DNA from: Nymphaea colorata
Lineage: Eukaryota > Streptophyta > Magnoliopsida > Nymphaeales > Nymphaeaceae
Length of the DNA stretch: 64,000 bases
NCBI RefSeq assembly: GCF_008831285.2
Contig: NC_045143.1
Coordinates: 16,404,464 to 16,468,463, forward strand
Direction: 5' to 3'
In this document: piece by piece, positions 1-64,000 of the stretch
Numbering within the stretch: position 1 is the stretch's first letter
Layout of the letters: every line of letters starts with the position of its first letter
The notes under the pieces: generated by a model
Told to the model about the DNA's origin: nothing
What the model saw: only the letters and a program-made list of their open reading frames with translations
The model's database searches: none
Translations under genes and position numbers: made by a program

Positions 1-70
1 AGCGGGCAGTTTCTTCAAAGGTAGCAGCCAATCTCTTATACATAAAACCGTGAAACGCGGTCCCTTCCAT
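1..70 (-). CDS. Possible first coding exon of a gene running off the left edge
   Basis: On the minus strand an ATG at 70 opens a frame that stays open to the window edge (23 codons, beginning MEGTAFHGFM). The DNA just upstream on this strand (about 260-540) is GC-rich and looks like a 5' leader or promoter-proximal exon, with a possible donor (AAAG/GTACTT) near 350. I do not recognise the peptide. The fragment is too short to separate a real exon from chance, so this is only a candidate. Confidence 0.22.
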   Translation of the reverse strand, partial: MEGTAFHGFMYKRLAATFEETAR

Positions 71-1862
71 TACTGGAGGCGATTTCCCCAACATTTCTTG
101 GGCATGTCACAATGAGATGAACACTCCAACAGCGAGGAGATCAAAGCGACAATCTTATGGGCTTCCTGAGTACATCAAATGGGTGCAAGGAATTCATCTA
201 TATCGGGAAAATTTCAAATCAATAAACGCTTTAGCCAGGCATTTTCCGCATATCGACATCATGAATTCTTCGAATGGGTGAATGTGGGTGTTGGGCGGCG
301 CGCAAGCTCGCGCCTCTCTGAGAAAGAGAGAGGGAAGGAGGAAGGAAAGTACCTTTAACCTGGAGATCACCGCTGAAGAAGGTTAGCCGGCGGAGAGCCC
401 TTGGCGGGCAGCAGGTTTTGCACTTAAAAGCACACCCCACTTCCCCGCTGCCCCTGTGGGTCTCTGCCTCGAAGCCCGAAGGTGGTCTTTCCCGTGAATT
501 TTCTCAGGAAACCTAAGGACACGCAAACGCGAACTCAGATTTGAGATCACACGGTTTTTGATATTTCTAGTTCTGCCCTTTCAAGCCGGGCCATTTGCAG
601 ATGGTTCACAAGACGGCTTGAGCTCACGATATTACGACGTTTAAAATTGTTCCTTTCCTTAAAAAAATATTTAAAAACTTGTTTACATTTTAGGAATTTT
701 GATTCAACCACCTATCTTTTGTAACGTTAATTACCCCTCAATTCAAGTCGCTACATTTAAAATTGTTATATGAACATGTTTCCTTCGAAAATCATGCATA
801 TTTTACTCGGTTTTTTATCCCCATTCACATATGATTGCTTTATTGACAAGCGAATGAGAAACGCAAAAGGTTAATAAAGGTTCTGGGTTCTGATTGAGTG
901 AGCCGTTTGTGACCTTCCGGTTAGTTGTAGATTAAATTGAATTTGGAATTGGATTAGATGTTAAAAAATTGCAAAATGAAATCCCAAGGCTTCCATGCAA
1001 AACCATTTGAAGACCTCACAGGCCACTTCAAAGGGAAAAACTAGGCTGTACTAAAAGGTGATTAGGACATTGGCTCATTTTCTGCTGTAATCATGAAAGT
1101 GGAACTTAATTGATAACATAACATTTTTCTTTGACATACAAAAAATGATTGTTCCTTCAATTACCCTTTTAAGTTATATAGAATTCAGTACATAAATGAA
1201 AAATATGTATGTATTATTCAATAGAGTCATACTTTTTATAAAGATATAAATTTTGTAATTTCTTCTATGTTATACAAAAATTATAGTACACTAAAGGTTT
1301 ATACTTTTATAAAGATATATAATTTTGTATTCAATGTATATATTTGTTTTAATGTTAACTTAGGGGAAACCGTTTTCAGCATAAAACTCTCAATGTCATA
1401 TTCTGATGCTTCCAAGGTTTTGACGTACTACGAGATCAAAGTAAATTTAAGGTATATTCATCAACTCGAATGGCACATTTGCCATCATTTGCATTATGCT
1501 TCCAGGGTTTTGACTTGGTATAAGACTTGAGTGTATTTAAAGTATACTTTTCAACTCAAATATGTGACATATATGGTTTCTTACTTTATATTTCCTGAAT
1601 TTTGATTGCATCTATTCTGCGATAACTTGTGCTATTAGAGGCGTTCGATGGGCTGAGAAGAAGATGTTTAGTGGAGATAATCTTCATGCTTCCAAGGGGT
1701 CATTTTGGTAGACCAACTGTAACAGGTCACAAAATTTTCTTATTTAAAGTTTTCATTTCTTAATCAGCATTGGTCATGTATTATTCAGCTTCTGGTTGGT
1801 AATGGAGGCTTCCTTACGGTAGGGAGAGTGTGCTGATGGAAATGGCATTACCGTTGCACATA
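71..1862. other. Intergenic: GC-rich block, then AT-rich DNA with no gene seen
   Basis: Positions 260-540 are GC-rich, with a GAGAGA stretch near 325 and GGCGGCGCGC near 293, as expected for the 5' end of a minus-strand gene lying to the left. From 600 to 1860 the DNA is AT-rich, and the short ORFs there show no family resemblance. Confidence 0.4.
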
Positions 1863-2005
1863 GCAGTTAGTGCACATGAGGCAATCAAGATCACCAATTC
1901 CTGCGTGCTTGAAGCAGCAGTTAGTGCACATGAGACAAACGTGATCACCAATTCCTGCGTGTTTGAAGCAGCAGTTAGTGCATAATCATGGTCAGCAATT
2001 CCTGC
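1863..2005. repeat. 54-bp tandem repeat, about 2.6 copies
   Basis: Units beginning GCAGTTAGTGCACATGAG start at 1863, 1917 and 1971, exactly 54 bp apart, and share a second conserved block (ATCACCAATTCCTGCGTG). The period is divisible by three, so the minus strand stays open and encodes an 18-residue repeat (core CALTAA/TQELVI). Nothing marks this as a real protein. The third copy is cut short and diverged. Confidence 0.85.
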
Positions 2006-2404
2006 CAATCAAAACCGTGGTAATTGCCAATAACTAGGCGTATCAATGTCGTGATTGGATTTCATTGATCCTCATTCATTCACTGCATTTCGTGAAATGG
2101 GGGCCAAGATTTACCAACATACAATTATATAAGTATCGGCTTCCAATATAAAGAATAAAGATCACTAGAAAACTGAGGTTCATGAGAAATCACGCTTCAA
2201 TTTACACGACACAGCACAAAAAAGGCCATTAGAAATAATTTTGAGATACAGAGGAAACACCTCCCGTGCTACTTTTCCGTTTTCTTTCTCCCTCTATTCT
2301 CATTTTTAATGCTTCATTTAGATGAGGAAACAAGGACTGTCAAGGAAAATTACAGTAGATGTGTTGGTGTTGTAAAACGAGTAATCTCAAGAAAGCACTC
2401 GAAG

Positions 2405-5400
2405 TTAAGAGGGGACGTTGAAGTGGAAAAGCCAGGAAATAACAAAGGCAAAAACCACGCAGGCCAGCAGGAAGTTGAGCAAGCGGTGCCCATGCTGGGA
2501 GCACCTTGTCTCTTGAGGAGCTGCAGGAGGACCCACTTCATTCCATTGCTCCATGAACTCTGCAGAGTCAACCCCAACAACATTGCGTGCGACTGAGCCA
2601 CATATCTCACATGTCCTGAAGAGAAAATGACTTCTGTGAACAATGAAGATCTCCAAGAAAGTAAACAATTAACTCAACAGTACAATTTCCAGAGAAATCA
2701 CAAGGCGAAACCTGTGCCTTCGACCACTATCATGCCTTTGTTTATCGTACAACCATTACGTAGGTTCATTCATACGTGTGATGTACGCATTCTTCTCAGA
2801 GGACATTTTGAGTTCAGCATACCAAGTTTTCGTCACATGTGCTTACAAGTTTTACCACTCTAATTCCTTAGAGATTTTTTTTGCTATTTGTAACATTAAT
2901 TGGAGTTGAAAACAAAGAAAGTAAATAAACCATATTACAATTTTGACATTTTTACAAGTCAAGGTTTAACTAATCAAAATTACCCAATGTTAACCAAATT
3001 GGAGAGAAGCTACAATGATAGAAGGTAAGAAGACAGATGTAAAGTTAGTAGCAAAGTAAATGGATGCTAGAATGGAAGCTGACAATATCAAACAGTACAG
3101 GTTCTTACACTCCCATATCCTCCAGTACAGGTTCTTACACTCCCATATCCTCCAAGTAAAATTCCACTTGAATCATTCATGATTGACAAATTTTAGCCCA
3201 TCATGTTCATTATCGGTATATTTCAAACTTGTTTTGTTACCCAGGCCACTCTATGAACTCTTTATGAATTACTGGTCTTCCAGTAGCATCTAACAAAATT
3301 CTTCCTCAATCATAAATAATAATGCATCCACGCAATCTGTTTGTGCTTTCACTTGTGCAAACAACAAACGAACTATCATCACATGTTATTGCAGAAACTT
3401 TGTTAAAGAATTGAAAAATAGAGATCCTCATTAGCTGATGCTTATGGCATTCCTGTGAGTGCACCCCTTGATGTGCATCACATGGCAAAATAAACTTACA
3501 AGCTGCAAGCTCCTGCAAGAGTTGTACAAGCAAGCGGAGTTAGCCACATTGAAACTTAACCAATGTAGTATTGATTAGACGTAACCAAGACAAGGACAAG
3601 GAGCATGATCCAAGGAACATACATTTTCATAGCATGGAGTAAACTGATTCTTTGAAGCATGACTATTCGATTGGAATGAATGACTCCAAATACCCTGTCG
3701 TTCACCATTTTGCAGGTTCTGTTTGAGGAAGGAATACCAACATTGAGGCTACATGAATTGAATGGCATATTTTTTCTTCAACCAGAGTCCAGCTGATAGC
3801 TTGTTTTACTTACACATATGACTAGAAAATTATTGAAGCCCACAATCCCCATTAACAGCCTTTCAGTGCCGTGGGAAGAGACATGCCTGATGACCTTATT
3901 CATTTTTGAATTACAATATGAGAGCCATATTTCTAGGATGGTTTGACAGAAATGTTGAGATAGAGCCTTCATGGAAATGGTGGATAGGAGAGTGTGGGGT
4001 ATGTCTGTTTACACACACAGAAAGAGAGAGAGACACACACACACAGACACAGAGAGAGAGAATAGGATTTCAGGCACAGAGAGAGAGAGTATGATTTCAA
4101 TACTTAAAATGGTGAAATGTAGACCATATTGATTGTAAACATGGTGCAGGAAGGGGGAGATCAGAGAATTGATGATCGTCACTTTCGGCATCCTGGACAC
4201 AATGAGAGTGTCCAATGAATCTTCCTCATGAATGGGGTAGGTTCATGGAACACTAGAACTAGTGTACCATGAATTTATCTCAAATTGGGGTATATTCATG
4301 GGAAATTTCCAGAGTGTCCCTAATACCAAACGACCTCTAAGTTACTTTCAACAGGTTTTGTGAATTGTACATCCTGAACTTCAATCAAGGCAAGATAAAA
4401 GGCTTTTCCTGCAAAGGAAACCCACATTTTTGTTTGATTTTGAAAGTTCAACAGAAACTTTCATATTTGCAAAAGGGAACCACTGTGAATCCAATTGATC
4501 TTATGTTACAAACCATGCAGATAGCAGCCGCAAATACGTAAGGTTTTCTAATAGCCAAAAGTTAGTAGTCAAGCAAGATTTACAGGAACTGTTTTGTGTC
4601 TCAAAGGTGGATTTTTACCTGAAATTGACAAGGAGAGAAACCTTCTCCTTGATCCAAGGTTCAATTTCCAGAATGAATCCCACGAAAAACAAGAGACTGG
4701 GTTCTGCGTCCAAGGTTTATTCAATAGCTTCACAACAATAATCCAGGTCTCTGTCTTCAAACTTACAACAAGTTAGAGTGGATTCTTAATCCAATTCTTC
4801 TTGGAGCTAATTATACAGCCAGGAAACGAGAGAGAGGTGGGTTGTTCGGGAGTATATGTGCAACAATCACAGCTCAATACACCTAATGAAAGCACAAGTG
4901 CATCAATGTGCTCGATATATACATAGCAGGGGAAGAGGGTGAAAAATAGAAAGCACAAACAGGTCAGATAGAGATTCAACTATAAAGCACCATACAGCGA
5001 TAATGGATATAGCTAAAGTGCGAAGTAAATTAAAAAGAAAACAAACAACTGTTTAGAGTTAAGTGTTCATGGTTCCCAATTCCAATATTAGGAGCTAAGA
5101 AATAATCAGTTAGTCGGAGACTGATTTTGCAACTTTTGTTCTCAACAGTGGAACTGTACTAAGGTGGAAAAGTTCCTTCCCATTACCACCTCAAAGTAGC
5201 CGCCACCAACTTGCAACTGTGATTCCAGAGACAAAACTTCCATGTATGAAAGTGTTTCAACTCTCCATGATGAAGGCATTCATTCCTTTCATAGCTTTTA
5301 CACACTTGAGAATAAATAGTACAAAGAAGATAAAGCACAAAAAGCCCAAAAAAGAGAAGGCAAACGAAGAAAAAAAAAGGAAAAATCAATTGAAAAGACC

Positions 5401-6032
5401 ATAACAAGAAAAAGAATACTACCAGGAGGAAACAAACAAAATCGTACATGACAAAAAAATCAGAGACGTTATTGACCATTCTGTGTACCGAATCAGGGGT
5501 TAAATTTTACCGTAAACATAGAACATTCAGAAGAAATTTCCATTAAAAAGGAAAAAAAAAAGAAAAGAAAATCTTACTTGTTTCCCTTGATTTTAAACCA
5601 GGCTTCTGCACATTGTTTGTGGGCAGCAGCTAGATCATCCTTACAGGAACATCCAAGTTCAATCGGCAACTCAGATTCCTGAGCCCCACCTTCTAAGGTA
5701 AGGTGACAAATCCTACAGTCTCTCTCTACTTTTGCCAAATGCAAACTCATCTCATTAGTCAGGCCACTGCCTCCACCATTCTCCAAGTCCACATCAGAGT
5801 ACTCGGCGGTCGAGTTCCTCCGTATATCCACAACCCCACCCATCTCAAGATCAGCATCATTTGAGTATCTATACTCTTCCTCATGACAGCCACCATCAGA
5901 ATCAGCGGCATCCGCGGGAGAGCGCCATGAATGATCCTCTGCATCAGAGAAAATCAGACTATCCTCAGTCCTATCATTAACGACAGAATGCAACTCATCT
6001 TCCAATTCCAACTCAGGTTTCTGCCCAGCCAT
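2405..6032 (-). CDS. RING-CH (RINGv) zinc-finger membrane protein, probable E3 ubiquitin ligase
   Basis: Two exons, 6032-5578 and 2615-2405, joined across a 2,962-bp intron (donor AA/GTAAGA, acceptor TCTTCAG/GACATG). They encode 221 residues. The N-terminal ~100 residues are acidic and low in complexity. The C4HC3 RING-CH finger uses C106, C109, C128, C130, H138, C141, C154 and C157, with the family signature HKQCAEAWF in the middle. The intron cuts the finger just before TCEIC, so both exons are needed for zinc binding. A single hydrophobic segment at about 198-216 lies near the C-terminus, giving a short membrane-anchored form. RINGv proteins (MARCH type) recruit E2 enzymes to ubiquitinate membrane proteins; the target here is unknown. 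I chose the ATG at 6032 (GCAATGG context) because the frame upstream has only a GTG. Confidence 0.88.
3093..3155. repeat. 30-bp perfect tandem duplication
   Basis: The unit beginning CAGTACAGGTTCTTACACTC occurs at 3093 and again at 3123 without a mismatch. It lies inside the RING-CH intron. Confidence 0.9.
4012..4092. repeat. Compound (CA)n/(GA)n microsatellite
   Basis: Alternating ACACAC and GAGAGA blocks are interrupted by a short unique stretch near 4063-4072. It lies within the RING-CH intron. Confidence 0.85.
4242..4273. repeat. Foldback: 15-bp inverted repeat, 2-nt loop
   Basis: Arms at 4242-4256 and 4259-4273 are reverse complements with one mismatch (TTCATGGAACACTAG against CTAGTGTACCATGAA). 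The flanks (CATGAATGGGGTAGG on the left, GGGGTATATTCATGGG on the right) also show partial inverted similarity. This suggests the middle of a decayed MITE-like foldback element in the RING-CH intron. I could not find terminal repeats or a target duplication. Confidence 0.55.
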
Positions 6033-9000
6033 TGCTGGACTCAAAATGAGAAGAAAGCCCCAAATGACTGAAGCTTCAAACACGGCATGGCTAGCAGGGG
6101 AAAAGACGAATAATTTTCCTGAGTTCTAGTGCAGATGAGAAGGAGGCTATTTAAAATCGTATAGGAGATGATCTTCCGTGGACCCGACTGAAAGCAGTCT
6201 TGTCAGCGTAGCAGAGGCCCGACTCGTGAAAAAGCAAACGTTGTTCTAATATTTTTTCGATATTAAAGAAAAAGCATAAAACTGTAGTTTTCATGTGCAA
6301 GGAAGACAAAGAAAGATTGAGATAGATTCAACTTTTAATCTTAGCATGCATGCTTTTGTTCGTGCAAGATCTTGTTCAAGAAACCCCGGAAACAATTTTC
6401 ATGGGAAAGTTTTCTTTAATTTTGCATCTCCTTGAATACAAGTACCATCCTTTTAAAAAGAAATTATTTCATTGACACTTCACCACTTTCTTGTCCTACT
6501 TATGCCCGTGGTATCATGCATTTCTCTATTGCTCTTGCAAGGGGCGCATCTACCTTCTATTTTCATTTTAAATTTTTTGCTAAAATAAAGAGTCAATCTA
6601 AATTTTTCGCTAAAAAAGGCTTCCATGCCGTCCAATGGATCGTTTTCTCTACGCTTATAAAATAGATGTCTGCACTTAAAAAGTATACTTCTACTCATTT
6701 TTTAACTTATCCTGGAATACTTGGATGTATTCCTCAATAATTATTGCTTGATTGTTAAAGGGTGGGGAGAGGGAAGATTTTCTTAAGTCTTTGGGGTCTA
6801 AGGTTATTCCTGATAATACATCCGTCAATTGGAGTATTAATTAGAGTATTGTGCATTCATTATTTATATTTTAAAAGAACAGCGCCCACATGAATCAAAC
6901 GACCTACTAGACTTTCCCTGCACTACGCCCCTCATAACCATTGCCTGCTTGTTAAGAAATATGTTGAGAACTATGTTTAGTTTGAATATATTTTATAGCA
7001 AAAATTACTTTTTATAATAAGTATTTGGCATTGTATGGGCAGTCCATCTTTTAATAATCCAAAATGCGACCGCAAGAATTGCCTACATAAATATTTTCTC
7101 CATCAAATTCATGATGAAATCGTGAAACATGTAAAACTTAAGACTATTCATTTAAAGATGTAACAATCATTTTTATTTGGAAGGTATAGACAGTATGATT
7201 ACATACATCATAAAATAGAAGAAAACTTTCCTACTCAATTGGAAGTCGAAATGGAGTGTACTCGGCATATTGCTAGTTTACTCAAACTCGTTTTTTCTGC
7301 CATGTTATTTTGAAAATTAGAACACAAATAATTTAAGTCATAAGGGTGCATGATTAGCCGTTATTTTTGGAATATTTAATGTTTTCTATTCTAGCTTGCT
7401 GTTTTAATAAACAAAATACATCAATCGGATCCATAATTTTTTTCTTCTATTGACATGCTTGATTTGATGCTTTTGGCTTTCGACACACCAAAACCAAACA
7501 TGCAGACCCAGTAATAGATAGTTCCCAAATGCAATAAACGTCTTTGCTGTGAACCAAAATATGTAGAAAGCATGCCTTGTTCATGTTCAAATAAAGTGTT
7601 GATGATATGAAACTCTTGATATTCTTATCACTTAAAAGCACGTCTACACATGAGCTCTTCCCTCCCAATATAACTTTTATTAGCCATATAAAGTGTGAAC
7701 AAAAATTGTTTAAGGTGCACCATCTCTCCCTTTTTTTCTCATGTATACAATTTATCCATATATTCATTGGGTTTAGTGATGGATTTGTGAAAATCGATAA
7801 AAAAAAAAAATTGGATTACCAATTAAATAACATTGATATATTTTGTGAAGTAGGACAGGTTTTCCAACCATATTACCAAGTTAAACCTGAGAACAATGTG
7901 GCAAACGGCAAAATCATGAAGGTAATTGATATGCCGACTCTTCCTACACAGGGGAAGGACCTAATATATATATATATATATATATATATGCGAGCCCTTG
8001 TCTCGTGTTGCGGCCCTTTTTTTTGTCCGCCTTACACCTGGTCCAGTCCAAATTCCAACGCCGCGGTATTCCACTTTAAAGCGAATTATTGCGTTTGAAA
8101 CCAAAATTTGGAAAAGAGTCACATGTAATGGTTAGGCCGTGTTTGCTTTCATCCGTGACTTTTGATAGCATGGACGAAAAAAATTCCTAAACGGTATACA
8201 ATTTAAAAGCACTTATAAAATCAGATTCTTGTTGACCGTTGACCGACCAGATTACTCAACTTGGGACAGAGAAAAGCATATTAACCGAGTAGACGATTGC
8301 GCAGGTTTAAGAAACTTCAAAGACCTTATACACGTCTAGTGACGGTTAAGTTTTGCGTCAGGTCATCAAACACAGGTGAAGTTATCTGAGATAACTTTCA
8401 AAGGGAACAAAGAAAGGAAGAAACAAATGTTGAACCCACGCCCTTAACTAGAGTTAGAAAAATATCAGCTCCAACAAGAAGAATGATTGTGATTATCTTT
8501 TTCTTGTGCAAAATTTCTAAAACAAACCACTTTTTACTTAAAAGGACAATACTGAAACATAAACTTTCACTTGCTCCAAACACAAGATCATTTAAATAGA
8601 CACACCCCTTCTGGCAGTCACAAATAAAAGCAAGGTCAATATTAAGACATTCTAAAAATCGAAGCCCATAATATGACAAACAATCTGAATCTTCAATGAA
8701 AATTCTCCCATGAATAAGAGTTTCAAAAGTAAAGAAAGAAGAGAAAAGTTTATGATTGCAACGAACAGTGGATGCCCAAACTGTCGATGACAAGTAACGA
8801 CAGACAGGCTCTCTGACTCAACAGTTATCTGGCCGTCCTCTCAATATTCAATAAACGCCAAGTTCTGTGTATCACTGGCATCACCTACCAAGCTACGTGA
8901 GCTCCCATTATTAAAAGCATAGGTCGGTAGGTAGGTCTGTGTCCAGTATCAGGCGATGATTCCCTGCCACTGCCCATAAATAACCGGTCTGGAAAGATCC

Positions 9001-9135
9001 AAATTCGAAACCCCATTGCACAAATCAGGTTTTTCTCTTTTAATTCGAGAGGAGAATTCTAAAACCTGAAACATGGAAGTTAGTTAAATACTGTATAGAT
9101 GCTAAAATCTTCACATGAAAGTATGCTTGGATCCT
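6033..9135. other. Intergenic: upstream region of the RING-CH gene, no other gene seen
   Basis: A TATA-like TTTTAAATAG lies on the minus strand at 6147-6156, about 115 bp before the start codon. The rest is AT-rich with an (AT)n run at 7964-7989. A 131-codon open frame at 8398-8793 on the minus strand starts with TTG and matches no family I recognise. Confidence 0.5.
7964..7989. repeat. (AT)n microsatellite
   Basis: This is an uninterrupted AT dinucleotide run. Confidence 0.95.
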
Positions 9136-9324
9136 CTAGCACGAGTTTTTGTTATAAAAGCTGGCAATCGACTGACAATTGTCTTCGCTTTGGTGTGCAG
9201 AAGATGAATAAGAAGGAAACTCGCCCTCATCCACATAAAAGCACAACCCTTGGTCAGTTTCACTTGAATCCATCAGCATTTCGTTTTTGTTTGATCCCTC
9301 TAGCATCCAAGTTGTTGTGATCGG
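9136..9324 (-). CDS. Possible terminal coding exon of an unrecognised gene
   Basis: Downstream of a good acceptor (GAATATTGCAG at the 9325 side) the minus strand has 62 codons in phase 0 ending in TAG at 9136. The peptide is balanced and acidic (for example TDQGLCFYVDEGEFPSYSSS), unlike the low-complexity ORFs around it. It looks like the C-terminus of a soluble protein. I could not find a convincing upstream exon; frames at 9658-9921 and 9973-10374 are candidates but do not read like real protein. The family is unknown, and it may be an exon relic. Confidence 0.27.
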   Translation of the reverse strand, partial: PITTTWMLEGSNKNEMLMDSSETDQGLCFYVDEGEFPSYSSSAHQSEDNCQSIASFYNKNSC

Positions 9325-11097
9325 CTGCAATATTCATCGATAGGAATATGGCAAAAGCAAGGTCGTGGCAGGCAGCTGCAAAAATGGCAGCAACGACTAA
9401 AACCATGGGTTTGGTTGTCAATTCACGACCGTCGAGAACGCATGGAATCACAATCGAATGAAACTCGAAAAACAATGTTCGTTGTGCGCAAGAACATCGC
9501 TGTCTATCAGGAGAGGCCAGCAAAAAGCCTCATTATACAAGGCGAATAGTAGAGGAAAAATTCGCTGATGACTGAATAACTTGGGATAGTAGCGCAGACA
9601 ACATCTTCTCAAAAGATGAATCAAATAAACATGGAGAAAAACAAATGAAAAAAGAACCTAAAGAACATACCACAAAGAAAAAGCAAAACAAGAATATTGA
9701 TTTCTTTTGCTTTTCCTTTTCGAGACATGAAGAAGAAAGAAGAAAACCTGATGCATTGTGAAGGGGAAAAATTGAAAGTCGACCGAATAATCAAAGACAC
9801 AATTTCTAAGGAGGAAAAAAGGCAAGACGCAGTCCAAGAAAGGGGAGGGGGGGGGAGCACAGATACGCGAATACCCGTTTCTTCCTGCTAGGCTTTTCCT
9901 TTTCATGGAGAGACACAACACAAAGCCAAAGAAGATCTAGTTGTCCTCTTTGTTCTTCTTCTCAATCTGACTTTAAATATCCTCAACATCCGCTTCAGCA
10001 CCACCACTTGTAGAACCCATCTCCGACGCTTTGGACTTGGGAGAAGAGGCCGACAATGGAGAGGGTATACTTGTCAATTTAAAAAGGCCACGGGCCCTTT
10101 CATGCCGGCGGGACGAGGGACGTCGCTTTTGAGAGCTTTTACCAGGTTGGCGGTACTTTGTAAATGGTATTAAAGTTGAGCATCTCCCTGTAATTCTTTC
10201 TTCCGTCACCATTTTATGAAGCGAATTAAGCTCATGAGCTATTGAATCAAATGCAGATTGAGGCAGAATCACATGAGAGAGAGAGAGAGAGAGAGCTACT
10301 CTAGCTGTAGTAGGACCTACTAATAGGGGGAGCATCCCCACTGCCCCCTTATGACATGTCAAAGCTCCATTCATCAACTTATTAAGTTGCTCAAATTCGA
10401 GGAAGATTCATCAGATGGGAGGTGCAAGTCGTTTGATAACCAAGATAGCCTGCTTTAACCGGTCTCATAATCTGCTGCTCCAATTATATAACAGGCGAGC
10501 GTTTAGCTTGCTCGAGGGAGCCATACGTAAATTGGTCGACTCAGCTATTCACGGTTTAAATGAAAATATGAGGCTTGCCCGCAGTAATAGTTTCAAATAA
10601 CCTCTCTCTCGCTCTCTCTCTCTCTCCATCCACGGCGTGCTGCTTGACATCGGCCATGAAGAGTGAAGACTAGGCGATTGTTACCTAAATAGATTTTCCT
10701 TGTTTTTTCCTATGATTTTTTGAAGCCCCAATTACTTTTGCGCTTTTTGGGAGCAATCTCTCGCGCTCTCTCCATATGCGTAGTCATCGCATCACCGTGG
10801 CCATAAGAACGATCCCCGCTGGAAATTAAGTGCCCAAGCTGACAGTCCAAGAGAAGCACTGCCTCCTCATATAACAAATAAAATTGGATAGATGCTTCCT
10901 TTTACACGGCAAAGCACACGGTAAGGAGCCCATCCTTCATTTGAAGCTCATACAGATCCTCCGCATTGATCCTCTAGAAGGAGAGAATTGTGCCTTCCGT
11001 CCACAAAAACTTGGGGCTGCTCATTAGGAGGCAGCATTTCTCAGTTGTCTCAGAAGAAAGGGCGCACAGAGTAAGGCCAATGCACCAGTAGTTACCA
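9325..11097. other. Intergenic, including the MYB 3' untranslated region
   Basis: The part nearest 11097 should hold the 3' UTR of the MYB gene. GA/CT microsatellites lie at about 10275-10294 and 10600-10625. A minus-strand frame at 9973-10374 (about 133 codons) is rich in Ser, Arg and Pro, and I do not recognise it. Confidence 0.4.
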
Positions 11098-14000
11098 TTA
11101 CAGTAACTTGTTGCCATTGTTCTCAAAATTTTGTGATTCTGGTAGATTCGCATCCCTGAGCACTTCAACCTTCTGTATATGATCCTGGCCAGGATCATCA
11201 GCCGATTCCGGTGTAGTTCCAGTTTCTGCCTGGCTCTTGACCCATGCAAGATTACATAATTCTGCTGCTATGGAGGACAGTTCATGCCCTAACAGAGGTG
11301 GAATTTCCACATACTCTACAAACTCGGGCCCCAAGAGTGAGTTTTTACGGCGGATTCCCCATTCCATGTCACAGCATCCATGTCCACATCTTGATGGCAC
11401 CTGCGCTTCACTAGAATCTTTGGGTAGACAGTTGCTCACTCCTATTTCAGATTTGCAGCCTTGGAGGGGCAACTGAATAGGCCTGAAGGATACAGAACCA
11501 TCTGTAGGATTATATAAGTTGAATGCACTTGGCCTCGCAACTGGCCGAAAAAGGTTGTTTGCTTTCTTCTTTGTCTCGTTATTAGGTTTAACCTTCTCCT
11601 CAGGTTGTTCTGTGATGTCTGTCGAATGGTTGACAACACCCTTGTCTACAGCCATTTGAAGGGGATCTACATCTGCAGGTGTCACGTTTCCATCAGATAC
11701 TTTGGTTTTCTCTCCCCTGATATCACCTAATGCATCACATGATGGTGGCCTCAACTTATCAAGTTCCAGGCACCTACGCCTGAGAGTGGAATTCCAATGG
11801 TTTTTTATTGCATTATCTGTTCGTCCTTGCAGCAGTCTTGCAATAGAAGCCCACCGATTACCATGTATAGCATGTGCAGCAATGATAATTCGATCCTCTT
11901 CCTCTGCAACCACTTGACATGTTAGGACTTATTGGAATTTAGAACACATTTGACAAGTGCTTTTGTTAGAATTGGCATCCAGCGATCTCAAGTACATACC
12001 ATGATGCAGTCATTCATTAATAGACACCAAAAATATAATAAGAAGTACTGCAGTTCTCTAAAGAAAAAGCCCTACTGAAGAAAAGCTCTGAAAATTCACC
12101 TAAGCGATATCTTGGTTTTGGGCCTTTTGGCCCTATACATTCTATCGAAATGATAGGAAAAGAAGAAACTAGGAAATACTTCAAGCCTCACTTAAAGATT
12201 CTTAAATCCTGTAACACTGAAGAAATAGGAAGCATTTTTAGCGTATAGAAGAGGTGGTCCGGCCAATTCCACAAAAAATCATTGTAGACTACAAATTCAT
12301 ATTCAATTCAGAATTTTAGAATGGAAATCATGGTCATTCACAAAGCATTTCAATTGACAACTATTTTTCAGCTTGCGGTTATTGTGGTCTGGTTCGTTGG
12401 CATGCCAGCCTTGCTTGATGCCTTCAACTCTACATAACTCGTTAGATATGTGCTTTTAGATTTTGTTAAATTTTAGCATGTTCCTTTTCAGAAAAGAAGA
12501 ATGCCTATCCTATCAACGGCCTAAATAAGTATTAAGTGGGCATTAAGGAAAGGAAAACCATTTTCCCAAAAAGCAAGTCCTCCTACACTCTTCAGCAATC
12601 ATACAATTAATCATTATTTATCTCCTACACAACCTTTTGAAAGTAGACGAATAGTAATACTAGAAGTATCAGTAGCTGTAGCCTATAGTACCGTGGTAGT
12701 AAGAAAAAGATTTAAGTTATTTAGGGCAATAGTATCGCATATTCCCAGTATCTAAGACATATAGGGGATGTAAAACAAGTTCATATACCTTTTTAGTTTT
12801 TTTCTTTATCTTTTTGCCTTCATAACATAGTGCACCATGACAAATCAAGCGACATTTTTTTCAGCCAGCATATTTGATGAACCTAGTAAAATGCCATCAT
12901 CATGAGGACAAAAGTAATAGCCTCTGAAATTTTATGAAGGGAAATTGGGAAAATAAAGAGTGGCTACCTGCCAAAGTTCAGGACCACAGAACAATATGTT
13001 GCATGTGTGCATATACGGATATGTGCCTGTGTGTGTTCATGCATCTGTTTTGGTCGCTCTGTGTCTGTAATCTATATTTATACATAAGTAAATGGAAATT
13101 CAATCATATCAATATTGCGACCATTTGTATGTCAGAACAGCCTTAGTCAAGGCTTAGGCTGCATTCAGGGAGAAATGCTGGGAAAAGATACGTAGCCTTC
13201 AGCTTATTGACCCTAGTCATTTTCCCAAAGTTTTGATCATGAGAATTATATAAGAAAATGAAGATCAAATCAAGCAAACAGGCTTTCAAAGGTGTTTCAA
13301 ACAAGCAGAAACGGAAAAGATGTTCTCTGTCATTTACCACAGGAGTCATGTTATATAAAACATATCCTCTTGAATGGTGCACTGAGGTGGAAATGTTAGA
13401 ATACTCTCGTTCTTTCTTTCTTTTCTACTTGCAGCTAAGTCAGATTGGTAACTTAGTAGTGTTGAAATATATCAGAGCTCCACAAGAGGTGATGGTACTG
13501 AAGTTTGCCATGAGTTACATCCAAAAGGGAGCTCCTCTGGCACTGTGAATAAGCTTTTGTTTTGCTGGTTTCCTGCTGATGACAGTACTGACGTTTAGAG
13601 GGCCCTGCACTTGTTCCTTCCATAAAACTATTGATGCTCCTACCACTCGTTCTATATTTTTCTAGTTGAATTCTGCTGCTACAGTGCTACTATTTGAGAT
13701 GTCAGTCAAGGAACTTTATATTGTGGTTTTTGGACTGTTGAGGTGGTGGCATTGAATGTAAAGAATCTAACATGGCCCGGAATAGCTATTAGAGAAGTAA
13801 CCTGGAATTTCAAAGTTGGAATAATTTTGGGAATGAGAAGTGCTCCCAAACTCCCAGTAGCAGAGAGATGTGCAGTTGTGTGATTTCATTCACTTCTTTC
13901 ATTAATCTACTATTGGAAGGTACAGCTTGCCAATAAATTTGTTTTGGATAAGTCAAAAGGCAAACATCGTAGACCTTCCCTAGCAATGTGCCTAGAATAA

Positions 14001-16283
14001 TACCCTTTTTGAGATTTCAATTTTGAGGGATGGTGGCCCTTCCTTAGCCCTGGCTTATAAGGACACCACATTTTATGTGATTTTGGATGACCACAAGAAT
14101 TACCATCATTTACTTAATGAAGTTCTTTAATGCTTTTTCTATTGATGCTTCTATAAACATTTTGTGATTGCATAATAAAGACCAGTAAACCTTACAAAAT
14201 CTGAAAACATATCTAATGAAACAGGATATAAACTTGAAACTTTTTCTCCTGGTACACCTCAGCAAAACAGGGAGCTGAATGGAAATTGTAATATAATAGA
14301 AGTTAATAGAGTTTTGGTGTTAGATAGGGATATACCTAAAATTATTGAGTCGATGCAATTCTTATGGCTGTATATTTGATCAAATGCATATGAAATGACT
14401 CTGTGGGAGGTCATTCCCCCTTGGGGGTCCTTGATTCCCAGGGCAAGAGCTTAAATTTACATCCAATGCCTATTGATGTGCCTTGCCAAGACTGCAACAA
14501 TGAATGGAGCTACATGAGCTAAACTCGCTTAAGCCTGACTTGAGTTAAATGAGCTGAAATTTAATCCAGTTGAGCACATGTTTACATGAATTCAACTCAA
14601 GTAGTTATATACATATTCATATGGAATGTTTTAATGTGTGGCAGCAGAAATGTGGTGGCTTCAGTCCTATTCAGGATAATTGTTGCCGTTCCTATCCTTT
14701 GAGCGTTCTGATTTTGATCTTTCCCCTCCGGCAGACTCAAAGAAAGTGTGCATGTCACTTATTTGTTGGAATATTCTCATGAGAATATAAACTTTGTGGC
14801 ACGTTGGCATTCTCTTCAACACCCTTGTTGTTATATAAAAACAAACTTTTGCTAATAAAATTGGTAGTTTTTCATGTTAATGTTTGTGCGTGTTCCTGGA
14901 GAGGATACAATTTTGGGGGATGTACATTGTCATGGCAAGAGGGGGAACATCAGATTGAGTGCATCAGTGTTTGATGAAATGACTAGAAGACAAGAAAACA
15001 TTTATGTGGATGAGCTTGTAGGTTTTCACTTTTCATCTTCAAGCTTAATTGAGTCCATATCAAGCTTTGGCACAGGTTATTCACTCGACTTTGTAAACCT
15101 TGACTCAAGTTCGAGCCGAGTAAGATACAAGTCGACCAAAGCTCAATAACAGTGCCTACCATGTTCACGTTCTTGCACAATCTAAGGCTACTGAACCAAG
15201 TGGCATCCTACCCAAACTTGGAACACTGCAACCTACATCTAAATCTTATTTACGCCATGAGTCAAGAATAACATGACTTCTGCACCACAGAAAAACACTT
15301 CTTACACCAGAACTCACTGCGTAAAGGAGAAACGGCCGTTGAAGGTATCATCTGACCTCATTAGCCAATTGAAACCGAAACATAGCAGCAGAAAAAAAAT
15401 CCATCCAGTGGCATATCATTTACCAGTTTCCATATTTCAGAAAAATTGGTTACCCACCACGTCTTCCACATGGCATAAGCTCGACCTAAGAAAAACAGGC
15501 AGAACAATGTAATTCAAGGAAAAAGTCAAATTTCAGCTACCAACGTTGAACATCTCTATTTTTGTCGGAACAGTTTCTAATTCCCAGACCACACATAAAA
15601 TTATTTGCCCCAATTTTCCACCTAAAAAAAAAATGAAACTAGCAGATCATGGAGAAAGAAAGACAGACGCCCAAAACAGTATGAAAGAACACTTCAGGTA
15701 CCAAAACATACAAAAGAACCGATCGACCCCGTCCAGGTAAGTATAAACATACAAAAGAATCGTCTACAACGGGTACACGAGACCGTTTTCGAAGCAGTAT
15801 CAGTCAAAACCACGACGACCATAATCATACAAGAGATTCTAACAATCATAAGCTGGTCATGTGCTCATCGTCTACAGGAAGAAAAAAGCCTCTCGGAATG
15901 TCATCCAAAACGTAGAAAAGACGAAAGAAAACTCCGTGGGCATCTCCTAAAATAGAGAAATTATGAGACTTTGTGGCCATAATAAAAAAGCAGAAAAAGG
16001 GAAAAGAAGGAGGAGGAGCGTGGAGAGTTTTTGCCTACTGACCAGTGAAGGGCTTGCGCTTGACACCGGGGTCCAGCTGGTTGCACCATCGGAGGCGGCA
16101 GGACTTGCCAGACCTGCCGGGAATCCCGCGGGCGATGAGGCTCCAATTCCTCGCCCCGAACTTGCCGACAAGGCGGCTGAGAACTGCGTCCTCCTCCGGC
16201 GACCATGGCCCCTTTATTCTCTCCTCCACGACGTTGCCTCTACTACCGCTGGCGCCGCTGCCTCCACCCTCTCTCTGCTTCAT
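11098..16283 (-). CDS. R2R3-MYB transcription factor, MYB1/MYB25/MYB109 type
   Basis: Exon 1 is 16283-16043 and exon 2 is 11903-11098, split by a 4,139-bp intron (donor ACTG/GTCAGT, acceptor TTGCAG/AGGAAG). The product is 348 residues. R2 spans about 24-74 with tryptophans at W27, W47 and W66. R3 spans about 76-125 with W98 and W117. The intron falls at the R2/R3 boundary, right after KRKPFT, and the join restores EEED. The phrases RIKGPWSPEEDAVLSRLV, NQLDPGVKRKPFT and GRTDNAIKNHWNSTL match subgroup 23 (MYB1/25/109) better than the MYB44/77 group, which reads NQLSPQVEHRPF. The C-terminal ~220 residues are low in complexity. It should act as a nuclear DNA-binding regulator; its targets are unknown. 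A longer upstream frame to 16358 begins with GTG, so the ATG at 16283 is preferred. Confidence 0.92.
11904..16042 (-). other. Long first intron of the MYB gene
   Basis: This 4.1-kb intron is AT-rich and has no recognisable coding relic. Several frames of 60-96 codons occur on both strands (for example 13258-13548 and 14874-15149) with no family similarity. Confidence 0.8.
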
Positions 16284-17399
16284 CTCTCTCTCTCTCCCGT
16301 TGTCCCCGAACCGGCAAGCGCACAGGCTCACACCCAAAACACGGACGGGGAACACCACCTAACTAACGGCAGCAGCTGAAACCCCAGTGTGGGGCCGATT
16401 TCCTGGATGCCGTTCGTCCCTGCAGATGAACGGCAGTCAAGCACCATCATAGATTCTTCGGTGCCTTCAATGAGGCCCCACGGATGTCTGGGTGCCCCGA
16501 CGTACCTGCTTTTCACTCAGAACCATCAAAAGATGGACGGCTCAAAGCAAATGCTCTGTGCTACTGGTCCTTGCCAGTTGTCCATCTCAGTGGATCGACG
16601 CAGTCCAAGGAAGGAACACTGAGGCAGGTCGCACTCGGAACGGACACAAACAACACCGAGGAGAGGATGCAACGGTGTGGAATAAGGAAGAGCTAAAGAA
16701 CATCTGCGTTTGATTCGGATTAAAAATTCCAAAGCCCCATTCTGGACCCGACAAATTTGCGTCGGATGGGATGTCGATGCACAGAGTTGAACGTTGCATC
16801 CGATCTTTTACTCAATACTGGCGAATCTATTTTTGTTGTCCAGCTTTTTGCGTTTCTTAACTCTCACTCACCTTTGGCTATCCGTTTGAATTCCCTTGAA
16901 AACATATATCACAGCATCATGCTTTTATTTTTCGGAATTTGCATAATGTCAGTGAGATGCAAATAGCAATGATGAGTATATATTTTTCTTCCTCTTCTAC
17001 TGTGCACAAGTATCTTCTTCTCTAGAATATATGTTTCAAGACATTTAGTCTCTGACAAAAAGCTTATAAAAAAACCCGCCAACTTTATATGTCGACAACG
17101 CCATGGAACATGACTTTTTTATTCTTACATTGATATTGATGTTTGGGAGGGGGTTGATTCTTGTCAACAGGAACCCGTTTAGAGGAATTTTGGAGGAACC
17201 TGAGTATTTTGCTTGGCAACTATAAGTTAATCAGCAAGAGACCACGTCTCAGGCAGCCAAATGCCATTCTTGAAGTTGAAATTGAGCAGAATCAGCATGC
17301 TTAGTAGGACCAGCTCGCACCTAGGTTGCCTTTATTGTTGCAATTGTTCAACGATGAGAAATCTAACAAATTGACATATAAAAATGCGTTAATTTCTAC
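16284..17399. other. MYB 5' leader and upstream region
   Basis: In mRNA sense a GA run (16284-16298) ends directly at the MYB start codon. Beyond it is GC-richer DNA to about 16700, then AT-rich DNA. I see no clear TATA box and no gene. Confidence 0.5.
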
Positions 17400-18306
17400 A
17401 TGGGTCGACATTGGATGCAGAAGTTTTTGAGCAACAACCACCAAGTCATGAAGATGCTCTATATCTTGATTATGTCCGTAAACTTTCAAAGGTACTTCAT
17501 GGCTTAACAGAGGCATCGGGTTTAGTTTGTAGTTAAATGATTCCTGTTAAAAACCTTGGAAGGCACTGTCATTTTCTTGGAATTGAATTTCTGTGGCACT
17601 CTTTGGAAAATTTTCTTTGCCAAAGAAAGTATGCAAAGGATACTTTGGAAAGACAGAAATGCTTGATTGTAAGCCTTCAAATATGACCACGACCCCAAAA
17701 AAGCCTAACCAAAGTTGTTTTTCTGGATTACAATCTCTATCGAAAACTTTTCCTTCATTGCAATGTCTAACACTCATCAGGCCAAAACTATCTCCCCTTT
17801 TGTCAATTATGGAAGTATATTTATGCACCAACCCTTGTTTGAGCATTTACAAATGGTGAAAAAGTTAAAGATTATGGTCAGTGGATCTTATCAAGCTCAG
17901 ATTAGGCAAGCTGCAAAAATTTCTTGAAGATCAATCACAAGTTCTTGTATCTTCAATTGGGAGTCAATTGTAAAGTATCATAGCATAATATCTGCTGCTC
18001 TTGAACTCATTTAAATCCTTTTCAATTGAAAGGATATCAGTGTCAGTGTCATAAAAAAGTTCCTGAACTTCATCATGATAACTTCATTGCCATTCACATG
18101 ACAGCAATTCCTGCTTTTTATAATAGGACCAAGCATATTCAAGTTGATCATCACCACATAAAAGCTTTGTAAAAGGCCAACTTCTTGCAGAACAAGAACC
18201 ATCCAGACAACAATTTGTTGACATTTTTACAGAACTGCAGGGCATGCTTAAGTTTCAATTCTTTTGTGAAAAACTTGGGCTTCACTTTCATAGCATGAAA
18301 AGGTAT
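17400..18306 (+). pseudogene. Ty1/copia retrotransposon pol relic (reverse transcriptase and RNase H)
   Basis: Fragments of copia pol appear in order on the plus strand. EVFEQQPPSHED near 17415 and VRKLSKVLHGLTEASG near 17480 are the RT finger/palm region. NLGRCHFFLGIEF near 17552 and RKYAKDTLERQ near 17625 follow. The RNase H segment HHDNFIAIHMTAIPAFYNRT near 18070 comes next, with FVDIFTELQGML and FCEKLGLH near 18220-18290. Stop codons and frame changes separate the pieces, and about 70 residues of RT between the GL-A-G and NLG motifs are missing. No gag, integrase or LTRs were seen. It is an old, dead copy. Confidence 0.8.
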
Positions 18307-21300
18307 TCGCAAATCCTTCTAGCCTCCACCTTACTATACAAGATACGGCAATAGAGAACCAAATTTTCAGCAAAATAATGAAGGAAATGAAAAACAGGTT
18401 TTATGTGATCAACTTAAAAACTAGGAATTAGGCCAGCAAGAGGAAAAGAAGTTAGCTGCAAGGAATTTTAGTCTATCTAAAGCAACTGAAAAAACAATGT
18501 TAAGGAAACAAAAGCTAATTATGGATGCCAATTTGCAAATCAGTCATGAAAACTAATTTAGCTTTGGATATAAAACTAATTACACCTTCCCTCTTAGTAC
18601 CTCCGAGCTTGACCTCTGGAGGATGAAATTTTACTGATATCATCTTTGGAGTTGTAGATACATGGATACAGCTTGAACCATGGCCGCCTACCAGATGGCC
18701 GTGGCCAGCACGAATAGGCTGAGAATTTGAACAAGCTTCCTTCAGAACTTCAGATTAGGTAGTATCAGTCTAAGTTCTTAAAACCCAACTACTAAGTTGG
18801 CTGGCTGGTCCAAGAGGACTGCTGATCATGTTGTTTTGGGTTAATTGGGCCGACTCGTCTTGCCAGTAAGCAGCCAACCTTTCATTGGATACCTGACCTG
18901 TTTTCATCTCTTGCCAGGAGAACCTCACCAACCAAGAACATTCAATTCTAGCAAACATTCCAGATCAAGTGACAGATTCAATAATTGGATTCATCATTTC
19001 CTTGGGCTGAGCACCCGAGCCTTCTCTTATGCCACTTAGTTAGATTATTTGCATGCAATTTGACCATTAATTTTGTACTGATCTATTTAATCTTGCACAA
19101 TCTCCATGACCTCGATGAGCCGCTGGTACCTGCAGTCCAAACTTATGCAGGAAAAACGATTGATGGGACATTAATCTTCATATATTGAGGCCTATCTAAT
19201 TCTGATAAAGATGGGAGCTCTGGGATCCACTTAATTAGCTATCAAACACAGCTCCAATGCAGAGGTGCACCTCACGTCTGTCGATTCTTTGGCACGGTCT
19301 CTGCCTAACTGCAACTTGGCGTATTTGAAAAACTTCGATCTGACAAGCTTATTGATTTCGCCTTTTTCTTTTCATTTGGCAGATTCGTTAGCTCATTACT
19401 GCATATCCTGCTTCACTTTTCGCAGCCAAAAGTTGCAGAAAAAGCTGTCCACTTTAGCTCTTCTTTTGATGAAGAAAGACAACTGCATAGCTTTCTGTTG
19501 GCATACCAAATCCTTACAGAGTTCATGGGCGGAAGTTTATTTTACTACGAACTTTCCCCACTCACGATTATTGAAAAGCTTCCCCACATGGATCAGGAAA
19601 CTTCTAAAGACTGCATGCTTTCATCTCATCCCTATCCAGCACGAATGAACTCTAACGTATACCTTCCTTGCTTCAATAAAAGGTGCACAATGAAAAAGAG
19701 ATCTGTGCCATACTGGCCTTCATTTTCCTAAGTCCTTCTGGTAATAGTTTATCTTCTCATCATCTCATGATTCCATCTCAACAATTTGACAACATAATTA
19801 CATTTAACCTTGAAAGGGCATGCAAGACTAACAAGCGACACATAGTTGGAATGACGTGCCACAGGATCTCTGAAATTAAGTAGGCGAGCTAGGATGGACC
19901 ATGGTTTGAGTTTGCTTCCATGTGATGTTTGGCTTGCATGCATGGTTCGAGTTGTTTGAATGCGACTGAGACCCCAAAGGAAGCTGATAGAGCCCATGCT
20001 CATCGATCATGAGGTGAGGGGAGAAACTTCATGGAATGTATGGGCCACTTGGACTGAACACACTAAGAAATGACTACAGTTTACGATAGAAAATGACTCA
20101 GTGAGTCCCCACTTTGCCACCCAAGAGGCCAAAATGCTTGTGCACGTCGGACGCAAAAGTCGGCCCAACTTGGCATGGTTTGGGCCCAAGACTACAGTCT
20201 TCATGCAACTTGCGTCAATAGTCTTACTTGTGCAGTTCAGACCAAGCCAATAACTTCAAATTTTGGTGCTTCACTTTAACTAAAACTAAATGAAAAGAAA
20301 ATGGTTTCTCTTCTATTGAGAAATTTTCACAACTTTAAAGCAGCCCAAAGAACCATTTGATTGTATATGCTTACCTAAGATCAAGTTGTAGGCGAAACCG
20401 TACTGTTTTGGTTAAGTACTACAGAACCGAGAATGATTTTTATTCCATGGAGAAAAGTTTAAAACTTGACAGCAACTGCAGGACATGGTTGCATATCTAC
20501 AGTAAGATCAAGTTGTGGTTTAAATCAATACATATATAATGTTTGTTTCATAGCAGAACCGCGAGAAATAATATTCCTTCCTTTAAGAAACACCGAACAC
20601 AACCTAAAAGCAGCTTATGCTACAAAATAAAGCTACAGACTAAATTAGCTACATTTTTGCCTGATTCCATGATCTTTCTGGCTTAAGCATCTTGTGCTGC
20701 AAGTTAAATATCATTAAAGAGTAAATGAAGTCATTAATCAAGTTGTTCTTCTTTACTCCTGCAAATATGGTCATGCATGGTACCCAATGTCGTCTTTTAC
20801 ATAAGTTTAATGTTTATCTCCCACCATTGTTCGAAAAAGTTGTTCAAATTGATGGATTCCTAATGCAGAACAAGGTTGTCACGTGCAACCCAAAGTGTAG
20901 GAAACTGATGTGAACGTATACTTAATGGCTTGATACTTACAAGTTGACATGGAATGATATGTTTTTTGAGCTGCAAGAAGTTTAGGATTTGAGCTTTGCA
21001 ATTAAAAGAAGAACTACGTGGAGTCAGTAGAATAAAAGTATACAAACTGTTCTTTTCCTTCTTTGAAGGGACAGAAAGGAGATGTAACTACAAACATCTT
21101 AATTTGGATAGCAAACCCAGTAGCTGGTCATTTCCAAAAGTAAGAGATATTTTATACGTAATATTAAAGAGAACCAGTATCATCATTTTGAAACTCGTTA
21201 AAAATTTGGAAGCAAATTCTGAAAGGATGAACATGTCATTCATGAGATCACTCATACTACCACAAAACAATAAGACTCGAACAACATGCACTGACCAGTC

Positions 21301-21349
21301 TCAGTAGAAAGAGGACAAGTAGCTTGACAGCCTGATAGTGGTACTCTGT

Positions 21350-21391
21350 GTTGTGTGTGTGTGTGTGTGCGTGAGAGAGAGAGAGAGAGAG
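21350..21391. repeat. (GT)n(GA)n compound microsatellite
   Basis: A GTGTGT run passes into GAGAGA with one GCGT interruption. Confidence 0.9.
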
Positions 21392-22882
21392 ATGGTAAAA
21401 AGATTCGGTCAATAATCTGGTCCCGGAATTGTTCCGACACAGAGAAAATAATGGCCCTTATGTCACAGAGCTTTGCTGCCCGAGATTCAGCGTCCAGGGA
21501 ACAGAACATGACACAGTGCGCAGAATCAGAACGGCAGGCACTAGGAAATATTTTTAGTGTAACTTATATTTCAAAAATCAATTTTTATGTACCAAATCAT
21601 TAAAAAGAAACATGATCATGTCCTTGTTCACCATTTTCTGAAGTACTTGTTCATCACATTTTATATGTCGTTTCTGTTGCATACATGGCCAAGTGATACA
21701 ACGACAACCCAGCCCTCAAATAGAGCCAGTGAACCACATTAAGCAGGAACTAATGATTTTCTGTCATTGTGGCGTCAACTGCCAAGTCAATTTAGTATCC
21801 AATTACTCAAGATATACTTCATATGTGCTAAAAAAAAAATCATTCAAGTGGTTGAAGAATATTGAAGCATTTTCTGCTTTACTTTTGAAAATGTAATGGA
21901 CAGTTCTTAAGAGACATGTGATGTGGAAGTTGAAAATGCAACTGCAGAAAGTATGGGTCGATCATTTGAGCACGCAAATGATAATGACTAAAACGTCTCC
22001 AGACGCGTAAGGCTTGAACTTTGTCCTGAGAATAATATTTAATTCAATGTTGTAAGGTAATATTGGTATTGGTGGCCGAATTTAATATGCCACAATAAGC
22101 TATCATAGATATACAGTAACGAGTAAGAAAAAAATAGAGTATTGAAAGAGGATCGATAGCTCATACCTCAGACCATGTCATCTACATAGAATTTTCTTGT
22201 CTAGAGATGTTAATTAATCTACGTTGACCCCACTACATTTGATTCATCCAAATGTATTCGGTCTGCCAATACATATCGCTGCACATATATGTATATATAT
22301 GTGTGTGTATCGGTCTATATATGGTGTTTTTAATAAATAAGAAATTTAACAAATGAATATCCTTGATTTAAGAAACCTAAAAAGTCAAGTATATTGAAAA
22401 CATTTCCGTCGAAGTTGATCTACACTAAGAGTTTTTTTCTTATAATATGAAAACAAACTCTTACCAGGTCATGCCACCAGGAGAAGCAACCGGGGTGTTT
22501 CCCTTCAATTTTAAATTCTCAAGTCAAACTTTGTAGCAGGCGGATGAAACACCAGTTTATTACAACTTCTTTCCAACTTAAACAATTTCTTACTAAGATG
22601 TTGGATTTAAATAGCAGAAGATATAATAACAATGAGTGGACGGATGGATGAATAAAGCTGTCGTAAAGAAATTTAACACGTACGAGCTAATAATAATATT
22701 GCTAGCAGGGAAAGGGAAAGAGGAAACGAGTCGTTGAAGTTTATGGGCTTCGAAGGGGAAAAAGAAAGTTAAAAAGAGCTCGACACTCGAGGTGGCGTTC
22801 TCTTTTTCCATACAAGAGGAGCAAGGGGGTGACAAAGCAATTGGGGAATGGGCTGATAGAGTCAGTGTGTGCTGAGCAAATA

Positions 22883-22899
22883 TGAGACAATTTGTCTCA
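22883..22899. promoter_or_regulatory. Palindromic pair of auxin-response-like elements
   Basis: TGAGACAA-T-TTGTCTCA is a perfect 17-nt palindrome holding GAGACA and TGTCTC, the core AuxRE on both strands, 3 nt apart. AuxRE-type sites bind ARF proteins. No gene start is evident nearby, so function is unproven and chance is possible. Confidence 0.2.
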
Positions 22900-25800
22900 G
22901 AAACTAGCAGAAGAGAGAGGACAACCCAGTCCCCACATTACTTCTACCTCCGACAGCCACTTTGAAAACCCACACCCCCCTCTCTGACCACACTTAATTT
23001 ATTGTCCCTCCCTCGACTAATTCCTTCCATATATTACAGCTGCCACCTCCTATTCAAAGACCCCCCCAAAAAAAAAAAGGCTATGAAGAACTAATTAGAC
23101 AATCAGTAGTAATATGGTACATGATTATATAAGCCCTTAAAAAATCTTAGATACAGGATTATTCTCAAATCTTTTTTTTTTTTTTTTCATTTCATAATGT
23201 ATTTCGGTGGTACACACGCATGTGAAACCTAAATTCAAGCGTTGAATTTGGATTCATTCAGAAATTTTTTTGGCTAATTAAGAAACTCTGCGGGTGCCAA
23301 AATTTTTAGGGCGTCAATTAAATAGTTTTTATAGGGTTGGTAACTTGGTGTAGGCAAATGCCCATTTTAGATGCAACAACGCCGTCAGTTTTCAAACCGA
23401 CGGATCCTCGTGGTTGGCTTGGATCGGCAACAAAAAAAACTAGAACAGAATCATGTCATTACATGAAAATTTTTGAAAATCTTTGTTACAGCGTATTATT
23501 CTCAAGCAATCCACTCCTCGCATATAATTGGGAGCAACACCATCATAAGTATGAGCAAGATTTCAAAATTTCATTATTATTATCCTGTTAAACACCAAGG
23601 TTTTCCTGAAATTTTGCAGGATTTAAAAAATCTGGAGGATTGCAGATCCATCAGTTCCAGATCTGGCCATAGATAACTGATAACTAATTCCGATCGAATT
23701 AAACGGGCCATCAATGCAAAGTTTAGTGTAAAGTCGATCTGCTGCTGTTTGAAGGATGGACTTTGTGCTTATAGTTATAGGGTTCAATTGATAGGAGAGA
23801 TACTTTACAAGCGGTTAAAGATTGTGGCAGGTTCACAGGACATTAACAATATTGTTCATAAATATGCATCAATCTTTGTGGCAGATTATTATAAGACACG
23901 CATGTAATGTTTCTACGAAATAAAAGCAAGCTGCCATCTAGATTTAGATTTTTTTTTTTTCTTTAAGATTAAATTTGTTATTCAATTTTGTTCTTATAGA
24001 GGAGGCTTTTTTTGTTTTTGTTTTTTTTTTGACCTGTGGATTGAGTTTAATCCGACTGATGTCGGACTGAATCTGCTTTATACAAAATTCGAACTGATAG
24101 ATGTTAAAAGTTGTCGGAATTAAATTTGGCACTCAAGTTTGTAAGCTTCCACGACTTTGACCGAGTAAAAGGCGCGTTCGTAAGAGGAGATACTCGAAGA
24201 TCAGATTAAAAATAGCCAATCACCACAAAATTTATACAAGTTTGACCAGAGTGAGGAGCCGTAAGGATGCCAATTGACCCATAATTGGGTGATTTGACTC
24301 GGTGGGTTTCCCACTGCCACGGCCAACAGGACAACGACTAAGAAACAAACAACTGGGTTCGGTCAAGATTTGGTTCGATGGCAAACTTGGGGTCATTGAG
24401 GGCGATTGATTGAGCCCAGCCATTGACTCGTGAAATATCGCGGCAGGTACGCCCAGCCGCCAAGCCACAACTCCGGCCGGAAAGAAGAATGTTTTGCGGC
24501 GGGCACAAATTGATTCAAACCGAATCCGCACAAGAATGAAAGACAAGTTATTCTCACACGAGAAACAAGCGAAACTGTAATCCTTCTTAATCTGTAATAT
24601 TTCTATGCCAAGCTTCCACTTTAACGTCTTGAGTTTCATAGTGTTGTGCTCAGAACCTTGCCTTTCTTCCTAAAGGCAGACCCATCATGTTTTTTTATTC
24701 TAGAAATTTCTGTCAGAGAAAAAAAAAAAGGAACAAAAAATTTGCAGTGAAAAACGATTTACAATGAAATTTCCTACTGCCAGTGCCGGTTGACCTGCTG
24801 AAGCCATCAAAATAAGCGTGGAACCGGGATGAAATTTTACAACTTTTCAACTTCGTATTGATTTTTTTTTTTTTTTTAATGGCAGCTCAGTTGTATCTTC
24901 ATAAAGTAATAATGGCTTCTCTTACATGAATTTGTAGTTTCTGTCGCTGCATCAAAAGTGCATCAGTGTTGATGCTCCTAATGATGACCGTGTAGTCGGC
25001 AGCACCTTTTGGAAAGGGGATCGCATGTGTGTTGTGCACATGCAAGGTTGCAACTCTGCTGCGTCCCTTGGGTTGCCCAAGAGAGGAGGAGCAGAACTGT
25101 TCCGTTCGTCAGTTTGAATATGAGCTGATTTTTGCCGTCGCCAAGGCCCTCTTCTCTATTATTTTAAACACATTAAATGTGCTTTGCTTCCAATAATCTC
25201 CTTCCTACTATTCTGATATTGATATTGATTAATGCGAGCTAAATAAATAGAGACGTAAGCTTCTCTGTCAAAGGAAGGCAAAAAGCACGTCTCCCCAAAA
25301 CATTCCGTGCTGCCATGAAAATGGTAAAACCTTCGCCTCACTAATTTATGAGTTGATGACTAATCAACGGTGATTGATTAATCAGTCAAGGAATCCGGTT
25401 ATCTTATAAATTAATGCAAAAAAATGGTTGGACTGGTGACCTTAAATGTTCAGCGCCATACGCGAATTTTTTTTAGTGGCAACTACTGCGCTACGATAAC
25501 ACCTTGTCCATCTCTTTCGGTGCTCCAATTAGCATCTAATCATGAGTAGATAAAGTTGGAAGTTGATAATTGACAATATTTCATTTCTCACAACTCAGTT
25601 GAACTCAAGCTCATGTTCATCCTCATTTTATTGCTATTGGTACTGAAGACGAAAAGAGGCCCTTGTGAAATCAGATCCATAGCAGTTCAAAAGTGGGCGA
25701 TGCCAAACCATACTATTTGCAGGATCTTGGATGATCAGATCAATTCATCAGTCTGTGGGGCGGTGTATTTTGGTAAAAATCGCCATCAGAGGTGACCACG

Positions 25801-27209
25801 ATATCTTTTGGCAGAGGAATAATATATACATATAGACGGGAAATCCGCTATTGGTTTATCTTTTTCATCTATCAAGTTGTTGAAAGGAAATCCGCCATCG
25901 AAACGTCCAGCGCAAGTAATTAGTGGGGACTTTATTCTAGCTGTAACAAGACACAAAAGGAGATCGACCCATACTGTAATTATACTTTTGAAGGAAGTTA
26001 TATCTGCTGATCAAGAGAACTAAACTTGCACTGTGTTGCCTGTTGTAGAAGAAGCTTGCGTTGAAAGTACGCAACATTCAAATAATAGGTTTACCTCCAT
26101 CCTGGTTCACGACAAGGGGCATGCAACTTTGAGTAGCGGAAGCAGATGAATGAAAAGTGCAGCCGTTCGTTTAGCTTAGTCTCGCTCACTAAAACCTGGT
26201 TCATGTTCGGCTCGGTAAGAACGTGAACCAAACGAGAGATTTTTTTTTTTTTTTTTTTTTTTTTTGTCTTTGTAAATATAATTGGTCAACTCGTGACTCA
26301 GATTCTAATGGGCAAACTAATGACGGGTCACCAAGTCAACGAGCTGACTTAGTCAAGTTTTAAAATAACCAAAATGTAAATCACTGCAGCTGAATCGGAT
26401 GAGTCAAGGCCAGATCAAGCTCAGTTATGCCAAGCCATGGGGGAGTCAGGGCCAAGCTTTTGCTGTGATCCCAATTGGCTGGGGCGATTCCCGAGCTTTG
26501 CCAACTATGCTTGCAAGCATCGAAGGAAAAAATCATCTTGACTCCGCCTTGTATAGGCCCATTTATGAATATGTCACATGATTGAAGTTACTTATTAATA
26601 ATAAGCTATACTATACTTGGTTTTATTACTTGTCATCATCAGCTGAACTCGAACTTGCTTCTGGGTAAACAAGGATATAAACAAGCCGAGTCGAAAACTG
26701 AAATTTGATGGTGCAGTTCTCTCTAGTTCATTGCCCAGCAGCCTCACTTCAAATGTTGATCAATTCTTAATCAGTCCAGCCCCCTAATATGGTAAATGAA
26801 GTAGTTATGGCTACTTTCAAATAAGTTCATCCAATCCCCTTCTTTTTTTTAATGGAACAGAAAGGAAATTTTAGATTTAACTGCTGGCGGCTTAATTGAC
26901 GAGATTCCCGTTAGTCAAACTGATGACTTGATTAATGCTATCAGTAAATTAGCGTTTAGTTGGAAATGCCATGAGAGAAAATTATTACAAGAAGGATGGG
27001 GTAAGGCCAGGGGGCCCGTTCTTAAAGCTAAAGGTTCTCTTGTCCATGTGGGTCTTTGAAGAAAAGCAGTGACGGCTTTGCCTTTCCGGTTGCAGTGTGT
27101 GCTGCAAACTAGTTAAAAAGGGTGAAAAAGAAAAAGAGCGACGGATAGGATTTGATAAGGCGGAGAGCATCAATGGTGGTTGCGCCGCCCGAGTTTGGCC
27201 TTTTCAAGA

Positions 27210-27217
27210 TATAAAAA
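27210..27217 (+). promoter_or_regulatory. TATA box, probable pri-miR393 promoter
   Basis: TATAAAAA followed by a GC-rich stretch lies 157 bp upstream of the mature miR393. Initiation about 30 bp downstream would place the hairpin roughly 120 nt into the primary transcript, a usual arrangement for plant MIR genes. Confidence 0.55.
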
Positions 27218-27359
27218 GGGGGGCGCGGGGCTGCGCCTACGGGGAAGATTAAGGGCTTGCGTTATATTGATCTTCCACCGTATGTACACAGGATGGAGGC
27301 TCCAAAGGCAGTGCAGCAAGAGGTTGTGGAAGTCTCTAATAACAATGCAGCGAGAGGGC

Positions 27360-27441
27360 GGAAGTATCCAAAGGGATCGCATTGATCCCTGCAGGCTCTC
27401 ACATCCGAGCTTTGGATCATGCGACCCCTTTGGATTCCTCC
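27360..27441 (+). ncRNA. MIR393: MIR393 microRNA precursor
   Basis: The 22-nt mature miR393 occupies 27367-27388 on the 5' arm, starting TCCAAAGGGA and ending CATTGATCC. To my knowledge it is identical to the conserved plant sequence. The star strand is on the 3' arm at about 27416-27436 (ATCATGCGACC...TTTGGATT). The arms at 27360-27388 and 27414-27441 pair nearly throughout, with a loop of about 25 nt (27389-27413) and only isolated mismatches. That is a typical DCL1 substrate. miR393 directs cleavage of mRNAs for TIR1/AFB auxin-receptor F-box proteins and feeds tasiRNA production from some of them. The open frame over this region (27180-27725) is incidental. Confidence 0.95.
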
Positions 27442-28979
27442 TCCTCATGCTTCCTTCATTCTCTGCAGATACAAGCACCACCCATCTTCTCTCTCCCTCT
27501 TTCTTTCTCTGCCTGTATGTGTTGGTTGCTATATTGCTTTTACTTGAATTTGTTGATATAAGTTGGTTGATCGTTTTCCTTCTTAGCCGGGTAGACATGG
27601 GTTTCTCCATTTGTTTTCAATGTGATCTACAATATGGCATATCTCGAGTTGCGAATAACGATTCTGTTCTGATGATAGAATTTGTAGTTGGTTTTCCTGA
27701 GAAAAAAGAAAAACAACAACAATAGTGGAGCGGCTTCCATCTTAGACACTGGTTTCTCTTGCTACAGCCTTGGTCATGGAAGTAGATCCCCGTGAGTGCA
27801 TGTATGTGTGTGTGATTTGGAAACGTGGACGACGGTTGAAATGATTGTCAAGTTACCTTTGATCAGGTGAAATATTTAAGGGCTACCCTCTAAATTTTTC
27901 AGTTTCTGGTAGCCTTTTCTTTTTTCACCTTCTGCAACTCCAGCCAGTTGGATTTCGGGGCCGATTCCGTCAAGCGGTGTGACGATAAGAACTTCTATTG
28001 AAAGAACTGAACTCACTCTGCTACAGCCATGGATGATAGCTGCACCAGCAGCAACCTACTCCTTCGCCATTAGCCAGGATGCAGGTAATTCTTTTCGAGG
28101 TCATGCTTGTTAAGGCCACTTCTATATTGATTCCTCAACCTGTGGTTTGTCATGTTCGACCTCTCAATCACTGGTTATACATTTGCACCCGTGACCGACA
28201 GTCACAGATTTAAGGGGGCTTGTCACTCTTCTCTGGTAGAGATCAACTTGGCGTCCGATCAAAACTGTAGGGTTAATTTCTATCAAAGAATACCCAGTAA
28301 TTGGGTTAAAAACTTGGTAATAATTAAACTACTATACAGGTTAGAGAGAAATCTCAATAGATCAAAAGTAGCTGAAAACGAGGTGGGTGTACCCCGTATG
28401 ATGTGACAACAAACTTTTTCACCACGGCACATGCTTGAATGAGATAGATAACATGCACCCTTTCCCAAGATCGCTAAAAGCCAATATTTTATCAACGGAC
28501 TTGGCTTAGTCATCTTGGGCAAGTGGTCTAAGTAAAAGCTGGCAGTCTTTTCAACCCATGCAGCAGGCTGCAACACCTTCCTTCCTCACATGAATCCGAT
28601 GCCAATCAATAAGAAACTAGTCAATTCTTCCATCTCCTGTTAACTATGCAGCTAAATCTTAGTCCCTGCAACGCTAGTTTGCATCTGCTGCCTCAATCTG
28701 GTCATGCCTTTATCTGGGTTTATCAAGCCTTTTAGTTAAAGGAGATGACAGGCCAAGTCTGTATGATCTCCACTTCCAATTGCAAATGCCGCATATGCGT
28801 CCAAGGGAATTTATTTTGATAACTGGACCCCACTTTTTAGCGGGTTTTCAGTGTCAGACCGGGTGGAATCACATTGCGGGCAGGGCTTCTCTGCCAGCCA
28901 CAGATATTGGGCCCGACTGACAGTAGAAGCTGCTTAAATTTTGGCTGGATTTCGGGATAGAAACTACATGTGCTACTCG

Positions 28980-28981
<2 letters not shown>

Positions 28982-29020
<39 letters not shown>
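28982..29020. repeat. (TA)n microsatellite
   Basis: Nearly 40 bp of uninterrupted TA dinucleotide is followed by a second short ATATAT block. Confidence 0.95.
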
Positions 29021-29023
<3 letters not shown>

Positions 29024-31355
29024 CATATATATATTAGAGACATGGTTACATGACTACTTTTCTATATTGATGTTGACCATCACCATAGTTCATCATAGCT
29101 TACTTGGTAGAGAATAAACAGTGGCTATGAGAAGTAAAATTCAAAGGCTTACACTGTAGTGAAAGTTGCGAGTTCTCGAGTTCAATGAAATTCGATCAAC
29201 GCGAAGGATGTTATTTAATCTGCAGCTGTCCGTCTCTCAGGGACTTGGTTAACCTACATATGGTCAAACTTCAGCAGAAAATGTTAAAAAATTGATGAGG
29301 GGAACAGGAAAGAACTTCTTGCCAGACAAAAGTGGTTCTTGGGGAGCAAACTTCAAGATGTGTATTATGGTGGCCGAGTCGCTTATCAAGGTATGCTGTT
29401 GAATTACTTACTTCATGTTCTGCTCCAAAAGAAAATTGTAATTATATATGGCACGTGCTTCTTATTATTGCAGACGTTAAATTCCGTCAGGTAATATGAT
29501 TTTTTGGGATCATTTTTAAACAATGCCAATGATGTTTTAAAATTTTTTATTTTCTTATTGCTATTATCATTTTAATGAAGGGAGGGCTTCATTAATCACA
29601 AAGCTTTGTGAAGACAACATCATATATGGTAAAGCTTAATAAACAGGAGCTATGGCAACGACTTGATTCAGAGTCTTCAACAACACGTACTTACTCCCCT
29701 ATAGTTTCTTAACTAATGTACGCAGCACCAGCTTTGAAACGATTTACGACTGAAGATCTGTGGGGCTGTGCAGAGCTAGAAAAGAAAATAAAACAATATT
29801 TCAAGAGGACTGGTTCACAAATTTTAAAGCGGGATTAATCTTTTATAGTTTTTATACCTCTTGAAAACTATTTTTTAAAAATTCAGTATAAATTATAAAT
29901 TGTTTGAAAATCCCCGCCCCTGTGGATGCTGTATTCAAGATCTTCAAATAGTGAAACATAACAGGGATGCACTGCTTGTAAGAATGTTCAATATTTTGCA
30001 AAGAATACCGTCGATGTTCTCTAAAATAATCCATTCTGACTCGCAGAAGTCAGCAAACCTTACCCCGTCATCATAACAGCAGCGAGCAGCATTGCATGTG
30101 AAGTTTCAGTCTCCTTATATTGCTAAGTTCGCGGGATCAAGATCGTACTTGGAATTTGGAAAAGGTCAAGTTGACTTCAGGAAAGCCTTTTGGTTTCTGC
30201 CGCCGGAAATGGCGACAACCAGTCGCCAAGATTTGTCTAATTTTCACACATTAAGAGTAGATTTTGGAATTTCTTTTCCCGGAAATCGTAATAAATTCCA
30301 TTTATTAGTTAATCTATATAATTTTTTGACGATAACGAGAAGATGGCTCCTGACCAGAAGATGATCGATCTAATTGAGTGACACCAAGTTCGCGCGGCAA
30401 CAAGGGATGTGAGCGGATCGGATCCGGGTTGCAGGCTTTTTTTTTTTCTTTATCTTTTTCTTTTTTCCATGATCAGATATCACACGCCGGACTAGATCCA
30501 AAGTCATCATGTGTAGATCCAGACTTTATTATGCAACAGCAAATAGAATTGAAATTGATGTCACCGTGTATTCAGCAAAATGATATATATATATATATAT
30601 GTGCGTGTGTGTGTGCGTGTTTGACAGATACTTGAAGCCAATCTCTCAATTTATTCTTGCTTTTTTTTTCCTTCGCTTTTAGGATATATATTTGGGTATT
30701 TTGAATCGCTAAACAAGCTTTGGTTCACGAGGCTTGCCTTTGAAAGTACTTAATTAACTAAGCAAAAGGTGAGAACAGAATTGATAACCGCAATGAAGCA
30801 AGAGAAGATTTCTAATTTGCCTTTAATTTATGGCCAAGAAAACTTTAGACGGAAAACCAAAAAAACGGCCTTAAATAACTTTTTCGAAACTCCAAAAAAA
30901 AAAAAAAAAAAGATAATGAGGAAGTAACTTCACGAGCTTTTTTTGTGGCCATCAATTGCGATGGATGTAATGAGATCTATCATCTATGGGCCCACGAAGT
31001 GTTTGCATGTTCATTATGATCCCTGGCGATGTAGAACTTTACATATAAAACCCCTCCGTGGCCCTATCAAACCAATATGGGTTGACGTTTATGCATGATT
31101 AACCACCTGATTCACATCATCGATCCATTTAGCCAAATGCACCAAAGAAATTTGGCTTTAATTTCGAATCGGATTCAGTTTCATAGCTGAATCTGAATCC
31201 GACAGCAATGTCCGAGCGGGAATCAAGAATATAAATCTCGGATGTTAGAATGATCAGTCTTAAAAAGTGGTCCAAATCCAAAGGCCGATCCAGAAGTTGA
31301 TTACAGGAATTCTTCAGTGAAGGCTGGATCCAACTCTTGTAGTGGAGTTACATGT

Positions 31356-31380
31356 GGGCAGTCACAATGTGTGACTGCCC
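31356..31380. repeat. Perfect 11-bp hairpin
   Basis: GGGCAGTCACA at 31356-31366 and its exact reverse complement at 31370-31380 are separated by ATG. It could be a terminator-like or transposon-end foldback. No element boundary could be drawn. Confidence 0.5.
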
Positions 31381-32347
31381 TACGCACTTTATTCCTTTAC
31401 CTATCTCCGTTGTCTTCAACTATTTACTTATTCATATGTTTGGTGTCCCCTCTATCACTTTGTTAGTTGTTACGCATTTTGAAGGGTCTAAAATTTTTTT
31501 ATTTTGTGGATCGGCAGCTAGCTACATCGTTAGGAGGCCTTTTTAAAAAAAAAAAGTGAAAAAGTGAAGGCCGGACTTGTATTGTCACAAAGACGTATAA
31601 ATAAAGCTGATCAACAATGAATGAAACAAAAAAGTCGAGATTCAATACAGTTTTTTCAAGCAAACTGGTTAACTTTTTTTTTTTTTTTTGGTTCCAAGAG
31701 TGACAAATTGCAAGGGAATCTTTTGGGTTCTCGGAAGTAGGAAACTAGTCTATTCCTTTTTGGCAGGCCACAGTTAATCCGTCATTACTTTGTTAATCTT
31801 AGCGGGCATTCAAAGGAAATTATAGATTGATAGAGACATGGCACCTCAAGGTGGTTATTGCAGCATATTAGGGTGGTACATTGGTTTGAGACTAAGAGCT
31901 ATCTCCGGCCACCAGTCTAACTAGGAGGCTTGCAGCAGGTTAATAGATTTAGGGTCAATCGGTCGGTGTGAACTGACACGAGTCTGCCGTCTCTGCTTAG
32001 TCCTAGTCGTCCCAAAAAGCGAAAAAGTTGACCCTGTTTGGTGATTCCAAACCTGCCTTTCAAGGAATTCGTTCGCATACTTTGAGTGCTTTAGCAAGAT
32101 GACTTCGTCTTCAAAATCAATACAACAGATCATGGCATTTATTATGACGATGACGCAGAGAAAAAGGAATGCAGAAATATGTATTTATTATCATTTCCCA
32201 ACAAAATCTTATACATAACTGCTTTCACAAACTCAACAAAATAGTACTGATCATCACTTAATCTCTCTTGTCCAAAGTCCTATACATATGTGTGTCTTAG
32301 ACTTATTTAGTAACACAAAATTAAAATTTAAGCTATCTTAATTTATA

Positions 32348-33743
32348 CTATATAGATGCAGGAGCAGCAGCAAGGGGGGATGCATCGCTCTCGGGTGCTG
32401 GTGCCACCACCCCGGAGCTCAGAAGCTCAGCCATGCCCCTGCGGGGGTTGGTCCTCTGGATCTCGCAAAGCTCGGGCAAGAACACACCTGTCGGAGAGTT
32501 GAACAAAAAGCTGATCAGCAAATGATTTATAACAAGTGAGGAATCGGATGTGAAATGCCTCCATTATTTAGATTAATGAAGGCTAGGTGCTGGTTAATGT
32601 TTGGATTGGTTTATCTCACCTTCACCGGCGGCCAGATTGAAGTAGAGGTCGACGATGTTGGGGCAGTTGCCGTAGCACTCCGCAGAGCAGAGCTTGGCTG
32701 TGAACTGAGGCTCCATGAGCGAGTCGGAGGAGATCCCAACCGAGTTCCGGTCGACGCCGCAGAGCCTCACGCACTCATCGGTTTCGATCCACTCGGTCAT
32801 CTTCTCCACCACCACCTCGGAGGTCCGGCATTGGAACTCGGTCGAACCATCTCCGAGCACAAACTTCTCGAGCACGCAGCGCTTTCCGGCGGACGAGATC
32901 GCGAAGGCGCAGACATCCTGAGGCAGATCCTCACACACAATTGCACCTGCGGAACCAAAACCATCCATGTTAACGTAATTGAGCTTGTGAGATCGACCAC
33001 AATCAAGAGAACGGAGGTTCGGCCATGGATCAGGCCTCCGGCCTTCCTTCTGTTCGGTCGTGTGGAATCGGAGACCCAGCTGCTACAACAGTCTAATTTT
33101 GAAACGAAATTGAATTTGGATTCCAACTACAAATTCCACGAACCCAACTGCCCCATGCAGGAAAACACAAAACAAATAAGGCGGAAGATATAAAGACATG
33201 ACACGAGAAAGAGCTTGAATTCGGCATAAATATAGAGAGGGAACCGAGAAGCTCTCGAGTCGTATCAGTTGATGTACAAGAATTGACTTTGGTCAAAAAT
33301 TGCGCACAAAGATATCTTCATTTATCTATTACGTGCGTCCGCCGTGACGCTGGACGCACGGTCTTTTATGAAATTATTAAGGAATGATTTGAATATCAAA
33401 CATGCGATACCTACTCATAATATCGAGCGTTACGTATATAAACATTGAAGTCTACAATCAACTTTAAATTTGGCAGATCCTTGTACCATAAGATTAGTTC
33501 GTCATCCGTCAAACTATACATGGATTGGGAAAGAAGAAGAAATTCCTCTACGTCAGCCTATGGGTTTTGGAGAAAAATAACACGAGACTTTGGAAGAAGG
33601 CCGTTTGCATGGGAAAAGCTCAACACCTATTACGTTGTTCCAGGTCGGGCAGAGGGGAGAGATTACGTACCAAAGGCGCAGTGGAGCGCTAGGGACAAGG
33701 CCACAAGAAATGAGAATCTGAGAGACAATGAAGAAGAAGCCAT
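32348..33743 (-). CDS. PAR1-family secreted cysteine-rich protein
   Basis: Three exons: 33743-33671, 32946-32620 and 32487-32348, with GT-AG introns of 724 and 132 bp. They give 179 residues. Residues 1-25 ([20 protein letters not shown] then HCAFG) are a signal peptide, so the protein should enter the secretory pathway. The mature part matches plant PAR1 (photoassimilate-responsive protein 1) closely. It has [12 protein letters not shown], the block [40 protein letters not shown], and [16 protein letters not shown] near the end. About a dozen cysteines are in conserved positions, probably as disulfides. PAR1 proteins are known from sugar- and pathogen-responsive expression; their biochemical role is not settled. 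The C-terminal tail is rich in Ala and Pro. The opposite-strand frame (32555-33193) is a shadow. Confidence 0.93.
33332..33360. repeat. 9-bp inverted repeat in PAR1 intron 1
   Basis: CGTGCGTCC (33332-33340) and GGACGCACG (33352-33360) flank an 11-nt loop. The repeat is GC-rich in an AT-rich setting and holds an ACGTG core. No function can be assigned. Confidence 0.4.
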
Positions 33744-33847
33744 GGCTGGGCTGCAGCTTCCTCTATTCACCGAATCTGATGAAGGAAGAAAAGTTGGGTC
33801 TCTCACGCTCCTCTCGCTACGAGAAGCAAGGGCAACGGCAGAGGGGG

Positions 33848-33854
33848 TTTTATA
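33848..33854 (-). promoter_or_regulatory. TATA box of the PAR1 gene
   Basis: TATAAAA on the minus strand lies about 105 bp before the start codon, implying a leader of roughly 75 nt. A second TATAAAA lies near 34029, so an alternative start is possible. Confidence 0.5.
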
Positions 33855-36779
33855 GGCAGGCAGGCGGTGGAATTGTCTCTTGTTGTAAAACCAAAAGCGG
33901 AAGGCAAATTAAAGAAAGAACGTTCAAGGAAGGTGGCAGCGTTGGGATGGCGCCCAAATATAGAGAAGAGCGTGTATTTGGGGAGGGCTCCTCACCAACC
34001 TGTACCTCCCATCTCCATGGCTCCGCTTTTATAGACTCTCCCTCCCTTTCTAGATGGATGCCTCTCCTCCTTCCCACAACCTTAAGGTCTAAGTTTGGGG
34101 TGAGAGCCGCTGGCGTGTTGAAGGCGCTTGTAGAGCCCACACGTATACTTCTCAAAGTCCTGCTCTGATCCTTCCTCTCTCGCTGTGCTTGAATTCATGG
34201 CGCCAACGAACGGGGTTTTGAATTGAATCCGACGAAATCATGGACTTGCGTTTGGTAGGCTTGGAAGGAGGTGACGTGGGGCTCTTTACACTACCTAAGT
34301 GGGGCCTTCGCCTTTAACTTGCCCTGTTCGGGCTGACGGAGTCCACGGTTGTACTCGTGGCGTCATAGCACGAAAACGCCGTGCGTCTGTCTGCATCTCT
34401 TTACGCAATCCATAGAGCATCATGTTCTGGAAATCTACTAGCGCAAGCTTTACTTAATCTCTTTCCGAACCAAAAAATCAAACCGAGTTAAACTCTACTG
34501 AACAAACGGTAGGTCAATTAAAACACAATTTTCAGTAGTTTTACTGTGTTACGAATACATCTAAGCTATTGCCCAAACAATTTCTTTGCTTGTCCATTGT
34601 CTTATGAACCGTCATTTTTTTCAGAATAAACGATAAACTTGTCTATAATGAATGAACAATTATTTACACGATTTTTACGTTTGAACTTAAAAGTTATATT
34701 TTTAAGCCGGTCCAGGTAGTGATGGCGACTGATGTTTTGGAGCTCCAACTGCAGCCAAGAAATCAAACGTCTCGCGTGGAAAAAGCGCGGATGCTTGTCT
34801 TTATCGTGCTGCGATGGAGTAAGGGCGACGGTAGCGTTGATTCGCGTTTGGTTGGAAAAGAACGATTCGTGGCTCGAGAGCGTAGGAAGCGAAGATGACA
34901 TTTCTTAATCGTTTAGATTGAAAGTTTCCTCGACGACGTGGAGTAGGAACTGACTGGGTTCATGCTTCGTTAAGGACCACAAACGCGTACATTAATTTGC
35001 AACCCGTTAAAATTATTAATAATTTCAGATTTGATTCTTGTTTTTCTTTTGCGTAAAACTGGATCTTACCTTCAATTTGGAAGATTAAATGATGATAATA
35101 ATGACCATGCAGAAATATCACCGTCATATGTTTTTGCAGGAAGGCACAAGTTAGGCAGCCCGCCTTTTTTCAACTTTCAACCCCTTAATCAGCAGCCATT
35201 GGCCGACCGTTTCAATGTTCTTACTGTACGCAAATTATTGGGATAGAAACTATTCTTTTCTAAATAAATGCTGGTTCCCTCGTCGCGTCTACTGTCTACG
35301 TCCCCCTCACCTCTCTCTTTCCATGTATTACATTGACCTGGACTTTTCTTTCACGCGTCTAGCAGACGGCGAACCGGCCGGCAACCACCGTGCAGGAAGA
35401 GGAGCCGGATCTGGTACATGGGGTTTTTGCTGCACCGGTTCAAACCACATCCCGGATACACTTACCCGCATCGCATGGCCGCAGATTATGCATGTTCCAT
35501 TTGCTGTTTTAGGAACTCGACATCTTGTTCTGTTTTTCTCACTACGTTCTCCCTTCGAGTAACAAGCATTTTTTCATGACGATGATGGTGATACGTTCCA
35601 CTTGTTCTGCTCCGACCCGACTTTTTTGCATGTCATCTGGAAGAGCCAACGAAAATACGGAGTCGAGCTTTTCTCGATGGGCATTAATGGAGACACAGAC
35701 ACTACTCTTATGTCAAGTGCGACCATTTCAACTTGTAAGATTCCAGTTGATAACGATCCTGTTTCGGGTTACCATTAGATTCGAATAGATCCCATTAACC
35801 ATATTTAAACCTGACTACCAAAAAGATGTGATATTCGATCTAAGAAAAAGTTATAGAGAAAATTTACTGGATTTGATAAAGAGTAAGAAATTCAAGTGCA
35901 AGCAGTTTACATGTAAAAATGAAAACTGTGATGCAACTTGATCCTTTAACCAAATTATTCTTTCGGCCTTTCAGATCTGATCTGAGTCCGATATAATTCC
36001 CAATACTAAAGCGTGACCCGGGACTGCAATCTGCGCGGATGCAAACAGATCGAGCATGTGGTGTCCGGTCCGGTGTAACCCTCTGCTTCATGTCTAGATA
36101 TATAGGTTCAGGGTGTCGAGAGTATATCTGAATAACCTCGTGTTTCGGGATTTGCCGGTTCAATTTTATTCAGATTGATCCGGGATTTGGTTTTTCATGT
36201 TAATCATATGCCCGCTCCGAAATTCTTTTGCTATTTGGGTTCCAGTTTTAGAGAATGTATTTCTGATTCAGATTCGGCTCCAACTCTGCGGAACTTGTTT
36301 TCATCCAGATTCAGGTTTAGGTCCGTTCCGGGTGGAACTCACCAAAGATAGTTTAGAAGAGATGCAATCGTTCTCCAGAATCCAAACAAACTGGACGCTC
36401 AAGAAATCACTGAGAAACACTTTAGTTTTATCCATTTCTAGCTCAAATACATGATTACAGTTGAACCCGAACCCGTTTCTACAAACAGAAGACTAGAAAT
36501 TCGAGATACATGAGTAAGTTCCGGTTAAGTTACTGATTAAGCACTGTTCAGTATCCTTTGTTTAGTACACTTAACTATCATGAGGAGAGCTGCGCAAGAA
36601 AAAACAGTTAAAAAAAATTTAAAAAAAACGGAGGTTCAGTCTAAAGAATCATCTAGCACCAACACTTTTGAGCACGTCAGAGATTGTTGAATCATTAAAT
36701 GGCAGGCTAGACACCGTGGAAGATGCCAACTTGTGCTTTGGAGGCATGCCAAAAAGAATAAACGAACTGCTGCAATTGA
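33855..36779. other. Intergenic, PAR1 upstream region; no gene seen
   Basis: The first few hundred bases should be PAR1 promoter. The rest is AT-rich apart from a GC-richer patch at about 35340-35470. The frames there are short and unlike known proteins. The part next to 36779 should hold the LisH-gene 3' UTR. Confidence 0.45.
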
Positions 36780-39387
36780 TCATAATATCAGCACATTTTC
36801 TTGATCCACAGAAAACCTTTGCCTTTTTTTGCCTGCACATTGTGAAAATAAAAATATCCAGTCAACAGGAGAAAAATATCTGAAACATGCATGACGACGC
36901 AAATTTGAGGGCATAGATGAAAAAAGAATTCCTCAAATTACCAGGGCTATTAGCCTTAATACATGCAGGTAGTGGCTTAGAAAGTTGCGCACTATCATCA
37001 ACTGCTGTAAGATGCCACAGAAGGAGCGAAACCATCATCAGCTCTTATTTGTTGTAAATAATTATGAAAACAAGAAAACTGGAAGAAAGAAACTTTTTAC
37101 TCACTTCCGCTGTTCATGTCTCTCTCAGAGAGGACGACTGCATTTGAGCGAGGAAAGTTTGAGAAGGCTCCACCAATTCTCGAATTCCTCTCTTTTTCAA
37201 CACATGGGCTGCACATTATCCACGTTAAGAAGATAAACTCAACAGCCAAGGTAAAATTAGAATGAAATTGCAAACTTCCAATGGGACCAATTCAGAGAGT
37301 AGAGTAAAACCTTGAGATAAGTTTGGTTGCTGGATCTAATGATGACTGATCAGCAAGAGCTGCTACTTGAGAATCGAACTCAAAATCAATCAGATACGAA
37401 AGTGACACATCGTTGTCGAGAATACCAAAGTTTAGAAGGTCATCTATATCAAAAACTCCCTCTTTTGCACCCACCGTAAGAGGACCAGGAGATTCAGATA
37501 TGGATCGCTCAGAGTTCACGGCCGTGCTGGAATCATCAAAATCCAATCTGCCCTTTATGTGTCCCATTTTGCCCGACCTTTTTGTACCAAATTTTGAAGG
37601 CGAACAAAATTGCTGGCAGTCTTCGTACATGCCACAACCGGAAGATGTATTTTCATTTGCACCAGATTGACGAACATAGTCATTAGCCGTAGTTACTTCA
37701 GGTGATAGGACAGTTGATTGGTTGGGGGATGCTGTCTCCATTGGAGAGCAATATGCATCAGTTTGCAAGGAGTGCTGCTGTGGAGTTTTGGGGGAGGAGG
37801 ATTCTCCTTCTGGAGTATAAGACTGATGAAGTTCACTGTTTGAAACAGGTTGCCCTTGAAGTAATGAGCTGGGAAGAATCTGATCATGGGAAATTGTCTG
37901 TGTCTTAGAATACCCTGTAAAGGTTTGACCTGTACCAGTGACATGGCCGACTTCTTGTGGCTGTGGTCTATTAGCTGCAAAAAAAATACCAATGTCAAAA
38001 ACTGAATAGCTTGCATCAGCTGGTCCAAAAAACTGATCAACTGGAAGGAGAAACAGGGGCGTTGAACTGTTTCCCATTAGCCCTTAGTAATGTAGAGAAC
38101 TTCTTCTGTCTGTTACCTGTTCTGTTAGGAATATATGCAGGGACCTGGGGGAAAGATTTCTTGGCCGACGAGTATGGTTGAGGAACAGATCCAGACACCT
38201 TCCTCTTATTGTTTTGAGAAGAAATGGTAGGAACCATAGAAGTAGTACTACTGTGTGATGCCACATTCCGCAGCGTAGGCACTGGATTTGTGTTCACAGA
38301 ATTGGCTACAAAACCAATAAGAAAATAAGAAAATAAGAAAAACGGGAAAAGAGAAAAGGAAACCAACACCCATTCTTTCTATCTTGATGTAAAACAGAAG
38401 GAATCGATCCATTTGACAATGTCAAGCTCATTTCTTGGCATTTTTCATGTTTACCTTGTTTGCCTCACATCAATGAAACAACAAGGCTATAAGATCTAGT
38501 AGCTGAGTACTTTAGCATAGATCATCAAAACAACGACCAATTCTAGTGAAAAGGAAATCTTCAAGGCTCATAGATGCACATACATAACAAGTGAGGTCAT
38601 CAACTACAAGCCATTCCTTCTGGTACAGCTACTAGAACACTCTGACCACCCAGATTTCATACTGAACTGGGAATGGAAATGATGATGTAAAACAAGTTCC
38701 AAAAATTGTCGGATAGTGTATCTCACTTGAGCCAGATAAGTACGCACTGTTAGTTTGATGGAAGATGTCTGTTTGAGATTGAAGGAAATTGGAAGCAAAT
38801 GAGGACTACGAAAATTGCTCCATCATTATTTTTCTCAAGAACGAGATGGCAGACTCCCACGGGCAACAATTAAGCGTTTAACTAATACTGGTAACTTGGG
38901 AGGACAAAGAATTTGAAGTACTACCTGTGGTCGTTGAAGGCACAGGTTCCGGCCGAGTAGAAATGGCGGCATGATCTGACGATTGGTAGGCTTTCATCAC
39001 CTCCTGCATCCCCTGCAACAACTTCTCCACCCTGGTTTTCTCTTGATCCAGGAACACTCTCTGCTCCTTCAACGATATATACTCGTTCAATATGTCCTCC
39101 AAACTCAACAAACTCTTTGGCGCCTAAAAGAAAGCTCGATCCGTTTAGAGTTGGATGAGGAAGGAAAAGACAAGACATAATCTGGAGAGAAACGAAGATA
39201 AAAGACTTACCTCCTTCATCTTAGATTTGGAGAGAAGGGCGGAAGCCTCGGACCTAAAGACGGAGAAGGTCTGAGTATAGTTATTGTCGATGAGGTACCT
39301 GTCGACAATGAAGGCCACCTGGATGGGGGTCACCAGCCCTTTGCCCAACTTCTCTGGCCTCTTGGTTTTTCCGGAGACCTTGCCCAT
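36780..39387 (-). CDS. LisH-domain nuclear protein with NPAT-like layout
   Basis: Seven exons: 39387-39211, 39123-38925, 38305-38117, 37974-37311, 37208-37105, 37004-36942 and 36832-36780. All introns are GT-AG and the frame is continuous for 482 residues. A LisH dimerisation motif lies at about 20-52 (VAFIVDRYLIDNNYTQTFSV). A predicted coiled coil follows at 66-105 (LEDILNEYISLKEQRVFLDQ). The middle is Ser/Thr/Pro-rich with about eight S/T-P dipeptides between 240 and 352, including a full CDK-type SPSK at 313-316. Residues 360-390 are acidic and hydrophobic (FDIDDLLNFGILDNDV), like an activation domain. Basic patches (NKRKV; AKKRQR at the C-terminus) suggest nuclear import. I recognise this as a plant-conserved LisH family. 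Similarity of plan to animal NPAT is my inference. The last exon is the least certain. Confidence 0.82.
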
Positions 39388-39417
39388 TGTGGTAGAGAAC
39401 CTGCAGAAGGGCACAGG

Positions 39418-39420
<3 letters not shown>

Positions 39421-39448
<28 letters not shown>
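39421..39448. repeat. (GA)n microsatellite in the LisH-gene leader
   Basis: Fourteen GA units lie about 35 bp upstream of the start codon; they read (CT)n in the mRNA. Confidence 0.95.
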
Positions 39449-39454
<6 letters not shown>

Positions 39455-39569
39455 AGGAGTGACAAAGAAGGAGAGAAAGAGCGATTTAATGGGTATTGAG
39501 GAAGACGAATGGAAGCGGGAGTTTTCGAGTTCATTGATAGAGAGATGTAATCGTTTTGGAAGGAGGGAA

Positions 39570-39590
39570 GGGGGGGGGGGGGGGGGGGGG
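39570..39590. repeat. Uninterrupted 21-bp G run
   Basis: A G homopolymer lies about 185 bp before the LisH start codon and would read as 21 C in mRNA sense. Such runs are rare and prone to sequencing error. Confidence 0.8.
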
Positions 39591-39636
39591 AATCCATTTT
39601 TTCCTTTTTCTGCTTTGAAATTTTCAGGTGGGCATG

Positions 39637-39676
39637 TTTTGGCGGGTGTGCCCGCGCCAAATCCATTCGCGGGAAA
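39637..39676. promoter_or_regulatory. Cluster of three E2F-type sites upstream of the LisH gene
   Basis: TTTTGGCGGG (39637-39646), GCGCCAAA (39654-39661, reverse of TTTGGCGC) and GCGGGAAA (39669-39676, reverse of TTTCCCGC) each fit the E2F consensus TTT[C/G][C/G]CGC or a close variant. They fall within 40 bp and 250-290 bp from the start codon. E2F/DP sites drive expression at G1/S in plants. Confidence 0.65.
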
Positions 39677-42600
39677 CGACGGCTCTCCCTCTCTCGCTTG
39701 CGCGGGCGTTCAATGTTGCCGTTTATCATATTGATGGACGGCCGTCAGTGTCGCTTGCTTTCCTTCCTCCTCCCTCCCTCCGACCCTTTACAAAAAATTA
39801 AAAAAAGGTTCCTTGGGTTTAATGAAAATACATGACCGCCGGCAAATTTCAAAGTTTATTTAATCGCCGATTCCGCCATCTCATTACAACTTAGTTCCAG
39901 TAAACCTAAAATATTGAGATAAGAGCAGTTTTTTCCTATCGAAAATTACGAACCCGAAACGAACCATACAGCAACCAATAAACGATAAGCCAGCGATTCA
40001 TGCTAATCAAGTATCAAACTAAGATTTCATCTATGCGTTGCTTTATTTTTTAAGCGTATAAATCCCTTGATCGTGTCCTACAGAAGCATAATGCATTTAG
40101 CGTGTTTCTTTTGTCGATAACAATTGGATCATTTTTAAAACGAGAAGTATGCCCGTTAAACTTGATAATACAGATCTCAGATGTGAGGATTTCAAAAATT
40201 TTCTCTTTAGCTTATGAATACGGAGTAAGAACTTCTTCGCTTCCCTGACTGGAGATCAACGGATTTTATGGACGAAAATGTAAAGCCAGCGGGCTCACAA
40301 AACCATGGATTTGAGGTCGCCGAGACATTAGATTCGGCATTCAGATCTCAGATCTAGGGTAATCAAACCCCCTATGGATGGAGTTGTGCCATTAATTTTT
40401 GAAACCCGTTATATTCCGAATAAGCAAGTGATTTGAATAACATTTATGTGGGAAGATTTGGGTTCCTAATTTTGTCTCCGATTCATATTGACGGTAGGAG
40501 GGATAATGGCTTCTTTTATTTTAATTATTGCCACTTTTCCATCTTCTCACTTTTCTCTCTGTAGTTTGTCACATGGGTATAATCCAAAACATTTGTTAGT
40601 AAGATTCAACCGTTACACTATCTACTAACGACAAAGTAGCGAATTTTTATGAAACGTCAAAAAACCAATGCCCCAACAATTCTCTTTATAGTTTCTATTT
40701 CACGTATGAACAATCTTAAGCAATGGGTATCAGATCCAAGGCCATAGATGTCCCGATCTGGATCTTAGAGTCAAGGTCACGAACCTCTGGATAAAACAAC
40801 GCGGAACCCAGACACACCGCGCACTGGTAAGTCAGATACCGTGTGAACCTACCTAGCACAATGCTCCCCTTTCCCCTCGGTCTAGGGCATGCTCAAACTT
40901 GCATAGATTATACAACGTTGGTAAACATACACTGGATCTAGTGAATTCAGTTAGCAAGTTGTTCGAAATGGGTGGCTGACCTACATATACTCTGAACCAA
41001 CACTTGAGCTGGATCCTGGAACTGTAATTGGCAAAACCCCAACTATAGAGTCCTAATGCAGCTATACCAGATTTAAATCCATTTAGCCTTCTTCTTCCAG
41101 TTGCAAACTAGACGTGTGATTGTTTTAATGGTCAACTGGTGTTGAGAGATATTCGTGGAAGTTCCAGCTTGGCCAAGTTGTGAACTGCTTGGCTTACATT
41201 TAAGTTCTCATGAACAATAATGCCATGCGCAAATTAAAAAACGCATACTTGCGAAAGTGGAATTTTTTTTATAGAGGGACACAGACACACACAAAAGCTT
41301 ATCGCCACAGATAGAAAGATATTCGCACGGGAAAGGTGCGAAGTGCCAAGAACACGAATTTCATCTCAGCCCCTTCTTGTCGGCCTACATTCCTCTAGCT
41401 TCCTAACGGGCATGATTCATGGCCGAGTCCTTGTTGTTTCACAGCCTGAATAATTGAAGCATGGAGAACTTGTTTAACCTACACTGGGATCCTGCCTATT
41501 ATTTTCCCGTATCCGCCAAGCGTGGAAGGGGTCAGCCTGGCCTATCCCTTCTAACCAGATCGGGGCTTTATTTGGGCTCACCATTGCCTTCCAAGCCCTC
41601 TATGCTCATTAGTTCAGCTTGTTGTATGATGTTAATTCAATGTACAAACACGGTATCTCTAGTGTCTAGATGATTACAATCAAAGACGGACAAAACTGAA
41701 GGCTGCCATGAGGCTGAAGCCCTTAACCAATCAAAGCCAAATGATGTTGGGTCGCCCTCAAGCATCATACTTGAAGCAGTTGATTTTCACAAACCTGGTT
41801 TCCTGTGGTCCTATGACATTCGAGTGGCTTTGGGACCCCTACCTTTTAAGGATCTCAGAGGACCTGGGATCCTCGATTGCATGCGATCCATATGGGCCCG
41901 CTTGTCAGGTACCACTCTGATACGCGATGAAACGCACACCGACTATTTCGCGCCAACATAACCGAGAAGTTAACTTCAATATTCGTCGCTGAGCACAATC
42001 CAACAAAATGCCTTTTCTTCCAAGGGAAGAAATGCAAGAATTTACCGCCAACAAGTGCGGGAACGGGTTCCACCGTAACGTGATTAAAAAGAACCATCTC
42101 ATCACTTCAACCGACACCCTTCAAAGGCTAGGCGGCCACCCGGATGTGTCCCGAAAGATCTGATCTCCTGCACGGGACAAGAACAGGCAAGAAAATGGCT
42201 TATTGTAAAGGGCAGCTACGCAAACGATAACCAATGACAGGAACAACAAGGACAGCTGGCTAGGCCTGAGCGGTAGCGGTAGGACAAGGGTAATGGCCAC
42301 TCAATCGGAAGTCAGAGCCATCAGCTCAAACTGCTTTTGCACACCTGGAGCACATGACGCTGCTACCCTTTTTGATGCCTCAGATGTACTGGGTACAGAA
42401 AACCCATATGCATTCGTGCTTTCACAAGAGCGACGACAGCTCATGCGTGGCCGGTGGGCATTCGTTTTGCAGTGAACAAAAGCGGATACCACACCATCAG
42501 ATGTGGCTCGGTGAACCAAGTCGTTCAACAACTGCGACATTAAAATCGGGCAATAACTTCCGACATTAGAATAGATAAGGGAAAAAAAGACAAAAGAAAA

Positions 42601-42810
42601 ATCATCATTCTATTCACTTGAGAACCTCTTTACTTCCATGATACAGAATTGGGAGACTTGATCAAAATTTTAAACCCGATTTAAAAACGCAACTTGGGTT
42701 GCTATTGCTCCTTGAAGAGTAATCAGCGGAATTAAGAGCTGCTTGCAATGGTGTTGAACAGCGAGAGTAAGCCGCACACATGTCAGCATTGGTGGAGCAG
42801 GCAGCATGTT
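39677..42810. other. Intergenic; no gene seen
   Basis: AT-rich DNA extends to about 41300, followed by a mixed region to 42560 with small frames on both strands (for example 42301-42540 minus) that I do not recognise. The last 200 bp should include the IPCS 3' UTR. Confidence 0.45.
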
Positions 42811-45800
42811 TCAAGCACCGTTCATCCCCAAGTCGACGTGAACTTGGTTGGCATCCTCCAAAATCTTTCCATTTACTTGTGTTCTTGGTCTCTGAGAAAC
42901 AAAAATACACAACTGTTGAACACCATAATCTAATTTGCGGTTATGTAAAAATGAGAAATTTATGATTTTGAACATACCCAATCACTGTTATCAATAGAAT
43001 TGCCATTCATAAACTTGACGAGCTCTTCTTTAGATCTAGCATCTTTCCCATTCATGGGTAGCAACGGTGAGGGATTTCCACCATTACGTTCGATTATGTC
43101 TGCAAGAAAAAGGCAACCATATTTAGAAATCTATGATAAGAATAGCACCAGTGAACTCCAAAGAAAAACTACCGACCTTCAGGGAGCTGTTTGTCGACGA
43201 AGTACACCACCAAATTCACAGTGTACCTGGTTTGTCCAAAGAAAACAGGATATTTAAAATTTCTTTCTGCCACAAATAGTAAGTTGACAAGCAAATTTAA
43301 CAGTTCGTTACCATGCAACAACAACATCAACTGTATAGTGTTTGCGGGAAGCAATGATCAGCAGACTTTGAATAACTACCACCAGCCAAGCCAGCTGCTT
43401 AATCAATCTGAAATATTCACCTTACGTCATGTTCATGCAAAGGACACTTAAAAGGTAATAAAATGATAAGACTAAATCATTTTCTGAAAATTCAAGAAGG
43501 AAAAAACATACAGTCCAGAAAGGAATATTCAGATTAAAATCATTCAATTTGGTAGATGACTAATGTGTTCCTGCAGCATTTTTCTAACATGGAAGGATAC
43601 AGAGATGCATCCTGTGTCATTGTAATTGTTCTTGTAACATAGCGTTCACATAGTCCAAGAATTAATTACTAGCAACGATTGAGGAAAACCAAACCCTAAG
43701 CCTGTATGCAAACATATACTCCGTTTGAACGGGGAGAGAGAAAGAGAGAGAGAGAGAGAGACCTCTTTGTCCCATATTTCTGATAAGTTCGAACAAATAC
43801 AAGACTGAAGATCATATGAGATGAAAATATGAGGTCACCGCAGCCAAATAACACGCCTCTAGGGACTGCACAGTAAAAGGAGAAAGAAGTTACATCATGG
43901 GTCGGAAGTATAAGTAAAACATCGCCTGAAACACAAATTTCCATAAGGAAATGGCATACAGTTGATCAAGAGCACTTCAAAGACGCTCTTTGGGGGTGGC
44001 AAACGAGCAAGCTTTGATCCCTGAAAAAGAAATAAATGAAAAGCATACATTAAATAACATACCTGCCTGAACAATTGATGAAAGGTCACGACCAATTTTA
44101 CAAAATGAATTTGTAGTTTGTCATTTTATGAAGATCCACTGGCTTTCTCGGAAAAAGTATCCCTAGCCTACTCCTTAAAAAATTGACATCTTTTAGATGT
44201 TCAACTCACATTTAAGCATGTTTTCAGAGTACTTCTCAAGCCACCATAATGGCCGAGTAAATACCAGAAATTATACTAGGTTCTTCTTTTTTGTCCAAAA
44301 TAGGTGCAAGAATTCACATTAAATACAAACCTCACGACAATGATAGTTGGGGCCCGGAAGCTGAGTTGCCATGAAAGTAAGGATTCTCAAAAATTGACAA
44401 GCCTGAGACCAACAAAAGGTTAATGATAAATATCACTGTCAAGCATACTGTGTCTGCAAAATTAATAGGCAAACACTCATTCTTTGCTGCTATGCTTATG
44501 TCCTATGTGAGAATCAAATCAATAATTTAAGCAAGCAAAATGCAAGAAATACAACATTCATGCATCGGACACGTCAAGGTGTCAGGCCTCTTAACTCTTA
44601 GTGCATTTATTCTTGAGGTCATCCTCATTGGTTTAAGTAATATAAATGATGTAAAAAGAAGCCTGACATAGACAGAATGGTGTTGATAGGAGCTAGTGCT
44701 TGCACATGTAACTAAAACAATGTTTATTTATGCACGTGCTACAAAATGAAACAAAAGGAAGAGGAAAGGTTAAAAAATCACCACCCACCACTAAAAATGC
44801 CAGAACCCTACACCAGAGCAGTACAGTGTAGAACCTCTTGCTGTGAAAGATGAAAGGATAAAATGTCCACTGCAACAACAATGACGAACAGTTAGAATAA
44901 TCAACAAATGAAATACTAACAAGAGAACAACACGACAACACTGAACAAACAGTTTACAGAGCAAACAAAAAGACATCAAGTACACACTACAACCTGCACA
45001 TGTATCCACACAGCAAGATGAGATCAAGTACACACTAATGAATGTATATGCACACAAAGGTGGGAAAGAAACAAAAGGGTAGAAAAGCAACCAGTAAAAA
45101 CAACCAATATATCAGAACTATACATGTGTACTTTTTGTCTACAATCATGGCTCAATCATAATGACCACTTCAAGTTGATTGTCGATGTTATACACGTGTA
45201 TAGCTTGCCTACAATATGAAGAATATTAACAAACAGATCATAATACTTGTCATGCAGTACAACGCATTCTTCCAACCAGAACCCCATAAACAAATAATAG
45301 AACCATCAAATGTCAGTCCCCACAACAGTATCATGTCGGGTAAAGAATCTACACAAATAAGATCATCTTTCCCAATGTTGAGGAAATCAGAGTGTTACAG
45401 TCTCAAGGAGAAATTTCTTTCCAACGATGTGAGTGAGGAAGGTTTTAAACCTAGAGCCCAATTGTCTGATCTACACAGGTCATATTTGCACAGCAGCAGA
45501 ATATTGTCCTCACATAGTGCGAACAAGGTGCAGCAAATTGACAATGGATAAGAAAGAAAAATGGAGTAAGGATGATCTGCCAATCCAATACACTCTAAAG
45601 ATATATGTGTAAAGATTCCTATCTTTGAAGGTAGAGCATGTTACAAGTCAAGACTCCAACTGTTATTGTGCTTCACCGCTAAAAGTACTTCAGTCCACCT
45701 CATAAACCCCAATGTGAAAAATGGAGGCTTCTTTCATATAAGTACTCATTTATGTTTTTCTACTCTAAATACATAAATCCCTAAAACCAACACTAAAACA

Positions 45801-47977
45801 TTACCAAAAGAAAGAAAAGGGGCCAAAAAAAATAAATGAAAGATAAAAGCACAAAATGAAAATTCAGACAAAAGAACTTCTCCAAGGAAATAACAAAACT
45901 GAGTTCAGAATGAAGCACAAAATGAAAATTCAGCCGAAATATCTTCTTTGAGGCTCAGAATGCTGATAACTGAGTATTGCCCAAGTTACAGAGAGATGAT
46001 CAGAACAAATTTACATTTACAAGGGATAATAGTATACTTTGTGACTAAACACATGATACAGCTGTATAAACAAGTCCTAAGCTTTTCTGCATCCTTGTTT
46101 CCGCCAAGGAAGTTAACTTTGAGTGTGGATTCCCATTTATTCCCCTTGATTTGAATTATTCATCATAGGAATTCGTGACAACAAAAACATGCATGACAAG
46201 GTTCGTTACTTAGTTGTGTAATATTGTACCTATCAAGTAGAACATTTAGACTTGAGATTAAAACAATAGGCTTAAGATTCCTCATAGCCCACCTCCTCCA
46301 TTCTCTTCAATATTGAACTTAGAAACTACATTGAAATTCATAATAGAAATGCACTTTTTTTTTTCTCTTTCTTCTTCTTCTTTTCCTAAACCTGGAGGAG
46401 CCTCTCTGCCAAGCAAACTATTATTGAACTTTCTCTCTCATAAATTAAGATGCATAACATTTCATAATATAAAGAACTGCATAGCTAAACCTTTTACAAA
46501 TAATTCTCTTAATGATGCCGCAGCTGCAATTAGAAACAGGAAGTAAAGGCAAGGTTATTATGTGGTTGAAACGGAAAGATGCATTAACCAGAAAGTTTTG
46601 TGACAAGGTGTCGCCGGTTTTACAAAATGCAAGGTTATTATGGCTGACAGCATAGCGGAATGATGAATATAACTATGCCAATGATTTCTGTTGCTCAAAA
46701 TATGATAATAATGACACGGCTCACTGCATACGCATCTGAAAAGGGATTTAAGACTGATGATTTAGCATGTTGATAAGGAGAAATAGAAACTCACCAAGAA
46801 GAAGGAAAAGAAAATGAACGTAAAGACGGTCTCACTAATGTATCCTTTTTCTGGACCAAGCTCCTGAGACATGAAAGCCGATTGAATCATTCTCCAAATG
46901 CACTAAGAAGACCAATCATCCAAGAAAAGCAAGGGTATACCTACTGGAAGAATTGCGAATCCAACATCTTGAAGTATTGGACCAGGACGATGCAAATAAT
47001 GAACTCCTCGAGCAGCCAATCCGTGCAGATACTGCACAGCGAATAGATGGTAAGCATAACTCGTCGTAAGGTGTGTTCAATAATCAGAATACAAAACAGA
47101 AAGAAAATTCACCGGTCCACCAAAAAGAGTACATGAAAAAGAATAGAGCCGACTTTATGCTTGCAAGCCACACGAGGATTAAAAACAACGAGAGTGTGTT
47201 CAATCAAGAAAACCTCCGTCAACCTACATTTCATCATTATCTTTTCAACCTCTTATGATTTCCTAATGGTCAGGACTGAGACCAGGTTGTAACGACAATG
47301 AACGGTAAATCAGAACAAAAGTCCTCCAGTACTTTAAAAGTTTTATGATTAGGCAGAAGAGAAGCTTGCACATGAAAGCAGCTTGTCTTGTAAGTCATGA
47401 AATCGATTAACTGAACTCCGAAAGGAAAGGCAGGGCCTCGATACGCCAAGATCGCATTTCGGGCTGTCAAACATTAAAGCATAAAACTGAAAAAGATACG
47501 TATAACGTATTATTGTTCGGCATGGATACAATCCGCAGTAATCAAGAAATTCGAAAGAAAAAGGGAGCAAGAGCGATCGCGAGAGAGAGAGAGAGAGAGA
47601 GAGAACCTGAAAAATGAGTCCCAGCAGAAGAAATTTCCACTTCTCGGCCAGAAGAAGCAACTCTATCGTCGTCTCCGCAGTGATCCTCCTCCATAGCTGT
47701 CAACATGCATTGACATTTGATTCAAATCAGTAAAAAGAAACAACAAAAAGAAAAATAAATGGAAGAAAATTTATTTTTCTTGGGAAATTCTCATTTCTGT
47801 CTTTGTCAGATTAAAATCGATGACTCGGATCAAGCTCCCGAAAAAGGACGGAAATGCAGAAATCGAAAAGGAGGAGGAAAAGGAAAAGGAAAAGGAGAGA
47901 AGAATGAGAAGGAGGAGGAAAAGATAACGAAAGAAAAAACGTGCCTTGGAAGCTTCGCGAGCAATGTAAAGCGTCAT
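42811..47977 (-). CDS. Inositol phosphorylceramide synthase (IPCS / ERH1 family)
   Basis: Twelve exons: 47977-47945, 47696-47607, 47031-46945, 46863-46795, 44869-44789, 44402-44331, 44020-43960, 43865-43763, 43407-43312, 43226-43177, 43099-42978 and 42891-42811. They total 314 residues. The enzyme moves phosphoinositol from phosphatidylinositol to ceramide in the Golgi. The sequence follows plant IPCS end to end: [40 protein letters not shown] and a C-terminus RPRTQVNGK...MNGA. Six membrane segments are expected. The catalytic triad of the sphingomyelin-synthase family is H181 ([10 protein letters not shown]) with H222 and D226 (SRKHYTVD). Intron 1 begins with GC instead of GT (CCAAG/GCACGT) and is needed to give EASKLWRR. 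An in-frame ATG at 47992 could add five residues (MTDRG). All other introns are GT-AG. Confidence 0.95.
43734..43762. repeat. GA/CT microsatellite abutting the IPCS exon 8 donor
   Basis: The run begins at the splice junction itself (AAGAG/GTCTCTCTCT in mRNA sense), so the donor is part of the repeat. Confidence 0.9.
47581..47604. repeat. GA/CT microsatellite abutting the IPCS exon 2 donor
   Basis: In mRNA sense the intron starts TTTCAG/GTTCTCTCTCTC, with the CT run starting two bases after the GT. Confidence 0.9.
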
Positions 47978-48423
47978 CCCTCGATCCGTCATTCACTGCC
48001 ATATTACTTCACATTCCGCCGATGAAAGTCGGCATCCTTTCCCCCCCAAACCCGCTCGCAAAAGGAGAAACAGAAAAAAAGAACAAGAAAGGAGGCACAA
48101 CCGAACCCTCTCCCTGCAGCTGCCCAACACGATTATCCTCCGATCAAGCACCGGATCGCTCCTGTCACAGAAACCGAGAGTTCTCCACCACTACTAACGA
48201 TGATCCTCAGCCGGAAACCGGTCGTTTACCTCCCTTCCACGGCAAACCGGCCAGGGATCGCAGATCTCTCCGCAGAAATAAAAAGCTCCCGCCTCCTCCA
48301 ACTCAAATTACAGAGACATCAGGATCTACGACAGATTTTTTTTTTTTTTTCGGTCGAAGAAGGCGATTCAGCAGGAACAGAGGTCGCCGGATCTACTCCG
48401 AACCGAACGTCAGTCCTCGCAAG

Positions 48424-48431
48424 ATTTTATA
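48424..48431 (-). promoter_or_regulatory. Candidate TATA box of the IPCS gene
   Basis: TATAAAAT on the minus strand lies about 450 bp before the start codon. It would imply a leader of about 420 nt covering the GC- and GA-rich DNA at 47980-48400. Confidence 0.4.
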
Positions 48432-51400
48432 CAGGGATTATCCTTCCGCGACCCTTCTCTTTCCTCCTCTCTGGCTGCTTCCTACGGTTGGCACGCGGTT
48501 CGGGAGTCGCCGGGGAGGGCCCTCTCCAGAGCCAAGAGAAAGAGAGAGAGAGAAAGGGTTGAAAGGGATACAGGGGAGGAGAGAGGGAGAAAATTAAAAG
48601 GGAGGCAAATATCCCTCTAAAATTGAGATCCCAACAAAACAAAAAAAAGAAAGAAGAAAACAAGCCCTGGAGCGTTTTTAACTCCTGGAGAACTCACCGG
48701 TCCGTGCGACGCGTGGGCGCGGGCCAACCCCCCGGTTCTTCTTAACGTTAATTCAAACTAACCTCTTCTCCGGGACGTGGATGGCGTTTTTAACGGCATG
48801 AAAACCAGCTTTCGCGGTTGTTGAATTCAGAGGTGAAGCTATTTTCGGGGCGCTCGTGACCGTTTGGGCACAAAATGAATGACATTTGCAGCTGCCACGT
48901 TGCTGTTTCGAGAAAAATGTGCGCATGAAGATTGAGGAAGGCTCGAATCGCTTCTGACAAATTTTGACTACTTAAACAGCAATTTAGTACAGGCAGGCAA
49001 TAAAACGTAGATCGTCTGGGATATCGAGAAATATGGTAGCAAAAAAAATGAAGTTGATAGAATTTGGAAAAAAACGGATACAAATTTGTGACGTATTGAA
49101 CTGATCGGGATTTAGCGAGATTTTCTCCAGAACCATTTGTTTGCGAGGAGCAGACGAGAACTTCACGCTGTTTATTTATCGCTGTTATTTTGAAAATGTC
49201 GTGTAGTCTTCACGGTTTGCTTGCTAGGCAAGGCTTTTAGGAACGTTTCAAACTTTCAAATCAATCTGCCGAAGTTGAACGTCAACGGGCGACTGCGTAG
49301 AAGGGCAGAGCAGCCGAGAGGTTGAATTTGACTAATTTTTCCCGGGCACGCGGGTTTTGAAGATTTTACATAGAAAGAAACTCGGCTCCAACCCAACCCA
49401 TGAGTTATATATATAAGCTAAGGAGTTGCCGTTGGGAGGGAGGGGCTGTCCGATCTTCAGTTCAAGGTCTCGTGGTTGGTGAAATAATTTTGCTCTGATG
49501 GTGGTTGTTATGGATCCCGAATGTCAACTTTCGAATCTGATGGCCTTAATGGCGTGTGATATCTGAATATGGGTGGGCCGGGCGGGGGCGGCAGACCCCC
49601 CCCCCTCTAAAGACATCCTGAAATATTTGAATTTGAGCTGGTGGATAGAAATTTATGGATAAATATTTGTCTCCTAGCTCCGAAACTTTCTTCAATTCTT
49701 CGTTGAGCGGGTGAGGGAAGATTAATCGGGTGATGGAATACTTTAAAATCCTTCATTTTTTAGAGCATAACTCGACCTCCCCCTCGATTAGGTCGTCTTA
49801 ACCTTAATTGATGGAATGAGGAGTCGTGTATTTAGAATAGAATTGTGGGTTTTTTACCTTGTTCGAAATATCTAAGCATGGCGATGTTATTATCGGTGCC
49901 TAGAAACTTTTGTATCAGCTTGCCTCCAACAAAAGAAACATTAGAAACGAACGATGACAATTAATGAAGACATGACATTAATTTTTTCAGCCTTTTGCAT
50001 GCTTGGTTTGAAAAGTTTGGGAATTTGCGGATATTCGGCTGTGAACTACTTTTATGATCTAGTGACTTGCTCTTCCACTTAGAGTTGAGTTGAATTGAAG
50101 CAAGCGAGAAACGTGAGTTGAGAAAAGGCATAAAACGAAGGGCAGGGGAGAGCTGATGGTGGTGAGGAAGAGGAATGAAATGAAGAATGGCTGGCCCGCC
50201 CGCCGGCCACCGCTTTGCATCATCCGAGAGCCCAAAATGGAAGGGAAGGGACGACACCCAGCTCATCCCATTTAATGATCACATGCTACATCTCCTCCAC
50301 GCCACCGAAAGGAATTGGTTGCCTTGGGCAAGCAAGCGCGAAGGAAGGCCTTTCCTTTTCTCGTTTGGGCAAAAAGATGAGATGAGTGCGTCGTCAAGGG
50401 GCGGCTGGGCTCACCAACCCCTCCCCACCCTCGATGAAAGTGGTCAGAAGACACGGAGAGTTCCTTCTTCAAAGCAAGTCCCCCGGCACGGAACTCGACC
50501 TTGCCTCGGCGGCCGAAAATGCGTCTGCTTCTTGCCCATGCTATGTGCATTGGGATCATCAATTGGCAGTTTCTATAAAACGCATTACAAAGATGAGCCC
50601 CTCCATAAAAAAAAAAAATTGATAAATTTTATTCACAACTGAACTGAAATTTATGGGTCCCGGAATCGGAAAAGGATTCCATAACTGCTCTGCTCGTGGA
50701 GAAAACGCACAGCAAATCCCAGTTGGGTGAGTCCACGGCGAGAAATAGAATGAAATGAAACTCTTCCGTCGGCCGTCCATCTATCTATCTCTGGTTGGCA
50801 CATTGTACGTGCAGGATGCGAAAACAGGTGGGTCCTACCTTGTGGAATCCAGCACTACAGAATGACAAGGTTATCCCCGCCCCGGTCCGCAGTTGAACCG
50901 GGTTTGCCTTCCAACCCTTGGCCTTGATTGATTCCCCACAGTTTACGTGACGTCGCGGTTCCATTAACTAAGCCGAGATGCTGACCTGGCACAACTACGA
51001 CAAAATAAGAAATTGAAAGCATTATAATATCGGCCACAGTGACAAGAGAATTCCGTCCGGGTTGGACCCAACTCCTCCCAATCGGCATTTTACATGGATC
51101 AGGTATTACCATGCAGGATCCACTGTTCATATATCTGGATCAGAACCTAAAATAGCGAAGCTCAACTCCTTCGATATTGGATCGTTGTAAATCATCAACC
51201 CTGTTGTGTTGATTACGTCCGTTCCGTTTTGGAGCCCCCTCCAAGATCCGGCCATCAAAGCCAGCCTGTGCCACCCAAGACCCAAACCCACAAGAAACTT
51301 TTGGTTTTGGGTTGGGTCTGCACGTGCTCTCACGTGGGAGGGTGCGGCTCCGTGACTGGTCTGGTCTGGTCTGACCCACTTTAATGAGTCGGGTCCACGG

Positions 51401-53205
51401 TGACGGGTCGAACCATAATTTATTAGGTGCCATCTTCGAACATGCTATGCTGTCCGTTGCTTATCATCTGACAGTTTGGTGCGAGTTGCATAGCGTTTGT
51501 TTGAGCATCCATATCCAACTATGGATCGGATTTGCAGGCAGATAGATATCTCCTCAGAGCTGAGCTGACTAAGGTTTTGATCATTGAAAATATATTTCAC
51601 AAACCAAGCCACTAACTTTTTCTTTCATTCAATATCTTCTGAAAATTAAAATGATGCATCCCAAACTTTTCAAAAGTGTAGAGAAGAGAGCCGGCTAATC
51701 AAACATCTTCTTAGGCATCCTTTTCTCTCCAGTATATATATTTTTAACAGAAAAAAAGAACTTTTTCGTTTGTTCATATATCCGATTCTGCAAATGGGGA
51801 GTTAACTATCCATTTCCGCTTTCACCGAAAGTCCAAATAAGATGCGCAGGACCCAAAGGATGACAGGCATCTGTGTCCAAATCAGACTGGTGGCCTTCCT
51901 TTTTATCTTTTTTATGATCAAAAGGTTAGGCCGGGATATTATAAACGCTTCGGACTGAGATTTTATCTGATTAACAATGGATCCAACTTTCACATCTAAC
52001 TCTATTGTGCATTCTAATTGAAAGTGTGGAAATGACTTGGGACTCTGTCGCAGATTCGGCCAAGAAAGTCACACAACTAATCGGAATCCGGTTCTTAATT
52101 TGATTCCCTTTTCACCAACAAACTCAAGCAATGGAATTTGGTTCAATTGGATTACTCCAACCCACCATCGCCTTTCATCCCTTTTGACTCCAACGCAACA
52201 TCTTCCGGTGCCTTCAAGTTGAGTTCTTTGCTTGCTGGGCAGAAAGAATGAGCAGATCCAAACACATGAACTGAGAATGACCCCATTTGTCTTGTGTAAA
52301 GGTGAGTGACCAATAAAGTGTAAAATGTGGGTCGGACAATTTAATGCTTTCATTGAGAGGTTACACGAACCCGATGAGTTGATTTGCAATAGAGTTACTG
52401 TGTTGATTGATTTGCTCAATCGTTTGTGTTTCTAATTCCTCCTGGCAAAACAGAGGGCCCCCAATTATAAATAAGAGGAAATGGCGGAAAGGAGTGCTTT
52501 AATTGGTGGAATCACTGGAATGGAATTTGGTTGGCAATGGGATATATATATACATATATGTATCGTCATGCATGCAATAAATATAAAGCCAAGTAGAGCA
52601 ATTGTAGTTCAAAATATTGTGGGTGACGACGACGCTAAACTTGAACCTGGTTAGTTGGAGAATTTTATCCCTTACAATCAGCAAGCATGACGCGCACAAG
52701 ATTAATAGAAAGGCAAATCTTTTATAATTTAAGCAACAACGATTATGCACGATGCACGGGAAAGAGATTTCTTTCAATTAACTTGTGGATTGGATGATGA
52801 TGCCAGGATTCTTTTTGTTGTTGGAACGAGTTGAAGGCCGGGAAGAAGTAAATCCGAATTTATAGAAACGAGGGTAGCATTGAAGGCCTGGTTTGCCTTA
52901 AACAAGGAAATGAAGATGGTAAAAGTATGAGATGTACAACAATCAAACACGAACATGTTTTTGGTATGCTCTCAAAATTTTAATGCGTTTCCATGATGAA
53001 GTACTCAATTTATATGTTGCTTGCTGTACTTTAATGTTAGTAGTGAGAGGTTGGAGCTAGGGCCAGTCAACTGCACAAACAAATAGTCGAAGCTTGGTGT
53101 GGGAAGAAATTGAACCTTGCATGTATGTGAGCAATTGACAAATTTCTGCCCAATTTATGAACATTATTTTGGCTGACCGGTTGTGAAAACACAACCCCGT
53201 CCACT
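48432..53205. other. Intergenic; no gene seen
   Basis: The first few hundred bases are IPCS upstream DNA. A GC-richer patch lies at 50180-50560 with overlapping frames on both strands and TCTATAAAAC at 50571, but no recognisable protein. The rest is AT-rich with short frames only. Confidence 0.45.
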
Positions 53206-53902
53206 CTTGGTGTCACGGGCCGAGTTAGGCGTTCCCCAAAGCCTTCGGCCAGCCGTCTCTCTCTTAAGCTAGCTGAAGCATTCATCTTTTCTTCGGGACT
53301 ATGGACCAGACGAGGAGTGCTAAGCACTCGGCACACCATCACCTAGGTTTATCCCATTTTCGGCCATCGACAAGCCGTGGCCATGAGGCCTTGTCAGAAC
53401 TTCGTCATTCCTCCAAGTGTTTATCTACATCCAAACGAAATCTGGGTGGGGGTAGACTTCCCTTGGGAGGAAGTCCGCAGCCGAAGCCAGTTGATGACTA
53501 TATGTCATTAAGTAAGGCGGCCGACCATCGCCCTACTCGACGATGAGCATTCACTTGCTCACTCCCACGTGACTCTACGCGGTTGTGGAACGCAGCGTAT
53601 GCGCCCAATGGAGGAATTGCCCCTAACCTACGCGCACCCCCTTGTGTATCCAAACACTACGCGTGGAGAACCCACTGGATTCCCCAACGACGGACTTGCA
53701 CTTCTAAAGGGACTGTTTACCTTGATGCATTTATATGCCTTGTCACTGCAACACCGTGCTGCTCATTCCACGTGCATTGCTTTCTGCTTGACTCGACGAC
53801 CGATTGATCCCACATGCTTCCCAAGCTGTGCCTAAACTGGCCAAGTAGCATATCCATCTAATAGCTTGGCCGGGCCAGACACAGTCGACTGACAACACTT
53901 GG
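53206..53902. mobile_element. Solo LTR with 5-bp target-site duplication
   Basis: The element proper is 53211-53897 (687 bp), starting TGTCACGGGCCGAG and ending CTGACAACA, so it has TGT...ACA ends typical of LTRs. It is flanked on both sides by the identical 5-mer CTTGG (53206-53210 and 53898-53902), the expected duplication for an LTR-retrotransposon integration. The block is GC-richer than its AT-rich surroundings. No internal gag-pol or second LTR is present, so it is the product of recombination between LTRs. The frames inside it (53301-53835) are not genes. The Gypsy or Copia class cannot be told from the LTR alone. Confidence 0.82.
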
Positions 53903-56517
53903 TGCCTAATCTTTAAATTCTCTATATTGGGCCTTGTCATAACGCATGACATCAATGCCCACTAGCGGTGCTATTCATTATCTACGAATGGGGCATCTCA
54001 GTAAGTAATTCTAGGCTGAGGTCGTGCCACTCGAGTTGCGTGTCGACCAATAGCAGAGATACATATAGGCAGGCGTGGACAGTTGTTCACACCTGCAACA
54101 AATTTTTTATTTATTTTTATATAGATTTCTCACAATTACTTACTTATTTATATATATTGTGCATGACAATTTACATGGCAGTGCCCCCTTAACTCAAAAT
54201 TTCTAACTCCACCATTGGTGTCAACGGAAGTGTTTTAATTGATGGTACGCATGAAAGGTTCAAAAGTCCTTCCTATACATAAACATTACATACTGAAATT
54301 TACATTTTAGGCTGCTTATGACATGTGAATTCAATAGTTCCAAATGATTCGTTGGATATTATATATGGCTTTTGTATATAGGAAGATTAAATGTTGAGAT
54401 TGACTTTTCAAACTTTTCAACATCATGATTGCTTACTCTGTTTCTTTACAAGCATTTAACTATTTTGGACGCTCTTCTTTCCTGCATCTTTTACCGTCTG
54501 GTACTTTTTCTTTAAAAAAAAAAAAAAAACATTTTCAGGCACCGGAACATGTTGGGGCCGTTATCGCATACTTGCTTCGAATGATGGTGATGGACAAATT
54601 TTCGTGGCAAGTTGCTTTCGAGATCAATAATTTAGAGAGGGTGCACAACAGCCTTGTAACATTCCCTTGTTTAGTTGGTACGTATTTTTGCTTTGATCAT
54701 CTGAAAGCTAAATATTTACATACAATCAGATTCAGGTATGGATTATTATATCAAATGCTTTCAGTTCGATTTCTAACTTATTTCCCTTAGTTTTCTTATC
54801 GGTTCCGATTATAGTCGTCTTTCTGTTGTCGCTTGTGCATATTCATGCTGACCAACGACCAACAACATAAAAACTTGACGTAAAAAATGCACACGTCGGC
54901 GGCGTCCAAACAAGATAGAGTTTCTACTGTTTTCCGATCGAAAACGTAACTTGCAAACCCTTAAATTGTGTGAGAGGCACTTTCGTTTTTTTTTTTTTTT
55001 TTTTTAAAGTTTTTCTTCTGCTCTTCTCATTTTAGTGCTTTGGGAAGGGGAATATTTTATTTTTGCTTTTGGACATGAGATTTTCTAACCGTTTCCACAC
55101 CCGAACACTTGTTCCCAGGAGGTTCGGACCCAAACACATAATCAGACTGGCCGAGCCACCTTCGTCCATGGGCTGACAACGACTCACGAGCAGTGGGAAG
55201 ATCAAAGCAGAGGAAGAACAAGAACTTGGCATACCAAGAAGTAGCTGGAACTGGACTCAGCAAGAACAGATTGAGATTTGGGATCCAAGTAGCCATGTCT
55301 GGTTGGTTGGGTTGGGTAGCATGTTGTAGTCACGTCCTTAGTTTGATTCTTATAGAGTGGTATCTTGATAGCATTAAGGAGTAGATCTAGAGATTAAAGA
55401 TGTCATTACGAGGTCAAGTGGGCCAGTTCTTGTTCTCCCCTCTTTTGTTATTTTCATCATCATCTCTCTCTCCTTCCCCTCCCCAATGTGTTGTGCATTA
55501 AAAAAAGTCACATAAAATAGAAAGTGGGGGTCCCTAGTTGTAAGTTTTTCTGTATTTTAAACATATTATGTGTTTTTTATATTTTCACATCTGGGTCATA
55601 ATCCAGCCAGCCTTTAGTTGCACGGTAAATTGGGACCACATTACGACATGTTAAGCATATATATATATATATATATAATCCGAATTGTTAACTAAATCCA
55701 TATCATATCCAATATTTTGTTTAATACTGAGCTGGAATCCATTAATTCCTTACACATCTGAATCCTATCCAATTAATGTCATGAGCGAATGTTCAATTCT
55801 TTTTAGTATATCGAACTTTTTCTTCAAAAGTAGTTTGGTGACACATCCATTAATCCATTGACATCCTTTATGTGTATTATCTTAAAATCCGAGCAAGGGA
55901 AGGGAGAACGTGGAAATTGACTTGAGATTTATCATGAATTTTAAGATGGAAGAAACCCTACTAATACGTGCATGTTTTAAACTTGAAAATAAAGCTGGAA
56001 AACAAAAAATGTTAGGAATGGGCTTGAAAATGTTTAAAATTAACAAGATATTAAAAATTACTGTTTAGGTTTTGTACTTTTTATTTACCTTTCTTTAACG
56101 TCATACGCGTGCGGTGAATTACATAAAAAACTGGACCGTTAAAAGGTTGGGCGTGTATTTGTTAATAGCTCAAACGTTGAGCGTCTCTTTGGATTATCCT
56201 CCAATCGACCGAAACCGCAGATTTTCCCACCCTGGATGTGTGCGTGCAGGCCACGAACTCAAGAGGACGGGTATGGAAGAGCAGTTCGACCTCCGGAGTC
56301 GTGCAGCGGTCCACTCCTGTTTCCTCTCAGTATCCACCATGAACCTTTCCTTCCCTTCTCTTTCCAGAAACCAAAACCTTCCACGAAGAATACACGCAGG
56401 CAGACAGAAGAAGAAGACTAAGAGCCACGTCGCACACGCACATGTTGTCGTTGCAGAGGAAAAGCAGCAACTGTGGCTCTTCCCATGGGTTCTCCTTCTT
56501 TGGGTTTTAGGGCGCCC
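53903..56517. other. Intergenic; DUF620 upstream region
   Basis: Positions 54181-54215 carry the phrase GTGCCCCCTTAACTC followed by AAATTTCTAACTCC, a wording often seen in plant transposon ends. An (AT)n run lies at about 55657-55677. The DNA turns GC-rich from about 56210 towards the DUF620 start. I see no gene. Confidence 0.4.
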
Positions 56518-58925
56518 ATGAGGAAACTCTGCCCTAACCTCGACCGAGAATGCACCCTCGACACCGTCCTCGAGGTCCCCGTCCCCGACGAGATGCTCGC
56601 CAGCAGGCCCAACTGTTGGCACTCCATGAAGGCCTGGCGTAGGTCCCGCCGCCGAGACAGGAGGCCCTCCTCCTCCTCCTCCTCTCCCATCCTCGGCCGC
56701 CGCAATTCCGAGCTTCAGCTCCTCCTCCGCGTCGTCGGCACTCCCCTAATCCATGTCCCCCTCCACGTCGGTCAAGCTCGCATTCGATCCTTGAAAGATC
56801 AACCCCTAGTACGATCTCCATATGCCCATTGCAGCTTCCTTTTTATGTTTCTTTTGTATCATTTTGTTTGGATCTTGTTCTGTTCACTTGTCACATCTCA
56901 GTCAAGCATGTCAGTCAATTTCCAGCAGGTTGGATCTCCGAAATCTCAATTTGGTTGCCTATAATGTGATCTGTCAAGGTGGTTCGAAAGATGATAACTT
57001 CTTCCTGTGATTCTCCATAACTTCTTCACCGCATCTTCTGATAATTTTTGGTGTCCTTCGAGGATTGTAGTTCATCTCAGCGTCTCCTTAGGAACTCTAT
57101 CATGACTTTTCTTTTTTATTGTATGATGATGCGTTTCCTTTTTTTTTTTAGTTTAATTTGTCCTTTGCTTATTTCACGCCGTATAGCACTAGTTTCTTCA
57201 AGTTCCTTGTGTTATCTTCGTTCAAAACAAGCAGTTACAATTGGCCTGTCCAATTTGAAGAACTAATTCTAAGTACTTAGTTGAAAGTCAGGATGTAAAA
57301 AATAAACGAAATGAAGGAAAATGGTACACACGAGAAAGAAGAGACCGGAAGAGAGACAATGACAAGTTCGAATAAAAGGGCTATGTCTATGCAGAAAAAG
57401 ATCACCGACTCTTTCTTCCACTTATGATTTAATCCGGACGCAAACATTCATACACGCTTTAGAACTGGTTATTAAAGGACGAATCTACAATAGCTTTATA
57501 TGAATCTTAAGGTTATAAAAGAAGATTGGAATGAAGATGTCATCTTTCTAAAAGATTTAGTAAAAAATCGTCAACCGATTGTTTTTTTCTCCGTTTCATT
57601 TTATGTAGATTATCCGTTGACTCCCTGTCGGTTAGAGATTAAGTTACAATACATGCTTTCATACGATCAATCTGTTGTTTTCTGCTAAAGCTAAGTTAGA
57701 GTGCCCCTATATATACACACTCCATACTGGGTTTCAAACAGGAAGGCCTGTAGATGAAAAAAGGAGGTCTGGTGGTGAGGAGAAAGTAATCAGGAAAATG
57801 AACAACCAGTGCTGGAAAACTTCTAATGCTAAAGAACACATTTGGGTATACAGGAATCGGGCATGGCGAGGTACATAGTCGAGCAATATGTTGCTGCAAT
57901 TGGGGGGCGCACAGCATTGAGCTCTGTGAAGAGCATGTATGCAATTGGGAAGGTGAGGATGATGACATCTGACCTCCCTGAAGGGAGTGAGGTGGTGAGG
58001 TCGGGAAGGAGCGGTGCTGCACCCAGGGATGGAGAAGGAGGCGGAAGAACAGCAACATCAGCGGAGATTGGAGGGTTCGTGTTGTGGCAGAAGGGACTGG
58101 ACCTCTGGTGCATAGAGCTGGTGATCTCGGGGCTCAAGATCAGCGCCGGGAGCGACGGGAAGGTGGCGTGGAAGCAGACGCCGTGGCATCGCTCTCGCGC
58201 CTCAAGGGGTCCGCCACCTCCCCTACGCCGTTCTCTCCAGGTAAACAATGCGTTACTGGCGGGGACAAAGTCCTCTCGCTACTAGTAATTAATTGAATCG
58301 ATGGAGAGTGTTTGAATCGCAGGGTCTTGATCCAAGGTCAGTCGCCAGCCTATTCGCCAAATCTGAATGCACCGGCGAGAAGACGATCAATGGGGAGGAC
58401 TGCTTCATACTCAAGCTCGAGGCGGAGGCACCAACTCTGAGGGCTCGAAGCAGCAATAACGTGGAGATGATACGGCACACCGTCTGGGGCTACTTCAGCC
58501 AGCGGACCGGCTTATTGGTTCGCTTCGAAGACTCGCACCTGCTGCGGATCAACGGGAAGGGAGACCGCGAGTGCACCAACTGGGAGACTACAATGGTGTC
58601 GCAGATCCAAGGCTACCGGCAAGTGGACGGCATCCTCATAGCACACGAGGGCCGGACCGAGGTCTCGTTGTTCCGGTTCGGCGAGTCGTCCACTTACTGC
58701 ACCAGAACCAGGATGGAGGAGACGTGGATCATTGAGGAGATAGAGTTCAACATATGGGGCCTATCCATAGAATGCTTCCTGCCTCCCTCGGACCTGCAAA
58801 AGGAGCAAGACGTAGCCGATGCCGCTGTCCAAGGGCCTGGATCCAAAGCTGGTTCGCCGAGGGACGTGTTCGCCATTCGCAACGAGGAGACGGATTCGAC
58901 AGATGAGGAGGAAGGTGAAAGTTGA
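56518..58925 (+). CDS. DUF620 family protein, function unknown
   Basis: Exons 56518-56808, 57854-58240 and 58323-58925 (introns 1,045 and 82 bp, GT-AG, all phase 0) encode 426 residues. The sequence matches plant DUF620 proteins throughout. The N-terminus is MRKLCPNLDRE, followed by a Ser/Arg-rich stretch. The core includes YIVEQYVAAIGG, GGFVLWQKGLDLWCIELV, SAGSDGKVAWKQTPWH and SRASRGPPPPLRR. It continues with GLDPRSVASLFAKSECTGEK, RHTVWGYFSQRTGLLVRFED and RMEETWIIEEIEFNIWGLS. The C-terminus is acidic (ETDSTDEEEGES). No signal peptide or membrane segment is seen and no biochemical activity is known for the family. An in-frame ATG at 56485 would add 11 residues; the conserved start MRKLCPN favours 56518. 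Confidence 0.93.
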
Positions 58926-60739
58926 GCTGATCGTAACGCAAACAGTGTAAATAGTTGAATATTAATTTGTGATATTACTAACTACAGTTCCAAGGTTTTT
59001 GTAATAATGTTTGTCATTCGAACTTCTTTTTTCCTTCCCATTTTGGAAATTGATGATGAAGGTGAACGATAAAACAGTAATTTTATTCAATTCAAAACCA
59101 ATACCAACTTCTTGAATCGATTGGATTCAGATATATTATAGTCCAGTTTTTCACAAATAAAGGCCTGTATCATATCCCTTCGCTCCCGCATCAGTTCTGA
59201 AATTGATCACAAGTGTTGGTAACATTTTACAAAGTGCTGAAGCATGATCACCTTCAATTTGGACATGCTTTTACTGAAGCGTTGTCATCCTTTCAATGGC
59301 GGCAGCTTCGACCATTCAATCACGAACTTTTAGCTGTAGTACTCAGCCATCTGGTTCAATCAATTAGAAGTGGACCCTCGTCTAAACTGATATCAACTGC
59401 AGATGCATGACCCAGAAAGCAAGGTTGAGGCAGTTAATAATAAATGGTAAGAAAACCTAGCGCTACCGGTAAATGCCATCGAGAAAGAGCACCAAAAGAG
59501 CGTGGGGGAACGTAAATGGCAAGTGGATGGTGAAGAGATTAATAATAGGAAGGAAATGAGAAGATCGTGAATGGGAGAAAGGGATGTGTGCTCCCAAATT
59601 GGGGAGAATGAAAGGGAATGACCATTCCTGCCCACCTTCTCTACCTTGCTCTGAAAACCGGTGGACAATATTTGCTTAATATTAGAATCGGAGTGGCGGT
59701 TGGCTAGGCCGTGATGAGCTGAGTGCATGATCACTGTTACCACCTGCTTACAGAGCTAGACCGTCCATGGGAAGACAAAACGGGCAATGCCATTTTATTG
59801 CAAAACATCATAAGCATGTAACACCCGGCCATTTATCTTTCAGTTCATTAATTGATAGCACATCTACCCAGAAAGAATTAATTGAAGATGAAACGGAAGT
59901 CATTCTAAAGGATGGGCCTTTGATGACCACCTTACCTCTTGAAAAACATCTTGTGCTTTTCCTACCCTTCAAACCTTAGAGAAGGAAACTGAAAGGTCAA
60001 GCAAGTTAAGTGCTCACTTATCGAATCATGACAGCGTGAAGGGTCTGTTCTAATTGGGTTCCCCTGTTCATACCTTCTTGCTAAGATATATATATCTTCA
60101 TAGTCTGGCGGTACGAGTGTTGTTGTTGAAAGCAGCTTGACTCGGCCAGCTCGGAATGAATTCGGCGCAAAATCATTTCGATTCAGCTTTCGGTTCCATG
60201 GTATCGCGCGTATGTCATGTTCTTTTTTTTTTTTTTTTCTAATTATTTTTGTTTTTCTAGTATTTCTAAATTTTCCTTTTAATGTCCAACAATATAAATG
60301 TAATAACAATAGTCTTTTACCAATTAGAAAATGATTTTGAGATTTATTTGAAACAACCGAGTATCCGAATCGTTTTTCTAATTGTTTCGGTTCATGATCC
60401 GATCAAGATAACCTTGGTTGGGTGTTTTGGGGCCGCTATAGAACAAACAAGAGAAGCACTGTGCCCAATCTGTCGGCAAGATGCCATTTATATCATCCTA
60501 TATGGGGCGGTGATTTTCGTAGCTAAGGCTAAGGCTAAGGCTAGATTGGGTTGTACGTATGCACACCTTTGTGGTGCAGGAAATTCAATCTATCGGCAAG
60601 ATCGAGTTGCTTGCACGCCACAGATATGTACGATTTTTTTTGTGTTCAGGGCATTAGCTTTGATTTATATAGTCATACATGCAAGAGTCATTTTTAGCTT
60701 CCAACTAAGGCATTCTTTGCAGCTCTCATGGTTTCCTGA
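58926..60739. other. Intergenic between the DUF620 and UGT genes
   Basis: The first ~200 bp should hold the DUF620 3' UTR. A short CTAAGG tandem (three copies) lies at about 60522-60541. The words CAATCTGTCGGCAAGAT and CAATCTATCGGCAAGAT recur near 60467 and 60585. The frame at 59393-59743 on the minus strand is not recognised. Confidence 0.45.
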
Positions 60740-60747
60740 TATAAATA
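60740..60747 (+). promoter_or_regulatory. TATA box of the UGT gene
   Basis: TATAAATA lies 84 bp upstream of the start codon, implying a leader of about 50 nt. Confidence 0.65.
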
Positions 60748-60823
60748 GGAGAACAGAGGGCGCATCCGCTTGTCAAGAGAAAAGCAGAATCTTGCTTCAC
60801 AGGGTCGCGTATCACCTTCAACG

Positions 60824-62479
60824 ATGGCGGACCGAGGTTCGGTCTCCCATGTGCTAATCTTCCCCTTCCCTGGTCAGGGCCACATAAACTGCATGCTCAA
60901 TCTCGCCGAGCTACTCTCCCTCGACGGCGACCTCTGCGTGACCTTCCTCAACTCTGAGCAAAACGACCTGCGACTCCGTCGGTGCACCGACCTCCACACC
61001 CGCCTTAGCTCCCGTAAGAACTTACGATTCCGTGCAATCACCGACGGGCTCCCGGATGATCACCCGAGGTCGGCGGACGAGATCCTGGAGATACATGCTT
61101 CGCTGAGGAAGACGACCAAGAACGTCTTCAGGCAGATGCTAAAAGCTTCCCAGGAGGAGGGAGGGGATAATATCGGGGAGAGGTGGCCACCTGTTTCATT
61201 TCTGATTGTTGATGGGATCATCTCCTTTGCTGCGGATGTCGCAGAGGAACTTGGAATTCCATGCATCTCCTTCAGAACGATTAGTGCAGCGAGTTTCTGG
61301 GCCTACTTCTGTATACCTTGGCTTGCGGAAGGTGGAGAGATTCCCTTCGGAGGTATCGCAGTTTTAGTTTGAATTACTTCCGATCGTAGGAACTCTGGTT
61401 CTATCATTCTTTATTGACCCCCCCCTTTTTTTTTTTTGAGAGTAACGAAGTGCCAAGTTGAGAGGGGTCTGTATGATGATGTATTGGTTAGCAGCTGGTT
61501 TCTGAAAGATCAACTTGTTGTTTGGCTTGCAGAAACAACAGACATGGACCGCGTCACGAGATGCATTCCAGGAATGGAGGGGGTGGTTCGTCTAAGAGAT
61601 CTACCCAGCTTCTGCCGGGTAAATGACCTGAACGACGAGTGGCTTCGCCTCGTCCTGACCGAAACCCACCAGTCGGTGAAGGCAACAGGAATCATCCTCA
61701 ACACGTTCTACGATCTTGAGGCAGCTGTGCTCGATCGGATGTCCGCTCGTTTCCCCAAAATCTACACCATTGGCCCGCTCAACGCGTTCTTGAAGTGGCG
61801 GAGCCTGGACCGGCCGGCAACCTTGGGCTCGGCTAGCCTGTGGAAGGAAGACAAAGGGTGCATGGAGTGGCTGGGGAAGAGGGAAAAGAGGTCGGTGGTG
61901 TACATCAGCTTTGGCAGCTACACTCGGATCACTGCGGAGGAAATGGGGGAGTTCCTCCATGGCCTGGTTGGTGCCGGGTTCCCTTTCCTATGGGCGATAA
62001 GGCCTGACCTGGTGAAGGGTGAAGTAGGTTCGGTTCCTGCCGCGCTCTTGGAGGCAGCTCAAGAGAAGGGGTGCCTGGTTGAGTGGGTTCCGCAGGAGGA
62101 GGTGCTCGCCCACCCATCGGTGGGAGGCTTCTTGACGCACAGCGGGTGGAATTCAACCCTTGAGAGCATCTTCTACGGGGTGCCGATGCTCTGCTGGCCC
62201 TTCTTTGCGGACCAGCAGATCAACAGTAGGTTGGTGAGCCATGTTTGGAAGGTGGGGTTGGACATGAAGGACACCTGCTCGAGGGAGGTCATTGAGAGGT
62301 TGGTGAAAGAGTTGATGGGTGAGAAGGGTGAGCAATTGAGGGGGAACGCGATGCGGATGAAGGAGCGTGCATGGAGAAGCATTGAAGAAGGGGGATCCTC
62401 TTACACCAACTTTCAAAAATTAGTGCAGGATATTAAGACACAAAAACTCAAAGGCGGCATCAACAAAAACTGCCAGTGA
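60824..62479 (+). CDS. UDP-glycosyltransferase, UGT85/UGT709 (7-deoxyloganetic acid glucosyltransferase-like)
   Basis: Exons 60824-61352 and 61533-62479 (180-bp intron, donor GGAG/GTATCG, acceptor CTTGCAG) give 491 residues, the usual family length. GT1 enzymes move a sugar from a UDP-sugar to small acceptors in the cytosol. The catalytic dyad is H20 in PFPGQGHINCML and D130 in FLIVDG. The 44-residue PSPG box is at 361-404, from WVPQEEVLAHPSVGG through THSGWNSTLES to FFADQ. It ends in DQ, which favours UDP-glucose. The acceptor-facing N-terminal half cannot be read from sequence. The C-terminal half (QQINSRLVSHVWKVGLDMKD, EGGSSYTNFQKL) resembles UGT709-type enzymes; the true substrate is open. 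GHINPM, usual in the family, is GHINCM here. A TATA box lies at 60740. Confidence 0.94.
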
Positions 62480-62554
62480 ACTAATTGTTCTTGGCAAAAG
62501 GCTGAATTGGGAGGAAGGGCCACCCTGAATATGCCAGCTGCTACTTTAAAGTTA

Positions 62555-62940
62555 AACTCAATCGGCAGCTACGTACACTTGGCATCTCTCTCTCTCGTTC
62601 TCTCGAGTCTCTTCTAGAATGAGATTCTAGCAGAGCAAGAGCATGGTATGTCGATTGTAGGTTGACCCACCAAGACAGTGAAAGGCTTCCTATCATAAAC
62701 CAGAAGTATTGGGAGAAAATTCCAAAGCATATAATTTGTTAAATGCTTATTTATTGAGCACCATTTTACATTTTGTTCTGAATTTTTTCAAGTTTTATCC
62801 ATAGGTTAACGAAAAAACTTGTTCCTTTTGGAAGAAGCGTCTATACCACTATTACTTTAACAAAATTTCTACCACAAGTAAGCTCGCAGAATGGATTCAA
62901 TTCAGGTCGGCTTATAAACTCAACCGGCAGCTACGTACAC

Positions 62941-62985
<45 letters not shown>

Positions 62986-63287
62986 AGTCTCTGCTATAAT
63001 GAGATTCTAGCAGAGCATGGTCTGTCGATTGTAGGTTGACCCACCAAGACATTGAAAGGCTTCCTATCATAAAGCAGAAGTATTGGGAGAAAACTCCAAA
63101 GCATATAATTTGTTAAATGCTTATTTATTGAACACCATTTTACATTTTGTTCTGAATTTTTTGAAGTTTTATCCACAGGTTAACGAAAAAACTTGTTCCT
63201 TTGGAAGAAGCATCTATACCAGTATTACTTTAACAAAATTTCTACCTCAAGTAAGCTCGCAGAATGGATTCAATTCAGGTCGGCTTA
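62555..63287. repeat. Direct tandem duplication of a ~360-bp unit
   Basis: Copy 1 (62555-62914) and copy 2 (62917-63287) run in the same direction. Both start AACTCAA(T/C)CGGCAGCTACG and end GAATTCAATTCAGGTCGGCTTA-like text. Identity is high, with scattered substitutions. The main difference is a longer CT run (about 62946-62985) and a missing short GCAAGA block in copy 2. It lies just 3' of the UGT gene and codes for nothing evident. Confidence 0.9.
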
Positions 63288-63874
63288 AGAACTACGCAGC
63301 AATTTGTAAGCCCACCCGCGTAGATGAAAAAAAATGTAGAGGACTGATGTACAATTATAATAATCACGAAGAACAGTCTACAAGCTTTTCAAGATCAGTA
63401 ACACCTAGCTAGCTACTTCATCTGTGGATCGATGACACACATAATCGACCACGCAAATAAGTTTTCCTATTCGTGAAATTGTTAAATTACCTTTTCTACA
63501 TTCTGCTGATAAAAGAATGACATTGGAAATTCTTGTTCTTTTGCTGATAAAACAGAAGTTCGATCTTCTCTTGCTTATGAAGCTCAGAAAACGCTTTCAA
63601 CGACCCTATTTTTCTCACATTGAAGGTTGAAGTGGGACTCAAAAATTCCTCGTGACCTGACACATAACAAACTTGACAACACGTTTACTCGGGATTTTTA
63701 TTTCATCAGGTAGGAGAAGACAGGGTAGGTTTATGAAGATTGATAGGAGAAGCAAGGGAGAAACTGCAGGCCTTCCGCGACTACGTTGATATATGTAAAG
63801 CCAGTAACATTCGGACCTTCGTTATAAGAAAGCTAAGGGCGCAGAAAGAATGCCCCTGCCCTTGTGTCTTCTGA
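63288..63874. other. Intergenic and sHSP 3' flank
   Basis: Mostly AT-rich. On the minus strand the last few hundred bases should hold the 3' UTR of the small heat-shock gene. I see no other gene. Confidence 0.5.
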
Positions 63875-64000
63875 TCATCCGGAGATCTCAATGGACTTAA
63901 CCTCCGGCTTCTTTACCTCCACCTTGGGCACCGTCACAGTGAGCACCCCGTTCTCCATGCAAGCCTTCACCTCCTCCACTTTGGCATTCTCCGGCAGCCG
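63875..64000 (-). CDS. Class I small heat-shock protein (HSP20), C-terminal part
   Basis: The last 41 codons and stop (TGA at 63875-63877) of a cytosolic class I sHSP are present; the rest lies beyond the right edge. [20 protein letters not shown] and TVTVPK are the end of the alpha-crystallin domain. SIEISG at the C-terminus carries the I-x-I motif that docks neighbouring dimers in the oligomer. Members are ATP-independent chaperones that hold unfolding proteins under heat. The codons are GC-rich at third positions. The promoter, and so any heat-shock elements, is outside the window. Confidence 0.93.

Follow-up and report, generated by a model that had tools for sequence, protein, structure and literature searches.

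MIR393 is a long-known conserved family, and it is normal for MIRNA genes of plants to lie between other genes. In Arabidopsis, miR393 targets the receptor genes TIR1, AFB2 and AFB3 and not the other members (PMC7048394), and the 22-nt miR393 triggers secondary siRNAs on the target receptor mRNAs (PMC7960677). In the window, by which we mean the whole stretch of 64,000 nt of Nymphaea colorata DNA that was analysed, we found a locus that shares with the family (Rfam RF02516) the same mature 22-mer, both arms, the hairpin architecture and predicted targets of the TIR1/AFB2 type. It differs from the family in its short loop (27 nt) and in the restriction of its predicted targets to two genes, and nothing else about it stands out. 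We conclude that the locus is almost certainly a functional MIR393 gene, one of two copies most likely retained from a whole-genome duplication. The hairpin, the geometry of its duplex, the conservation at the paralogue and the target sites lying in frame can be read directly from the DNA.

The hairpin and its duplex

The hairpin consists of the following parts:

27351-27450, plus strand: pre-miR393 hairpin with lower stem, from the fold and the RF02516 match
27367-27388, plus strand: miR393 on the 5' arm (5p), 22 nt, UCCAAAGGGAUCGCAUUGAUCC, from the sequence and the duplex geometry, with predicted ends
27389-27415, plus strand: terminal loop region of 27 nt, unrelated to the 47-nt loop of the paralogue on C5
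27416-27436, plus strand: miR393* on the 3' arm (3p), 21 nt, AUCAUGCGACCCCUUUGGAUU, from the sequence; it pairs with 5p, leaving 2-nt 3' overhangs

An earlier, sequence-only reading of the window had reported an intact miR393 hairpin, and both arms were indeed present where it had placed them. MIR393 calls were judged against the curated gathering score of RF02516, which is 60, and the region 27357-27443 (plus strand) reached 72.6 bits with this model (E 3e-14). The mature sequence occupies the canonical 5' arm, and 27367-27388 agrees with the consensus of the Rfam model when aligned to it. Folding of the segment 27340-27460, which the same reading had proposed as a check, gave one long hairpin with the two arms paired and a minimum free energy of -56.4 kcal/mol, compared to -32.1 ± 3.8 kcal/mol for shuffles of the segment (z -6.45; 0 of 200 shuffles as good as the native fold); the unpaired arms that would have spoken against a hairpin were not seen.

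In the duplex, base 1 of the star pairs with base 20 of miR393 and base 1 of miR393 pairs with base 19 of the star, so that 2-nt 3' overhangs are formed at both ends. The 5p strand has two unpaired bases and the 3p strand one internal mismatch. U17 of 5p forms an asymmetric bulge, because of which the guide is 22 nt long, and A10 is mismatched with a C. The family model also matched the minus strand at 27358-27444 with 64 bits. A second, antisense MIR393 gene was rejected, as this match is the mirror of a near-perfect inverted repeat; the copy on C5 likewise gives an antisense MIR393 match, there below the threshold.

A second MIR393 copy and the conserved upstream block

The genome searched comprised 407.8 Mb in 783 contigs, with 14 contigs longer than 12 Mb and a fifteenth of 7.3 Mb; the published Nymphaea colorata assembly has 409 Mb, 804 scaffolds and 14 chromosomes (PMC7015852). 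Genome-wide, two MIR393 loci scored above the Rfam threshold, namely the locus in the window and C5:2740798-2740904 (66.5 bits). The 5p arms of the two copies are identical over 22 nt and the 3p arms at 20 of 21 positions, the star of the window locus having GACC and that of the C5 locus GATC. Position 10 of the duplex is fully paired in the C5 copy, whereas the window copy has the A10-C mismatch. Outside the hairpin, a single upstream block of 87 bp gave a convincing alignment between the two loci (74% identity, E 6e-9; blastn of window positions 24000-31000 against the C5 locus). Two features of the window are needed for the comparison:

27129-27216, plus strand: proximal promoter block that includes GAGCATCAATGGTGGTTGCGCCGCCC and ends in the TATA box, from blastn and global alignment of the paralogues
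36865-39744, minus strand: LisH-domain gene, collinear with the C5 MIR393, from tblastn of window ORFs against the C5 block

The TATA box that the earlier reading had noted, ATATAAAA at about 27209-27216, is present approximately 150 bp upstream of the hairpin and closes the block conserved at the C5 paralogue. The global alignment also places it at the end of this block, and its assignment as a TATA box is plausible, being conserved at the duplicate. Upstream of the TATA box, at 27129-27209, GAGCATCA(A/G)TGGTGG(T/A)TGCGCCGCC is conserved in both MIR393 paralogues, and this block may represent a shared regulatory element.

The LisH gene lies downstream of both MIR393 copies on the minus strand (its C5 copy at about 2752.4-2755.1 kb), with matches to the LisH domain that were below the Pfam cut-off (E 0.0025-0.0056). 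Over 334 codons, the dS of this gene pair was 0.94 with YN00 and 1.19 with NG86. A whole-genome duplication with a KS peak at about 0.9 has been described for Nymphaea colorata (PMC7015852). Because the LisH gene is collinear and has a dS of approximately 0.94, the pair of MIR393 genes most likely derives from this whole-genome duplication, and as this dS matches the KS value, both have stayed conserved for a long period. Two COI1-like genes (C6:16204463 and C5:3172378) were dropped as support for the collinearity, since they lie on opposite sides of MIR393.

The alternative that survives best is that the MIR393 of the window is silenced or dying, its hairpin persisting while only the C5 paralogue is expressed. 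The A10-C mismatch, which is absent at C5, would be consistent with such a loss. However, the 5p arm is fully intact, the stem is still compatible with DCL1, and the TATA block has remained conserved after a dS of about 0.94; a neutral hairpin would have decayed in the way the loop did. We consider a silenced copy very unlikely and retain the reading of a functional MIR393 gene. Because the mismatch is found only in the window copy, the C5 copy could be the main source of miR393.

Genomic surroundings and the overlapping ORF

The borders of the intergenic stretch and the ORF that covers the hairpin are as follows:

16000-16281, minus strand: first exon of an R2R3-MYB gene, left border (Pfam Myb_DNA-binding, E 5.8e-18)
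27180-27725, plus strand: spurious ORF of 181 aa, not a gene (no Pfam match above the cut-off; frame lost at the paralogue)
32360-33745, minus strand: PAR1-family gene, right border (Pfam PF06521, E 1.7e-57 on one exon; ends approximate, by eye)

Between the end of the MYB exon near 16281 and the PAR1 gene starting at about 32360 lies a gene-free stretch of approximately 16 kb. We scanned 20 ORFs against Pfam, selecting the longer ORFs and sampling among the others, and two of these 20 belonged to the LisH gene outside the gap. Within the gap, no match above the threshold was obtained for the 18 scanned out of 68 listed ORFs of at least 65 aa, nor for the ORF with a TTG start that covers the hairpin, and for these ORFs the absence of a protein gene described by the sequence-only reading holds. 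At 17150-18300 (plus strand), broken frames resemble by eye a Ty1-copia reverse transcriptase (LGRHCHFLGIEF ... KYAKDTLER), and the fragments scanned from this region had no Pfam match. Elsewhere in the window, ORFs at 60770-62479 resemble by eye a UDP-glycosyltransferase gene that seems to be divided by a single intron.

The warning that the ORF at 27180-27725 might be mis-called as a gene was justified to the extent that this ORF exists, and as its 181 codons span the hairpin, the locus could be thought to encode a protein or peptide. Against this, the ORF starts with TTG and has no Pfam family above the cut-off. At the C5 paralogue, the peptides of the two arms are in different frames, the matches are restricted to short peptides encoded by the arms, and the spacing of the arms differs by 20 nt. 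We judge the ORF to be spurious and non-coding because of these different frames and the arm spacing of 47 nt compared to 27 nt, and we regard an encoded product as extremely improbable. That the hairpin is an inverted repeat formed by chance, or a repeat of the MITE kind, has a virtually negligible probability, as we found no point in its support, the expected number of occurrences of the exact 22-mer is approximately 5e-9 for the window and 3e-5 for the whole genome, the 121-bp segment 27340-27460 has its own locus as its single DNA match in the genome, and both the Rfam match and the second MIR393 locus on C5 contradict it.

Predicted targets and the miR393 circuit

For the functional MIR393 gene, two receptor genes of C7, located near 18390300 and 18534000, contain the best complementary sites outside MIR393. 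Each site reads GAGACAATGCGATCCCTTTGGA, follows the reading frame of the last exon (E-T-M-R-S-L-W), has a score of 2.5 and is perfectly complementary at guide positions 1-18. The two genes have 84% identity over the surrounding 550 nt, yet the site is identical. The C7 product matched Arabidopsis TIR1 (2p1m_B) with E 6.5e-63, and the complementary site is thus carried by TIR1/AFB2-type mRNAs of both genes. Two of the five intact TIR1/AFB-type genes, both on C7, have a miR393 site; those on C1, C2 and C11 have no usable one, as MRSLW or MRFLW is encoded there by codons that destroy it. This restriction to two of five receptors parallels the targeting of TIR1, AFB2 and AFB3 only in Arabidopsis (PMC7048394). 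By eye, the five intact-looking genes comprise two AFB2/3-like and three AFB4/5/6-like genes; no clear TIR1/AFB1-type gene was seen among the five, which, as an assignment by eye, does not imply a missing clade.

From established plant miRNA biogenesis we infer transcription, processing, target cleavage and secondary siRNAs. Transcription by Pol II would begin a short distance past the TATA box at about 27210, the transcript would fold at 27351-27450, and DCL1 would cut out the duplex of 22-nt miR393 and 21-nt miR393*. Loaded into AGO1, miR393 would direct cleavage of the mRNAs from both C7 auxin receptor genes of the TIR1/AFB2 type, and as a 22-nt guide with the U17 bulge it might trigger secondary siRNAs from these mRNAs, as in Arabidopsis. 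Given these sites, miR393 is predicted to dampen auxin sensing via the two receptor genes.

When the terminal exon of the C7 gene was used as a DNA query, five further decayed AFB2-like copies were obtained, located at:

C4:9310270
C6:15653979
C10:3872459
C10:4936141
C12:4584748

These copies share sequence among themselves beyond the AFB2-like part, the C10 pair over 1.66 kb; their upstream part has further partial relatives on C10 and C8, and their downstream part has relatives elsewhere. The miR393 site is near-complete in four of the five (score 4 to 4.5), and in the C12 copy it aligns only with a one-base deletion. In four copies, translation of the region surrounding the site showed interruption by stops or frameshifts; the copies look like old pseudogene duplicates. 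If transcribed, these copies, at least five in number, could serve as miR393 decoys or sources of siRNAs that adjust the MIR393/AFB2 module of this lineage. We hold this to be a long shot, and nothing in this analysis supports a decoy role.

The locus is real and well preserved, and within its well-known family it is ordinary. As a microRNA gene it is clean and can be annotated; annotation based on proteins overlooks it, and covariance-model annotation detects it at once. In the literature searched we found no published miR393 reads in Nymphaea; ANAgdb (PMC13149400) is said to contain a list of Nymphaea colorata miRNAs, so the window locus may already be catalogued there. The Water lily pond resource (PMC12038890) lists two small-RNA sets, CRA019696 and CRA019738, and gives statistics on non-coding RNAs for N. 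minuta. The finding reveals nothing new and confirms the known deep conservation of MIR393: with two MIR393 duplicates and two receptor genes with preserved sites, the miR393 circuit is intact in an early-diverging flowering plant.
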